Source: Pseudomonadota bacterium
GTDB taxonomy: Bacteria > Pseudomonadota > Gammaproteobacteria > Xanthomonadales > Rhodanobacteraceae
Direction: 5' to 3'
Length of the DNA stretch: 64,000 nt
Assembly: GCA_021792975.1 (NCBI GenBank)
Contig: JAJYTR010000005.1
Coordinates: 1-64,000, forward strand
Position numbers and translations under genes: made by a program. The notes below the pieces were generated by a model that was not told where the DNA came from, made no database searches, and saw only the letters and a list, made by a program, of their open reading frames with translations. Shown here in pieces: positions 1 to 64,000 of this stretch (its first letter is position 1; each line of letters starts with the position of its first letter).

Positions 1-479
1 GCACGCCCAAGCTGCTCTTGCATTCGCGTTGACGTTCCGCAGGAGATCGCAACGGCCTTCTCGGCTCTGAGCACATCACCCGCAAGCCAGAGCCGGTGCG
101 CACTGCGGTTGAGCAGCGGCATCGACTGCGGAACGACCCGATGATTGAGGTCGTATACCGTCGTCACCACCGGCAGACCGGATAGACCACGCGGAACGAG
201 CGTGTTCGCGGCCCAGAAGACATCGAGCCGGTCACGCCCGGCAAGTGCAGCCAGCCGGTAACGGGTCCAGAGCACCCTGGGCAGGCGGCCCATGACGCTG
301 TGATCCAGACGCACTGACCAGCGTGCCGACGGCAATTCGATCGACAGCGGGGCACTGGCATAAAGGATGAACTCCGCCTCCGGCATGCAGCCATCCAAAG
401 GCGCCAAGAGGCCATGCAAATAGCGGCCGATGCCGCTCATGGCACCGTGCAGCCGGCATGCATCGATGCCGATTCTCAT
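1..479 (-). CDS. Glycosyltransferase family 4 protein, N-terminal part (3' end truncated by window edge)
   Basis: Manual translation from ATG at 479: MRIGIDACRLHGAMSGIGRYLHGLLAPLDGCMPEAEFILYASAPL...VFWAANTLVPRGLSGLPVVTTVYDLNHRVVP; open to the window edge; ATGA overlap with the upstream methyltransferase stop. Not in the supplied ORF track. Confidence 0.8.
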   Translation of the reverse strand, partial: MRIGIDACRLHGAMSGIGRYLHGLLAPLDGCMPEAEFILYASAPLSIELPSARWSVRLDHSVMGRLPRVLWTRYRLAALAGRDRLDVFWAANTLVPRGLSGLPVVTTVYDLNHRVVPQSMPLLNRSAHRLWLAGDVLRAEKAVAISCGTSTRMQEQLGR

Positions 480-1261
480 GACCCTGGCCGGCCGTTCGGA
501 TCGACCGGCGCGTTGCCGAACAAACCGGAATCCTGCGGCCCGATGCGGCAGATCAGCGTCGGAATCATGCGCCGCATGCCGGCGATGAGTGTGTCGGGCA
601 GCCGCCGCGCCAGGCGCGCGCCGGCGCCGTGCGCCCCCTCGATGTCCAGTGTGGCGCGCAGGGCCTCGACTTCGAGATGACGCCAGGCGAAGCCCGCCTC
701 GGCCAGCAGCGCGTCGAGCCGCGACAGTGTCAGCGGCTCGCAGTCGTAGCGCCCGCCGCGCCGCAGCAGGCGCAGATAGGGCGTGCGCAGCGGCCGCGGC
801 AACCAGCTCAGGAAGGCCAGCCGGTAATGCGGCTCGACCAGCATCCAGCGGTTGGGCACGGCCAGATAGCCGACCGCGCCCGGCGCCATCACCCGGCGGA
901 TTTCGCGCAGATGCGCGAGCTGCGCCGCGCGTCCGCCGACGTGTTCGATGACGTGGTTGCTGAGCACCACATCGAAGCCGGCGTCGGCGAACGGCAGCGC
1001 AGTGTCGTGGACGAGGCGGAAGTCGTAGCCGTCGCGGACCAGACGCTGGTCCACCACGTCCACCGCGGTGACGCGGCACCGCAGCGTCGGGTGGCTGGCG
1101 AAGTAGTGCGCGATGCCGCCCGAGCCGGTGCCGATCTCCAGCAGGCGCAGCGGCTGCGGCCGCGCGGCCAGGTCGAGCAGGCGCTCGATCTTCAGGCCCT
1201 TGTGGCGCCGCGAGGGCAGGTCCAGCACGGCGTGCGGCTGGCGGGCGCCGGTCATCGGCAT
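476..1261 (-). CDS. Class I SAM-dependent methyltransferase
   Basis: Motif LRLLEIGTGSGGIAHYFA; later VVLSNHVIEHV typical of Methyltransf_11/25. Confidence 0.8.
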   Translation of the reverse strand: MPMTGARQPHAVLDLPSRRHKGLKIERLLDLAARPQPLRLLEIGTGSGGIAHYFASHPTLRCRVTAVDVVDQRLVRDGYDFRLVHDTALPFADAGFDVVLSNHVIEHVGGRAAQLAHLREIRRVMAPGAVGYLAVPNRWMLVEPHYRLAFLSWLPRPLRTPYLRLLRRGGRYDCEPLTLSRLDALLAEAGFAWRHLEVEALRATLDIEGAHGAGARLARRLPDTLIAGMRRMIPTLICRIGPQDSGLFGNAPVDPNGRPGS

Positions 1262-1690
1262 TCACTTGATTCCATGGCGCCACGGATCGCAGAGTTCCAC
1301 GCCCAGCGGCTCGAAGTCCATCGTGTTGCGTGTGGCCACCGTCAGCCGATGCACGTGCGCGGTGGCTGCGATCAACGCATCGCGTTCGGCGCGAGGGTCC
1401 GGCACATGCAGGGCGGCGCAGGCGCGCGCCACGGCAAGGTCGATGGGCAGGATGCGGCCGTCGAAGCTGGGCAGCACCTGGCTTTCAAGCCAGCGCCGCA
1501 ATGATCCGCCTTGGCGGGAGTCGCGGCGCTCGATCAACAGGATGCCCCGCTCCAGTTCGAGCACGGTGACGACCGAAATGAACAGCTGCAGGGCGGCTAC
1601 GCCTGCGGCCCAGCGCACCACGGCCGCGTTGGCCTTGCCGGTGCCCGCCTTGCGCAGTTCCGATACGACGTTGGTGTCGAGCAGATACAT
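1262..1690 (-). CDS. PIN-domain ribonuclease toxin, VapC/FitB-like
   Basis: MYLLDTNVVSELRK, VLELERGI, ERDALIAATA, TRNTMDF: PIN motif set present; adjacent Phd/YefM-like antitoxin. Confidence 0.88.
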   Translation of the reverse strand: MYLLDTNVVSELRKAGTGKANAAVVRWAAGVAALQLFISVVTVLELERGILLIERRDSRQGGSLRRWLESQVLPSFDGRILPIDLAVARACAALHVPDPRAERDALIAATAHVHRLTVATRNTMDFEPLGVELCDPWRHGIK

Positions 1691-1938
1691 CAGCGCAACC
1701 GGGCCGGCCGGCTGAACGACGTGACGCGCGGCGGATCAAAGGGAATCTCGCCGCCGTCAGCCTGCGCCAGACTGCTGACGATGCTGGCTTCGAGGCCCGC
1801 GAGTTTGCGATAGGCCTGCACCGACATCAGCACGAAGGAGGGCTTGCCGCGATCGGTGATGAACACCGGTCCGCGCTGCGCCAGTCTCTTGGCCTGGCCG
1901 GTGTCCTGGTTGAATTCGCGGCTGGTCAGAGTCGCCAT
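1690..1938 (-). CDS. Phd/YefM-family antitoxin
   Basis: TLTSREFNQDTGQAKRLAQRGPVFITDRGKPSFVLMSVQAYRKL; stop overlaps toxin start (TGATG). Confidence 0.87.
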   Translation of the reverse strand: MATLTSREFNQDTGQAKRLAQRGPVFITDRGKPSFVLMSVQAYRKLAGLEASIVSSLAQADGGEIPFDPPRVTSFSRPARLR

Positions 1939-2085
1939 GGCGCACCTCGCCGGATGACTGTTGGTAGCAACAAGTCTACATCGGCAGATGACTGCCGGAA
2001 GCCCTGATCATGGATCGAGTGCCAAGAGCGCCCGGAGATGCTGTGCCGGAGACCGTACTCCGCTGCGTCGCTTGCACGAAGCAGA

Positions 2086-3234
2086 CTAGCCGCGAGACAG
2101 GGGATCGATGTGCGCAGCAAGCGCCTCGCCGAAGCACGGCCAGGCGAAGCGTCCGGCAAATCCCTGCACGCGCCCGGGTGGCATGGGCTGCGCTAGCAGG
2201 CGCAGCACGGCGGCAGCGAACCCGTCGGCATCGCCAGGGGCCAGCAGGGCACCGCTTTCGCCGTCGGCCACGGCGTCGACCACGCCGCCGGTCGCATAGG
2301 CCACGGTGGGCAGGCCGTGGGCCGCGGCCTCCACGGCGACCATGCCGAAGCCCTCGATGTCGCCGGGCAGTTCGCGAATCGGAAAGACGAGGATGTCCGC
2401 CGCGAAATAGGCATCGGCGAGATCGGCATCGGGCAAATTACCCAAAAACCGCACGTGTCCCCCCACCCCCGCCTGCGCCGCCGCCGCGCGGATGCTGTCC
2501 GGCGTCTGCGCTTCGGCGAACAGCGCCTGCGCAGGCACGTCACCGACGACCAGCAACTGCACGTCCGGACGCCGGGCCGCGATCTGCGGCAGGACTTCGG
2601 CGACGAACTCGCGCAGGCCCTTGCGTGCGGTCAGGCGGCCCACGGACAGCAGCACGGCGGCGTCGCCCAGGCCGTGCCGGGCGCGGAAGCGCGCGCGCGC
2701 CTGCGCGTCCGGCTGCGGCAGCTCCACGCCCGGGTGCACGATGCCGATGCGCTCGCGCGGCACACCGGCGCGCCCGGCCAGGGCGGCGGTGGCGCGGCTG
2801 TTGGCGATCACGCGATCCATACGGCGCAGCGCTGGCAGCCACAATGCGCGGTAGACGGCGTGCGGGACCACCAGATCCAGGCCGTGCACGTAGGCGGCGC
2901 AGCGCGCACCGCTGAGCCTTGCCGCCAGCCAGGCCAGCGGCGCGGTCAGCCCGCTGCCGGCCAGCACCACATCCGGGCGCGAACGCCGCGCCGCGCGCAG
3001 GGCACGCCAGCCCGCCAGCAGCAGGAACCGCCACAGCGGGCGCAGCGGTACCTCGATGGCCGTGACGCCGGCCGGCACTTGCGCCGCCGCGCCGTCCGGG
3101 CCGATCACCGTCACCTCGTAGGCATGCGTCAACTCATCGGCGAGATGCCAGTTCAGCCGTTCCATGCCGCCCCACAGCGGCGGAAAATTGCGGGTGACCA
3201 GCAGCAGGCGCGATTTGCCGGTGGCGATGCTCAT
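2086..3234 (-). CDS. Glycosyltransferase family 4 protein
   Basis: TRNFPPLWGGMERLNWHLADEL N-terminus; ADILVFPIRELPGDIEGFGMVAVEAAAHGLPTVAYATGGVVDAV GT4 signature. Confidence 0.9.
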   Translation of the reverse strand: MSIATGKSRLLLVTRNFPPLWGGMERLNWHLADELTHAYEVTVIGPDGAAAQVPAGVTAIEVPLRPLWRFLLLAGWRALRAARRSRPDVVLAGSGLTAPLAWLAARLSGARCAAYVHGLDLVVPHAVYRALWLPALRRMDRVIANSRATAALAGRAGVPRERIGIVHPGVELPQPDAQARARFRARHGLGDAAVLLSVGRLTARKGLREFVAEVLPQIAARRPDVQLLVVGDVPAQALFAEAQTPDSIRAAAAQAGVGGHVRFLGNLPDADLADAYFAADILVFPIRELPGDIEGFGMVAVEAAAHGLPTVAYATGGVVDAVADGESGALLAPGDADGFAAAVLRLLAQPMPPGRVQGFAGRFAWPCFGEALAAHIDPLSRG

Positions 3235-3246
3235 CCGTACCGCCGC

Positions 3247-3651
3247 TCAGCGCACCACGCCCACGCCCGCCGCCATGGCCGCCTCGGCCAGTGCCCCATC
3301 CTGGGTGGCAATGGGCAACTGCAGGCGCAGGGCCAGTTCCAGATAGGCCGCGTCATAACTGGACAGGTCGTAACGCAGCGCGAGCGAGAAAACGGCCTGG
3401 GTGGCAGGTGGCTGCGCATCGACGGCGATCGGCAAGGCGGCAATCTGCTCGGCCACTTCGCGCGCCTGGCTGGCGATCATCGCGCCGCGCTTGCATGCGG
3501 TACGCAGCACGTTGGCGAGTCCCAGAGGCCACAGCCCCGGCGCAATGGCGCCATCATCCAGCAGCCGCCGCGCGATGGCCTCGGTGTAATCGGTTGATTG
3601 ATTGGCCAGAAACCAGCCGCACACGACCGAGTTGTCGATGATGAAGGGCAT
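3247..3651 (-). CDS. PIN-domain protein (type II toxin family)
   Basis: MPFIIDNSVVCGWFL...YDLSSYDAAYLELALRLQLPIATQDGAL; paired with Phd antitoxin. Confidence 0.85.
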   Translation of the reverse strand: MPFIIDNSVVCGWFLANQSTDYTEAIARRLLDDGAIAPGLWPLGLANVLRTACKRGAMIASQAREVAEQIAALPIAVDAQPPATQAVFSLALRYDLSSYDAAYLELALRLQLPIATQDGALAEAAMAAGVGVVR

Positions 3652-3909
3652 TCAGTCCGCGCCTTGGCGCGCGATGGCCTTGATGTCGCCGTCCAGCGAG
3701 ATGCCCGCACGCAGGGTACGCAGCCGCTCGAATCCGGCAGCGACGCGCTTGCGTGCCTCGTTGCGACTGGCCTTGCCGGCAGCGGGCTCCGCGACCAGCC
3801 GGGCCACGGGCGCGCCACGACGGGTGATCGAAACGGTCTCGCCCTGCTCCACGGCTGCGAGCAATTCCGAGAATCGATTCTTGGCTTCGTAGACCGGAAC
3901 GGTTTTCAT
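3652..3909 (-). CDS. Phd/YefM-family antitoxin
   Basis: MKTVPVYEAKNRFSELLAAVEQGETVSITRRGAPVARLV; stop directly abuts the toxin ATG. Start at 3909 preferred over the upstream 3924 start. Confidence 0.87.
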   Translation of the reverse strand: MKTVPVYEAKNRFSELLAAVEQGETVSITRRGAPVARLVAEPAAGKASRNEARKRVAAGFERLRTLRAGISLDGDIKAIARQGAD

Positions 3910-4094
3910 GGCACGCCTGCCCATGGATATGGCTAGCTATATTATCCATCGCGGTGGTGGGTGGTTTCAACCGCGCCGGATCACGAGCGCGGCGGGTCAG
4001 GCGCGGCGGCTTTGGGCCACAACGCCCCACAGCGGCGGAAAGTTGCGGATGTGATGCAGGCCGGTTCATGGGCACGCCAGGGGCACCCGGAAAC

Positions 4095-4571
4095 TCACGT
4101 CCAGCCACGATGCGCGATTTCATCGACCAGCCGCCGGACTGTCTCCACCAGCGTCGGAACGAAGCGATGACCGGCCTGCAGATTGCCGGCCAGAAGGATC
4201 GGGTCGTCGACGTACTCGTAAATCATCTGATTGCGCAATTGGCGGGCTTCGACCCATTGGTCGGCCGACGCGATCCATCCCATGCGCTCGGCACAATCGA
4301 GGTTGTCGATCGCCGCGCGGACAGGCTCTCGCAGGGCGGCCAACAGTGCCGGCACGAGCTTGTCGCCGAGTGTGTCCTGCAACCTCCCGAAGCGGGCCAC
4401 GAACGCATCCACCCGCTCGGCCAGTACCGGATCGGTATCGAACTGCCGCAGCCTTTCCGGCGTCAGCGGCACAGCGAAGAGCCGCTCGTTCGTGGCGAGC
4501 AGATGAGCCGACTCGCGCTGCACGATTTTCACCAGGAATTGCAGTCGCTGCAGATGGGCAGGCGCATTCAC
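4095..4571 (-). CDS. HEPN-domain (HepT-like) protein
   Basis: GTG start overlapping MNT stop by 4 nt; LRNQMIYEYVDDP at the position of the HEPN RNxxxHxY motif; small, paired with MNT nucleotidyltransferase. Confidence 0.72.
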   Translation of the reverse strand: MNAPAHLQRLQFLVKIVQRESAHLLATNERLFAVPLTPERLRQFDTDPVLAERVDAFVARFGRLQDTLGDKLVPALLAALREPVRAAIDNLDCAERMGWIASADQWVEARQLRNQMIYEYVDDPILLAGNLQAGHRFVPTLVETVRRLVDEIAHRGWT

Positions 4572-4900
4572 AGCAGCACTCCTTCACGTCGGGCCACCTC
4601 GTGAATGGGCGCCATGCGCAGGTTGGGCGCAGCCAGCACCACATCGACCTTGCGCCCGCCCAGCGCGCGACTGGCGCGTACTGAAAACCGTGCTCCGGCA
4701 AGGCCGGGCTGGTCGATCGGTTCGGCCACTTCGACCAGCAGATCCACATCGCCGCTGCGCGCCGTGTCGTCCACGCGCGAACCGAACAGCCGCACCTGCA
4801 CGCCGGCGCCGAACTGCTCGGCGGCCAGTCGCTTGATCGCGGCGATGTGTTGCGGCTGCAGGCGCATCGGCATTCCGTCCGCATCTCGGGCGGTGCGCAC
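4568..4900 (-). CDS. MNT-type nucleotidyltransferase (MntA-like antitoxin)
   Basis: VRLFGSRVDDTARSGDVDLLVEV (GSx10DxD) plus third Asp in RKVDVVLA. Confidence 0.82.
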   Translation of the reverse strand: MRTARDADGMPMRLQPQHIAAIKRLAAEQFGAGVQVRLFGSRVDDTARSGDVDLLVEVAEPIDQPGLAGARFSVRASRALGGRKVDVVLAAPNLRMAPIHEVARREGVLL

Positions 4901-5034
4901 CCCGATTCACGGGGTGCGCGATCCAGCGTAGCGCCATCGTCCGGGGCGAAGCTGCCCGCCTGCGCGATGGCGCCGCCCGCGCGGGCCACACCGCAACCGC
5001 ACTCCGCCCGGCCCGCCACAACGGCGGCGGGCAC

Positions 5035-5883
5035 TTACCCCTCGCGCTTGTAGGTCAGGTTGGTGATCTGCTCGGAGATCAGGCCGATCAGGAACACGAT
5101 GACCGCGGCGCTCCACAGCAGCGCGCTCATGTTGGTCAGGCGGCCGGCCTCGAGATAGGTATGCAGGTAGTTGATCAGGCCGAGCACGAAGAACAGCACG
5201 CTGGCCGGCAGGAACAGTTTCAGCGGCGAGTACAGCGTGGCGATCTTGAAGATGATCAGCAGGAAACGCACGCCGTCGCGCAGGGGCCGGATGTGGCTCC
5301 TGCCGATGCGCTGGGCCACCTCGATCGGCACGTAGGCGACCGGGTAGGCGCTGCGGAAGAAGGCCATGGTGCTGGTGGTGGGGTACGAGAACCCGTTGGG
5401 CAGCAGGTGCAGGAACTCGCGGAACTTCTCCGCGCGCACGGCGCGGAAACCGCTGGTCAGATCCAGCACCTTGTGGCCGGTCATCCAGCTCGCCATGCGG
5501 TTGTACAGGCCGTTGGCCAGCCCGCGTCCCACGCCGGCCTGGCCCGACCAGGCGCGCGCGCCGACGACCATGTCGTAGCCCTGTTCCAGCCGGGCCACGA
5601 GGCGCTCGATGTCGGCCGGATCGTGCTGGCCGTCGCCGTCCATGAACACCAGCACCCTGCCCTTGGCGGCGCGCGCGCCGCGTTTGACCGCCGCGCCGTT
5701 GCCCATCGGATAGGGCGCGCTGAGGCAGGCGACGCCGAGCTGCTCGCACAGCGCACGGGTGCCGTCGGTGGAGCCGTCGTCGAGCACCAGGATTTCGGCA
5801 TCCGGCTGCGCCGCGCGCAGGCGCGGCAGCAGCCCGGCCAGCGCCGGCGCTTCGTTCTTGGCGGGCAGGATGATGCTGAGCAC
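5035..5883 (-). CDS. Glycosyltransferase family 2 (polyprenyl-phosphate glycosyltransferase-like)
   Basis: MLSIILPAKNEAPALAGLLPRLRAAQPDAEILVLDDGSTDGT; MDGDGQHDP; C-terminal TM segments. Confidence 0.9.
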   Translation of the reverse strand: MLSIILPAKNEAPALAGLLPRLRAAQPDAEILVLDDGSTDGTRALCEQLGVACLSAPYPMGNGAAVKRGARAAKGRVLVFMDGDGQHDPADIERLVARLEQGYDMVVGARAWSGQAGVGRGLANGLYNRMASWMTGHKVLDLTSGFRAVRAEKFREFLHLLPNGFSYPTTSTMAFFRSAYPVAYVPIEVAQRIGRSHIRPLRDGVRFLLIIFKIATLYSPLKLFLPASVLFFVLGLINYLHTYLEAGRLTNMSALLWSAAVIVFLIGLISEQITNLTYKREG

Positions 5884-6098
5884 GGCGCTCCCCCCGGATG
5901 GGCGCGGCGATCATACGCGAACGGCCCCGGCACAGGCGCCGGAGAGGCGCCGCGGCTGCGGCCGCATGGCGGGGATTCGGTGACGGGCGTCAAGATTGTT
6001 TGCACGACCCGGCAAAAGTCCTGCCCCGCCGCGCCACCGACCATGACGTTTTTGCGGTAGATTCGAGCTACCACGGGGAGTTAGGCCGGATTCTTCTT

Positions 6099-7838
6099 AT
6101 GGCGACGCAATTGAGCGCACCGCCGCTGGCGGGACTGGGCGGCCTTGCGCGCCGCCTGGTGGCGGACAGCATGCTCAGCGAAACGGAAGCCCGGCGCGCC
6201 GTGCAAGATGCGACGAGCGCGCGCGTATCGCTGGCACGGCACCTGGTGCAGAACGCCATCGTCGATGCGCCGCGCGTGATGTCGGCGCTGTCGGTGGAAT
6301 TCGGCGTGCCCATGCTGGATCTCAACGCCATCGACTTCAGCCAGCTTCCGGTGCAACTGGTCAGCGAGGACCTGCTGCGCAAGCACCGCGTGCTGCCGCT
6401 GTTCAAGCGCGGCAACCGGCTGACGCTGGGGACCGGCGACCCGGCCAACTCGCAGGCGCTGGACGAGATCAAGTTCCACTCCAACCTGATTGTCGAAGCG
6501 GTGCTGGTGGACGACAGCCTGCTGGAGTCGGCGCTGGACAGCGCGCTGCAGAGCGCCGGCACCGCGATCACCGGGCTGGAGGACGACGACGACCTCGACG
6601 CGCTGTCGCTGGAAGGCGAAAACAGCGCGCAGAACGACGAGAACGTGGTCGGCGGCACCGACGAGGCGCCGATCGTCAAGTACGTCAACAAGATCCTACT
6701 CGACGCCATCCGCCGCGGCGCCTCGGACGTCCACTTCGAGCCCTACGAGAAGTTCTACCGCGTGCGCTACCGCATCGACGGCGTGCTGCGCGCCGTGTCC
6801 AACCCGCCGGCGGCGCTGTCGCAGCGCATCGCCGCACGCCTGAAGGTGATGGCGCAACTGGATATCGCCGAGCGCCGCGTGCCGCAGGACGGACGCATGA
6901 AGCTCAACCTCGGCAAGGGCAGGGCCATGGACTTCCGCGTCAGCACCCTGCCCATCCTGGCCGGCGAAAAGGTGGTGCTGCGCATCCTCGACGGCGGCGC
7001 CGCCAAGCTGGGCATCGACAAGCTGGGCTACGAGGAGGACCAGAAGCGGCTGTTCCTGGACGCCATCCACAAGCCGTACGGCATGGTGCTGGTGACCGGC
7101 CCCACCGGATCGGGCAAGACGGTCTCGCTGTACACCGCGCTGAACATCCTCAACACCGAGGGACGCAACATCTCCGCCGCCGAGGATCCGGTGGAGATCC
7201 GCGTCTCGGGCATCAACCAGGTGCAGATGAACGAAAAGCAGGGCATGACCTTCGCCAAGGCCCTGCGCTCGTTCCTGCGCCAGGACCCGGACGTGATCAT
7301 GGTGGGCGAGATCCGCGACACCGAGACCGCGGAAATCGCCATCAAGGCCGCACAGACCGGCCATCTGGTGCTCTCCACCGTGCATACCAACGACGCGCCG
7401 CTGACCGTCGCGCGCCTGTTGAACATGGGCATCGCGCCTTACAACATCACCTCGGCGGTGCTGCTGGTGATCGCGCAGCGCCTCGCGCGCCGCCTGCACG
7501 ACTGCAAGAAGCCGATGGCGCCGCTGCCGCCGGGCGCGCTCAAGGCCGAGGGCTTCAGCGACGCGCAGATCGCCGACATCGAAGCCGGCCGCATCGTGCT
7601 GTACGACGCCGTCGGCTGCCCGCACTGCAACGAGGGTTACAAGGGCCGCACCGGCATCTACCAGGTGATGCCGATGACCGAGGAGATCCAGCACATCGTG
7701 CTGGAAGGCGGCAACGCGCTGCAGATCGCGGCGGCCGCGCAGACCAGCGGCGTGCGCAACCTGCGCGAATCGGCGCTGCTGAAGGTCGTCAGCGGCGTCA
7801 CCAGCCTGGCCGAAATCAACCGTGTGACGAAGGACTGA
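6099..7838 (+). CDS. pilB: Type IV pilus assembly ATPase PilB
   Basis: MATQLSAPPLAGLGG start; GPTGSGKTVSLY Walker A; FLRQDPDVIMVGEIRD; CPHCNEGYKGRTGIY. Confidence 0.96.
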   Translation: MATQLSAPPLAGLGGLARRLVADSMLSETEARRAVQDATSARVSLARHLVQNAIVDAPRVMSALSVEFGVPMLDLNAIDFSQLPVQLVSEDLLRKHRVLPLFKRGNRLTLGTGDPANSQALDEIKFHSNLIVEAVLVDDSLLESALDSALQSAGTAITGLEDDDDLDALSLEGENSAQNDENVVGGTDEAPIVKYVNKILLDAIRRGASDVHFEPYEKFYRVRYRIDGVLRAVSNPPAALSQRIAARLKVMAQLDIAERRVPQDGRMKLNLGKGRAMDFRVSTLPILAGEKVVLRILDGGAAKLGIDKLGYEEDQKRLFLDAIHKPYGMVLVTGPTGSGKTVSLYTALNILNTEGRNISAAEDPVEIRVSGINQVQMNEKQGMTFAKALRSFLRQDPDVIMVGEIRDTETAEIAIKAAQTGHLVLSTVHTNDAPLTVARLLNMGIAPYNITSAVLLVIAQRLARRLHDCKKPMAPLPPGALKAEGFSDAQIADIEAGRIVLYDAVGCPHCNEGYKGRTGIYQVMPMTEEIQHIVLEGGNALQIAAAAQTSGVRNLRESALLKVVSGVTSLAEINRVTKD

Positions 7839-7848
7839 GGGGTAGACC

Positions 7849-9111
7849 ATGGCCACCGCCGCAACCGTCAAGAAAGGCGACCTCGGCGCCGCCCGCGCCG
7901 AAATCTCGCGGCTGACCACCTATAGCTGGGAAGCGCTGGACAAGCGCGGCCAGAAGATGCGCGGCGAGATGCAGTCGAAAAACGCCAGCCTGGTTAAGGC
8001 CGAGCTGCGCCGCCAGGGCATGAACCCGCAGACGGTCAAGGAGAAGGCCAAGCCCCTGTTCGGCGCCGCCGGCAGCACCATCAAGCCGCGCGACATCGCC
8101 ATCTTCAGCCGCCAGATCGCCACGATGATGAAATCGGGCGTGCCCATGGTGCAGGCCTTCGACATCATCGCCGGCGGCCAGCGCAACGTGCGCATGAAAA
8201 ACATGCTGGTGGACGTGAAGACCGCCATCGAGGGCGGCAACTCGCTCAACGAGGCGCTGGCGCGGCATCCGGTGCAGTTCGACGAGCTGTACCGCAACCT
8301 GGTCAAGGCCGGCGAATCGGCCGGCGTGCTCGACACCGTGCTGGACACGGTGGCCACCTACAAGGAACGCATGGAGGCGATCAAGTCGAAGATCAAGAAG
8401 GCCATGTTCTACCCGGCCATGGTGCTGGCGGTGGCCATCATCGTCAGCCTGGTGCTGCTGGTATTCGTGGTGCCGGTGTTCTCGCAGGTGTTCAAGGACG
8501 CCGGCGCGGCCATGCCCGCGTTCACGCAGATGATCATCAACGCCTCCGATTTCGTGCGCAGCAACGGCCTGTTCATCCTGCTGGTGCTGGTGGCGGCCAT
8601 CGTGGCGCTGGTGATGGGCTACAAGCGCTCGCCGGCGTTCGCGCAGTCGCTGGACCGCATGTCGCTGAAGCTGCCGATCATCGGCAACATCTTGCGCCAG
8701 TCGGCCATCGCCCGCTTCGCGCGCACGCTGGGCGTGACCTTCAAGGCCGGCGTGCCGCTGGTGGAAGCCATGGACGCTGTCTCCGGCGCCACCGGCAGCG
8801 TGGTGTACGGCAACGCAGTGAAGAAGATGCGCGACGACATCGCCGTGGGCCACAAGCTCGAACTGGCCATGCGCCAGACCGACCTGTTCCCCAACATGGT
8901 GGTGCAGATGACCGCGATCGGCGAGGAGTCCGGCGCGCTGGACACCATGCTGTTCAAGATCGCCGAGTTCTACGAGGATGAGGTCAACAACGCCGTCGAT
9001 ACCCTCAGCACGCTGCTGGAGCCGCTGATCATGGTGGTCATCGGCATCCTGGTCGGCGGCATGGTGATCGGCCTGTACCTGCCCATCTTCAAGCTGGCCG
9101 GCACGTTCTGA
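7849..9111 (+). CDS. pilC: Type IV pilus inner-membrane platform protein PilC
   Basis: FSRQIATMMKSGVPMVQAFDIIAGG; T2SSF domain repeats; downstream of pilB. Confidence 0.96.
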   Translation: MATAATVKKGDLGAARAEISRLTTYSWEALDKRGQKMRGEMQSKNASLVKAELRRQGMNPQTVKEKAKPLFGAAGSTIKPRDIAIFSRQIATMMKSGVPMVQAFDIIAGGQRNVRMKNMLVDVKTAIEGGNSLNEALARHPVQFDELYRNLVKAGESAGVLDTVLDTVATYKERMEAIKSKIKKAMFYPAMVLAVAIIVSLVLLVFVVPVFSQVFKDAGAAMPAFTQMIINASDFVRSNGLFILLVLVAAIVALVMGYKRSPAFAQSLDRMSLKLPIIGNILRQSAIARFARTLGVTFKAGVPLVEAMDAVSGATGSVVYGNAVKKMRDDIAVGHKLELAMRQTDLFPNMVVQMTAIGEESGALDTMLFKIAEFYEDEVNNAVDTLSTLLEPLIMVVIGILVGGMVIGLYLPIFKLAGTF

Positions 9112-9133
9112 GCGCCCGCCGTCCTACACTCTC

Positions 9134-9164
9134 CGGGCCCGCCGCGCGCGGGCCCGCGTCTTTT
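9134..9164 (+). terminator. Strong GC hairpin followed by short T-run between pilC and pilD
   Basis: cgggcccg-ccgcgcg-cgggcccg (9134-9141 / 9149-9156), then cgtctttt. Confidence 0.5.
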
Positions 9165-9175
9165 GGAGCCTTCGC

Positions 9176-10066
9176 ATGAGCAGCCTCGCCGGCCTGCCCC
9201 CGGCCTACTGGAGCCTCGCCGCGGGCGTGCTCGGCCTGCTGGTGGGCAGCTTCCTCAACGTGGTGATCCTGCGTCTGCCGGCGCGGCTGCAGCACGGCTG
9301 GGTGCGCGAGGCCGAGGCCATCCTGGCCGAAGCACGCGGCGAATCCGCGCCGCAGGCCGACCCCGCTTCCCCGGCGCCGCCCGGCATCGTGCGCGAGCCT
9401 TCGCACTGCCCGCACTGCAGGCATCCGCTGGCCGTGCGCGACAACATTCCCGTGCTCTCCTGGCTGCTGCTGCGCGGACGCTGCCGCTACTGCAGGGCGC
9501 CGATCTCGCCGCAGTACCCGCTGGTCGAGCTGCTGACCGGCGTGCTCAGCGCGGTGGTGATCGGGCACTTCGGCCCCACGCTGCAGGGTGCCGCCGCACT
9601 GCCGTTCACCTGGGTGCTGGTGGCCGCCGCCGGCGTCGACCTGCGCACCCAGCTGCTGCCCGACCCGCTTACCCTGCCGCTGCTGTGGCTGGGCCTGCTG
9701 CTGGCGCTGCTGCCGGTGTTCGCCGATCCGGTGCAGGCCATCCTGGGCGCGGCCCTGGGTTATCTCGCGCTGTGGAGCATGTACTGGGCATTCAGGCTGC
9801 TGACCGGCAAGGAGGGCATGGGCTATGGCGATTTCAAGCTGCTGGCCGCGCTGGGCGCATGGATGGGCGCCTGGGCCCTGCTGCCGATCGTGCTGATCTC
9901 ATCCGTCGTGGGCGCGGTGATCGGTTCGTCGTATCTGGCGCTCAGCCGCAAAGGACATGGCGTGCCGATCCCGTTCGGGCCTTACCTGGCCATCGCCGGC
10001 TGGATCTGGCTGCTCGCCGGACCCGCACTGACGCACTGGTATCTGGGCTTCTTCCTGCATGGCTGA
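9176..10066 (+). CDS. pilD: Prepilin peptidase/N-methyltransferase PilD
   Basis: HCPHCRHPL...GRCRYCRAPIS CxxC pairs; GMGYGDFKLLAALGAWMG. Confidence 0.96.
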   Translation: MSSLAGLPPAYWSLAAGVLGLLVGSFLNVVILRLPARLQHGWVREAEAILAEARGESAPQADPASPAPPGIVREPSHCPHCRHPLAVRDNIPVLSWLLLRGRCRYCRAPISPQYPLVELLTGVLSAVVIGHFGPTLQGAAALPFTWVLVAAAGVDLRTQLLPDPLTLPLLWLGLLLALLPVFADPVQAILGAALGYLALWSMYWAFRLLTGKEGMGYGDFKLLAALGAWMGAWALLPIVLISSVVGAVIGSSYLALSRKGHGVPIPFGPYLAIAGWIWLLAGPALTHWYLGFFLHG

Positions 10067-10694
10067 ACGCACGGGCGCCGGCGATCGACCCTACGCCGTC
10101 GGCCTCACCGGCGGCGTCGGCAGCGGCAAGAGCACGGTGGCCGGGGCATTCGCCGCTCTCGGCACGCCGGTACTGGATGCCGACCGGGCCGCGCGCGCGG
10201 CGCTGGCGCCCGGCAGCGAGGGCCTGGCCGAGGTGGTGCAGGCCTTCGGCCGCGGGCTGCTGCGTGCCGACGGCGGCCTCGATCGCGCCACCCTGCGCCA
10301 GCGCGTGTTCGCCGATGCCGGCGCGCGGCGGCAACTGGAGGCGATCGTGCACCCGCGCGTGCACGCCACGCTGACCGGGCAACTGCACGCGCTTGCCGCG
10401 CCCTACGCGCTGCTGGCCATCCCGCTGCTGCGCGAGACCTGGCCGGCCTACGCCTGGCTGGACCGCATCCTGGTGGTGGACGTGCCGGAGACCGTCCAGC
10501 GCGAGCGGCTGATGCAACGCGACGCCATCGACGCCGGCCTGGCCGAGGCCATGCTGGCGGCGCAGGCTGCGCGCGCGGCCCGGCTGGAAGTGGCCCACGA
10601 CGTGCTGGACAACAGCGGCGGATTGTCCGCACTGCGCGCGCGCGTCGCCGCCCTGCACGCGCTGTACCTGCGCCTGGCCGCAGCGCGCAGCTAG
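10059..10694 (+). CDS. coaE: Dephospho-CoA kinase
   Basis: YAVGLTGGVGSGKSTVAGAFAALGTPVLDADR. Confidence 0.95.
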   Translation: MAERTGAGDRPYAVGLTGGVGSGKSTVAGAFAALGTPVLDADRAARAALAPGSEGLAEVVQAFGRGLLRADGGLDRATLRQRVFADAGARRQLEAIVHPRVHATLTGQLHALAAPYALLAIPLLRETWPAYAWLDRILVVDVPETVQRERLMQRDAIDAGLAEAMLAAQAARAARLEVAHDVLDNSGGLSALRARVAALHALYLRLAAARS

Positions 10695-11036
10695 CCAGCC
10701 GGCCTGTCGGGGCCCGCGCGCATGACGGCAGTACCGGTTCAGTTGTCCACGTCGGTGACCGGCCATGGCCCCGACACGGGGGTGCGGTGCCGCGGCCGGC
10801 ACCATCCGCGGCCGCATGGGTGTCGCCATACGGCGCTCTTGACCCGTGCGGGCATGCGCCGCCATCGTGGCGCCGAGCCCCGCTGCCCCGGCCCGCCCGT
10901 GTACGCGACCATGCCTCGCACCGAGCTGTCGAATCCTCCCGCGCACGGGTCCGGCGGCGACCGCAGCCATGGTGTGGTCGGCTGCCCGGACCGGGCCGAA
11001 ACGCACGACCGGCGGCGCGGTGCGGAGGCCTGACCG

Positions 11037-11828
11037 GTGTGCCTCGCCCTGCTCGCGCTGCACGCACTGCCCGGCACGCCGCTGCTGCTGATCGGCAACC
11101 GCGACGAGTTCCACGCGCGTCCCAGCGCACCGGCGGCCCCATGGGCCGAGGACGCGGGGGTGGCCGGAGGGCGCGATCTGCAGGCCGGAGGAAGCTGGCT
11201 GGCGGTCCGCAACGACGGCCGTTTCGCCCTGGTGACCAACCATCGCGCCGGACCCGTGCCGCGCGCGGCACTCTCGCGCGGCACGCTGGTGACGGAATTC
11301 CTGCTGGGCGACGGCGGAGCCGCGCGCGCCGCGCAGACCGCGCTGCGGCACGCGGACCAGTACGCCCCTTTCCACCTGCTGCTGGGCGATGGCACGGAGG
11401 TCTGGCGCGTGGACTGCGCGCCGCGGCAGGCGCTCCGCCTGCAGCCCGGCCTGCACCCCTTCGGCAACGGGCCGGCGGATGCGCTGTGGCCCAGGCAGCA
11501 GCGGCTGCTGCAGCGCTTCCGGCAGACGGCGCGGCAGCGCGGCGCCGGCGACGACGCCGCGCTGCTGGCGCTGCTGGCCGACCGCACGCAGCCCCCCGAC
11601 GCGGAGCTGCCGCAGACCGGCATCGGGCTGGCGCGCGAGCGGCAGCTGGCACCGGTGTTCATCGCCGGGGAAGACTACGGCACCCGCGCCAGCAATGTGC
11701 TGCGGATGGGCGCTGACGGCAGTCTGTGCCTGCGCGAGCGCCGTTTCGGTCCGGCCGGCACCGCCGCAGGCGAGAGCCTGTGGTACGTACATGCACCCGG
11801 TGCGCCCTGGCGAGCCGGCCCGCTCTGA
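11037..11828 (+). CDS. NRDE family protein (TANGO2-like)
   Basis: GTG start; MCLALLALHALPGTPLLLIGNRDEFHARPSAPA NRDE signature. Confidence 0.88.
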   Translation: MCLALLALHALPGTPLLLIGNRDEFHARPSAPAAPWAEDAGVAGGRDLQAGGSWLAVRNDGRFALVTNHRAGPVPRAALSRGTLVTEFLLGDGGAARAAQTALRHADQYAPFHLLLGDGTEVWRVDCAPRQALRLQPGLHPFGNGPADALWPRQQRLLQRFRQTARQRGAGDDAALLALLADRTQPPDAELPQTGIGLARERQLAPVFIAGEDYGTRASNVLRMGADGSLCLRERRFGPAGTAAGESLWYVHAPGAPWRAGPL

Positions 11829-11856
11829 GCGGCACGGCCCCCGGCACGTCGTCGAC

Positions 11857-12795
11857 TCAGCGCCAAAAAGCCCGTATGCCCGCCACCCCCTGCGCGCCGG
11901 CGGCACGCGCAGCGGGCAGGTCTGCGGGCGTGAGCCCGCCCAGCGCATAGACCGGCAGGGCGGTCCGTGCGCACAGCGCGGCGAACCGTGTCCAGCCCAG
12001 CGCCGCCGCCGCGGGGTGGGTGGGTGTGGGCCGCACCGGACCGAGCACGGCGAAATCGCAGTCCAGCGCCTGCGCCAGGGCGAGATCCGCGGCCGCGTGG
12101 CAGGAAGCGCCGCACCACTGCGAGGCGGGTACCGGCCGTGCGCGCAGCGTGCGCAGTTGCGCCGCCTGCAGGTGCACGCCGCAACCCAGCGCCCGCGCCA
12201 GGTCGATCCGGGTGCCGTCCAGCAGCAGACGCTGCCGCGACATCGCCGCAGCCTCGGCCGCCAGTGCTTCGGCCAGCTCCCGTGCGCGCATGGGATCGTC
12301 CAGGCGCAGCCGCAGCAGCGCGTCGCCGGCCTGCAGCGCGGCCAGCAGCCGTGGCCGTTGCGCGTGGTCGAACGACGGCGGGGTGATGCGCAACAGCGGC
12401 GGCAGGCGCAGCGCCAGCGCCACCGGCCAGTCGGCCGGCGGCATTTCCGCACGCACCAGCGCCTGCGGCGGCTGCCAGCGCAGCGCCTGCCCTTCGCGCG
12501 CCACCGGCAGGCCCTGCCAATGCGTGACCGTGTGTGCATCGAGGACGATCGGGCGTGGCGCGCCGTTCCAGGGCACGCGGATCAGCGGCGCGCTCTCCAG
12601 TACGGTGACGCCCAGCTCTTCGCGCAGCTCGCGCGCCAACGCCACCGCCGCCGCTTCGCCCGGCTCCCGCTTGCCGCCGGGGAACTCCCAGCGCCCGCCC
12701 CAGTCGCGCGGCGGCATGCGCTGCGCCAGCAGCACCCGCCCGGCACCATCGCTCAACACCCCGGCCACGACCTCGATCGCCGCTGCCGCGCTCAC
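11857..12795 (-). CDS. Nudix hydrolase (MutT-like) with C-terminal thiamine-phosphate-synthase-like domain
   Basis: GGRWEFPGGKREPGEAAAVALARELREELGV Nudix box; C-term GLTPADLPAARAAGAQGVAGIRAFW ThiE-like. GTG start at 12795 overlaps folA stop by 4 nt. Confidence 0.88.
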   Translation of the reverse strand: MSAAAAIEVVAGVLSDGAGRVLLAQRMPPRDWGGRWEFPGGKREPGEAAAVALARELREELGVTVLESAPLIRVPWNGAPRPIVLDAHTVTHWQGLPVAREGQALRWQPPQALVRAEMPPADWPVALALRLPPLLRITPPSFDHAQRPRLLAALQAGDALLRLRLDDPMRARELAEALAAEAAAMSRQRLLLDGTRIDLARALGCGVHLQAAQLRTLRARPVPASQWCGASCHAAADLALAQALDCDFAVLGPVRPTPTHPAAAALGWTRFAALCARTALPVYALGGLTPADLPAARAAGAQGVAGIRAFWR

Positions 12796-13289
12796 GGTGC
12801 GCGCCGCAGGTAATCGACGAAGCTGAACGCATAGGCGTGGCGCGCATCGCGCGGATGCGCGCTGCGATGCACCTCGCGCCAGTGCGCGGGATCGAGCGCG
12901 GGAAAGTGGACATCGGCACCGGCGATCTCGGTCTCGATCTCGGTGGCGTGCACCACGCACGCGTACGGCAGCGCCAGCGCGAACACCTCGCCGCCGCCGA
13001 TCACGCACAGTCCTGGTACGGCGGCATGCGCGGCGGAGAAATCGCGCACCGTCTCCTGCCCCGCGAACGGGGCCGTGTGCGCGCGGCTGAGCACCAGGTT
13101 GCGCCGGCCCGGCAGCGCGCGGCCGATGGACAGCGCGGTGCGGTAGCCCATCAGCACCGGCCGTCCCAGCGTCAGCGCCTTGAAGCGCCGGAGATCGTCG
13201 GGCAGGCGCCAGGGCAACGTACCGGCGCGGCCGATGGCGCCGCGGCGGTCATAGGCCACGATCAGACTGGTCCCTGCCGATGCGTTCAT
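12792..13289 (-). CDS. folA: Dihydrofolate reductase
   Basis: [57 protein letters not shown]. Confidence 0.94.
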
Positions 13290-14080
13290 ACCGCCACGGG
13301 CGCCTTGATCGGCGGGTACGGGGTATAGCCCTCGAGCCGGATGTCAGCGGCGGTGAACGCCAGAATGTCGCGCACCGCCGGATTGAGCCGCAATGCCGGC
13401 AGCGCGCGCGGCACGCGCGTCAGCTGTTCGCGGGCCTGTTCGATGTGGTTGAGGTACAGGTGCACATCGCCCAGCGTGTGCACGAATTCGCCCGGCCGCA
13501 GGTCGCATACCTGCGCCACCAGATGCGTCAGCAGCGCGTAGCTGGCGATGTTGAAAGGCACGCCCAGGAAGGCGTCGCCCGAGCGCTGGTAGAGCTGGCA
13601 CGACAGCCGGCCGGCCGCCACGTAGAACTGGAACAGCGCGTGGCAGGGCGCCAGCGCCATGCGCGGCAATTCGCCCACGTTCCAGGCGCTCACCAGCAGG
13701 CGGCGCGAATCGGGGTTGCGGCGGATCCCATCCACCACCTGCGCGATCTGGTCCACCGTGCGCCCGTCGCCGCAGCCCCAGGCGCGCCACTGCCTGCCGT
13801 ACACCGGCCCCAGCTCGCCCTCGGCGTCGGCCCACTCGTCCCAGATGCTGACGCCGTTCGCCCTGAGGTAGGCGATGTTGGTCTCGCCGCGCAGGAACCA
13901 CAGCAGCTCGTGCACCACCGATTTCCAGTGCACGCGCTTGGTGGTGACCAGCGGGAAGCCCGCGGCCAGATCGAAGCGCATCTGACGGCCGAACAGGCTG
14001 AGCGTCCCGGTGCCGGTGCGGTCGTCCTTGCGAACGCCGCTTTCGAGCAGTTCGCGCAGCAGGTCATGGTAGGTCCGCAT
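13286..14080 (-). CDS. thyA: Thymidylate synthase
   Basis: [50 protein letters not shown] active-site Cys. Confidence 0.97.
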
Positions 14081-14113
14081 GCGGCGATTATGGCCCGGCG
14101 CCGGCGGCGGCGG

Positions 14114-16491
<2,378 letters not shown>

Positions 16492-16630
16492 TCCCGCCCT
16501 TGCACAACGGCCGGCGCGCCCCCATGGCGGTACGGGCGCAGGCTCGCCCGGCGTACCGCCGCCGGCGCGACCGCGTGGCATACTTCAGCGCTTTTGAATG
16601 CCGGGATACCGGCCCCGACCGAGACCGACG

Positions 16631-16966
16631 ATGGATTTCCTGATTCCCGATGCCTACGCGCAGACCGCGGGCGGCGCGCCCGCCGCGGGTGGCGGCTTGC
16701 AGTTCCTGATCCTGATGGCCGTCCTGTTCGGCCTGATGTATTTCATGATGATCCGTCCGCAGATGAAGCGGCAGAAGGAACTGAAGAAGATGATCGGCGA
16801 GCTGGCCAAGGGCGACGAGGTGCTGACCAACGGCGGACTGGCCGGGCGCATCGACGCGCTGGACGACAGCTTCATCACGCTCGAGATCGCGGCCAACGTG
16901 AAAGTGCGCGTGCAGCGCCAGGCGATCTCCGCGGTGCTGCCCAAGGGCACGCTCAAGAACAACTGA
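16631..16966 (+). CDS. yajC: Sec translocon accessory subunit YajC
   Basis: MDFLIPDAYAQ...MILPQ-like FMMIRPQMKRQKELKKMIGELAKGDEVLTNGG. Confidence 0.95.
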   Translation: MDFLIPDAYAQTAGGAPAAGGGLQFLILMAVLFGLMYFMMIRPQMKRQKELKKMIGELAKGDEVLTNGGLAGRIDALDDSFITLEIAANVKVRVQRQAISAVLPKGTLKNN

Positions 16967-16998
16967 TCGCGCGGCGCACGGCGCGCCCGGGTGGACCC

Positions 16999-18855
16999 AT
17001 GACCGACTTTCCCCGCTGGAAATACGGGCTGGTGCTGGTGGTGCTGCTGTTCGGCATCCTCTACGCGCTGCCCAACGTGTTCCGCCCGCAGGCTGCGGTG
17101 CAGATCCAGGGCAGCAGCAGCAACCCCATCACCCCCGCCCTGCAGCGGCAGGTGGTGCAGGTGCTGCGCAAGGCCGGCACGCCGGATCTGGAGAGCACCC
17201 GCAGCGGCGACAAGCTGCTGCTGCGCTTCTCCAACACCGACACCCAGCTGAAGGCCTACACCGCACTGCGCGACGGGCTGGGTGACCGCTACGTGGTCGC
17301 GCTGAACCTGGCCAGCACCGTGCCCGGCTGGCTGCGTGCCATCGGCGCCAACGCCATGCCGCTGGGCCTGGACCTGCAGGGCGGCGTGCATTTCCTGCTG
17401 CAGGTCGACGCCAAGTCGGTGCTCGACCAGCAGATGCAGCGCTACCTGGACGACGTGCGCGACAGCCTGCGCGCCAAGCACATCGACTACGACAGCCTGA
17501 ACCGCCGCGGCGGCACCATTTCGGTGGTGCTGAAGACCGCCGCCGCGCGCGATGCGGCGCGGACACTGATCGCCCGCAACGACAGCGCGCTGCAGCTCGC
17601 CAACGGCGCCTCCGGCAACGGACGCTATGTGCTCGATGCCACGCTCGGCGCCGCCGAGCTGACCAAGATCGAGAACTCGATCATCACCCAGAACCTGACC
17701 ACCATGCGCAACCGCGTCAACGCGCTGGGCGTCTCCGAACCGGTGATCCAGCAGCAGGGCGCGACGCGCATCGTGGTCGAGCTGCCGGGCGTGCAGGATA
17801 CCGCGCAGGCCAAGCGCATCCTGGGTGCCACCGCCACCCTGGAATTCCATCCCGTCGACCAGAGCGCCGACATCGAGCAGATCCTCAAGACCGGCATCGT
17901 GTCGCCCGAGGACCGGCTCTACCGCATGCGCGACGGCCGCCCGCTGGTGCTGAAGAAGAAGGTCATCGCCTCCGGCGACGAGATGGTCAACGCCAGCTCC
18001 GGCTTCGATCCGCAGAGCGGGCAGCCCACCGTCAACGTCGAGCTGGATTCGGCCGCCGCGGCGCGCATGTTCGACTTCACCACGCGCAACGTGGGCAAGA
18101 ACATGGCGATCGTCTACATCGAGCGCATCCCCGAGGTGAAGCAGGTGGACGGCAAGGAGGTGCACACCTCGAAGACCAAGGAGCAGGTGATTTCGGACGC
18201 GACCGTGCAGGGCGTCTTCAGCAAAAACTTCCAGATCACCGGCCTCACCCAGACCGAGGCGCAGAACCTGGCCCTGCTGCTGAAGTCCGGTTCGCTGGCC
18301 GCGCCCATGAACATCGTCGAGGAGCGCGTGATCGGCCCCAGCCTGGGCCAGCTGAACATCGAGAAGGGCCTGCTGTCGGTGCTGCTGGGCCTGGGCCTGG
18401 TGCTGGTGGCCGCGGCCATCTACTACAAGCTGTTCGGCCTGGTGGCCGACATCGCGCTGGTGTTCAACCTGGTGCTGCTGGTGGCGGTGTTGAGCCTGTT
18501 CCAGGCCACGCTCACCATGCCCGGCATCGCCGGCATCGTGCTGACCCTCGGCATGGCCATCGACGCCAACGTGCTGATCTGCGAGCGCGTGCGCGAGGAA
18601 CTGCGCAACGGCTCCACGCCGCTGGCGTCCATCCGCGCCGGCTACGAGAAGGCCTGGGCCACCATCCTCGACGCCAACGTCACCCACCTGCTGGCGGCGT
18701 TCGGCCTGATGACTTTCGGCTCGGGTTCGATCCGCGGCTTCGCCATCACCCTGGCGGTGGGCATCCTGACCTCGATGTTCACCTCGGTCACCGTCACCCA
18801 CGCCATCACCGCGCTGATCCACGGCGGGCGCAAGCTAAAGACGCTGTCGGTCTAG
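16999..18855 (+). CDS. secD: Protein translocase subunit SecD
   Basis: MTDFPRWKYGLVLVVLLFGILYALPN; LGLDLQGGVHFLLQVD. Confidence 0.97.
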   Translation: MTDFPRWKYGLVLVVLLFGILYALPNVFRPQAAVQIQGSSSNPITPALQRQVVQVLRKAGTPDLESTRSGDKLLLRFSNTDTQLKAYTALRDGLGDRYVVALNLASTVPGWLRAIGANAMPLGLDLQGGVHFLLQVDAKSVLDQQMQRYLDDVRDSLRAKHIDYDSLNRRGGTISVVLKTAAARDAARTLIARNDSALQLANGASGNGRYVLDATLGAAELTKIENSIITQNLTTMRNRVNALGVSEPVIQQQGATRIVVELPGVQDTAQAKRILGATATLEFHPVDQSADIEQILKTGIVSPEDRLYRMRDGRPLVLKKKVIASGDEMVNASSGFDPQSGQPTVNVELDSAAAARMFDFTTRNVGKNMAIVYIERIPEVKQVDGKEVHTSKTKEQVISDATVQGVFSKNFQITGLTQTEAQNLALLLKSGSLAAPMNIVEERVIGPSLGQLNIEKGLLSVLLGLGLVLVAAAIYYKLFGLVADIALVFNLVLLVAVLSLFQATLTMPGIAGIVLTLGMAIDANVLICERVREELRNGSTPLASIRAGYEKAWATILDANVTHLLAAFGLMTFGSGSIRGFAITLAVGILTSMFTSVTVTHAITALIHGGRKLKTLSV

Positions 18856-18865
18856 GGAGCCCATC

Positions 18866-19831
18866 ATGGAAATCTTCAATCCGCACAGCAACATCCACTT
18901 CCTCAACCTGCGCCGCTACAGCATCGCCGTGGCGCTGGTGCTGTTCATCGGCTCGATCGCCCTGCTGGTGACGCGCGGGCTGAACTACGGACTGGACTTC
19001 ACCGGCGGCGTGCTGGTCGAGGTCAGCTACGCGCAGCCGGTGGATGCCGGCACGGTGCGCGAAACCCTGGCCAGGGCCGGCTACCCGCACGCGCTGGTGC
19101 AGGGCCTGGGCGGCACACGCGAGTTCTCGATCCGCCTGCAGCCGCGCGGCGCCGCCGACGTCCGCGCGCTGAACCAGCAGCAGGGCGCCGCCGACCAGGT
19201 GGCCGCTCAGGTGATCCGGGTGCTGAAGGCGGCACGGCCCGACGCCACGCTGAAGCGCACCGACTTCGTCGGCCCCCAGGTGGGCTCGGAACTGCGCAAC
19301 AACGGCGTGGTGGCGGTGATCTTCGTGATCATCGGCATCATGATCTACCTGTGGGCGCGCTTCGAGAAGCGCTTCGCCGTGGCCGCGCTGGTCACCGAGG
19401 TGCACGACACCATCATCACCCTCGGTTTCTACGCGCTCACCCAGCGCGACTTCGACCTCACCGTGCTGGCCTCGGTACTGGCCGTGGTGGGCTACTCGAT
19501 CAACGACAAGGTGGTGGTGTTCGACCGCGTGCGCGAGCTGTTCCGCTCCGCGCGCCGCGCCGACTCCGAGGACGTGCTGAACCGCGCCATCAACAGCACC
19601 CTCTCGCGCACCATCATCACCTCCCTGTTCACCGGCATCGCCATGGCCGTGCTGTTCTTCTTCGGCGGTCCGGCGGTGCACGGCTTCGCCATCACCATGC
19701 TGATCGGTATCGTGGTGGGCACGCTGTCCTCGATCTTCATCGCCAGCCCGCTGCTGCTGTGGATGGGGGTGTCCAAGAAGGATCTGATGCCGGTGACCAA
19801 GGAGAACCCGGAACTGGCGCGCCGGCCCTGA
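18866..19831 (+). CDS. secF: Protein translocase subunit SecF
   Basis: LNYGLDFTGGVLVEV; FDRVRELFR; immediately after secD. Confidence 0.97.
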   Translation: MEIFNPHSNIHFLNLRRYSIAVALVLFIGSIALLVTRGLNYGLDFTGGVLVEVSYAQPVDAGTVRETLARAGYPHALVQGLGGTREFSIRLQPRGAADVRALNQQQGAADQVAAQVIRVLKAARPDATLKRTDFVGPQVGSELRNNGVVAVIFVIIGIMIYLWARFEKRFAVAALVTEVHDTIITLGFYALTQRDFDLTVLASVLAVVGYSINDKVVVFDRVRELFRSARRADSEDVLNRAINSTLSRTIITSLFTGIAMAVLFFFGGPAVHGFAITMLIGIVVGTLSSIFIASPLLLWMGVSKKDLMPVTKENPELARRP

Positions 19832-19844
19832 TGCGGCGCGGCGC

Positions 19845-20687
19845 TCAGGGCCGCATCCAGATCAGCGCGGCCATGCGGCCGCTGCGCGTGCCGTCGCGGC
19901 GGTACGAGTAGAAACGCGCATCCGCGAACGTGTCGAAATCGCCGCCGCAGACCGCGGCCACACCGGCACGCTGCAGGCGCCGGCATGCCAGCCGTGCCAG
20001 ATCGCAGCGCCAGCGCCCCGCACGGACGGCCGTGAACGCGGACGCATCCTCGGCGTGGACCGCCGCGAACGCCTCGCGTACCGGCGCGTCCACTTCGTAG
20101 TGCGCGGCGCCGATGCCGGGACCGATCCAGGCGACGACGTCGTGCGCCGGCAGATCCAGCGCCTGCAGCGTGGCCTCGAGCACGCCTGCGGCCAGCCCGC
20201 GCCAGCCGGCATGCGCAGCGCCCACCGCGCTGCCGTCACGTGCGGCCAGCAGCACCGGAAGACAGTCGGCGGTAAGGACGGCCAGCACCGCGCCGGGCGT
20301 GCGCGTCACCGCGGCATCGGCCGCGGGCGCGGCATCCGGCGGGCCGTCCCCGACGGGTGGAGCCGGCAGCACCTGCGCCACCTGCAGCACGCGCGTGCCG
20401 TGCACCTGCTGCAGCCACCACGGCCAGGACGGCAGCGACGCACCCAGGAACAGATCCCGGCGGTTGTCCTCGACGGCGTCCGGATCATCTCCCGCGCGCC
20501 GGCCGAGATTGAATGCCGCGTACGGCCCCTGCGAACGGCCGTGCGGACCGCGCAGCGTGACCAGCGCCTGCACGCCCGGCGGCGCGGGCCACTCGGGCCA
20601 CATGCAGCTTGCAGCCACCGCCGCGCGCCGCGATGCCTCCGCCACGGGCTCCGCACGGGGCTTCCGCCGCGTCGGCGGCGTGCCCAT
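19845..20687 (-). CDS. pgeF: Polyphenol oxidase/laccase-domain purine nucleoside phosphorylase (YfiH/PgeF family)
   Basis: WLQQVHGTRV; VLTADCLPVLLA; GAAHAGWRGLAAGV. Confidence 0.92.
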   Translation of the reverse strand: MGTPPTRRKPRAEPVAEASRRAAVAASCMWPEWPAPPGVQALVTLRGPHGRSQGPYAAFNLGRRAGDDPDAVEDNRRDLFLGASLPSWPWWLQQVHGTRVLQVAQVLPAPPVGDGPPDAAPAADAAVTRTPGAVLAVLTADCLPVLLAARDGSAVGAAHAGWRGLAAGVLEATLQALDLPAHDVVAWIGPGIGAAHYEVDAPVREAFAAVHAEDASAFTAVRAGRWRCDLARLACRRLQRAGVAAVCGGDFDTFADARFYSYRRDGTRSGRMAALIWMRP

Positions 20688-20689
20688 GC

Positions 20690-21637
20690 TCACGGTGGCG
20701 ACTCCGCGCGCAGGGCTTGCAGCAGGGCCGCGAAGTCCGCCGGCAACGGTGCCGTGAACTCCATGGCCGCGCCGTCGAACGGGTGCCGGAACACCAGCCT
20801 GCCGGCATGCAGCGCCTGGCGGCGGAAGCCGCGCAGGGCGTGGGCCAACGCCGTCCCGGCGCCCGCCGGCAGGCGCAGCCCCCCGCCGTACTGCGGGTCG
20901 CCGACCAGCGGATGGCCGATGTGCGCCATGTGCACCCGGATCTGGTGGGTGCGTCCGGTCTCCAGCGTGCATTCCAGCAACGTGTGACCGCGCAGGCGTT
21001 CGCGCACACGGTAGTGCGTGCGCGCCGTGCGGCCGCCCTCGCGTACCGCCTGGCGCAAGCGGTCCGCCGGATGCCTGCCCAGCGGCGCGTCCACGGTGCC
21101 GCCGGCGATCACCTCGCCGCGTACCAGCGCCAGGTACTGCCGGACCACCGCGCGCGCGGCGATCATCCGCGTCAATGCGACATGCGCGCGCGGTGAACGC
21201 GCAACCAGCAGCAGACCGGAGGTGTCCTTGTCCAGCCGGTGCACGATGCCGGCGCGCGGTAATGCGGACAGCGCTGCATCGAAATGCAGCAGCGCGTTCT
21301 GCAGGGTGCCCGCGGGCCGGCCGGCACCCGGATGGACGGTAAGGCCGGCGGGCTTGTCCAGTACCAGCAGATCGGCATCGGCGTGCAGGATCTGCAGCGC
21401 GATCGGCTCGGGCGCGTCCGCCACCATCGCGGCCGTCTCCGGCTCCAGTTCGATGCGTTCGCCGCCGCGCAGGCGCTGGTCGGGCGCGCAGGCCGCGCCG
21501 TCCACGCGCACGCGGCCGGCACGTACCCAGGCCACCAGTCGCGCGCGCGAATAGTCGGGAAACAGCAGTGCCATGGTCCGGTCCAGGCGCTGGCCGGCAG
21601 CGGTCGGCGGCACCCCGGCCCGCAGGATCGCGGTCAT
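20690..21637 (-). CDS. rluD: 23S rRNA pseudouridine synthase RluD
   Basis: GIVHRLDKDTSGLLLVARS; S4 domain; next to pgeF and divergent from bamD. Confidence 0.94.
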   Translation of the reverse strand: MTAILRAGVPPTAAGQRLDRTMALLFPDYSRARLVAWVRAGRVRVDGAACAPDQRLRGGERIELEPETAAMVADAPEPIALQILHADADLLVLDKPAGLTVHPGAGRPAGTLQNALLHFDAALSALPRAGIVHRLDKDTSGLLLVARSPRAHVALTRMIAARAVVRQYLALVRGEVIAGGTVDAPLGRHPADRLRQAVREGGRTARTHYRVRERLRGHTLLECTLETGRTHQIRVHMAHIGHPLVGDPQYGGGLRLPAGAGTALAHALRGFRRQALHAGRLVFRHPFDGAAMEFTAPLPADFAALLQALRAESPP

Positions 21638-21742
21638 GGGTCGCGCCTCCGCCGCCGCAGCCGATGGCGCGTGCAGCTTAACGCGGGGCTCAGGCGCGGT
21701 TCCGCTACACTTGGCGCTTTGCCACGCCCGCGGGTCGTCTGC

Positions 21743-22603
21743 ATGCGTTCCATCCGTCTATTGGTTGTTCTGGCGCTGGTGCTGCTGCTGCCGGCGTGCG
21801 CATTGTTCCACGGCACCCGCGAGAATCTCGACACGATGTCGGTCGAGCAGCTCTACGGCCGCGCCACCACCGCGCTGAAAAACGGCAACTACGGCCAGGC
21901 CGAACGGCTCTACGACAAGCTGATCGCCCGCTTCCCCTATGGCGACTACACCGAGCGTGCGCAGATCAACCTGGCCTACGCGCAGTTCAAGGACGACAAG
22001 CCCGACGACGCCTACGCCACCGTCAACCGCTTCATCAAGACCTACCCGGCGTCCAGGGACATCGCCTACGCCTACTACCTGCGCGGGCTGATCAACTTCA
22101 ACCGCTCCGGCGGCATCCTCTCGCGACTGTTCCCGGTGGACCGCACCAAGCGCGACCAGGGCTACGCGGTGCAGTCCTTCGACGACTTCAGCCAGCTGCT
22201 GCAGCGCTATCCCGGCAGCCCGTACGCCCAGGATGCGCGCCAGCGCATGATCTGGCTGCGCAACGGACTGGCCCAGTTCGAGATGAACATCGCCTTCTAC
22301 TATTACGACCGGCAGGCTTATGTGGCCGCGCTGAATCGCGCCAAGTACGTGCTGGACCACTACCAGCAGGCGCCGCAGACCGGCGACGCGCTGGCGCTGA
22401 TGGTGCAGTGCTACAAGAAGCTGCACGACGGCGCCCTCGAGCAGCAGGCACTGAGCGTGCTGAAGCTCAACTATCCGGAGCATCCGTATTTCAGGAGCCC
22501 CAACAGCTGGCCGCACTACCGCTCCGACCTGTGGCGGCTGATTCCGTTCATGGGCGGCTTCGGCGTCACCGATTCCGGCGTCACGGCCGCCAGCCGGAAG
22601 TGA
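21743..22603 (+). CDS. bamD: Outer membrane protein assembly factor BamD
   Basis: MRSIRLLVVLALVLLLPACALF lipoprotein signal; TPR YGRATTALKNGNYGQAERLYDKLIARFPYG. Confidence 0.95.
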   Translation: MRSIRLLVVLALVLLLPACALFHGTRENLDTMSVEQLYGRATTALKNGNYGQAERLYDKLIARFPYGDYTERAQINLAYAQFKDDKPDDAYATVNRFIKTYPASRDIAYAYYLRGLINFNRSGGILSRLFPVDRTKRDQGYAVQSFDDFSQLLQRYPGSPYAQDARQRMIWLRNGLAQFEMNIAFYYYDRQAYVAALNRAKYVLDHYQQAPQTGDALALMVQCYKKLHDGALEQQALSVLKLNYPEHPYFRSPNSWPHYRSDLWRLIPFMGGFGVTDSGVTAASRK

Positions 22604-24212
22604 TCGGGTAGCGGCGCTCGCGTCCGAACGCGCACCGCGTCACCTTGGGGCCCGGTGCCGCCTGGCGGCGCTTGAACTCGTTGGTGATCACCAGTCGCGC
22701 GACACGGCGCACGGTGGCCGGTTCGAATCCCGCGGCGGCGATCTCCGCCTGCGATTGCCCGTCCTCGATGAAACGCTCGAGGATCGCGTCGAGCACCTCG
22801 TAGGGCGGCAGCGAATCCTGGTCGGTCTGGCCTTCACGCAATTCCGCCGACGGCGCACGTGCGATCACCGCAGCCGGAATCACCCCGCTGCCGGAGGCCC
22901 CTGGGGCCAGCGAGTTGCGCCACCGCGCCAGCGCGTAGACCGTGGTCTTGTACACGTCCTTCAGCGGCGCATAGGCTCCGCACATGTCCCCGTACAGCGT
23001 GGCGTAGCCGACCGCCATCTCGCTCTTGTTGCCGGTGGAAAGCAGCAGTGCGCCCCGCTTGTTCGACAGCGCCATCAGCAGCACGCCGCGCAGGCGCGAC
23101 TGCAGGTTCTCCTCGGTGAGGTCGGCGGCGCGGCCGGCAAAGGCGGGCGCGAGGGTCGCCATCAGCGCGGCGTAACCGGCTTCGATGGACAGGGTTTCGT
23201 AGGTCACGCCCAGCGCCTGCGCCTGCGCCTGCGCTTCGCGCAGCGACAGCTCCGAGGTGTAACGCGAAGGCAACCGGCACGCACGCACCTGCGCCGCGCC
23301 CAGCGCATCCACCGCCAGCGCCAGCGTCAGCGCCGAATCGATGCCCCCGGACAACCCCAGCAGCACTTCGGCAAAACCGTTCTTGTGCACGTAATCGCGG
23401 ATGCCGCGCACCAGCGCGGCATACAGCACGGCCAGGGGGTCGGCCGCGGGTAGCGGCCATTCCTGCGCGTGCAGCGTGCGCGTGGACGCGTCGAAGTCGG
23501 CATACAGCAGCGCGTCCTGGAAGGCAGGCGCGCGCGCGGCGATGCGGCCGTCGCCGTCGACCAGCAGACTGCCGCCGTCGTACACCACCTCGTCCTGGCC
23601 ACCGACCATGTTGAGATAGGCGATGGCACAGCCGGTCTCGACCGCACGTGCGCGCAGCACCCCTTCGCGTTCGGCCGGCTTGTCGCGATCCCAGGGCGAG
23701 GCGTTGACGACCACGATCAGTTCGGCGCCCGCACGCGCCGCCGCCGCCGCTGGTCCGGGCTGCCAGACATCCTCGCAGATCAGCACGCCCACCCGTACCC
23801 CGTCGACCACGCCCACGAAGCTCTCGTGACCGGCCCGGAAATAGCGCTTGTCGTCGAACACGCCGTAGTTGGGCAGCACCTGCTTGCACGCGACGCCGGC
23901 GACCGCGCCGCCCTGCAGCAGCGCGACGGCGTTGCCGACCTCGCCGCTGCCGTGCGGGAAACCGACCAGCAGCGCCGGACTCCGGCTCTCGCGCGCCAGC
24001 TCGGCGATGGCCTGCTGGCAGGCCGCCAGAAAGGCCGGACGCAGCAGCAGGTCCTCGGGCGGATAGCCGCTGAGCGCCAGCTCGGGACACACCAGGAGCT
24101 GCGCACGGTTCTGCCCGGCGTCCTGCATCAGGGCGCGTACACGCGCCGTGTTGGCCGCCACCGCACCGACCGGAAAATCGTGTTGGGCCAGGGCCAGGCG
24201 CAATCGGGGCAT
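22581..24212 (-). CDS. nadE: Glutamine-dependent NAD+ synthetase
   Basis: N-terminal nitrilase domain MPRLRLALAQHDFPVG; GLSGGIDSALTLALAVDALG. Confidence 0.96.
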   Translation of the reverse strand: MPRLRLALAQHDFPVGAVAANTARVRALMQDAGQNRAQLLVCPELALSGYPPEDLLLRPAFLAACQQAIAELARESRSPALLVGFPHGSGEVGNAVALLQGGAVAGVACKQVLPNYGVFDDKRYFRAGHESFVGVVDGVRVGVLICEDVWQPGPAAAAARAGAELIVVVNASPWDRDKPAEREGVLRARAVETGCAIAYLNMVGGQDEVVYDGGSLLVDGDGRIAARAPAFQDALLYADFDASTRTLHAQEWPLPAADPLAVLYAALVRGIRDYVHKNGFAEVLLGLSGGIDSALTLALAVDALGAAQVRACRLPSRYTSELSLREAQAQAQALGVTYETLSIEAGYAALMATLAPAFAGRAADLTEENLQSRLRGVLLMALSNKRGALLLSTGNKSEMAVGYATLYGDMCGAYAPLKDVYKTTVYALARWRNSLAPGASGSGVIPAAVIARAPSAELREGQTDQDSLPPYEVLDAILERFIEDGQSQAEIAAAGFEPATVRRVARLVITNEFKRRQAAPGPKVTRCAFGRERRYPITSGWRP

Positions 24213-24421
24213 CGTCGGTGGGTCGGCTGCGGAGAGGAAGGTACGGCCGGCAGGCGCAGGACTGCCGGCGTGCAACGCGGATTGTAGTGGCCGCCGCGCG
24301 CGGTGCCCCTGTCCCGCCTGCCGCGGCGGCTTTTACGGCTTTCATATGCGCGCAACCGTGATTTGTATGCCGCCCATACGCGCGGCGCGCGAGAGTGCGC
24401 GGGTCGATCGGGAAACCCGTC

Positions 24422-24514
24422 ATGGACCTTGCCAGTCTCGCCCTGCTGTCCGCCCTGACGCTCGTCACGCTGGGTTTTCTGTGGCTGTGCAAGCGCCTGG
24501 GAGAGCGCAAGTGA
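24422..24514 (+). CDS. Candidate 30-aa single-TM small protein upstream of kdpF
   Basis: Manual translation MDLASLALLSALTLVTLGFLWLCKRLGERK; stop overlaps kdpF GTG start (GTGA). Confidence 0.5.
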   Translation: MDLASLALLSALTLVTLGFLWLCKRLGERK

Positions 24515-24603
24515 ACGCGACCTATGTCGTCGCCGTGGTGCTGGCGCTGGCGCTGGCCGTCTATCTGTTCGTGGCGCTGCTGAAACCGGAGTGGTTCGAA
24601 TGA
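24511..24603 (+). CDS. kdpF: K+-transporting ATPase subunit F
   Basis: Manual translation from [33 protein letters not shown] (KdpF pattern); overlaps kdpA start. Confidence 0.85.
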   Translation: MNATYVVAVVLALALAVYLFVALLKPEWFE

Positions 24604-26354
24604 CCGGCAACGACTGGCTGCAGATGGGGCTGTACCTGGCGGCGGTGCTGCTGCTGGTCAAGCCGCTGGGCGCCTACATGGCCAAGGCGTTCGCCGAGCA
24701 GCCCAACCGGGTGACGCGCCTGGGCGCGCCGGTGGAGCGCGCGCTGTACCGCCTGTGCGGCATCCGCGCGGACGAGGAGATGACCTGGCAGCGCTACGCG
24801 ATCGCCATGCTGCTGTTCAATCTGGCCGGGCTGCTGGTGCTGTACCTGCTGCAGCGCGTGCAGGGCTGGCTGCCGCTCGATCCGCAGCATTTCGGCGCGG
24901 TGCCGGCGGGGCTGGCCATGAACACCGCGATCAGCTTCGCCAGCAATACCAACTGGCAGGCGTACGCCGGCGAGTCGACGATGGGCTATCTCACCGACAT
25001 GCTGGGCCTGACGGTGCAGAACTTCCTGTCGGCCGCCACCGGCATCGCCATCCTGCTGGCGGTGATCCGCGGCTTCACCCGGCGCTCGGCGCAGACAGTG
25101 GGCAATTTCTGGGTGGACACCACCCGCGCCACGCTGTATGTGCTGCTGCCGCTCTCCCTGCTGCTGGCGCTGGCGCTGGTTTCGCAGGGTGTGATCCAGA
25201 ACCTGCACCCCTACGTGCAGGCGCACCTGCTGCAAAGCGCCGCGCAGACGGCCGGTCGCGCTGCCGCGACGCCGGCGACGCAGACCCTGCCGATGGGCCC
25301 CGCGGCCTCGCAGGTGGCGATCAAGCAGCTCGGCACCAACGGCGGCGGTTTCTTCAACGTCAATTCGGCGCATCCGTTCGAGAACCCGACGCCGCTCAGC
25401 AATTTCCTGGAGATGCTGGCAATCCTGCTGATCCCGGCCGCGCTGTGCTGGACCTTCGGCGAGATGGTCGGTGACCGCCGCCAGGGCTGGGCGCTGCTGG
25501 CGGCGATGACGGTGATCTTCGTGCCGTTGATGATCGGCTGCGTGGCCGCCGAGCAGGCCGGCAATCCCGCGTTGCATGCGCTGGGCGTCGACCAGCACGC
25601 CTCGGCACTGCAGGCCGGCGGCAACATGGAAGGCAAGGAAGTGCGCTTCGGCATCGTCGATTCGGGCATCTGGTCCACGGCGACGACGGCGGCTTCGAAC
25701 GGCTCGGTCAACTCGATGCTGGATTCCTACACCCCGCTGGGTGGGCTGATTCCGCTGTGGCTGATACAACTGGGCGAAGTGGTCTACGGCGGTGTCGGTT
25801 CGGGCCTGTACGGCATGCTGGCGTTCGCCATCGTGGCGGTGTTCATCGCCGGACTGATGGTGGGCCGCACACCCGAGTACCTGGGCAAGAAGATCGAGGC
25901 CTACGAGATGAAGATGGCCAGCCTGGTGGTGCTGATTCCCTGCGCGCTGGTGGTGGTGGGCACCGCCATCGCGGTGCTGGCGCCGGCCGGACTGGCGGGC
26001 CTCGCCAACCACGGCGCACACGGCTTCACCGAAATCCTGTACGCGCTGTCCTCGGCTTCCAACAACAACGGCAGCGCCTTCGCGGGGCTCAACGCCGACA
26101 GCCCGTTCTACAACACGCTGCTGGGCATCTGCATGTTCATCGCACGCTATCCGCTGGCGATCGGCATGCTGGCCATCGCCGGCTCGCTGGCGGCCAAGAA
26201 ACACGTTCCAGCCTCGGCGGGCACGCTGCCCACGGCCACGCCGTTGTTCGTGACGATGCTGGTGGTGACCGTGGTCGTGGTGGGCGCCCTGACCTTCCTG
26301 CCGGCGCTGGCCCTGGGGCCGATCGCCGAATCGCTGATGCTGCACGGACACTGA
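24600..26354 (+). CDS. kdpA: K+-transporting ATPase subunit A
   Basis: [54 protein letters not shown]. Confidence 0.97.
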
Positions 26355-26355
26355 C

Positions 26356-28422
26356 ATGCACGCGCAAGCCTCCTCCGCCCGCGGCATCGACCGCGAGATC
26401 CTCGCGCGCGCCGTCGGCGATGCCTTCCGCAAACTGTCGCCACGCGCGCAGTTCCGCAATCCGGTGATGTTCGTGGTGTTCGTGTGCAGCCTGCTGACCA
26501 CCGGACTGTGGCTGCAGGCGCTGTCGGGAGCCGTCCATGCGCCGACGGGGTTCATCTTCGCGATCGCGGCCTGGCTGTGGTTCACGCTGCTGTTCGCCAA
26601 CTTCGCCGAAGCCATCGCCGAGGGCCGCGGCAAGGCGCAGGCGCAGGCGCTGCGCAGCGCACGCAAGGACGTGCTGGCCAAGCGCATGCGCAACCCACGG
26701 GATCGCGTGCACGTCGAATTCGTGCCGGCCACCGATCTGCGCGCCGGCCACCTGGTGCTGGTGGAAACCGGCGACCAGGTACCCGGCGACGGCGAGGTGG
26801 TCGAAGGCGCGGCCACGGTGGACGAGAGCGCCATCACCGGCGAATCCGCGCCGGTGATCCGCGAATCCGGCGGCGACCGCAGCTCGGTCACCGGCGGCAC
26901 GCGGGTACTGTCGGACTGGCTGGTGGTGCGCATCGCCAGCAACCCCGGCGAGAGCTTCCTGGACCGCATGATCGCCATGGTCGAGGGTGCGTCGCGGCGC
27001 AAGACGCCCAACGAGATCGCGCTGACCATCCTGCTGGCCAAGTTCACCCTGATCTTCCTGCTGGCCTGCGCCACGCTGCTGCCCTATTCGCTGTACAGCG
27101 TGCAGGCGACCGGACACGGCTCGCCGATCACCCTCACCGTGCTGGTGGCGCTGCTGGTGTGCCTGATCCCCACCACCATCGGCGGCCTGCTCTCGGCGAT
27201 CGGCATTGCCGGCATGGACCGCATGATTCAAGCCAATGTCATCGCCACCTCCGGGCGCGCGGTCGAGGCCGCCGGCGACGTCGACGTGCTGCTGCTGGAC
27301 AAGACCGGCACGATCACCCTGGGCAACCGCCAGGCAGTGGCCTTCCATGCCGCTCCTGGGGTGGAGACCCCGGCGCTGGCCGAGGCGGCGCAACTGGCGT
27401 CGCTGGCCGACGAGACCCCGGAGGGCCGCAGCATCGTGGTGCTGGCCAAGGAGGCGCACGGCCTGCGCGAACGCGCGCTCGAGGGCATGCAGTTCATTCC
27501 CTTCAGCGCGCAGACACGCATGAGCGGCGTCGACTGCGGCGCGCGCCAGGTACGCAAGGGCGCCCTGGACGCCATCGAGAAGCACCTCGCCGCCGCCGGT
27601 GCCGTTCTGCCGGCTGCCGTGCGCCGCTGCGCCGAGGACGTTGCCCGCCGCGGCGCCACGCCGCTGGTGGTGGCCGAATCGGGGCGCGCGCTGGGCGTGA
27701 TCGAACTGAAGGACATCGTCAAGGGCGGCATCCGCGAGCGCTTCGCCGAACTGCGCCGCATGGGCATCCGCACCATCATGATCACCGGCGACAACCCGCT
27801 CACCGCGGCGGCCATCGCCGCCGAGGCGGGCGTGGACGACTTCCTGGCGGAAGCCACGCCCGAGACCAAGCTCAAGCTGATCCGCGACATCCAGGCCGAG
27901 GGGCGGCTGGTGGCGATGTGCGGCGACGGCACCAACGACGCGCCGGCACTGGCGCAGGCCGACGTGGCGGTGGCCATGAACACCGGCACCCAGGCGGCCA
28001 AGGAAGCCGGCAACATGGTCGATCTGGATTCCAACCCGACCAAGCTGATCGAGGTGGTGGAGATCGGCAAGCAGATGCTGATCACGCGCGGCGCACTGAC
28101 CACCTTCTCGATCGCCAACGACGTCGCCAAGTACTTCGCCATCATCCCGGCCGCGTTCGCCAGCACCTACCCGGCGCTGGGCGCGCTCAACATCATGCAC
28201 CTGGCCACGCCGCAGAGCGCGATCCTCTCGGCGGTGATCTTCAACGCGCTGATCATCATCGCGCTGATTCCGCTGGCGCTGCGCGGCGTGCGCGCGCGCG
28301 CCGCCGGCGCCGCCGCGCTGCTGCGCCGCAACCTGCTGATCTACGGCCTGGGCGGCCTGGTGGTGCCGTTCATCGGCATCAAGCTGATCGACCTGCTGCT
28401 GGTCGCCCTGCATCTCGCCTGA
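26356..28422 (+). CDS. kdpB: K+-transporting ATPase subunit B
   Basis: P-type ATPase [40 protein letters not shown]. Confidence 0.97.
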
Positions 28423-28425
28423 GCC

Positions 28426-28605
28426 GTGGACATGCGACGCGTCATCGCCTCGCTGCGGCGTTCCGCACAACCGCCCGTCGGCGCGACGCCGATGCACGCT
28501 ACCGGCGCCGCCTTCTGCGCGAGCACAGCCGGCTTGACCGATCTGCGCGACACGCTCGACACCGGCGGCACACGCGCGGTACTGACCCTGCAGGGCACGT
28601 TCTGA
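28426..28605 (+). CDS. Candidate 59-aa ORF filling the kdpB-kdpC gap
   Basis: Manual translation from [62 protein letters not shown]; spans nearly the whole gap; kdpC RBS lies just after its stop. Confidence 0.35.
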
Positions 28606-28615
28606 AGGAGCTCCC

Positions 28616-29218
28616 ATGCGATCCCTGATCCGCCAATCCCTGAGCCTGCTGCTGGCGATGACGCTGATCACCGGGCTGATGTACCCGCTGGCGGTCACCG
28701 CGCTGGCGCAGGCGCTGTTTCCGCGCCAGGCCAACGGCAGTCTGATCGTGCGTGGCGGCCGGGTGCTGGGCTCGCGCCTGATCGGCCAGCCCTTCCGCAG
28801 CGCCGGCTATTTCTGGAGCCGGCCCTCGGCCACCGCGCCCCGCCCCTACGATGCCGCCGCTTCGTCGGGCTCCAACCTGGGGCCGGACAATCCGGCCCTG
28901 CGCGCCGCCGTGGCGAGGCGTGTGGCGGCCCTGCGCGCCGCCGACCCTGGCGCGGGTCCGGTGCCCGTCGATCTGGTGACCGCCTCGGCCAGCGGCCTCG
29001 ATCCGGACATCAGCTCGGCGGCGGCGCTGTACCAGCTTGCCCGGGTGGCGCGGGCGCGGCATCTGTCCGCGGCACAGGTGCGGGCGATGATCGACGCCTC
29101 GACCCGCGGCCGGCAGTTGGGCGTGCTGGGCGAACCGCGCGTCAACGTACTGGAACTGAACCTGCGCCTCGACGGGCTGTGGCACGGCCGGCGGACGTCG
29201 CGGGGACTGGCGCGCTGA
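28616..29218 (+). CDS. kdpC: K+-transporting ATPase subunit C
   Basis: [41 protein letters not shown]. Confidence 0.96.
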
Positions 29219-29265
29219 GGCGCACGCGCCGATGATGGCCGCCACCACCGTCGCCAGGTCGCCCC

Positions 29266-31992
29266 ATGGCCGTCGAGCGCAGCGACGCGCGCCCCGACCC
29301 CGATGCCCTGCTTGAACGCGCCCGGCTGGAAGCGCAGGCGAACGCGCGCGGGCGGCTGAAGGTCTTCTTCGGAGCCTCGGCCGGAGTCGGCAAGACCTAC
29401 GCCATGCTGCAGGCCGCGCGCAAAATGCAGGCCGAGGGCGTCGAGACCGTCGCCGGCTACATCGAACCGCATGGACGCCCGGAAACCGAGGCCCTGCTGG
29501 CCGGCCTGGAAACGCTGCGGCCGCGGCAGATCGAGCATCGCGGCATCGTGCTGCGCGAGTTCGACCTGGACGCCGCGCTGCACCGCCATCCGCGTCTGCT
29601 GCTGGTCGACGAGTTTGCGCACAGCAATCCGCCCGGCACGCGCCACCCCAAGCGCTGGCAGGACATCGCCGAACTGCTCGACGCCGGCATCGATGTCTAT
29701 ACCACGCTCAACGTGCAGCACCTGGAGAGCCTCAACGACGTGGTCGCGCAGATCACCGGCGTGCGCGTGCGCGAAACGGTGCCGGACAGCGTGTTCGAGC
29801 GTGCCGACGAGGTGGAGCTGATCGACCTGCCGCCGGACGATCTGATCGGACGCCTGCATGAAGGCAAGGTCTACGTGCCGCAGCGCGCCCGCCGCGCGCT
29901 GGAAGCGTTTTTCCGCAAGGGCAATCTGATCGCCCTGCGCCAGCTTGCGCTGCGCGCCACCGCCGACCGCGTCGACGCGGCGATGCGCGAATACCGCGCG
30001 CGCCATGCCATCGGCGGCACCTGGGCCGCCGGCGAACGCGTCCTGGTGTGCGTCGGCCCGGACGCGCTCTCGGAGCGACTGGTGCGCCGCGCGCGACGTC
30101 TGGCCTTCGCGCTGCATGGCGAGTGGCTGGCCGCCTACGTGGAGACGCCGCGACTGCAGCGCCTGCCGCGCGCCGCGCGCGACGGCGTGCTGCGCACGCT
30201 GAAGCTGGCGGAAAGCCTGGGCGCGCAGACCTTCAACCTCAGCGGCGAGCACGTGGCCGACGAGCTGCTGGCGCTGGCACGCCAGCGCAACGTCAGCAAG
30301 ATCATCGTCGGCAAGCCGGCGCGCGCGCGCCTGCGCGACCGCCTGCGTCCCGGACTGGTCGAGGCACTGATCCGCGGCAGCGGCGACATCGACGTGCTGG
30401 TGGTCACCAGCGAACCCGGGCGGACGCCGGTCGAGCTGCCGCGGCTGCCGCGCCGCAGCAGCCGCTGGCCGGCCTATCTGCTGGGGCTGGCCGCGGTGGC
30501 GCTGGCGACCGCCCTGTGCGCCGCGCTGTTCCGCGTGCTGGGGCCGGCCAATCTGGTGATGATCTACCTGCTGGCCGTGGTCTGGGTGGCGGCACGCCAC
30601 GGTCGCGGCCCGTCGGTGCTGGCGGCGTTCTGCAGCGTGGCACTGTTCGATTTCCTGTTCATCGAGCCGTACTTCTCGTTCGCGGTCTCCGACACCCAGT
30701 ATCTGCTGACGTTCGCGGTGATGCTGGGCGTCGGGCTGCTGATCAGCAATCTCACCGCGCAGGCCAGGCGCCGCGCGGCCGTGGCGCGCCACCGTGAGCG
30801 ACGCATGCACGAGCTCAACGCGCTAAGCCGCGAACTGGCGCGCGAACGCACCCGCGAGCGTCTGGTCGCCGCGCTGCGCCGGCATGTGCTGGCCATGCTG
30901 GGCGGGTCGGCCGCGGTGCTGTTTCCGGACGCCGCCGGCCACGTGCAGGACCCGGAGCGGTTCTGCACGCGCGGCCGCACGCCGCCACCCGGACAGATGC
31001 TGTTTCCGGTGCCGGGCAACGACATCGGCATCGCGCAGTGGGCCTACGACCACCAGCGCAGCGCCGGTCTGGGCACCGACACCCTGGCCAACACCGATAC
31101 CGTGTACGTGCCGCTGCGCGCACTGCAGCGCTGCATGGGGGTGCTGGCGCTGCGCCCGGGCGACCCGCGCCAACTGCAGGTGCCCGAGCAGATGCACCTG
31201 CTGGACATGATGGTCAGCCAGGCCGCAATCGCCATCGAACGTTCCGATTTGTCCGCGGCGGCGCAGCGCGCCAGCGTCGAGGTGGAATCCGAACGGCTGC
31301 GCAACACGCTGCTCAGCGCCATCTCGCACGACTTCCGCACGCCGCTGGCGACCATCATCGGCGCGGCCAGCACGCTGCTGTCCGCAACGCCCGGCGGGAT
31401 CGACGAGGGCCACCGGCAGAGTCTGCTGCAGAGCCTGCTGGCGGAGGCGCAGCGGTTGCACCGGCTCACCGGCAACCTGCTGGACCTCAGCCGTTTCGAC
31501 GCCAACGGCCTGCAACTGGAGCGCCAGTGGCTGGCCATCGACGACGTGATCGGCGCCGTGCTGGCCCAGTTGCAGGGCCTGCTGGAGCACCGTGCCGTGC
31601 ACGTGACCGTAGCACCCGATCTGCCGCTGTTTCCCGGCGACGAGACGCTGCTCGGCCAGCTGCTGGTGAACCTGATCGAGAACGCGGCGAAACACACGCC
31701 GCCGGGCACGCCCATCGACATCGACGCCGATGCCGCCGACGGCGCGCTGCGCGTCGCCGTGCGCGACCGTGGACCGGGCCTGCCCGCGGGCGACAGTGCC
31801 CGCCTGTTCGAGAAGTTCCAGCGCGGCCGCCCCGAGGACGCACAGAGCGGATTCGGGCTCGGTCTCAGCATCGCGCGCGCGATCGTGCTGGCGCACGGCG
31901 GCACCATCAGTGCAAGTGCGCGCGAGGGCGGCGGCGCCGAATTCGTGTTCACCCTGCCCCTGCAGGCCCCGGTGGCAGGCGCCGATGGCTGA
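29266..31992 (+). CDS. kdpD: Sensor histidine kinase KdpD
   Basis: GRLKVFFGASAGVGKTYAMLQAAR; ISHDFRTPLATIIGAAS. Confidence 0.97.
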   Translation: MAVERSDARPDPDALLERARLEAQANARGRLKVFFGASAGVGKTYAMLQAARKMQAEGVETVAGYIEPHGRPETEALLAGLETLRPRQIEHRGIVLREFDLDAALHRHPRLLLVDEFAHSNPPGTRHPKRWQDIAELLDAGIDVYTTLNVQHLESLNDVVAQITGVRVRETVPDSVFERADEVELIDLPPDDLIGRLHEGKVYVPQRARRALEAFFRKGNLIALRQLALRATADRVDAAMREYRARHAIGGTWAAGERVLVCVGPDALSERLVRRARRLAFALHGEWLAAYVETPRLQRLPRAARDGVLRTLKLAESLGAQTFNLSGEHVADELLALARQRNVSKIIVGKPARARLRDRLRPGLVEALIRGSGDIDVLVVTSEPGRTPVELPRLPRRSSRWPAYLLGLAAVALATALCAALFRVLGPANLVMIYLLAVVWVAARHGRGPSVLAAFCSVALFDFLFIEPYFSFAVSDTQYLLTFAVMLGVGLLISNLTAQARRRAAVARHRERRMHELNALSRELARERTRERLVAALRRHVLAMLGGSAAVLFPDAAGHVQDPERFCTRGRTPPPGQMLFPVPGNDIGIAQWAYDHQRSAGLGTDTLANTDTVYVPLRALQRCMGVLALRPGDPRQLQVPEQMHLLDMMVSQAAIAIERSDLSAAAQRASVEVESERLRNTLLSAISHDFRTPLATIIGAASTLLSATPGGIDEGHRQSLLQSLLAEAQRLHRLTGNLLDLSRFDANGLQLERQWLAIDDVIGAVLAQLQGLLEHRAVHVTVAPDLPLFPGDETLLGQLLVNLIENAAKHTPPGTPIDIDADAADGALRVAVRDRGPGLPAGDSARLFEKFQRGRPEDAQSGFGLGLSIARAIVLAHGGTISASAREGGGAEFVFTLPLQAPVAGADG

Positions 31993-32686
31993 TCCCAAGG
32001 CCAGCGTGGTCCTGATCGAGGACGATCCGCAGATCCGGCGCTTCCTGGTCGCCGCGCTGGAACTGCACGGCTATGCACCGCACGAGGCGGCGACCGCGAA
32101 CGAGGGCCTGCGCCTGGTGACCAGCCGCCAGCCCGACCTGGTGATCCTCGATCTCGGCCTGCCGGACCTGTCCGGCCTGGAGGTGATCCGTCGCCTGCGC
32201 GAGTGGTACACGCGGCCGATCCTGGTGCTCTCGGCGCGCACGCGCGAACAGGACAAGGTGGCGGCGCTGGACCTGGGCGCCGACGACTATCTGACCAAGC
32301 CGTTCGGCATCGACGAACTGCTGGCGCGGCTGCGCGTGGCGCTGCGCCATCTGGCGGGGCGGCAGTCCGGCGATGCCGACGGGCGCATCGAGATCGACGG
32401 ACTGGTGATCGATGCCGGCGCGCGGCGCGTGCTCAAGCGCGGCGCCGACGTGCATCTCACGCCGCGCGAATACCGGCTGCTGCTGGCGCTGGCCAGCCAG
32501 CGCGGCAAGGTGCTGACGCACCGCCACCTGCTGCGCGAGGTATGGGGCCCCAGTCACGTCGAATCGCCGCACTACCTGCGCATCTACATGCGCGCGCTGC
32601 GCGCCAAGATCGAGGACGATCCGGCACGCCCGCGCTGGCTGCTCACCGAGATCGGCGTCGGCTATCGTTTCGCCGACGCCGGCTGA
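31985..32686 (+). CDS. kdpE: Response regulator KdpE
   Basis: MADPKASVVLIEDDPQIRRFLVAAL; VILDLGLPDLSG; OmpR-type C-term; overlaps kdpD end by 8 nt. Confidence 0.96.
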   Translation: MADPKASVVLIEDDPQIRRFLVAALELHGYAPHEAATANEGLRLVTSRQPDLVILDLGLPDLSGLEVIRRLREWYTRPILVLSARTREQDKVAALDLGADDYLTKPFGIDELLARLRVALRHLAGRQSGDADGRIEIDGLVIDAGARRVLKRGADVHLTPREYRLLLALASQRGKVLTHRHLLREVWGPSHVESPHYLRIYMRALRAKIEDDPARPRWLLTEIGVGYRFADAG

Positions 32687-32697
32687 CGCCGCGCCGC

Positions 32698-33576
32698 TCA
32701 GCCGCGCAGGCGCTGCGCGAGTGTCCTGCCGAGATCGGCGGGCGATTTCACCGTGGTGACCCCGGCCTGCTCCAGCGCCGCGAACTTGGCCTTCGCCGTG
32801 CCCTTGCCGCCGCTGATGATGGCGCCGGCGTGGCCCATGCGCTTGCCCGCCGGCGCCGACGCGCCGGCGATGAAGGCCACCACCGGCTTGCTCACGTGGT
32901 CGCTGATGAACTCGGCGGCCTCCTCCTCGGCGCTGCCGCCGATCTCGCCGACCATGATGATGCCGGAGGTGTCCGGATCGTCCTGGAACAGCTTCAGGCA
33001 ATCGATGAAGTTCAGGCCGTTGATGGGGTCGCCGCCGATGCCGATGCAGGTGCTCTGGCCGAGCCCGGCCTGGGTGGTCTGGAACACCGCCTCGTAGGTG
33101 AGCGTGCCGGAGCGCGAGACGATCCCCACCTTGCCGGGCTGATGGATGTGGCCGGGCATGATGCCGATCTTGCACTCGCCCGGGGTGATCACGCCGGGGC
33201 AATTGGGGCCAATCAGCACGGTGCCGGGATAGCTGTGGGTGAGCGCGTTCTTGACGCGCAGCATGTCCAGCACCGGGATGCCCTCGGTGATGGCCACGAT
33301 CACCCGGATGCCGGCGTCGGCGGCTTCGAGGATGGCGTCGGCGGCGAACGGCGGCGGCACGAAGATCATGCTGGCATCGGCACCGGTGCTGTCCACCGCG
33401 TCCTGCACGGTGTCGAACACCGGCAGGCCGAGATGCTCGCTGCCGCCCTTGCCGGGGGTGACCCCGCCGACCAGCCTGGTGCCGTAGTCCAGCGCCTGCT
33501 GTGAGTGGAACGTGCCCTGCTGGCCGGTGAAGCCCTGGCAGATCACACGGGTGTTGCTGTTGACGAGTACGGACAT
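32698..33576 (-). CDS. sucD: Succinate-CoA ligase subunit alpha
   Basis: [43 protein letters not shown]. Confidence 0.97.
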
Positions 33577-33667
33577 GGTGGGTTCTCTTGTCGGTTCGGG
33601 TCCCGGGTCGACGCGCATCCCTGCGCAGCCCGGAACTCGGCCATCCTGGCCGCGGCGATGGGAACGC

Positions 33668-34831
33668 TCAGGCGGAAATCGCCGCGACGGCTTTGCGCGC
33701 GGCGTCGTTGAGGTCATCGGCGGGAGTGATCTTCAAGCCCGAATTGGCCAGCAGCGCGCGGCCCTGCTCGACGTTGGTGCCCTGCAGGCGCACCACCACC
33801 GGGATGGTCAGGCCGACCTCCCTGGCCGCGGCGATGATGCCCTCGGCGATCAGGTCGCAGCGCACGATGCCGCCGAAAATGTTGACCAGGATCGCCTTCA
33901 CCTTGTCCGAGGACAGGATCAGCTTGAACGCCTCGGTCACGCGCTCCTTGGTGGCGCCGCCGCCAACGTCGAGGAAGTTGGCCGGCTCGGCACCGGCCAG
34001 CTTGATCACATCCATGGTGGCCATGGCCAGACCGGCGCCGTTGACCATGCAGCCGATATTGCCGTCCATGGTGACGTAGTTGAGGTTGTGCTCGGCGGCC
34101 TCGGCCTCGGCCGGATCTTCCTGCGTGCGGTCGCGCATCGCGGCCAGGCGCGGATGGCGGAATTCGGCGTTGTCGTCGGAGTTGACCTTGCCGTCCAGCG
34201 CCAGCAGATCGCCGCTGCCCACGATGGCCAGCGGATTCAGCTCGACCAGCGCCAGATCCTGCTCGTTGAACAGCCGGTACAGGCCCAGCATGATCCTGCC
34301 GAGCTGCCCCACCTGCCTGGCGTCGAGACCCATGGCGAAGCCCAGCTTGCGGCACTGGTAGGGCTGCAGGCCCTGGATGAAGTCCACGGTGACGGTGTGG
34401 ATCTCATCGGGCGTCTCGCGCGCCACCTGCTCGATGTCCACGCCGCCACGGCTGGAGGCGATGAAGGTCACCGCCTTGCTGCCGCGGTCCACCAGCACCG
34501 ACAGGTACAACTCCTTGACGATGTCGTTGGCGTCGGTCACCAGCACCTGGTGGACCGGCAGCGCGCGTCCGGCCGACTGATACGTGCTCATGCGCGTGCC
34601 CAGCATGCCGGCGGCCGCCGCCTTCACCTCGTCCGGCGTCCTGCAGAACTTGACGCCGCCGGCCTTGCCGCGCCCGCCGGCATGGATCTGCGCCTTGACC
34701 ATCCAGGGTCCCGCGCCCAGCGCCCTGGCGGCGTCGACGGCGAGTTCGGGGGTGTCGGCGACCTTGCCCGCGGGTACGGCGATGCCGTACTCGGCGAACA
34801 GCTCTTTGGCCTGGTACTCATGGAAATTCAT
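33668..34831 (-). CDS. sucC: Succinate-CoA ligase subunit beta
   Basis: [37 protein letters not shown]. Confidence 0.97.
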
Positions 34832-35081
34832 GCACGACCTCGGGAAATGCGCGGAAAGGGGCAGCCGGAAGGAGGTGCCGGCCGCAAGCAAGCCCCCTAT
34901 TTTCGGCGACATCGCGCGCCGTGGCAAAGCCGTGCCGCGGCCGGCCGGCCGTAAACGCCACACATTGCGCTTCACCTATACTCCCCGGGACATCGGCGGG
35001 GCGCTGCGGGTGTCGCGCGGGGCGGATCGCGCGCCCGCGCCGGACCGGCAACGCGCTCCACGGGCAGGAACGGAAGGCGCA

Positions 35082-36701
35082 ATGGCGGCAGCGGAAACCC
35101 AGCAGCACCTGTCTTCCGGCGAAATCGTCCGCCGCGAGCTGTATTTCACCAACCTGTTCCGGGTGCTGCAGGCCAGCACCTATATCGGACTGGCCTACAG
35201 CCCCTGGCTGGGCGATCTGGTGCAACCCGAGCTGCCGTCGCTGGCGCGCGGCGTGGCACTGGTGTACGTGGCCGTCGCCCTGGCGCTGCTGTTCACCACC
35301 CGCCGCGCGCTGCCGCGGCTGGGCAGCGCCATGCCGCCGATGATCGCGCTGGATATCGCCGCGGCGATCCTGATGATCGTCGCCATCCCGGACGCCCGCA
35401 CCGGCATCGCCGGCCTGCTGCTGGTCAATCTCAGCGCCGGCGCGGCGCTGCTGAGCCTGCGCGCGGGTTTCGCGCTGGCCGGCGGCGCCAGCGCGTCGCT
35501 GCTGCTGCTGGGCCTGTTCCAGGTGCTGGCGCAGGATCGCCCCGCACGGCTGCTGCTGGAGTCGCTGCTGTTCACCCTGGCCTACGTCGCCGCCGCCTGG
35601 CTCAACCACACGCTGGGCCGGCAGATGCGCGCCAGCGAGGCGCTGGCCGAGCGACGCGGTCTGGACCTGGCCAATCTCGCCCAGGTCAACGAGCTGATCA
35701 TCAAGCGCATGAAGACCGGGGTGCTGTTGGTCGACGCCGGCAACCACATCCACCAGATGAACGAGTCCGCGTGGCTGCTGCTGGGCAGTCCGTCCGGCGA
35801 CCAGCGCGACCTCGGCAGCGTGGCACCGGAGCTCTCGCGCCGGCTGTACCACTGGCGCAACCTGGCGCGCAGCGACGAGACCTCGGTCGCGCTGGCCGAG
35901 GGCGTGCCGGAAGTGATCCCGCGCTTCACCCGGCTGGCTGCCAACGACGACGCGCACGTGCTGATCTTCCTCGACGACACCTCGCTGGTGTCGCGCCGCG
36001 CCGAGGAGATGACGCTCAGCTCGCTGGGACGGCTGTCGGCCTCGATCGCCCACGAGATCCGCAACCCGCTGGCCGCGATCCGCTATTCGGCCCAGTTGCT
36101 GGCCGAATCGCCCGACCTCAGCGAGGAGGACGGGCGCATGGTGGAGATCATCAACAACCACTGCGTGCGGCTCAACGACATCGTCGAGAACATCCTGCAG
36201 CTTTCGCGCCGGGACCGTTCGCGCCCCGAGGTGCTGGACCTCAACGACTGGGTGCTGCGCTTCGTCGAGGAGTACTCCGAGTCCAACGACCTCGGCGAGG
36301 ACAGCCTGCGCGCGGTGACCCAGGCGCGCGCGGTGGAAGCGCTGGCCGACCCGCAGCATCTGCAGCAGGTGGTCTGGAACCTGGTGCAGAACGCGCTGCG
36401 CTACGGCCGCCTGCCCGGCGAGCCGGCGCGGGTGATGGTGATCGCCCGCAACGCCACCGAGCAGGGTCCGCCGCTGCTGGAGGTGGTGGACCGCGGACCC
36501 GGCATCCCGCCCAAGGTGGCCGCGCAGATCTTCGAGCCGTTCTTCACCACCCATGAAATGGGCACGGGTCTCGGCCTGTATCTCGCACGGCAGATGTGCG
36601 ACGCCAACCAGGCCACGCTGGAATACGTGCCGGTGCCCGGCGGCGGCAGCTGCTTCCGCATCACGCTCGGCGCCTCGGTGCGCATGGCCAGCGCGGTGTG
36701 A
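35082..36701 (+). CDS. pilS: Sensor histidine kinase PilS
   Basis: Multi-TM N-terminus; SIAHEIRNPLAAIRYSAQLLAES; directly upstream of pilR. Confidence 0.92.
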   Translation: MAAAETQQHLSSGEIVRRELYFTNLFRVLQASTYIGLAYSPWLGDLVQPELPSLARGVALVYVAVALALLFTTRRALPRLGSAMPPMIALDIAAAILMIVAIPDARTGIAGLLLVNLSAGAALLSLRAGFALAGGASASLLLLGLFQVLAQDRPARLLLESLLFTLAYVAAAWLNHTLGRQMRASEALAERRGLDLANLAQVNELIIKRMKTGVLLVDAGNHIHQMNESAWLLLGSPSGDQRDLGSVAPELSRRLYHWRNLARSDETSVALAEGVPEVIPRFTRLAANDDAHVLIFLDDTSLVSRRAEEMTLSSLGRLSASIAHEIRNPLAAIRYSAQLLAESPDLSEEDGRMVEIINNHCVRLNDIVENILQLSRRDRSRPEVLDLNDWVLRFVEEYSESNDLGEDSLRAVTQARAVEALADPQHLQQVVWNLVQNALRYGRLPGEPARVMVIARNATEQGPPLLEVVDRGPGIPPKVAAQIFEPFFTTHEMGTGLGLYLARQMCDANQATLEYVPVPGGGSCFRITLGASVRMASAV

Positions 36702-36770
36702 CCGACGCCACGCTTTGCCCGGCGCCCCGCCGGCGCTACTCTGCGCCGGGAGCACTCAGGCGCCGCGCAT

Positions 36771-38180
36771 ATGAGCATGGGCAAACAGACCGTCCTGGTG
36801 GTGGATGATGAACGCGACATCCGCGAGCTGCTGACCATCACGCTCGGACGCATGAACCTGCTGGTCGAGTCCGCCGGCAGCGTCGGCGACGCGCGGCGCC
36901 TGCTGGCCGAACACCGCTACGACCTCTGCTTCACGGACATGCGCCTGCCGGACGGCTCGGGCCAGGAATTGCTGGAACTGATCGCCGCCGAGTATCCGGA
37001 AATGCCGGTGGCCATGATCACCGCCTACGGCAACGTCGATGCCGCGGTCCACGCGCTGAAGGCGGGCGCCTTCGATTTCGTTTCCAAGCCGGTGGACATC
37101 AACATGCTGCGCCGGCTGGTGCAGACCGCGCTGCGCCTGGGGCAGCAGCGGCGCGAGCAGACCGACGCGCCGTCCGGCGCCGCGGGCGAGGATGCGGGCG
37201 GCAGCCGCCTGGTCGGCACTTCGCCGGCCATCGAACACGTCCGCGCCACCACCGCCAAACTCGCGCGCAGCCAGGCACCGGTGTACATCTCCGGAGAATC
37301 CGGCGTGGGCAAGGAACTGGTGGCCCGACTGATCCACGAGCAGGGACCGCGCAGCAGCGGTCCGTTCGTTCCGGTGAACTGCGGCGCCGTGCCCAGCGAG
37401 CTCATGGAAAGCGAATTCTTCGGCCACCGCAAGGGCAGCTTCACCGGCGCGCACGCCGACAAGGAAGGCCTGTTCCAGGCCGCGCACGGCGGCACGCTGT
37501 TCCTCGACGAGGTGGCCGACCTGCCCATGCACATGCAGGTCAAGCTGCTGCGCGTGATCCAGGAAAAGGCCGTGCGCCCGATCGGCGCGCACAACGAGGT
37601 GCCGGTGGACGTGCGCATCCTCTCCGCCACGCACAAGGATCTGGCGCGCCTGGTCGAACGCGGCCAGTTCCGCCAGGACCTGTTCTACCGCATCAACGTC
37701 ATCGAACTGCGCGTGCCGCCGCTGCGCGAACGCCGCGAGGACGTGCCGCGCCTGGCCGCGCGCGTACTCGGACGGCTGGCGGCCGAGAACGGCATGGATA
37801 CCGCGCCGCGTCTGCAGCCGGACGCCCTCAAGGCATTGCTGGACTATTCCTTCCCCGGCAACGTGCGCGAACTGGAGAACATCCTCGAACGTGCCGTGGC
37901 ACTGTGCGACGGCGGCGTGATCGGGCGCGGCGATCTCATGCTGGTGCCGGCGGCGGGCGGCAGCGTGGCCCCGGACGGACTCCCCGCCGCCGCCGCGGAC
38001 GCCGCGCCGGCGGCGGCGCCCGAACCGCAGTCGCTGGACGACATGGTCACTTCGCTGGAGCGCGAGAAGATCATGCAGACCCTGCAGAAGACCCGCTACA
38101 ACAAGACCGCGGCCGCGCGCGAGCTGGGCATCACCTTCCGCGCCCTGCGCTACAAGCTCAAGAAACTGGGGATCGACTGA
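36771..38180 (+). CDS. pilR: Sigma-54-dependent response regulator PilR
   Basis: Receiver FTDMRLPDGSG; SGESGVGKELVARLIH; GSFTGA; C-terminal Fis-type HTH. Confidence 0.95.
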   Translation: MSMGKQTVLVVDDERDIRELLTITLGRMNLLVESAGSVGDARRLLAEHRYDLCFTDMRLPDGSGQELLELIAAEYPEMPVAMITAYGNVDAAVHALKAGAFDFVSKPVDINMLRRLVQTALRLGQQRREQTDAPSGAAGEDAGGSRLVGTSPAIEHVRATTAKLARSQAPVYISGESGVGKELVARLIHEQGPRSSGPFVPVNCGAVPSELMESEFFGHRKGSFTGAHADKEGLFQAAHGGTLFLDEVADLPMHMQVKLLRVIQEKAVRPIGAHNEVPVDVRILSATHKDLARLVERGQFRQDLFYRINVIELRVPPLRERREDVPRLAARVLGRLAAENGMDTAPRLQPDALKALLDYSFPGNVRELENILERAVALCDGGVIGRGDLMLVPAAGGSVAPDGLPAAAADAAPAAAPEPQSLDDMVTSLEREKIMQTLQKTRYNKTAAARELGITFRALRYKLKKLGID

Positions 38181-38293
38181 GCCACGTGCGCCTTGAAGCG
38201 GGGCCGACGCGCGGCGCGAGCCCGTGCCCGCACGCGCATGCACCCGGCCCGCACGACGGGCCGCAGCCGTGGTCCGGCCCGCAAGAGCCGGGA

Positions 38294-38368
38294 TGGTGGG
38301 CGGTACAGGGATCGAACCTGTGACCCCTTCCATGTCAAGGAAGTGCTCTACCGCTGAGCTAACCGCCC
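38294..38368 (-). tRNA. tRNA-Val(GAC), CCA encoded
   Basis: Reverse complement GGGCGGTTAGCTCAGCGGTAGAGCACTTCCTTGACATGGAAGGGGTCACAGGTTCGATCCCTGTACCGCCCACCA; loop TTGACAT. Confidence 0.97.
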
Positions 38369-38394
38369 GCAGCGCGCGTTGCGCGCCCGACCGC

Positions 38395-38485
38395 TGGCGG
38401 AGAGGGTGGGATTCGAACCCACGTTACGGAAGAACCGTAAACCGGATTTCGAGTCCGGCGCATTCGACCACTCTGCCACCTCTCC
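38395..38485 (-). tRNA. tRNA-Ser(CGA), CCA encoded
   Basis: Reverse complement GGAGAGGTGGCAGAGTGGTCGAATGCGCCGGACTCGAAATCCGG...; long variable arm; loop CTCGAAA. Confidence 0.97.
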
Positions 38486-38989
38486 GCGCCCTGCCCGGCT
38501 GAGCCGCGCAGGGGCTGCGCATGATACGGGCAGCCCGATGCCGTGACAACCGCGGCGGCCTTGGGTATCAATCGAACTGGCCTCCATTCTTCGCCTGGCG
38601 GTCGAGACAGCCATGCGTCGCAGTGAACTGTGCTCGATTCGCTGAGAGCACGCGGACCTACAAGCCGGCACCATCGCCATGCGTTTTGGCCTGCGATTCC
38701 CAGAGGGGACGCCGCGGGCCAGTGGTGCCCGCTCGAACCTCCGCGTCCATGCGTCGAAGTCGCCACCGCCCGCCGGCCGGCATCCTCGCCTCGCCCGGTT
38801 TTGCCGTCGAACACCAGGATGGCGCCAGGCTCCGCAGAACGGGATGCCGGGTGAGGCGATCCCCGGCTGCATCGTCATGGCGATGCCCGTGTACGCGAAC
38901 GGCCGACCCGGCACGCGATCGCGTCGACCCGCGCGCGCTGCAAACGTGCATCGCACTATGCTCGCGGCAGGCGGCACGAGGCGCGAGCG

Positions 38990-39997
38990 ATGACCCAGGC
39001 ATCGTGGCTTTCTCTGCAAGGGCTGGCCGGACGCGGCGCGGCGTTGGACTTCGGCAAGTTCGACGAGCGGCAGGTGCTCAGTCTCGCGATCGCGCTGGAA
39101 GAGGACGACGCGCGCATCTACAACACCTATGCCGATGTGCTGGCGGCCGACTATCCCGACACCGCACGCCTGTTCCGCGGCATGGCCGCCGAGGAGGATG
39201 ACCACCGTCATCGCCTGATCGAGCTGTACCGCAAGCTGTTCGGCGAGCGCATCCTGCTGATCCGCCGCCAGGACGTGCGCGGTTTCATGGAGCGCAAGCC
39301 GCTGTGGCTGCTGCAGCCGCTCGATCTGGAAAAGATCCGCGAGCAGGCCGGAATCATGGAGGCCGACTCGCGGCGCTTCTACGCGCAGGCCGCGCGCCGC
39401 GCCGGCAACGCCGCCCTCCGCCAGTTGCTGGGCGACCTCGCCGCCGAGGAAAGCCGGCACGAAACCAAGGCCGAGGCGCTGGGCGACGAGTTCCTCAGCG
39501 CCGCGGTGCTGCGTAAAGAGCACACCACGCAACAGCGCCTGTTCATGCTGCAGTTCGTGCAGCCGGGACTGGCCGGGCTGATGGACGGCTCGGTGTCCAC
39601 CTTGGCGCCCCTGTTTGCCGCGGCCTTCGCCACGCGCAATACCGGGAGTACGTTCCTGGTGGGGCTGGCCGCCGCCATCGGTGCCGGCATCAGCATGGCC
39701 TTCGCCGAGGCGCTCTCCGATGACGGCGCCCTCACCGGCCGCGGCAGCCCGCTACTGCGCGGTCTGGTGATCGGCGCAATGACCATGCTCGGCGGGGTCG
39801 GCCATGCGCTGCCCTATCTGATTCCGAACTTCCAGGTCGCCACCACGCTGGCGGTGATCGTGGTCGTTGCCGAACTGCTGACCATCGCCTGGGTGCGCAA
39901 ACGCTACATGGATACGCCCTTCAGCCTGGCCGTACTGCAAGTCGTCGTCGGCGGCCTGCTGGTGTTCGCGCTGGGGATCCTGATCGGCAGTGCGTGA
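38990..39997 (+). CDS. mbfA: Ferritin-like (erythrin) domain fused to VIT1/CCC1-type membrane domain; MbfA-like iron exporter
   Basis: N-term EEDDARIYNTYADVLA...AAEEDDHRHRL...IMEADSRRFYAQAARR...LAAEESRHE (Glu/His diiron pattern); C-term VQPGLAGLMDGSVSTLAPLFAAAFA VIT1-like. Confidence 0.85.
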   Translation: MTQASWLSLQGLAGRGAALDFGKFDERQVLSLAIALEEDDARIYNTYADVLAADYPDTARLFRGMAAEEDDHRHRLIELYRKLFGERILLIRRQDVRGFMERKPLWLLQPLDLEKIREQAGIMEADSRRFYAQAARRAGNAALRQLLGDLAAEESRHETKAEALGDEFLSAAVLRKEHTTQQRLFMLQFVQPGLAGLMDGSVSTLAPLFAAAFATRNTGSTFLVGLAAAIGAGISMAFAEALSDDGALTGRGSPLLRGLVIGAMTMLGGVGHALPYLIPNFQVATTLAVIVVVAELLTIAWVRKRYMDTPFSLAVLQVVVGGLLVFALGILIGSA

Positions 39998-40151
39998 GTA
40001 CGCCGTGGTCCGCGCGGGATGCGCGGCACGCCGAAAATGGTCGCCACGAAACGGCCCACAGCGGTGGAAGCGGTAAACTCGGAGCGATCGCGGGTAGAGG
40101 AGCGATCCTGAAGTTTCCGGCTACCTGCTTGAACCTTGGGGCAACACCATC

Positions 40152-40691
40152 ATGAAGACGAGCCTGAGTCGCGTAGCGTTACTGGCCTTCCTTACGGCCG
40201 CGATCGGCAGCGAGGCGGCAGCAGCCGCGAATCCGTCCCCGCGAATCCCCTCGGCGCTCGATCGCCTGATCGGCACGTGGCGGGGACACAGTGAGACGTT
40301 CGCCTCGCCGCTCACCCGGCCCGGCCGGAGTACGGCGGTCAACGTGTGCCAGTGGAGCCCTTCCCATCGTTTCGTAACCTGTGACCAAACCATCGAGCCA
40401 GGGGGTCGCCATGACCTCGCGGTCTACGGCCTCGGTGCGAAGAGCGGGACGTATTTCTATTGCGAAGTAGATGCCACCGCACAGGCGTACTGCGTAGACC
40501 GCCTCGTCATCAAAGGCAGCACTTGGCTCTATCGGAGCACCTTCGAATACAAGGGACAGCCGCTGACGCTGCGCACCTGGAACCGGTTCAGTTCCGTCGA
40601 CCACTACACGTTTGCGGCGGAAATCTCGCGGGATCACGGCCGGCACTGGCAGACGATGAGCCGCGGCGCGGCAACGCGAGTCCACGGATGA
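40152..40691 (+). CDS. Secreted DUF1579-like (lipocalin-type) hypothetical protein
   Basis: Signal peptide MKTSLSRVALLAFLTAAIGSEAAAA; LDRLIGTWRGHSE...CQWSPSHRFVTCDQ. Confidence 0.6.
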   Translation: MKTSLSRVALLAFLTAAIGSEAAAAANPSPRIPSALDRLIGTWRGHSETFASPLTRPGRSTAVNVCQWSPSHRFVTCDQTIEPGGRHDLAVYGLGAKSGTYFYCEVDATAQAYCVDRLVIKGSTWLYRSTFEYKGQPLTLRTWNRFSSVDHYTFAAEISRDHGRHWQTMSRGAATRVHG

Positions 40692-40710
40692 CGGCGGCAC
40701 CAGGCGCAAC

Positions 40711-41124
40711 ATGATCTATCCGGGACACTGCCACTGCAGAGCGACCGGCTTTCGGTTCGATACCGCGTTGCCCGTACACGCGTGGCCGATCCGGATCTGC
40801 GAATGCGGGTTTTGCCGCGCGCACGGTGCGATCTATACCGCCGATCCCGCAGGTCGGGTCGCGTTCAACGTGCAGGGCGGGAACCGGCCGAGGCGGTACC
40901 TCTTCGCTTCGCGCACCGCGGATTTCCTTTTCTGTGAAAACTGCGGCGTTTATCTCGGCGCCATGACGGAAATCTCCGGCCGCTACTTCGCCGTTCTCAA
41001 CGTCAATACCATGCGCCTCGCGGACCTGCCCCGACCTGCGCACCGATCCTTCGAGGATGAAAGTGTCGAGCAAAGGCAAGAACGGCGACAGCGGACATGG
41101 ACGCCGGTGGTGGACCCGCTCTGA
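40711..41124 (+). CDS. GFA/CENP-V family zinc protein
   Basis: GHCHCRATGFRF; CECGFCRAHGAIY; FLFCENCGVYLG zinc ligands. Confidence 0.8.
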   Translation: MIYPGHCHCRATGFRFDTALPVHAWPIRICECGFCRAHGAIYTADPAGRVAFNVQGGNRPRRYLFASRTADFLFCENCGVYLGAMTEISGRYFAVLNVNTMRLADLPRPAHRSFEDESVEQRQERRQRTWTPVVDPL

Positions 41125-41380
41125 GGTGACGGGATCGCCCCGTTCCGGCCTCCCTCAGGTGCCTCTTTTTCTCACGTGTCGTGCCTGCTCGATCACGCCA
41201 AAGGTGTTCTTTTCAAGAAAGGCAAACAGTCTCAGGTAGGCGTAAGGATTCTCGGCTTCGATTGCATCTCGATCCATCGAAGCCGCCACGATTTGTCCCA
41301 ACAAGACGACTTGCTGCGCGCGCCCCGGCTGAAGATGCTCCGTCCGTGGCGCGCGGGCACCCGCAACGGAATCCATCGGC

Positions 41381-42049
41381 ATGTTCGAGTTTGGCCACTG
41401 CACCCATCCCGGCCTGAGGCGGCGTTTCAACGAGGACAGCTACGGCATCGACGCCGCCAGCGGGCTGTTCGTCGTGGTCGACGGCATGGGCGGGCCCGGG
41501 TACGGCGAAGCCATCGCCGCGCTGGCACGCGAGGAGGCCCTGCGTGCGGCGCGCCAGGGCATGCGGCTGGACCAGGCCCTGCGCTGTGCCGCCGCGGTGG
41601 TGGAGCAATGGCTGGCGAGCCATCCGGCGGCCCACCCGGCCGGCGTCGCCGCGGCCCTGCTGCGTCTGCACGAAACGGACTTCGAGATCGCCTGGGCCGG
41701 CGACTGCACGGTCCTGCTGGGCGGCAGCGATCCGGCGCGGGTGGCCAGCGCCGCGGTCCTGCCGGCGCCTGCGGACGATGCCTGCGAATCTGCAGCGACC
41801 GCGCGGCTGGGTCTGCTCCCGGCGCGACCGATCGCCATCGGCCTGCGCATGGGACGCCTGCGCTGTCCCGCGTCCATCCTGCTGTGCAGCGACGGCGCGA
41901 TCGAGGCCACCACCGTGGCCGGCCGTCAGCGCGCCCTCACCGATCACAACCTGGGCGCCCAGGAAGCGGTCGAGATCCTGCTGCTGGAGGCGCTGGCGCA
42001 ACAGGCGCGCGACAACCTTACGGCCATACTGGTGCGGCTGCGCCGCTGA
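41381..42049 (+). CDS. PP2C-family serine/threonine phosphatase-like protein
   Basis: HPGLRRRFNEDSYGIDAASGLFVVVDGMGG; CSDGAIEATT; RDNLTAILVRL. Confidence 0.83.
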   Translation: MFEFGHCTHPGLRRRFNEDSYGIDAASGLFVVVDGMGGPGYGEAIAALAREEALRAARQGMRLDQALRCAAAVVEQWLASHPAAHPAGVAAALLRLHETDFEIAWAGDCTVLLGGSDPARVASAAVLPAPADDACESAATARLGLLPARPIAIGLRMGRLRCPASILLCSDGAIEATTVAGRQRALTDHNLGAQEAVEILLLEALAQQARDNLTAILVRLRR

Positions 42050-42061
42050 TCGGGCCAGCCG

Positions 42062-42814
42062 TCAAGGTGCATCCGCTACGCCGGCGGCCTCGAGCTGGCG
42101 CCACAGGCAGCGGCCCCGGACGGCGGCATCCAGGGCGTCCAGCCGCAGCTCGTGCGCGGCCTGCTCTTCGATGCTCGCGCGCAGAACACGCGGGCGGCGC
42201 ACGCAGGCATCCTGCGCGGCAGGGTGCGCGCGCGATGCCATCGCGGCCGCGGGTGCCGGTCCGGCCGCGAAGGCGAAGTTCAACGTGCTTTGTCCGGCCG
42301 TCAGCGCCAGATAGACATCGGCCAGCAGTTCGGCATCGAGCAGGGCGCCATGCAGCGTGCGCCCCGAATGGTCCACGCCGAAACGCCGGCACAGCGCATC
42401 GAGCGAATTGCGCTGGCCGGGGAAGCGCTCGCGGGCGATCAGCAGTGTGTCGATCACTTCGCAGCGCCGCGCCAGCGGCACATGCCGGCTGTCCAGGCGG
42501 GCCAGTTCGGCATCGAGGAAGCCCAGGTCGAAGGCCGCGTTGTGGATCACCAGGGCGGCACCTTCGATGAATGCCAGGAATTCCGCGGCGATCTCGGCGA
42601 AACGCGGCTGCGTCGAGAGGAAGGCGTCATCCAGGCCGTGTACCGCCAGCGCCCCGGCGTCCACCGCGCGCTGGGGGTCGAGATAGCGGTGGAAGGTGCG
42701 GCCGCTGGGACGGCGATCGAGCAATTCGATGCAGCCGATCTCGATCAGCCGGTGGCCCTGGGCGACATCCAGGCCAGTGGTTTCGGTATCCAGGATGACG
42801 ATGCGGCCGCTCAT
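42062..42814 (-). CDS. dnaQ: DNA polymerase III subunit epsilon
   Basis: [59 protein letters not shown]. Confidence 0.96.
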
Positions 42815-43254
42815 GCAGGCTGCCTCTGCGCGGCACTGCGCGCGGCATGATCGACGCGCTCGTTCTCGGGCTGGCCGCTGTGCCCGCGCACCCAGCGCCA
42901 GTCCACGGCATGCGTGGTGCTGGCCGCGGCCAGCCGCTGCCAAAGATCCTGGTTCTTGACCGGCTCGCGCGCGCTGGTACGCCAGCCGTTGCGCTGCCAG
43001 CGCGGCAGCCAGTCGGTGATGCCCTGGCGCAGGTATTGCGAGTCGGTGTGCAGTTCGACGCTGCAGGGACGTCGCAGCGCCTCCAGGGCGGCGATGGCCG
43101 CCATCAGCTCCATGCGGTTGTTGGTGGTATGGGCTTCTCCGCCGCTGAGCAGGCGCTCGTGCGCCTGCCTGCGCAGCAGCGCGGCCCAGCCGCCCGGCCC
43201 CGGATTGCCCAGGCAGGCGCCGTCGGTCCAGATCTGCACGTCTGGCCGCCTCAT
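42811..43254 (-). CDS. rnhA: Ribonuclease HI
   Basis: [56 protein letters not shown]. Confidence 0.96.
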
Positions 43255-43913
43255 GCCCGCGTGCCCCTGGTGTCGCCCGGCCAGACCGGCACGCGTCCGC
43301 TGAACCGCACCGTCCGTGCGCGCTGCAGATAGAGGATGCGCGCGCTCGCGCGCCGCTTGCGCAGGACCAGCAGATAGCTGCAGCCGATGCGCTGCACGCA
43401 TTCGCGTTCGAATCCGTACAGGTCCAGCAGCCGCGTCAGCGCACGCATCGGTCGCAGCCTGCAATAGGCATCCCCGCGGCGCGCATGCCGGGCCAGGCGC
43501 AGCGATTGCGGGTGCCAGTGCACCAGCCCGCAGAGCAGGAACCGGGCGCCGGGCTGCGAGACGCGCGCCAGTTCACCGGCCAGACCGCCGGGATCGGGCA
43601 GTGCCTCGAACACGTCCGCGGCGAGCAGCAGGGCGAAACTCTCGTCGCCGAACGGCAGTTCGCAGGCCATCGCGCGCACGCCGCCCTGCCATTGCTCGCC
43701 CTGCAGTGCGAGGCTGATGCAATAGCCCGGCGCCGGAGGTGGCAGCGAATCCCCGTCCGCACGCCAGCCGGCGTTCTCGAGAACCAGTGCGTGGGTTCCT
43801 CCCCGCAGCCTGAGAAAAGGCGCCAGCAGCCGGGTGCGCGCGGCATGCAACTGATGCAGATGCGATTCGGACAGTGCGGCGCGACGCTCGGGCATGCGCG
43901 CATTCTGCGCCAA
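43251..43913 (-). CDS. Class I SAM-dependent methyltransferase-like protein upstream of rnhA
   Basis: [46 protein letters not shown]; conserved position upstream of rnhA. Confidence 0.75.
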
Positions 43914-43954
43914 GGCGGCGTGCAGGTTAAGCCTGCCGCGCCGCGGCTGCCTGG

Positions 43955-44533
43955 TCAGCGGCGGCCGGCGGTGTCCACGGCGCGGAAGTGGCGCTCCAGG
44001 TGCTGGCCGTTGTCCAGCAGGTAAGGCATCACGCCCGTATCCGGCGGGAATCCGGCGGTATCGATCCGCGCCATCGGATCAATCAGCGGCAGGGTGTCGT
44101 GGTGCGTGGCGTCCATGCGTTCGCCCCACGCAGCCGCATGCGCGTCGGGGGACGCACTGAGCCAGGAGGGCGCCGGCGCCGCGATCACGCTGTCGCCGGG
44201 TGCCAGCACCTGCTGCGGGGGCACCAGCATCAGCGCGGCCGCCACCATGCCGGCCGCGGCCATGCCGCGCACCGACCAGCGCATCCAGCGCGTCCCCGCG
44301 CTGGCCGGCAACGGCTGCAGGCGGATGCGCGCGGCGACCGTTGCGGCGAAATCGGCGTCAGCCAGCGCGGGAATGCCACCGCGCAGGCTGGCCTGCACCA
44401 GGTGATAGCGCTCCCAGCGACGCAGCGCCTCGGCGTCGCGCTCCAGCCGACGCAGCAGAAAACGCGTCTGCTCGCGGCCGAGTTCGCCATCCATCAAGGC
44501 GGAAAGCTCCTCGAGGTTTGCGTGGGTGCTCAT
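43955..44533 (-). CDS. rseA: Anti-sigma-E factor RseA
   Basis: EELSALMDGELGREQTRFLLRRLERDAEALRRWERYHLVQASLRG; one TM; downstream of rpoE. Confidence 0.9.
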   Translation of the reverse strand: MSTHANLEELSALMDGELGREQTRFLLRRLERDAEALRRWERYHLVQASLRGGIPALADADFAATVAARIRLQPLPASAGTRWMRWSVRGMAAAGMVAAALMLVPPQQVLAPGDSVIAAPAPSWLSASPDAHAAAWGERMDATHHDTLPLIDPMARIDTAGFPPDTGVMPYLLDNGQHLERHFRAVDTAGRR

Positions 44534-44625
44534 GGCGGTACCTGCTGTGAAACGGGGTGCGACTACAACCGTGCTGCGGACGGCTGCCCGGACACCGCAA
44601 CCGGAGCGGCGGTCGACCCGCCGCC

Positions 44626-45207
44626 TCAGCGCTCGTCGAGCAGCGGCCGCAGGCTCTGCTCGATCGCCTCGCGCGCCCGGAAGATGCGCGAACGCACGGT
44701 GCCGATCGGGCAATTCATGACTTCGGCGATCTCCTCGTAGCTCATGCCCTCAACCTCGCGCAAGGTAATGGCCATGCGCAGGTCTTCGGGCAAGGCTTGG
44801 ACTGTCGAAAACACTGTTTGTTCAATTTCTTGCCGAAGCAATTCATGTTCCGGCGTGGCCCCGTCCCGCAGGGCTTCGGCGCTGGGCACGTGCTGGGCGT
44901 CCTCGATGGCGAGATCGTCGGTGGGCGGGCGCCGGCCCTGGGAGACCAGGTGGTTCTTGGCGGTGTTGACCGCGATCTTGTACAGCCAGGTGTAGAACTG
45001 GCTCTCGCCGCGGAACGAGCCCAGCGCCCGGTAGGCGCGGATGAAAGCCTCCTGCGCGACATCCTCGCACTCGTTCCAGTCGCCGATGTAGCGCGAAACC
45101 AGCGCGACGATCTTGTGCTGGTACTTGCGCACCAGCAGGTCATAGGCACGGGTGTCGCCCTGCTGGACGCGTTCAACCAGCACGCGGTCCGAATCTGCTT
45201 CGCCCAT
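44626..45207 (-). CDS. rpoE: RNA polymerase sigma factor RpoE
   Basis: DRVLVERVQQGDTRAYDLLVRKYQHKIVALVSRYIGDWNECEDVAQEAFIRAYRAL. Confidence 0.96.
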   Translation of the reverse strand: MGEADSDRVLVERVQQGDTRAYDLLVRKYQHKIVALVSRYIGDWNECEDVAQEAFIRAYRALGSFRGESQFYTWLYKIAVNTAKNHLVSQGRRPPTDDLAIEDAQHVPSAEALRDGATPEHELLRQEIEQTVFSTVQALPEDLRMAITLREVEGMSYEEIAEVMNCPIGTVRSRIFRAREAIEQSLRPLLDER

Positions 45208-45456
45208 CCGGGCCTACTCCCCGCCTGTGGTCCACGCCGCACGGCGCTTTGTTCCGGCTGCCCTTGCGGCCCGATGCCGCATGAACCGTAGGGTACAGGA
45301 AACCGCGCTGCGGCCGCAGCGCGCGCCGCGCCGGCGACGCCAGCGGATCCGCGGCGGCAGCCGTCTCTTCCGGGACCGGCCCGCGCAGTCCTGCGGCTAG
45401 GGCCGGCGGACGCGTCCATGCCAGAATCGCGGTGGGTCCATGAAGGGAGGGGAGTG

Positions 45457-46974
45457 GTGAGCAGGCACCCCGGCGGTGAGATGCAGGAGGGCGAACTGCT
45501 GGCTGCGGTGGATCTGGGATCCAACAGCTTCCATATGGTGGTGGCCCGCTACGAGCACGGCGTACCGCGCGTGATCGACCGCCTGCGCGAAACCACGCGC
45601 ATGGCCGCCGGACTGGATGCCAACGGCAGCCTGGCCGCGCCGCAGCGGCAACGCTCGCTGGACTGCCTGGCGCGGTTCGGCCAGCGTCTGGCGGGGGTGG
45701 CGCCGCGCCGGGTGCGCGCCGTGGGCACCAACACCCTGCGCCAGTTGGCGCATCCGCAGGAGTTCCTGCGTCCGGCCGAGCGCGCGCTGGGTCATCCGGT
45801 CGAGATCGTCTCGGGACGCGAAGAGGCGCGGCTGATCTTTCTGGGCGTCGCGCACGGACTGCCGGCTTCGCGGCAACGCAGGCTGGTGGTCGACATCGGC
45901 GGCGGCAGCACCGAGTTCATCATCGGTCACCAGCTGGAGCCGCTGCATGCCGAAAGCATCCAGGTGGGCTGCGTGGCCTCGAGCCTGCGTTTTTTCCCGG
46001 GTGGCAAGATCACCCGCAAGCGCTGGCAGCACGCGCGCGAGGAGATCGGCGTGCTGCTGCAGCAGTTCGCCATGGACTACCAGGAGGCGGGCTGGCAGGA
46101 ATGCTATGGATCCTCCGGCACGGTCAAGGCGATCGAAGGGGTGCTCACCGGACTCGCACTCAGCGACCACGGCATCACCCTGCCGGCGCTGACCGGCCTG
46201 CGCGAATCCCTGCTGCAGGCCGGACAGGTCGAGAAACTGCGCCTGCCCGGGCTGGCCGAGGAGCGCATGCCGATCTTTCCCGGCGGCGTTGTCATCCTGG
46301 AGTCGGCCTTCGAGCATCTCGGTCTCGAGCGCATGCTGGCCGTCGACGCGGCCATGCGCGAGGGCATCCTGTGGGACATGGTGGGCCGCGCCGAAGGCAA
46401 CGATCCCCGGCGCGCCAGCATCCAGGCGCTGGCCCTGCGCTATGGCGTGGATGCGGCCCAGGCCGCGCGGGTGGATGCCACCGCGCAGTCGCTGCTGCAG
46501 GCGACTGGCGGCGAATGGCTGCCGGTCGAGGACGCCGCCGAATGGCTGGACTGGGCGACACGCGTGCACGAGATCGGACTTTCGATCGCGCACAGCCAGC
46601 ACCATCGCCACGCCGGATACATCCTGCGCAATGCCGATCTGCCGGGTTTTTCCAGGGACGAGCAGCTGCTGCTGGCCTGCATCGTCGAGGCGCACCGGCG
46701 CAAGCCCGACCGGGCCGCGTTCAACGCCCTGCCGCCGCGTCTGCGTGTATTCGCCCGCCGGATCGCCGCCCTGCTCCGTCTCGCCGTCCTGCTGCGCCGC
46801 GCGCGACGTTCCGAAACGCTGCCACCGATGCGCCTGCAGGCGCAGGACGACCGCCTGCACCTGACGCTGCCGTCCGCCTGGCTCGAAGCGCACCCGCTGA
46901 CGGTGACCGACCTCGACCTCGAGCGCGGCCTGCTGGCTGAACTCGGCCTCAAACTGGAACTGGGGCGTGATTGA
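45457..46974 (+). CDS. ppx: Exopolyphosphatase
   Basis: LLAAVDLGSNSFHMVVARYEHG; VVDIGGGSTEFIIG. GTG 45457 chosen (GGGAGGGGAG upstream); ORF extends to 45418. Confidence 0.92.
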   Translation: MSRHPGGEMQEGELLAAVDLGSNSFHMVVARYEHGVPRVIDRLRETTRMAAGLDANGSLAAPQRQRSLDCLARFGQRLAGVAPRRVRAVGTNTLRQLAHPQEFLRPAERALGHPVEIVSGREEARLIFLGVAHGLPASRQRRLVVDIGGGSTEFIIGHQLEPLHAESIQVGCVASSLRFFPGGKITRKRWQHAREEIGVLLQQFAMDYQEAGWQECYGSSGTVKAIEGVLTGLALSDHGITLPALTGLRESLLQAGQVEKLRLPGLAEERMPIFPGGVVILESAFEHLGLERMLAVDAAMREGILWDMVGRAEGNDPRRASIQALALRYGVDAAQAARVDATAQSLLQATGGEWLPVEDAAEWLDWATRVHEIGLSIAHSQHHRHAGYILRNADLPGFSRDEQLLLACIVEAHRRKPDRAAFNALPPRLRVFARRIAALLRLAVLLRRARRSETLPPMRLQAQDDRLHLTLPSAWLEAHPLTVTDLDLERGLLAELGLKLELGRD

Positions 46975-47028
46975 GCCCCGCGTGCCGGCACGGCCTATCA
47001 TGGGCGCCCCGCACCGGTGATCCGCACG

Positions 47029-47721
47029 ATGTCCAAGATCCATCCGTACCTTGGCGCCCTGCTCCTGCTGGCCGCGTTCCTCACTGCCCGGGCGGCACCG
47101 CCCGCGGCACCGGCGCGCGCCACCAGCGCGGGCGCAACACCTGCCGTCGCCGCGGAACCGCGCGTGCTGGTCAAGACCAGCATGGGCTCGTTCGTGATCG
47201 AGCTGTTCCCCGACAAAGCGCCGCGCACGGTGGCCAATTTCCTCGAATACGTGCATTCGGGGTTTTACGGCGGCACGGTGTTCCAGCGGGTCATCAAGGG
47301 CTTCCTGGTGCAGGGCGGGCTGTTCAACGCGCAGCTGCAGCCCAAGCCCACGCGTCCCCCCATCCCCATCGAGGCCGACAACGGCCTGTCCAACCTGCGC
47401 GGTACCGTGGCCGCGGCGCGCGCGGCCGACCCCAATTCGGAGACTTCGCAGTTCTTCATCAACCTCGTGGACAACCCGCGGCTGGATTTCATCAGCGACC
47501 AGAGTGGTGCCACCTGGGGCTATACCGTGTTCGGCAAGGTCGTGCAGGGCATGAACGTGGTCGACGCCATCGGCAACCTGCCCACCGGGCCGCAGGGGCC
47601 GTTCAGCGCCGACGTGCCGCACCCGCTGCCGGTGATCGAGAGCATGACCGAGTTGCCCGCTCCCGCGCCCGCCGCCGGCGCCTCCGTATCCGCGCCCGCG
47701 AGTTCCGGCACAGGCCATTGA
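47029..47721 (+). CDS. Periplasmic peptidyl-prolyl cis-trans isomerase (cyclophilin)
   Basis: Signal peptide; VLVKTSMGSFVIELFPDKAPRTVANFLEYV; GTVFQRVIKGFLVQGG; NSETSQFFINLVDN. Confidence 0.94.
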   Translation: MSKIHPYLGALLLLAAFLTARAAPPAAPARATSAGATPAVAAEPRVLVKTSMGSFVIELFPDKAPRTVANFLEYVHSGFYGGTVFQRVIKGFLVQGGLFNAQLQPKPTRPPIPIEADNGLSNLRGTVAAARAADPNSETSQFFINLVDNPRLDFISDQSGATWGYTVFGKVVQGMNVVDAIGNLPTGPQGPFSADVPHPLPVIESMTELPAPAPAAGASVSAPASSGTGH

Positions 47722-47723
47722 GC

Positions 47724-48485
47724 GTGGGCCCCGCGCTGTTCATCTCCGACCTGCACCTGGACCCGCAGCGGCCGCGAATCACCCGCCTGTTCGAGCGTTT
47801 CCTGGCGGGCGAGGCGCGCCAGGCCAGCGCGCTGTACATCCTGGGCGACCTGTTCGAGGCCTGGGTGGGCGACGACGACGACGACGAACTGCCGGCGCAG
47901 GTGGCGCGTGCGCTGCGGGCGCTGGCCACGACCGGCGTTGCGGTCCACTTCATGGCCGGCAACCGCGACTTCCTGCTGGGCGCGGACTATGCCGCACGTG
48001 CCGGCATGCGGCGGCTGCCCGAGCCGTGCGTGCATATCATCGCCGGCGTGCGCACCCTGCTGCTGCATGGCGACACGCTGTGCCTGGACGATGGCGCCTA
48101 CCAGGCATTCCGCAGACAGGTGCGCGATCCGCAATGGCAACGGCAGTTCCTGGCGCAACCGCTGGCGCAGCGTCGCGCGTTCGCCCACGAGGCGCGCGCG
48201 GCCAGCACGATGCACACGCAATCCAGTCCGCACGCGTTGCTGGATGTCGATGCCGGCGCGGTGTCCGCCGCCATGCGCGACGCCGGGGTCCGGCGCCTGA
48301 TCCATGGCCATACGCACCGGCCCGCCCTGCATCGTTTCACGCTCGACGGCGCGCCGGCCGAACGCATCGTGCTGGGCGACTGGTACGAACAGGGCTCGCG
48401 GCTGCGCATCGACGAACAGGGCATCGATCTGCGGGCATTCGCTGCGGACCGCGGCGAAACGGCGCCGACGCGCATGAGCTATTGA
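47724..48485 (+). CDS. lpxH: UDP-2,3-diacylglucosamine diphosphatase
   Basis: GTG start; ALFISDLHLDPQRPRITRLFERFL; MAGNRDFLLG; RLIHGHTHRPALH. Confidence 0.95.
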   Translation: MGPALFISDLHLDPQRPRITRLFERFLAGEARQASALYILGDLFEAWVGDDDDDELPAQVARALRALATTGVAVHFMAGNRDFLLGADYAARAGMRRLPEPCVHIIAGVRTLLLHGDTLCLDDGAYQAFRRQVRDPQWQRQFLAQPLAQRRAFAHEARAASTMHTQSSPHALLDVDAGAVSAAMRDAGVRRLIHGHTHRPALHRFTLDGAPAERIVLGDWYEQGSRLRIDEQGIDLRAFAADRGETAPTRMSY

Positions 48486-48553
48486 CGCGTCTGTCACCGG
48501 CAGGAATAATTCGCGGCTCCCGCCGGTTGCGCCACTGCCTTCCCGCGGGCCGC

Positions 48554-48630
48554 GCGCCCGTAGCTCAGCTGGATAGAGCACCAGGCTACGAACTTGGTGG
48601 TCGGGAGTTCGAATCTCTCCGGGCGCGCCA
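48554..48630 (+). tRNA. tRNA-Arg(ACG), CCA encoded
   Basis: GCGCCCGTAGCTCAGCTGGATAGAGCACCAGGCTACGAACTTGG...GGGCGCGCCA; loop CTACGAA. Confidence 0.97.
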
Positions 48631-48719
48631 CTTCCACCCAGAGGCCTGCCCGTGCCGGCCTTTGCCGCTTCGAAACGGTGCCGTGCCCGCCCGTGCCACA
48701 ATCGCTGCCGGCCGCCCGC

Positions 48720-48796
<77 letters not shown>

Positions 48797-48961
48797 TTCC
48801 GGATCGCGGCGGCGGCACGGGGCACGACGGAGGACTCCCGCCCAGCCCGGCGGCCCTGCCGCTGGTGATGCGGTCCCGCGCGGGCACCCACGCCGCCGGG
48901 ATGCGTCCGATCGCGACTGCTAGACTGGCGGGCTGAACCGCCCCGACTCCCTGGAGATCCC

Positions 48962-50497
48962 ATGAGCGCTCCCATCCTCGCCGCGCTGGGCCTGAACACG
49001 CAGCATCCTGGCACTTACCTCGGTGACGGCATGTGGGCGGCGGCGCGCGACGGCGCGACGCGCATCGCGGTGCACGCGCCACGCGACGGCGCGCTGCTGG
49101 GTCACGTGCAGGCGAGCACCGCCGCGGACTACGAGCAGCTGATGCAGCGCGCCGGCACCGCTTTCGCGCAATGGCGCCTGGTACCCGCACCACGCCGCGG
49201 CGAGGCGGTGCGCCTCTGCGGCGAAGCGTTGCGCCGGCACAAGGACGCGCTGGGCTCGCTGGTGGCCCTGGAGATGGGCAAGATCAAGGCGGAGGGTGAC
49301 GGCGAGGTGCAGGAGATGATCGACATCGCCGATTTCGCCGTCGGCCAGTCGCGCATGCTGTACGGCCTCAGCATGCACTCCGAGCGGCCCGGCCACCGCA
49401 TGTACGAGCAGTGGCACCCGCTGGGACTGGTGGGCATCATCAGCGCGTTCAACTTCCCGGTGGCGGTGTGGGCCTGGAACGCCTTCATCGCGGCGGTATG
49501 CGGCGACATCTCGATCTGGAAACCCTCGCCCAAGGTGCCCTTCAGTGCCATCGCGGCACTGAGAATCTGCTCGGAAGCACTGCGCGCCGGCGGCTTTCCC
49601 GACATTTTCTTCCTGTTCAACGATGCCGGCACCGACCTCGCCTCACGCCTGGTGGACGATGCGCGCATCGCGCTAGTCAGTTTCACCGGCTCCACCGACG
49701 TGGGCCGCGGCGTCGGCCAGCGCGTGGCGCAGCGCATGGGCCGGTCGCTGCTGGAACTGGGCGGCAACAACGCGATCATCGTCGACGCCACCGCCGATCT
49801 GAAGCTGGCCATCCCCGCCATCGTGTTCGGCGCGGTGGGTACGGCGGGCCAGCGCTGCACCACCACGCGCCGCCTGATCGTGCACCGTTCCATCCACGAC
49901 CCGCTGGTCGAGAAACTCAAGGCCGCCTACACCCAGATCGAGACGCGCATAGGCGATCCCACTGACGCGCAGACCCTGATGGGTCCGCTGATCGACGGCG
50001 CGGCCGTGCAGCGCTACCTGGACGCCATCGCCAGCGCCAGGGCGGCGGGCGGCACCGTGGCGTTCGGCGGCGGCCGGCTGGACCGGCCCGGCAATTACGT
50101 GCGCCCCACTCTCATCACCGGCCTCGCACCCGATGCCGAAGTGGTGCAGCATGAAACCTTCGCGCCCATCCTCTACGTGCTGCCGTTCGACAGCGTCGAA
50201 GAGGCCATCGCCATCCAGAACGGCGTGCCGCAGGGCCTGTCCTCGGCGATCTTCACGCAGAACCTCAAGCACGCGGAGCGCTTTCTGAGCGCATCCGGCT
50301 CGGACTGCGGCATCGCCAACGTCAATATCGGCACCTCGGGCGCCGAGATCGGCGGCGCCTTCGGCGGCGAGAAGGACACCGGTGGCGGCCGTGAGTCGGG
50401 CTCCGACACCTGGAAGGCCTACATGCGCCGGCAAACCAGCACCATCAACTGGTCCGACGCCCTGCCGCTGGCACAGGGCATCAGGTTCGAGTTCTGA
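48962..50497 (+). CDS. amaB: Aldehyde dehydrogenase, AmaB/antiquitin-like (piperideine-6-carboxylate / alpha-aminoadipic semialdehyde dehydrogenase)
   Basis: PTYLGDGMW-like start; [41 protein letters not shown]. Confidence 0.87.
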
Positions 50498-50505
50498 GCG
50501 ATGCC

Positions 50506-50871
50506 GTGAGCGCACACGCCACGATCGCAGCCACCTTGCGCGCCAACGAAGCGGCGCTGCTGGATGCGCAGCGCCGCGGCGACGCGGACGCGGTCGCGGC
50601 ACTGCTGGCGGAAGACTTCGAGGAAATCGGCAGCAGCGGACGACGCTACGACCGCGCCGCCACGCTGGCCGCAGTGGGTACGGCGCCCCTGGACGCCGCC
50701 GCGATCGGCGATTTCAGCCTGCACCTGCTGGCGGCCGACCTCGCGCTGGTGGCCTTCCGCGCGCGCTTGCGCCGTGGCGGGCGCGTGCTGCACAGTTGGC
50801 GCAGTTCGCTGTGGCGGCACGAACACGGTGCATGGCGCCTGGTGTTCCACCAGGGCACGCCTTGTCCATGA
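50506..50871 (+). CDS. DUF4440/SnoaL-like protein
   Basis: [47 protein letters not shown]2-like fold pattern. Confidence 0.75.
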
Positions 50872-50912
50872 GCAGACGAGTCCTGTCGCCGCCGACGCCG
50901 GGGGAACCATCG

Positions 50913-51194
50913 ATGAATGCCGTCTACGCACGTACCAGCGGCACCGCCGTCGCCAGCCTGGTGTTCGGAGTGCTGGCCTGGGTGATGTTGCCCTTTCTGG
51001 GGGCCATACTGGCGGTGGTGCTGGGCCATGTGGCCCGAGCCGAGATCCACCGCGCGCCGCCCGGCAGCATCCAGGGCGAGGGCATGGCGCTGGCCGGCCT
51101 GGTGCTGGGCTACACGCATCTGGCCCTCGTGCTGCTGTTCCTCGCGGTGGTGGCCATGATCGGCTGGGCGGTCGTGGTGGCGCATCTGTTTTGA
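50913..51194 (+). CDS. DUF4190-like two-TM membrane protein
   Basis: [37 protein letters not shown]...[13 protein letters not shown]. Confidence 0.8.
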
Positions 51195-51217
51195 ACGGCC
51201 GCGCGGGCGGCGACGCG

Positions 51218-52282
51218 ATGTTGGTGGCCACGGACGCGTACTGGAAACTGGCGCGGGCGCTGCTGTTCCGCCTCGAAGGCGAGCGTGCGCACGACCTCGC
51301 CCTGCGTGGTCTGGACCTGCTGCACCACATGCACCTGCAGCGGCTGCTCGCCGCGCCGGTGCCGCCGCTGCCGACGCGGGTACTGGGTCTCGATTTCCCC
51401 AACCCGGTCGGACTGGCCGCGGGGCTGGACAAGAATGCCGAGCACGTCGACGCGCTGGCCGCGCTGGGTTTCGGCTTCATCGAGGTGGGCACGGTCACGC
51501 CGCGCCCGCAGGACGGCAATCCGCGCCCCCGCCTGTTCCGGCTGCCTGCGCAGCAGGCGCTGGTCAACCGCATGGGCTTCAACAACGCCGGCGTCGACGC
51601 GCTGCTGCGCAATCTCGAGCGCGTGCGCTGGCGCGGCGTGCTGGGCATCAACCTGGGCAGGAACAGGGACACGCCGAACGCCCAGGCGAACGCGGATTAC
51701 CGGCATTGCCTGGAGCGCGTGTATGCGCGCGCCGGCTACGTCGCCATCAACGTCTCCTCGCCCAATACGCGGGGCCTGCGCGATCTGCAGGCGCAAGCCG
51801 CCCTGGCTGCGTTGGTCGCGGATCTGCGCGATAGCCAGGAACGGCTCGCCGCGCGTCACGGCAAACGCACGCCCATGCTGCTGAAAATCGCCCCCGATCT
51901 GGATGCGGCCGCGATGGACGATATCGCCGCCACGTTGGAACGCACCGGCATCGACGGCCTGATCTGCACCAACACCACGCTTGCCCGGACGGGCGTGGAG
52001 AGCGCCGGCCACGCAGGCGAGGCGGGCGGCCTCTCGGGCGCACCACTGCGCGCCCGCTCCGATGCGGTGCTGCGCGGCATGCGGGCGCGCCTGCCGTCGG
52101 TGCCGATCGTGGGCGTCGGCGGCATCGCATCCGGCGCCGACGCCGCCGCGAAGGTCGCCGCGGGCGCCGGTCTGGTGCAGCTTTACACGGGCCTGATCTA
52201 CCGCGGCCCAAGGCTGATCGGCGAATGCATCGAAGCGCTGCGCGCGCGCGCGGATACCACCCATGCTGCCGGCCCGGATTGA
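51218..52282 (+). CDS. pyrD: Dihydroorotate dehydrogenase (quinone), class 2
   Basis: [57 protein letters not shown]. Confidence 0.96.
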
Positions 52283-53309
52283 ACTGCCCGGCGTCACCCT
52301 GACCGAGGACGCGCCGCTGGCAGCGCGCAACACGCTGCGCGTGGACGCGCGCTGCGCCTGGCTGGCGGAAGTGCACGAAGCCGCTGCGCTGCCCGGCCTG
52401 CTCGCGCATCCGGCACTGCGCGACCTGCCGGTGCTGCCGCTGGGCGGCGGCTCCAACATGCTGTTCACCGGCGACTGGCCCGGTCTGATCGTGCAGATCG
52501 GGGGCGCGCGCATCAGCGTGGAAGACGAGGCCGGCAAGTGCGTGCATCTGCGTGTGGAAGCCGGCGCGGGGTGGGACGATTTCGTGCGCTGGACGCTGGC
52601 GCGGGGCCTGTGCGGCCTGGAGAATCTCATCCTCATCCCCGGCAGCGTGGGCGCGGCACCGATCCAGAATATCGGTGCCTACGGTGTCGAGAGCGCGTCC
52701 TGCATCGAGCGCGTGGAAGCCTGGGACCGGCACTCGCAGCAGTGGGCCGAGATGACCGCGCGCGACTGCGCCTTCGCCTACCGTGATTCCTGTTTCCGGC
52801 GCGCGCCGCAGCGCTGGATCATCACCGCCGTACGCTTCGTCCTGCCGCGCGAGGCTCCGCTGCACCTCGACTACGCCGGCATCCGCGAAGAGCTGGCGGC
52901 GATGCGCATCGCCGACCCCGGCCCCGCGCAGGTCGCCGAAGCCGTGCTGCGCCTGCGCACGCGCAAGCTGCCCGATCCCGCGCAGATCGGCAACGCGGGC
53001 AGCTTCTTCAAGAACCCCGTGATCGATGCGGCACAGGCCGCGGCGCTGCAGGCGGCGTACCCGCGGCTGCCGCACTGGCCGCAACCGGACGGGAGGGTCA
53101 AGCTTGCGGCCGCCTGGCTGATCGAGCAGGCCGGCTGCAAGGGGCTGCGTGAAGGCGATGCCGGCATCTCCGACCGGCACGCGCTGGTGCTGGTGAACCA
53201 CGGCCGTGCCAGCGGTCCCCAGCTATGGGCGCTGGCGCAGCGCGTGCGGCACACCGTGGCGGAGCGTTTCGGAGTGCTGCTCGAGCCCGAGCCGCGGGTG
53301 CTGCCCTGA
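52263..53309 (+). CDS. murB: UDP-N-acetylmuramate dehydrogenase
   Basis: [50 protein letters not shown]. Confidence 0.96.
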
Positions 53310-53631
53310 CGGGAGCGGTCCGGACTGGACGCGGCGCATGCTGCCCGCTAGGCTTGTGCCGGTCGATGGGGCCGCACGCAGCCGCCCCCGGCAGCGTGCG
53401 GCGGATGTGCCCGGGGCGGCTCCGCCGTACCCCACCGGTGACCGCGCACCGCATGCCCGCCAGCGGGTGCGCAGCGCATCCAGCATTTCGGGCGCTTGCG
53501 CGCCGCCACCCCCGGACGCCGCACCGCCATGGCGCGGCAACCGCAGCAGGACGCCAGCAGCATCCGCACGTGTTCCATCCATGCCACAACGCGCCTTCGC
53601 GCGAGCACAGCAACCTGTCCACGAGTGCCCG

Positions 53632-54498
53632 ATGAGCACCGAGCCTGCCAGCGCAGGATCCGCCAATACCACGCAAGGCCCGTTCCGGCCCGTGCCGCAG
53701 CAGCAGGAAATGCCGCTGGCGCTGGTGCGCGGCCAACCCCTGCTGGAGATTCCACAGGATCTCTACATTCCGCCGGATGCACTGGAAGTCATCCTCGAAG
53801 CCTTCGAGGGCCCGCTGGACCTGCTGCTGTACCTGATCCGCCGTCAGAATCTGGATGTCCTCGACATCCCCATCGCCGAAATCACGCGGCAGTACATGGA
53901 GTACATCGAACTGATGCGCGAACTGCGCCTGGAGTTGGCCGCCGAGTATCTGGTGATGGCCGCCATCCTGGCCGAGATCAAGTCGCGCCTGCTGCTGCCG
54001 CGACCACCCGGCGGCGAGGAGGCAGCCGAGGAGGACCCGCGAGCCGAACTGGTACGTCGGCTACAGGAATACGAACGCTTCAGGCGCGCCGCCGAGGATC
54101 TGGATGCTCTGCCGCGCGTGGAGCGCGACACCGCCGTCGCGCATGCCGACAGTGGCGAGCGCAACGTAGTGCGCCTGCCGCCGACGGTGGATCTGCGCGA
54201 GCTGCTGCTGGCGCTGAAGGACGTGCTGCGGCGTGCTGAACTGAACAGCGCGGTGGCCATGCAGCGCGATGCGCTGTCCATCCGCGAGCGCATGAGCGAC
54301 CTGCTGAAGCTGGTCGAGGATGGCGCCTTCCACGCCTTCGGCGAGGCGTTCGACCCGCAGCAGGGCCGGCTGGGCATCGTGGTCAGCTTCATCGCCATGC
54401 TGGAGCTGCTCAAGGAAGGCCTGCTCGAGGTCCTGCAGGAAGCGCCGCTGGCACCGATCTATCTGAAAACACGCAGCCTGCAGCCGGAGGCCGCATGA
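53632..54498 (+). CDS. scpA: Segregation and condensation protein A
   Basis: FEGPLDLLLYLIRRQNLDVLDIPIAEITRQYMEYI. Confidence 0.95.
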   Translation: MSTEPASAGSANTTQGPFRPVPQQQEMPLALVRGQPLLEIPQDLYIPPDALEVILEAFEGPLDLLLYLIRRQNLDVLDIPIAEITRQYMEYIELMRELRLELAAEYLVMAAILAEIKSRLLLPRPPGGEEAAEEDPRAELVRRLQEYERFRRAAEDLDALPRVERDTAVAHADSGERNVVRLPPTVDLRELLLALKDVLRRAELNSAVAMQRDALSIRERMSDLLKLVEDGAFHAFGEAFDPQQGRLGIVVSFIAMLELLKEGLLEVLQEAPLAPIYLKTRSLQPEAA

Positions 54499-54548
54499 AG
54501 CGGCGCCTCACCCATCGCTGCTGAGCACCTTTTCCCGGACCGACCGCC

Positions 54549-55193
54549 ATGCAAGACGAGTACATCCAGCGCATCATCGAAGCCGCGCTGCTGGCCAGCC
54601 CCGAACCGCTGTCCGCCCTGCGGCTGGCGGACCTGTTCTCCGCGGACGATGCCGTCCCGGCGTCCGCAATCGCCCGCGCGATCCAGGCGCTGCAGGCCGC
54701 ATGCGCCGGACGCGGCCTGGTGCTGGTGGAAGTGGCGTCGGGCTACCGCTACCAGGTCACCCGCGAGATGCAGCCGTGGCTGGCGCGCCTGCACAGCGAG
54801 CGCCCCCCTCGCTACTCGCGCGCTCTGCTGGAAACGCTCGCGCTGATCGCCTACCGGCAGCCGATCACCCGCGGCGAAATCGAACAAATCCGCGGCGTCG
54901 TGGTCAGCAGCGGCATCATCCGCACGCTCGAGGAACGGGAATGGATCCGCGTGCTGGGCCATCGCGAGGTGGCCGGTCGGCCGGCGCTGTATGGCACCAC
55001 CCGGCAATTTCTCGACTACTTCAACCTCAAGGCGCTGGAGGATCTGCCGCCGCTGGCCGAGGTCCGCGACTTCGAAGATATGGCCCCGCAACTGGCCCTC
55101 GATGAAGCGGGTACCGCTGACGGCGCCTCCATCGCCTCCGCCGCAGCACCCGGCGTACCACCGGCGCACGAGATCAAGGAGCCCTTTGCATGA
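54549..55193 (+). CDS. scpB: Segregation and condensation protein B
   Basis: IIEAALLASPEPLSALRLADLF; ETLALIAYRQPITRGEIEQIRGV. Confidence 0.95.
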   Translation: MQDEYIQRIIEAALLASPEPLSALRLADLFSADDAVPASAIARAIQALQAACAGRGLVLVEVASGYRYQVTREMQPWLARLHSERPPRYSRALLETLALIAYRQPITRGEIEQIRGVVVSSGIIRTLEEREWIRVLGHREVAGRPALYGTTRQFLDYFNLKALEDLPPLAEVRDFEDMAPQLALDEAGTADGASIASAAAPGVPPAHEIKEPFA

Positions 55194-56491
55194 ACGCGCC
55201 ACCGCGCAATCTGCTGTCACTGAAACGCCATGCCGCGACGGCCGCGGGAACCCGCCTCGAGGAACGCCTGCACAAAGTGCTGGCGAATGCCGGGCTGGGC
55301 TCGCGCCGGCTGCTCGAACAGCGCATCGAGCAGGGCCAGGTGCTGGTCAACGGCGGCGTCGCCGGGATCGGCACCGGTGTTGCCGCCGGTGACCGGGTGG
55401 AGCTCGATGGCCGCGCCTATGTCGTGGCCAGTGATCGTCGCGAAGACGCCGAGGTGCTGCTGTACCACAAGCCCGAAGGCGAGGTGATCACGCGCGAGGA
55501 TCCGGAAGGCCGGCCGACCGTGTTCGACCGGCTACCGCGTCTGAAAAACTCGCGCTGGATCGCGGTGGGCCGTCTGGACATCAACACCACGGGGCTGCTG
55601 CTGCTGACCACCGATGGCGATCTGGCACATGCGCTGATGCACCCATCGACGGCGCTCGAACGCGAATACCTGTGCCGGGTGCATGGCGAAGTACCCGATG
55701 AAACCGTGGCGCGGCTGGGTGCGGGCGTCGAACTGGAAGACGGTCCGGCCCGCTTCGACGAGATCGCCCTGATCAGCCGTGGCGGCAGCCACAGCTGGTT
55801 CCGCGTGGTGCTGCGCGAGGGCCGCAACCGCGAGGTGCGCCGTCTCTGGGAATCGCAGGGTTTCATGGTCAGTCGCCTCAAGCGTATCCGCTACGGCAAC
55901 ATCGAATTGCCGCGCGCGCTGCGTCGCGGCCAGTCGCAGCCGCTGGAAGCCGAAGCGGTCACGGCGCTGCGCAGGCTGGCCGGACTGGGCGATCCGCAGC
56001 CGACGTTGACCCTGCAGCCGGTGCTGCATCAGCGCCGGGCAGCCCGCAGCACCATCCGCGTCGGAGCCGACCGGCCACAGGCCTGGGCCGGCGGGGCCGA
56101 CGAAGGACGCGAACTGGCCGCCTTCGACCGCGTACGCGACGATGGCCGCGAGAACCGCAGGCGCCGCGGGCCGCAGCGCGAAGTCAACGGCAATGTGCTG
56201 CGCAGCGACGGGCCGCAAAAAAAACGCAGGCCGCGCGCGTTCGCGCCCGGCCAGGAGCTGCCGTCGGTACGCCAGTGGGTGGCCGGCGAGGGCCGTCCGG
56301 GCCGACGCGGCAAGCCGTCGCGCGGCGCGCACCTCGAAGCCGGACCCTGGCTGCCGGCCAGCCGTGGCCACGGTGCCGGCGGACGCGACGGGCGCGGCCC
56401 GGGGAACACGGGGCGCCCGGGCGGCGGGCGGCCCGGCCGCCCGCAGGGGGGGGCACCGCGTGGCCGCGGTCCGCACGGGCGCAGCCGCTGA
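55190..56491 (+). CDS. rluB: 23S rRNA pseudouridine synthase RluB with long Arg/Gly-rich C-terminal extension
   Basis: LHKVLANAGLGSRRLLEQRIEQGQVLVNG; VGRLDINTTGLLLLTTDGDLAH; basic tail GRGPGNTGRPGGGRPGRPQGG. Confidence 0.93.
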   Translation: MNAPPRNLLSLKRHAATAAGTRLEERLHKVLANAGLGSRRLLEQRIEQGQVLVNGGVAGIGTGVAAGDRVELDGRAYVVASDRREDAEVLLYHKPEGEVITREDPEGRPTVFDRLPRLKNSRWIAVGRLDINTTGLLLLTTDGDLAHALMHPSTALEREYLCRVHGEVPDETVARLGAGVELEDGPARFDEIALISRGGSHSWFRVVLREGRNREVRRLWESQGFMVSRLKRIRYGNIELPRALRRGQSQPLEAEAVTALRRLAGLGDPQPTLTLQPVLHQRRAARSTIRVGADRPQAWAGGADEGRELAAFDRVRDDGRENRRRRGPQREVNGNVLRSDGPQKKRRPRAFAPGQELPSVRQWVAGEGRPGRRGKPSRGAHLEAGPWLPASRGHGAGGRDGRGPGNTGRPGGGRPGRPQGGAPRGRGPHGRSR

Positions 56492-56503
56492 GGAGATGAC
56501 GCC

Positions 56504-57475
56504 ATGGACCGTTATGCCGCGCTGCAGCTGTTTCTGCGCGTCGTCGAAGACGGCAGCTTCGCCGCTGCGGCCAGCCATGGCGGCATCTCGCGCGCGCAGG
56601 CCAGCAAGCTGATCCGTGCGCTGGAGGACGACCTGGGCGTGCGCCTGATCCAGCGCACCACCCGCAAGCTCAGCCTCACCGAAGCCGGGACCCAGTTCCA
56701 CGTGCGCGTGGCCGAAGCCATGCGCGCCCTGCAGGAAGCCGAGGCCGAAGCCGCCCAGCGTCAGACCGAGCCGCGCGGACGCCTGCGCGTCAGTGCCCCC
56801 ATCTCGTTTTCGAGACGGTATCTGGGCGATGCCGTGGCCGAATTCCTGCGCCGGCATCCGCGCATCGAACTGGAGCTGGATCTCAGCGACCAGCGCGCCG
56901 ACCTGGTTCGCGACGGCTTCGACATGGCCATCCGCATCGGCCACCTGGCTGATTCCAGCCTGGTGGCGAGGCGCATCGCACCGGCGCGGTTGATGGCTGC
57001 GGCGGCGCCGTCCTACCTGCGTGCGCACGGCACTCCGACCCATCCGCAGCAGTTGGAGGCGCACGTCGGCATGGTATACACGCTCACCGCGCATCCCGGG
57101 CAATGGACGTTCCGGCGCGGCGACGAATCGGTCACCGTGCGCATGCACGGCCCGCTGCGCGCCAGCAACGGCGACGTGCTGACGGCCGCGGCACAGCGCG
57201 GCCTCGGCATTACCGTGCAACCCACCTTCATCATCGGCGACGCCGTGCGCCGCGGCGAGCTGGTACCCATCCTGGGCGAGTGGCAGGTGCAGGAAGCGGC
57301 GATCTACGCGGTCTATCCGGCGGGCCGTGCGGTGCCGGCCAAGACGCGCGCGCTGATCGACTTCCTGGCCGAGCGCTTCGGTGACAACCCGCAATGGGAC
57401 GAGGGCCTGTTCCCGACGGCGGCACCACCCCCGGCACGCAGTGCCCGTGCCGACCGCATCACGGCGAAAGGCTGA
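56504..57475 (+). CDS. LysR-family transcriptional regulator
   Basis: N-terminal HTH with LysR substrate-binding domain: FLRVVEDGSFAAAASHGGISRAQASKLIRALEDDLGVRLIQRTTRKLSLTEAG. Confidence 0.94.
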   Translation: MDRYAALQLFLRVVEDGSFAAAASHGGISRAQASKLIRALEDDLGVRLIQRTTRKLSLTEAGTQFHVRVAEAMRALQEAEAEAAQRQTEPRGRLRVSAPISFSRRYLGDAVAEFLRRHPRIELELDLSDQRADLVRDGFDMAIRIGHLADSSLVARRIAPARLMAAAAPSYLRAHGTPTHPQQLEAHVGMVYTLTAHPGQWTFRRGDESVTVRMHGPLRASNGDVLTAAAQRGLGITVQPTFIIGDAVRRGELVPILGEWQVQEAAIYAVYPAGRAVPAKTRALIDFLAERFGDNPQWDEGLFPTAAPPPARSARADRITAKG

Positions 57476-58262
57476 ATCCGTCGGCGTCCATCCACGCCGG
57501 GAAACGCCGGCGGTGCTCCAGCAGCGGTGCCGGGTCCAGCCGCACCGTGACCACCTGCTCGCTGCGGCCCAGTTCAACCAGCGGCTGGCCCAGCGCGTCC
57601 AGCACTGCGCTGTCGCCGGCGTAATCCAGCCCGTTGCCGTCGCGACCGACGCGGTTCACCGCCGCCACACAGGCGAGATTCTCGATGGCACGCGCACGCA
57701 ACAGGGTGCGCCAGGCGTGGCGACGCGGTTCCGGCCAGTTGGCCACCACGACCAGCAGGTCGTAGTCCATACCGCCGCCGGCGGATTCGTCGCGGCGATT
57801 GCGCAGCCATACCGGGAAACGCAGGTCGTAGCAGACCTGCGGCAGTACCCGCCAGCCCTTCAGTTCGACGATGGGTCGCGCGGCGCCCGCGGCATAACGC
57901 TCGTGTTCGCCGGCCATGCGGAAGAGATGGCGCTTGTCGTACTGCGTGCAGGCACCGTCGGGCCGCATCCACAGCAGGCGGTTGTAATTGCTTCCGCCTG
58001 CGCGGATCACCACGCTGCCGGTGACCACCGCGCCGGTCTCTGCCGCCAACGCGCGCAGCCAGCGCACGCCCTCGCCGTCCATGCCCTCGGCCTGATGCAG
58101 CGTGTCGTTGGTGAAGCCGGAAAGGAAGGTCTCCGGCAGGATCACCAGATCGCTGCCCCGCCCGGCCAGCGGTCGCGCCAGTCCGCCATAGTAGGCGCGA
58201 TTGGCTGCGGCATCGTGCCAGCGCGTGTCGCCCTGTACCAGGCTGATCGTCAGAGTCTGCAC
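57459..58262 (-). CDS. Nitrilase-family amidohydrolase (omega-amidase/YafV-like)
   Basis: LVILPETFLSGF; YDKRHLF; LPQVCYDLRFPVWLRNR catalytic Glu-Lys-Cys pattern. Confidence 0.88.
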   Translation of the reverse strand: MQTLTISLVQGDTRWHDAAANRAYYGGLARPLAGRGSDLVILPETFLSGFTNDTLHQAEGMDGEGVRWLRALAAETGAVVTGSVVIRAGGSNYNRLLWMRPDGACTQYDKRHLFRMAGEHERYAAGAARPIVELKGWRVLPQVCYDLRFPVWLRNRRDESAGGGMDYDLLVVVANWPEPRRHAWRTLLRARAIENLACVAAVNRVGRDGNGLDYAGDSAVLDALGQPLVELGRSEQVVTVRLDPAPLLEHRRRFPAWMDADGFSLSP

Positions 58263-59395
58263 AGGCGTTCCACCGCGGCTTCGAGCGTGGCCTCGTTCTT
58301 GGCGAAACAGAGCCGCACCAGGCGCGCGTCCGGGGGGCTCTGGTAGAACGGCGAGAGCGGGATGGCCGCCACGCCCGCTTCACGCACCAGCCAGTCGCAA
58401 AAATTCAGGTCGTCCACGTCGCGGATGGCCGAATAGTCCACCAGCTGGAAATAGCCGCCCGGCACCGGCAGCGCCTCGAGGCGCGTGCGCGCGAGCATGC
58501 CGCGGAAGGCGTCGCGCTTGGCCTGGTAGAACGCCGGCAACTGCAGATAGTGCTCGGGCGCCTGCTCCAGCATCTCGGCGAAGGCCCACTGCGCGGGCTG
58601 GAAGCTGCAGAAGGTCAGGTACTGGTGCACCTTGCGGAATTCCGCCGTCAACGGCTTGGGCGCGATGCAATAGCCCAGCTTCCAGCCGGTGCAGTGGAAG
58701 GTCTTGCCGAAGGAACTGACCACGAAGCTGCGCTCGGCCAGACCCGCGTGCCGCAGCACGCTCTGGTGCCGCGCGCCGTCGTAGACGATGTGCTCGTAGA
58801 CCTCGTCGCTGAGTACCCACAGGTTGTGCGCCTGCGCCAGTTCGTCCAGCGCATCGAGGTCACCGGCCGCGAACACCGCGCCGGATGGATTGTGCGGACT
58901 GTTGACGATGATCATGCGCGTGCGCGGCGTGACGGCATCGCGCACACGCTGCCAGTCCACCGCGAAGTCCGGCAGCCGCAGCGGCACGTGCACGGCCTGC
59001 GCGCCCTGCAGGTTGATCGCGGGCTGGTAGCTGTCGTAGCAGGGATCGAGCACGATCACCTCCTCGCCGGCGCGCACGCTGCAGGCAACGGCAGCGAACA
59101 GCGCTTCGGTGGCGCCCGAGGTGACGGTCACCTCGGTATCCGAGCTGACGCGACGGCCGTACAGGCGCGCAGTCTTCAGCGCGATCTGCTCGCGCAGCCG
59201 CGGGATGCCGCTCATCGGCGCGTACTGGTTGTGCCCTTCGTGCATGGCGCGCACCAACGCATCCTGCAGCGGCCGCGGCGGATCGAAATCGGGGAAACCC
59301 TGCCCGAGGTTGACGGCCTTGTGCTCGATCGCGAGCTGGCTCATCACCGTGAAGATGGTGGTTCCCACGGCGGGCAGCTTGGTTTCGATGATCAT
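58250..59395 (-). CDS. PLP-dependent methionine/glutamine-type aminotransferase (YbdL-like)
   Basis: FTVMSQLAIEHKAVNLGQGFPDFDPP; SFGKTFHCTGWKLGYC; overlaps the nitrilase gene by 13 nt. Confidence 0.88.
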   Translation of the reverse strand: MIIETKLPAVGTTIFTVMSQLAIEHKAVNLGQGFPDFDPPRPLQDALVRAMHEGHNQYAPMSGIPRLREQIALKTARLYGRRVSSDTEVTVTSGATEALFAAVACSVRAGEEVIVLDPCYDSYQPAINLQGAQAVHVPLRLPDFAVDWQRVRDAVTPRTRMIIVNSPHNPSGAVFAAGDLDALDELAQAHNLWVLSDEVYEHIVYDGARHQSVLRHAGLAERSFVVSSFGKTFHCTGWKLGYCIAPKPLTAEFRKVHQYLTFCSFQPAQWAFAEMLEQAPEHYLQLPAFYQAKRDAFRGMLARTRLEALPVPGGYFQLVDYSAIRDVDDLNFCDWLVREAGVAAIPLSPFYQSPPDARLVRLCFAKNEATLEAAVERLCRL

Positions 59396-59507
59396 GCACG
59401 GGCTCCGCGCGGCGTGCGCGGGATGCTAGCACGTGGATCGGGTCGCTCCTTCGGGTGCCCGCCGGGCCGCGCACCGGCCAGACCCGATGCGCGGCCCGGA
59501 CGCCCGC

Positions 59508-60350
59508 TCAGAACGTGTACTTCGCGCTTGCTCCGAAACCGTAATCGGGACTGCCGTTGGCGAAACCGCCGAGCATGTACCCCTGCAACGCCCAGGAGCG
59601 GTCGACCTTGTGGTTGTAGTACAGCGTGGCTTCCTGCCGCGAATAGCCGTAGACCGACGGGCGCTGCTGGTAGAACAGATAGAGCCCGGCGCTGTCGGCG
59701 TTGTCCATGGCGTAGTTGACGCCGACATTCGCGGACCAGACGTTCCTCAGCTGGATGTACCTGGAGCTTCCCAGATTGGTGTAGCCCACGCCGCCGAACG
59801 CCGTCCACGACGCTCCCAGGCCCTTGTAGGCGTCGACTTCGGCGCCATAGTCGTTCTGGCCCGTGCCCAGACCCTTGTTGGCGCTGGCGGTGCCGAACTC
59901 GACCCGGCCGGTCACGTCGAGTTCGAACTGCGAAGACGTGTCCTTCACCGCATGCAGCGTCGCCTGCGCGACCACATCGCCCAGCCCGGAGGCCGTGCCC
60001 GAGGTCACGGTGGAGGGGGGCGTCACCCCGCCCACCCCCAGCAGCCGATTGAGACCACGGCCGATCGGGTTGTTGTTGCGGACCACGCCGATCCCCGGGA
60101 TCACGTTCGATGGACCCGAAACATGCAGATAGGGAACGGTGACCCGAAACGACCACAGACTGCCGCTGTAGCCCGCGCTGAAGGGCACATCCCAGATCGT
60201 CGTACGGGTGGCCTGACCGTATTTGCCGCTGCTGTAATCGCCGCCCACCGTCGCGTAATACGTGCCGCTGTCACCGGCACGGGCCACCGGCAGCGCCATG
60301 AAAATGGCCGTCACCACGACAGCAGAGCGCAAGATATCCTCGCGTTTCAT
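59508..60350 (-). CDS. Predicted outer-membrane beta-barrel protein (transporter-like)
   Basis: Signal peptide MKREDILRSAVVVTAIFMALPVARA; alternating strand pattern; C-terminal SAKYTF. Confidence 0.7.
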   Translation of the reverse strand: MKREDILRSAVVVTAIFMALPVARAGDSGTYYATVGGDYSSGKYGQATRTTIWDVPFSAGYSGSLWSFRVTVPYLHVSGPSNVIPGIGVVRNNNPIGRGLNRLLGVGGVTPPSTVTSGTASGLGDVVAQATLHAVKDTSSQFELDVTGRVEFGTASANKGLGTGQNDYGAEVDAYKGLGASWTAFGGVGYTNLGSSRYIQLRNVWSANVGVNYAMDNADSAGLYLFYQQRPSVYGYSRQEATLYYNHKVDRSWALQGYMLGGFANGSPDYGFGASAKYTF

Positions 60351-60382
60351 CGCGTTAGCCCTCTTCAGGAAGAGTCAAGACT

Positions 60383-60407
60383 CCGGGCGGGCCTGGGGCC
60401 CGCCCGG
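60383..60407. other. Strong hairpin, 11-bp perfect stem, between repeat protein and barrel gene
   Basis: ccgggcgggcc-tgg-ggcccgcccgg. Confidence 0.55.
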
Positions 60408-60438
60408 GCAATAGTCAATGGACTCGACGGTGAATCCG

Positions 60439-61638
60439 TCAGATGCCGCCGCCCACACCCACGCCGATATGGATCGGCAGGTTGGGACGGACGACTGCCG
60501 GGAGGTTGGGACGCTGCGGCAGGTTCGCGGGTACACCGACCCGCGCCCGCATCGATGCGTTGGCGGCTGCATCCGCCGATGCGCCGGCCCCATGCCCGTG
60601 ACCGCCCACGTCCAGACCGGCCGCGACGGACCCGTGCATGCCCGCCTGGCTGTTGCCTGTTTCCGCGGCGCTGACGAGACTGCCGAGGTTGTAGCCCAGG
60701 TGGTTGGCGATCTGACCCCAGCCCTGCCCGGACTGGCGCATCGCCAGCACGCCCGAGAGCGTCTCGACGCCATTGGCCGTGGTCACCGTGCCGCCGTTGA
60801 GCGCGGCCTGGATCTGCTGCGGGCTCGGGTTGCTGATCCCGTACTTGACCAGTTCCGCCTGCGCCAGCGCCAGCGCGGTGTTGACTTCGCCGTATCCCAT
60901 CGCCCGCGTGGCCGGGGTGATGGTGGTCTGGGTCGCGCTGCCGCCGCTGCCGCTGCCGCTGCCGGTGAGAATGATCGGCGTTCCCGTGCGCAGTCCGGCC
61001 ACCAGCGCGCCGGCGTTGCTCTGCGAGCCCGCAAAGCTGAGGTACCGGCTCGCCAGCCGTGCGGATTCCGTCGTCGCGGCGCCGGCGCTGGCCATGACAC
61101 CCGCATGATTTTGGGCCCCCAGTACGCTGCCGAGGTTGTAGCCCAGGTGGTTGGCGATCCGGCCCCAGCCCTGCCCGGACTGGCGCATCGCCAGCACGCC
61201 CGAGAGTGCCGCGACGCCGTTGGCCGTGGTCACCGTGCCGCCGTTGAGCGCGGCCTGGATCTGCTGCGGGCTCGGGTTGCTGATCCCGTACTTGACCAGT
61301 TCCGCCTGTGCCAGCGCCAGCGCTGTGTTGACCTCGCCGTATCCCATCGCCCGCGTGGCCGGGGTGATGGTGGTCTGGGTCGCGCTGCCGCCGCTGCCGC
61401 TGCCGCTGCCGGTGAGAACGATCGGCGTTCCCGTGCGCAGTCCGGCCACCAGCGCGCCGGCGTTGCTCTGCGAGCCCGCAAAGCTTGCATAACGCGTGAC
61501 CAGATGCGAGGCGATGGCCGATCCGGCATTCACCGAGCCGGAAGCCGAGTTGCCGTTGCCGGCCAGTACGGGTTGTGCCGCCACAGCCAGTGCAGCCATG
61601 CACGAAAGGGCGAGCAGGTGAAGACGCATGTTCTTCAT
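60439..61638 (-). CDS. Secreted protein of unknown function with two near-identical internal repeats
   Basis: MKNMRLHLLALSCMAALAVAAQPVLA signal peptide with GGAGGT RBS; repeat FAGSQSNAGALVAGLRTGTPI...LGYNLGS x2. Confidence 0.8.
   Translation of the reverse strand: MKNMRLHLLALSCMAALAVAAQPVLAGNGNSASGSVNAGSAIASHLVTRYASFAGSQSNAGALVAGLRTGTPIVLTGSGSGSGGSATQTTITPATRAMGYGEVNTALALAQAELVKYGISNPSPQQIQAALNGGTVTTANGVAALSGVLAMRQSGQGWGRIANHLGYNLGSVLGAQNHAGVMASAGAATTESARLASRYLSFAGSQSNAGALVAGLRTGTPIILTGSGSGSGGSATQTTITPATRAMGYGEVNTALALAQAELVKYGISNPSPQQIQAALNGGTVTTANGVETLSGVLAMRQSGQGWGQIANHLGYNLGSLVSAAETGNSQAGMHGSVAAGLDVGGHGHGAGASADAAANASMRARVGVPANLPQRPNLPAVVRPNLPIHIGVGVGGGI
60681..61038. repeat. Intragenic direct repeat, copy A (358 bp)
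   Basis: Aligns without gaps to 61128-61485; about 10 mismatches by hand count; period 447 bp. Confidence 0.92.
61128..61485. repeat. Intragenic direct repeat, copy B (358 bp)
   Basis: Aligns without gaps to 60681-61038. Confidence 0.92.
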
Positions 61639-61780
61639 GATGACCTCCAAGTTAGGGGGAGCTTGGAGCGGTCCCTCGCGAGTCAGATCCTTCTCTGTCC
61701 GATCCGCGAATACCGATAAAGCAAACCGTATGAACAGACCCCGACCGCTGATGGTGCGTGCACCGCCGTTACGGAAGCAC

Positions 61781-62182
61781 TCAGGATCCCCAGCAGTTGG
61801 CGCTGCCGCCGGTGGCGGTCTTGTTGCCTGCCTGATCGACGCTGAGCGTGGCGCAGCCGGTGTCGGCGGCCTGCGCGCCGATCGCGGTGGCGGTGAGTGT
61901 ATAGGTCGTTGCCGTCACGTTCGTCAGCGCGACGCTGTAGTACTTCTCGGGCGAAGTGGCCGCAATCGCCGGGCAGGCTCCGGTGGTTGGCGCGTACGAG
62001 AAATATTGTGCATAACAACGTTCCATGAGCGTCTGATCCTGGTTCAGCACCGCGTACGCATCGGACCGGTGGCTGCGCAGCACATACCGGTTGTAGGCCG
62101 GATAGGCGATTGCGGTCAGCACGGCGATGATGGCGACCACGATCATCAATTCGATCAGGGTAAAGCCCGACGGGCGTCTCAT
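61781..62182 (-). CDS. pilE: Type IV pilin, PilE family
   Basis: MRRPSGFTLIELMIVVAIIAVLTAIAYPAYNRYV class III signal with Glu5; C-terminal Cys pair. Confidence 0.94.
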   Translation of the reverse strand: MRRPSGFTLIELMIVVAIIAVLTAIAYPAYNRYVLRSHRSDAYAVLNQDQTLMERCYAQYFSYAPTTGACPAIAATSPEKYYSVALTNVTATTYTLTATAIGAQAADTGCATLSVDQAGNKTATGGSANCWGS

Positions 62183-62207
62183 GGCTGTGATCTCCTGCGC
62201 GGTCCGC

Positions 62208-62513
62208 TCATTGCCCCGCGTGTGGCTGGAATCTGCCGGGAAGAACCGTGATCCGCAGTACGCGCTTGCCGCCCGGCGCCAGCAACACCGACACCTTTGA
62301 GCCCGGCCGGATCTGCCGCAGGCCCGCCGCGCCGGAGACGACCGCGTCGCGACCGAGCGGGTAGGCCCGCCCGGCCACGACGATGGTGCCGGTGCGCGCA
62401 TCGACGGACTGCACGACCCCCTGGACCGAAGCAAGCGCGACCACGCCCCAGCCCGCCGGAGCGGCCGTCAGCAGCAGGATGCCCAACGCCAGTACACCGC
62501 CACGTACGTTCAT
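62208..62513 (-). CDS. Small secreted protein between pilY1 and pilE (PilY2-position protein)
   Basis: MNVRGGVLALGILLLTAAPAGWGVVALASVQGVVQSVDARTGTIVVAGRAYPLGRDAVV...; 101 aa; signal-peptide-like N-terminus. Confidence 0.75.
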   Translation of the reverse strand: MNVRGGVLALGILLLTAAPAGWGVVALASVQGVVQSVDARTGTIVVAGRAYPLGRDAVVSGAAGLRQIRPGSKVSVLLAPGGKRVLRITVLPGRFQPHAGQ

Positions 62514-62527
62514 CGCCTTCCTCCCGA

Positions 62528-64000
62528 TCATTGGATGATCTGCCACCAGCCGACGCGGGTCAGGCCGCCGCCGCGCTCCTGCACCGAGCGGATGGTCTGA
62601 TCCGAGCGCGTCACCAGCTTCAGGGCATGCGCATTGCCGAGGTCGGCGCTGATGATCGTCGGCGCCGCGGAGTACACGCTGCCCATGCCCATGCCGACCG
62701 GGTTGTACGTCTTGCCGTTGACGGTGACCTGGTCGCCGCTGTTGATCTTGTAATCGCCGTTGACATCCAGTTCCGGCTGCGTGAACTCGCCGCCGTTGAC
62801 GTAGTTCACGTCCATCAGCCAGGAATTGAATCCGATGCTGCATTGTGTGCTCGACGCCGAGGCGGGGGCGTTGGTGGTGAACACCACGCCTCCGTTTTCG
62901 AGACGCGGATCGGTGATCACACGCTCGCCCGTGCCCGGCAGGTCCATGTACCACCCGACCTGGGCCGCGGACGGCACGCTGCTCAGGGGCGTGCAGCCGC
63001 TGGGCAGGGCGCCGGCGGTGGTTGCGCTGTAGTACACGCAATTGTTGGTCACCGTGCGCACGTCCTGCGGCAGGTTCACGCTGGCTCCCGTGAGCGTGGT
63101 CAGCGTCTGCGCCTGCAGGTTGGCCCGCGTATAAGGGCTGCTCACGGGCGAGGTGCTCGACGCGGGCTGGGTATCCCACACCCCGTAGAAGGACTGCGTA
63201 TGGGTGTTGGTGAGATCGCTCGAAGCCAGCAGCTGGCCGGTGCCGAAATAGACCATCAGGCCGAACTGGTTGGGGTAGTTCGGGTTCAGTGTCACCGCCG
63301 GCATGGTGGTGATCGGCTGCGGCGTCCCGTTGGGTCCGCGCGCCTGGAACAGCAGCCGCACCGTCCATTTGCTGGGGTTCGGATTGGAGACATTGATCGA
63401 CCAGAGGTTGCCCTGCAGGTCGCCGGCAAACACGTGGTCCACCGGTGCTCCGATGATGCCGTCGGAGTTCGCCGCGACGACGCTGGAGAGACCATTGGGC
63501 AGATTGGGATTGCAGGGATTGGTCGCGGTATTGTCCACGGCCGTGCACAGATCGATGCCGGCCGGTGCTCCGGCGGTCTTGGACGAAATCAGCGACTGCC
63601 CGGTCTGGGCGTTGACCGCGTACAGGATCGCGTGACCGGAAGCGCTGTTGTAGCCGTTGCCGAAGAACGCCACGAACGTGCCCTGCTGGGTTCCCGAATT
63701 GCTGTTGCCGCAGGGCGTCTGCGCCCCCGGCACCGGCACGCAGGTCAGCGCGAGCGCCGGCGTGCTGTAGCTGTAGCCCATGCCGGGATCGCTGAACTCC
63801 CACAGCACCGCCTTCGCCAGGGCCGTCTCGTTGGTGAGAGCGGAGGGGTTGGTGACATCCAGCGCGTACACGGTCTGCCCACCCGCGTTTTCACCGCCCA
63901 CCACCAGGGTATGCCAGGAGCCGTCCGCAAACTGCACGTCACCCGCCACCGGCGAGCCATCGACATAAAACTGGTGGCTGTAGTTCGGACTGGTCAGGTT
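62528..64000 (-). CDS. pilY1: PilY1, C-terminal beta-propeller part (5' end beyond window)
   Basis: NYSHQFYVDGSPVAGDVQFADGSWHTLVVGGENAGGQTVYALDVTNPSA; open through window edge; DVNGDYKINSGD Ca-loop. Confidence 0.92.
   Translation of the reverse strand, partial: NLTSPNYSHQFYVDGSPVAGDVQFADGSWHTLVVGGENAGGQTVYALDVTNPSALTNETALAKAVLWEFSDPGMGYSYSTPALALTCVPVPGAQTPCGNSNSGTQQGTFVAFFGNGYNSASGHAILYAVNAQTGQSLISSKTAGAPAGIDLCTAVDNTATNPCNPNLPNGLSSVVAANSDGIIGAPVDHVFAGDLQGNLWSINVSNPNPSKWTVRLLFQARGPNGTPQPITTMPAVTLNPNYPNQFGLMVYFGTGQLLASSDLTNTHTQSFYGVWDTQPASSTSPVSSPYTRANLQAQTLTTLTGASVNLPQDVRTVTNNCVYYSATTAGALPSGCTPLSSVPSAAQVGWYMDLPGTGERVITDPRLENGGVVFTTNAPASASSTQCSIGFNSWLMDVNYVNGGEFTQPELDVNGDYKINSGDQVTVNGKTYNPVGMGMGSVYSAAPTIISADLGNAHALKLVTRSDQTIRSVQERGGGLTRVGWWQIIQ

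Follow-up and report, generated by a model that had tools for sequence, protein, structure and literature searches.

Closest described systems

Among the closest described relatives of the gene pair analysed here, HepT/MntA of Shewanella oneidensis (SO_3166/SO_3165) is a type VII toxin-antitoxin system in which the nucleotidyltransferase MntA adds AMPs to Y104 of the HEPN toxin HepT (PMC7641770). The H102A substitution abolishes the toxicity of HepT and Y104A does not (PMC4621449). In the HEPN-MNT system of Legionella pneumophila (PDB 8xdj, 8yuf, 8xeh, 8xeo), the corresponding H103A mutation barely affected RNase activity and the mutant protein still arrested cell growth, R98A likewise keeps RNase activity and toxicity, the active site was assigned to Q44/E47 with Mg, and the AMP carried by Y105 stacks with H103 (PMC11586414). 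That some HEPN-M proteins lack the Rx4-6H motif is known, as the motif is described as "mostly conserved (83%)" in this group, and most of the HEPN domains that are fused to nucleotidyltransferases are inactive (PMC3710099). Class I HEPN-MNT pairs are defined by an RX4HXY motif with an acceptor tyrosine in the HEPN loop and by a GSX10DXD motif in the MNT, while Class II pairs keep the tyrosine and lack RX4H (PMC7641770).

A HEPN-MNT pair of the short-MNT kind

The window, by which we mean the whole 64,000-nucleotide stretch of DNA that was analysed, carries a cluster of three toxin-antitoxin-like pairs with the following features:

1262..1690, minus strand: PIN/VapC protein, the third toxin of the cluster (PF01850 well above cut-off)
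1690..1938, minus strand: Phd/YefM antitoxin of the third pair (PF02604)
3247..3651, minus strand: PIN-domain toxin of the adjacent pair, in which G44 (GGA, 3520-3522) replaces the conserved catalytic Glu
3652..3924, minus strand: Phd/YefM antitoxin of the adjacent PIN pair (PF02604, TIGR01552)
4095..4571, minus strand: HEPN-fold toxin-like protein, an open reading frame of 158 aa with a GTG start, stop codon included
4212..4235, minus strand: motif R113-N-Q-M-I-Y118-E-Y120 (family consensus RNQMVHEY)
4212..4214, minus strand: TAC codon of Tyr120, equivalent of the AMP-acceptor tyrosine (Y104 in Shewanella, Y105 in Legionella), invariant in 107/107 members
4218..4220, minus strand: TAC codon of Tyr118, which replaces the conserved catalytic-type His (sequence and family alignment)
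4568..4867, minus strand: MNT (minimal nucleotidyltransferase) antitoxin-like partner, 99 aa from a family-conserved ATG (PF01909 above cut-off)

The MNT gene lies upstream and overlaps the start of the HEPN gene by 4 bases (GTGA), as it does in most relatives; an alternative GTG start at 4900 is also listed for the MNT frame.

Taken alone, the window HEPN protein matched nothing in Pfam, NCBIfam or PADLOC in single-sequence searches, and its family identity surfaces only through the family alignment. Relatives were gathered by a scan of GTDB genome contigs, which gave 80 loci, and a sample of the order added a few more; alignment A1 contains 79 HEPN proteins. PF01934 (HepT-like) is matched by 66 of these 79 and PF08780, weakly, by 51, the window copy matching neither. 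A search with the A1 profile retrieved HI0074 of Haemophilus influenzae (1jog, E 0.0057), aligned over the GLI..W..R.RN...H.Y region; TTHA0048 and the Legionella HEPN toxin were weaker hits, and all three alignments cover W...RN...H.Y. HHalign comparison of A1 with 28 PF08780 proteins gave 95.6% with the His columns aligned. The AlphaFold model of the window HEPN (pLDDT 93.3) has the HEPN helical-bundle fold that marks HEPN-MNT pairs in the broad sense, and its best PDB matches in Foldseek include the Legionella, Shewanella and Aphanizomenon HEPN toxins and HI0074, with probabilities of 0.9-1.0 at weak E-values of 0.01 to 0.5; the top matches, all HEPN toxins, have probability 1.00 and TM scores of 0.56-0.66. 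For the MNT, the nearest structures are 8xeo (Legionella MNT) and 1no5 (HI0073), with E below 0.001, and its model lacks the long C-terminal helix. These profile, fold and MNT-model matches identify the pair at 4095-4867 as a HEPN-MNT module of the short-MNT kind, nearest to Legionella HEPN-MNT and HI0073/HI0074. The family is common: of 369 genomes sampled from the class, 66 match its profile. Nevertheless, neither Pfam nor NCBIfam has a model that the window protein reaches, and a dedicated model for family A1 is missing.

The pair differs from each described system. The Legionella proteins are the top Foldseek match for both partners and share the gene order (MNT, then HEPN) and the tyrosine of the RX4HXY loop, but the window HEPN has Tyr for His, is only ~12% identical over the fold and shows no recognisable Q44/E47 metal site, residue equivalence being uncertain at such distance; in a profile alignment of uncertain helix register, these two columns fall on A59/G62 or R60/R63. 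HI0073/HI0074 (PDB 1no5, 1jog; PF08780) is the best-aligned natural family by profile, although the window family has the N-terminal signature RFxRLQDTLGDK instead of the IQxFEFTxELxWK of PF08780, and the sequences indicate that Legionella Q44/E47 correspond to Q and E in the IQxFE part of the PF08780 signature. With HepT/MntA the window pair shares the HEPN fold, the R and acceptor Tyr of RX4HXY, and the G-S and three acids of MntA; in contrast, it has Tyr at the equivalent of His102, its MNT lacks alpha-4, and the NCBIfam MntA model gives a score of 16.5 where 60 is the cut-off. Measured against the Class I definition (PMC7641770), the window HEPN reads RX4YXY, whereas the family consensus agrees with RX4HXY (99/107), the acceptor tyrosine is present (Tyr120), and GSX10DXD is absent from the MNT of the window and of the whole family, where the spacing is 9 rather than 10, as it is also compared with Legionella MNT. 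Because of this GSx9DxD spacing, the pair falls outside HepT/MntA as strictly defined. It resembles the HEPN-M subset and Class II pairs in that a HEPN adjoins an MNT and the catalytic motif is partly missing, but one recent substitution accounts for the loss in the window copy, the sister keeps His and there is no His-less clade.

Tyrosine replaces the conserved histidine of the HEPN loop

Positions 4218-4220 read GTA on the plus strand and TAC (Tyr) on the minus strand, within the frame 4095-4571(-). The surrounding protein sequence is ...WVEARQLRNQMIYEYVDDP... and the motif itself is RNQMIYEY. Residues were counted in 107 non-redundant members, window included, after near-identical copies had been taken out. 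Column 118 is occupied by H in 99, by Y in 4 (including the window), by R in 2, and by Q and D in 1 each, the Asp copy (L069) being a pseudogene with two stop codons. In the same members R113 is found in 106, N114 in 104 and Y120 in all 107, and the invariant residues of A1 are R60, Q65, E95, W106, R113 and Y120. The closest relative, L012, is 73% identical and carries CAC at this codon within an otherwise near-identical stretch. The preliminary description of this DNA had reported a His-to-Tyr change at this site, one transition away from CAC, and had called for an alignment with the HEPN family; the alignment bears out the change and identifies His as the norm at column 118. The notion that Tyr is the usual residue of an active subfamily was thus rejected, given His in 99/107 and in the sister. 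Tyr118 is accordingly a derived, lineage-specific replacement, because L012 has His: a single coding-strand C-to-T transition (CAC to TAC) swapped the conserved His118 of the toxin for Tyr.

An alternative source of the tyrosine is a base-call or consensus error, with His in the organism itself. The source assembly is a metagenome-derived draft (76% complete, 101 contigs), the difference is a single base and a second strain was not found; the genome copy that was searched has the same sequence as the window but comes from the same assembly and is not independent evidence. Against an error, the same replacement occurs in three unrelated assemblies (L040, L081, L167) and the neighbouring frames are intact, so that local accuracy is not obviously poor. 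We regard an error as highly improbable.

Two small observations concern the family at large. In L188 (1243-1950, reverse complement coordinates), one open frame joins MNT and HEPN in a natural fusion with RNEVAHQY intact. L079 encodes a family HEPN with intact His; no MNT was found upstream of its HEPN (upstream of 1286), and a transposase-like frame ends near the HEPN start there.

The histidine has been lost repeatedly

Other His-less relatives carry Tyr (L040, L081, L167), Arg (L071, L077) or Gln (L169); L167 and L169 turned up later, when 369 genomes of the class were searched. A DNA pattern search of 399 genomes for more Tyr-bearing copies returned the window and one unrelated Ser-Asn site only. 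In the tree, L040, L081, L071, L077 and the window are lone tips beside His-bearing sisters, many inner branches being poorly supported, and His was lost at least seven separate times in the family. The codons seen at these losses (TAC, TAT, CGT, CGC and CAG) all differ from a His codon by a single base, and comparisons with sisters indicate single-base changes, at least four of them to Y. The replacements (4 Y, 2 R and 1 Q, plus D in the pseudogene) therefore look like products of single-base mutation of the His codon, and transition-prone mutation of such a codon would readily give Y. The preliminary description had further suggested that the change adds a modifiable tyrosine. Y120 is still present and invariant, the R, Q and D replacements fit mutation, and a gain of a second AMPylation tyrosine finds no support.

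His is missing from 7/106 open frames, Tyr120 from 0 and Arg113 from 1. The difference between His and Tyr120 (7 v 0, two-sided p 0.016, with the tree ignored and the choice of residue uncorrected; 7 v 1 against Arg113) is suggestive of an excess of His loss. It would be expected if, in this short-MNT group, the RX4HXY loop were mainly an AMPylation and regulatory site and catalysis resided in other residues, the change to Tyr118 then being largely silent for toxicity and perhaps even keeping the AMP stacking of Legionella His103. Legionella H103A and R98A, both of which keep RNase activity and toxicity, and the stacking of the Y105 AMP on H103 speak for such tolerance, as do the intact MNT beside most His-less copies and the unaccelerated evolution of the window gene (see below). 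However, metal ligands equivalent to Q44/E47 are not apparent in the window family, a His that is 93% conserved across large divergence needs a reason, and Shewanella H102A is inactive. The locus L040 is also difficult to reconcile with a toxic protein, if expressed. There, at 2050-2560, two frameshifts break the MNT gene and the neighbouring HEPN frame is open and carries Tyr at the His position. On balance we find a largely silent change doubtful.

The substituted gene is otherwise conserved

Two of the 49 positions with 90% or higher conservation differ in the window copy, H118Y and A130N, the latter also being present in L012; H118Y is thus its only private change among them. Nei-Gojobori dN/dS between the window and L012 is 0.20 for HEPN and 0.31 for MNT, and relative-rate tests against six outgroups are balanced, with no acceleration (9 v 10, 12 v 12 and 10 v 10 changes); these figures cover all of the branch after the divergence from L012 and can neither date the loss of His nor show later selection. 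General pseudogene decay of the window HEPN was rejected on these grounds, and by these comparisons no broad decay has accumulated in the gene. A literature search returned nothing useful on toxin decay by active-site mutation with the antitoxin retained.

The MNT partner keeps the catalytic residues G29, S30, D40, D42 and the third acid D75, which are invariant in 70 aligned relatives, and PF01909, Foldseek and D40/D42/D75 together identify a Pol-beta nucleotidyltransferase fold with its catalytic acids. An earlier statement that this protein keeps a GSx10DxD site holds for the catalytic residues but was off by one in the spacing, which is GSx9DxD in the window and in all aligned family members. 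MNT is likewise intact beside most His-less HEPN copies (L081, L071, L077, L167 and L169). As a separate observation, the residue two positions ahead of DxD is altered in the window MNT alone (G38S); all 69 aligned relatives have Gly there.

Such retention is also what a regulatory pseudo-toxin would display, that is, a dead HEPN kept by selection to bind or buffer MNT, or to serve as its AMPylation substrate or RNA-binding partner. The preliminary description had raised this option, and the preserved remainder of the motif allows it, but we found no positive evidence beyond retention. The remaining protein is conserved under purifying selection, with the acceptor Tyr and the MNT catalytic residues intact, and there are precedents in the Class II pairs, which keep Tyr without RX4H (PMC7641770), and in the mostly inactive HEPN domains fused to nucleotidyltransferases (PMC3710099). 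Yet the losses lie at isolated tips spread over the tree and do not form an inherited His-less clade, like recent decay, the selection signal covers the entire branch back to the L012 split, and the only other HEPN-MNT pair found in the genome belongs to another subfamily (PF01934) and offers no obvious cross-partner. We therefore consider a pseudo-toxin of this kind very unlikely.

Predicted consequences for the toxin

The reading that we favour, and judge rather likely, is that the window carries a recent loss-of-function allele of a HEPN toxin that is conserved in other respects, with its RNase activity lost or strongly reduced. Of the R and H of Rx4-6H that characterise active HEPN ribonucleases, the window copy keeps R113 and has Tyr in place of H118. 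The protein most likely still folds and dimerises, and MNT can most likely still AMPylate it on Tyr120, while RNA cleavage would be lost or strongly reduced; by the Shewanella model, the window HEPN would thus be RNase-dead yet AMPylatable on Tyr120. That the change may inactivate the RNase had been proposed from the DNA alone, and the proposal is likely but not safe, as Shewanella H102A (PMC4621449) agrees with it and the toxic Legionella H103A (PMC11586414) does not. L040 favours inactivity, since survival without antitoxin fits a harmless HEPN, with the caveat that this locus comes from a metagenome bin and may not express its HEPN.

Taken on its own, the window locus resembles ordinary toxin decay rather than a new mechanism. 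The wider pattern in the family alignment is that single mutations have repeatedly removed the conserved HEPN His, whereas the AMPylated tyrosine and MNT persist. It is conceivable, if quite unlikely, that the loop His of short-MNT pairs is dispensable or selectively discarded, with the acceptor tyrosine and the nucleotidyltransferase retained, and that the pair acts as an RNase-free AMPylation switch or buffer, in which case the window would represent one of several independent toxin-to-regulator conversions. The natural variants L040, L081 and L167 (Tyr), L071 and L077 (Arg) and L169 (Gln) form a set that could test the disagreement between Shewanella (His essential) and Legionella (His dispensable).

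The adjacent PIN toxin and the genomic setting

In the adjacent PIN protein, Gly44 (GGA, 3520-3522) stands where all well-aligned relatives carry the catalytic Glu; D6, D100, D118 and the adjoining antitoxin are intact. The preliminary description had mentioned a PIN change at 3520. Its further remark that two of the three toxins look disarmed is correct in that HEPN and PIN have one active-site substitution each, but the inactivity of HEPN is not certain.

Positions 1-5035, which hold the toxin-antitoxin cluster and neighbouring glycan genes, show no DNA similarity to G230, the only genome of the same genus in the sample; G230 lacks the pair and has different flanking glycan genes. Similarity resumes at ~5036, at the end of a glycosyltransferase gene, after which that genome has different glycan genes. 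Carriage by a phage or plasmid was rejected, as no relatives of the pair were found in the plasmid collection (tblastn) or in viral contigs. Elsewhere in the source genome (L092, contig C3, 1121-1797), we observed a second HEPN-MNT pair, of the PF01934 type, in which RNAVAHGY (RNxxxHxY) and GSx10DxD are intact.
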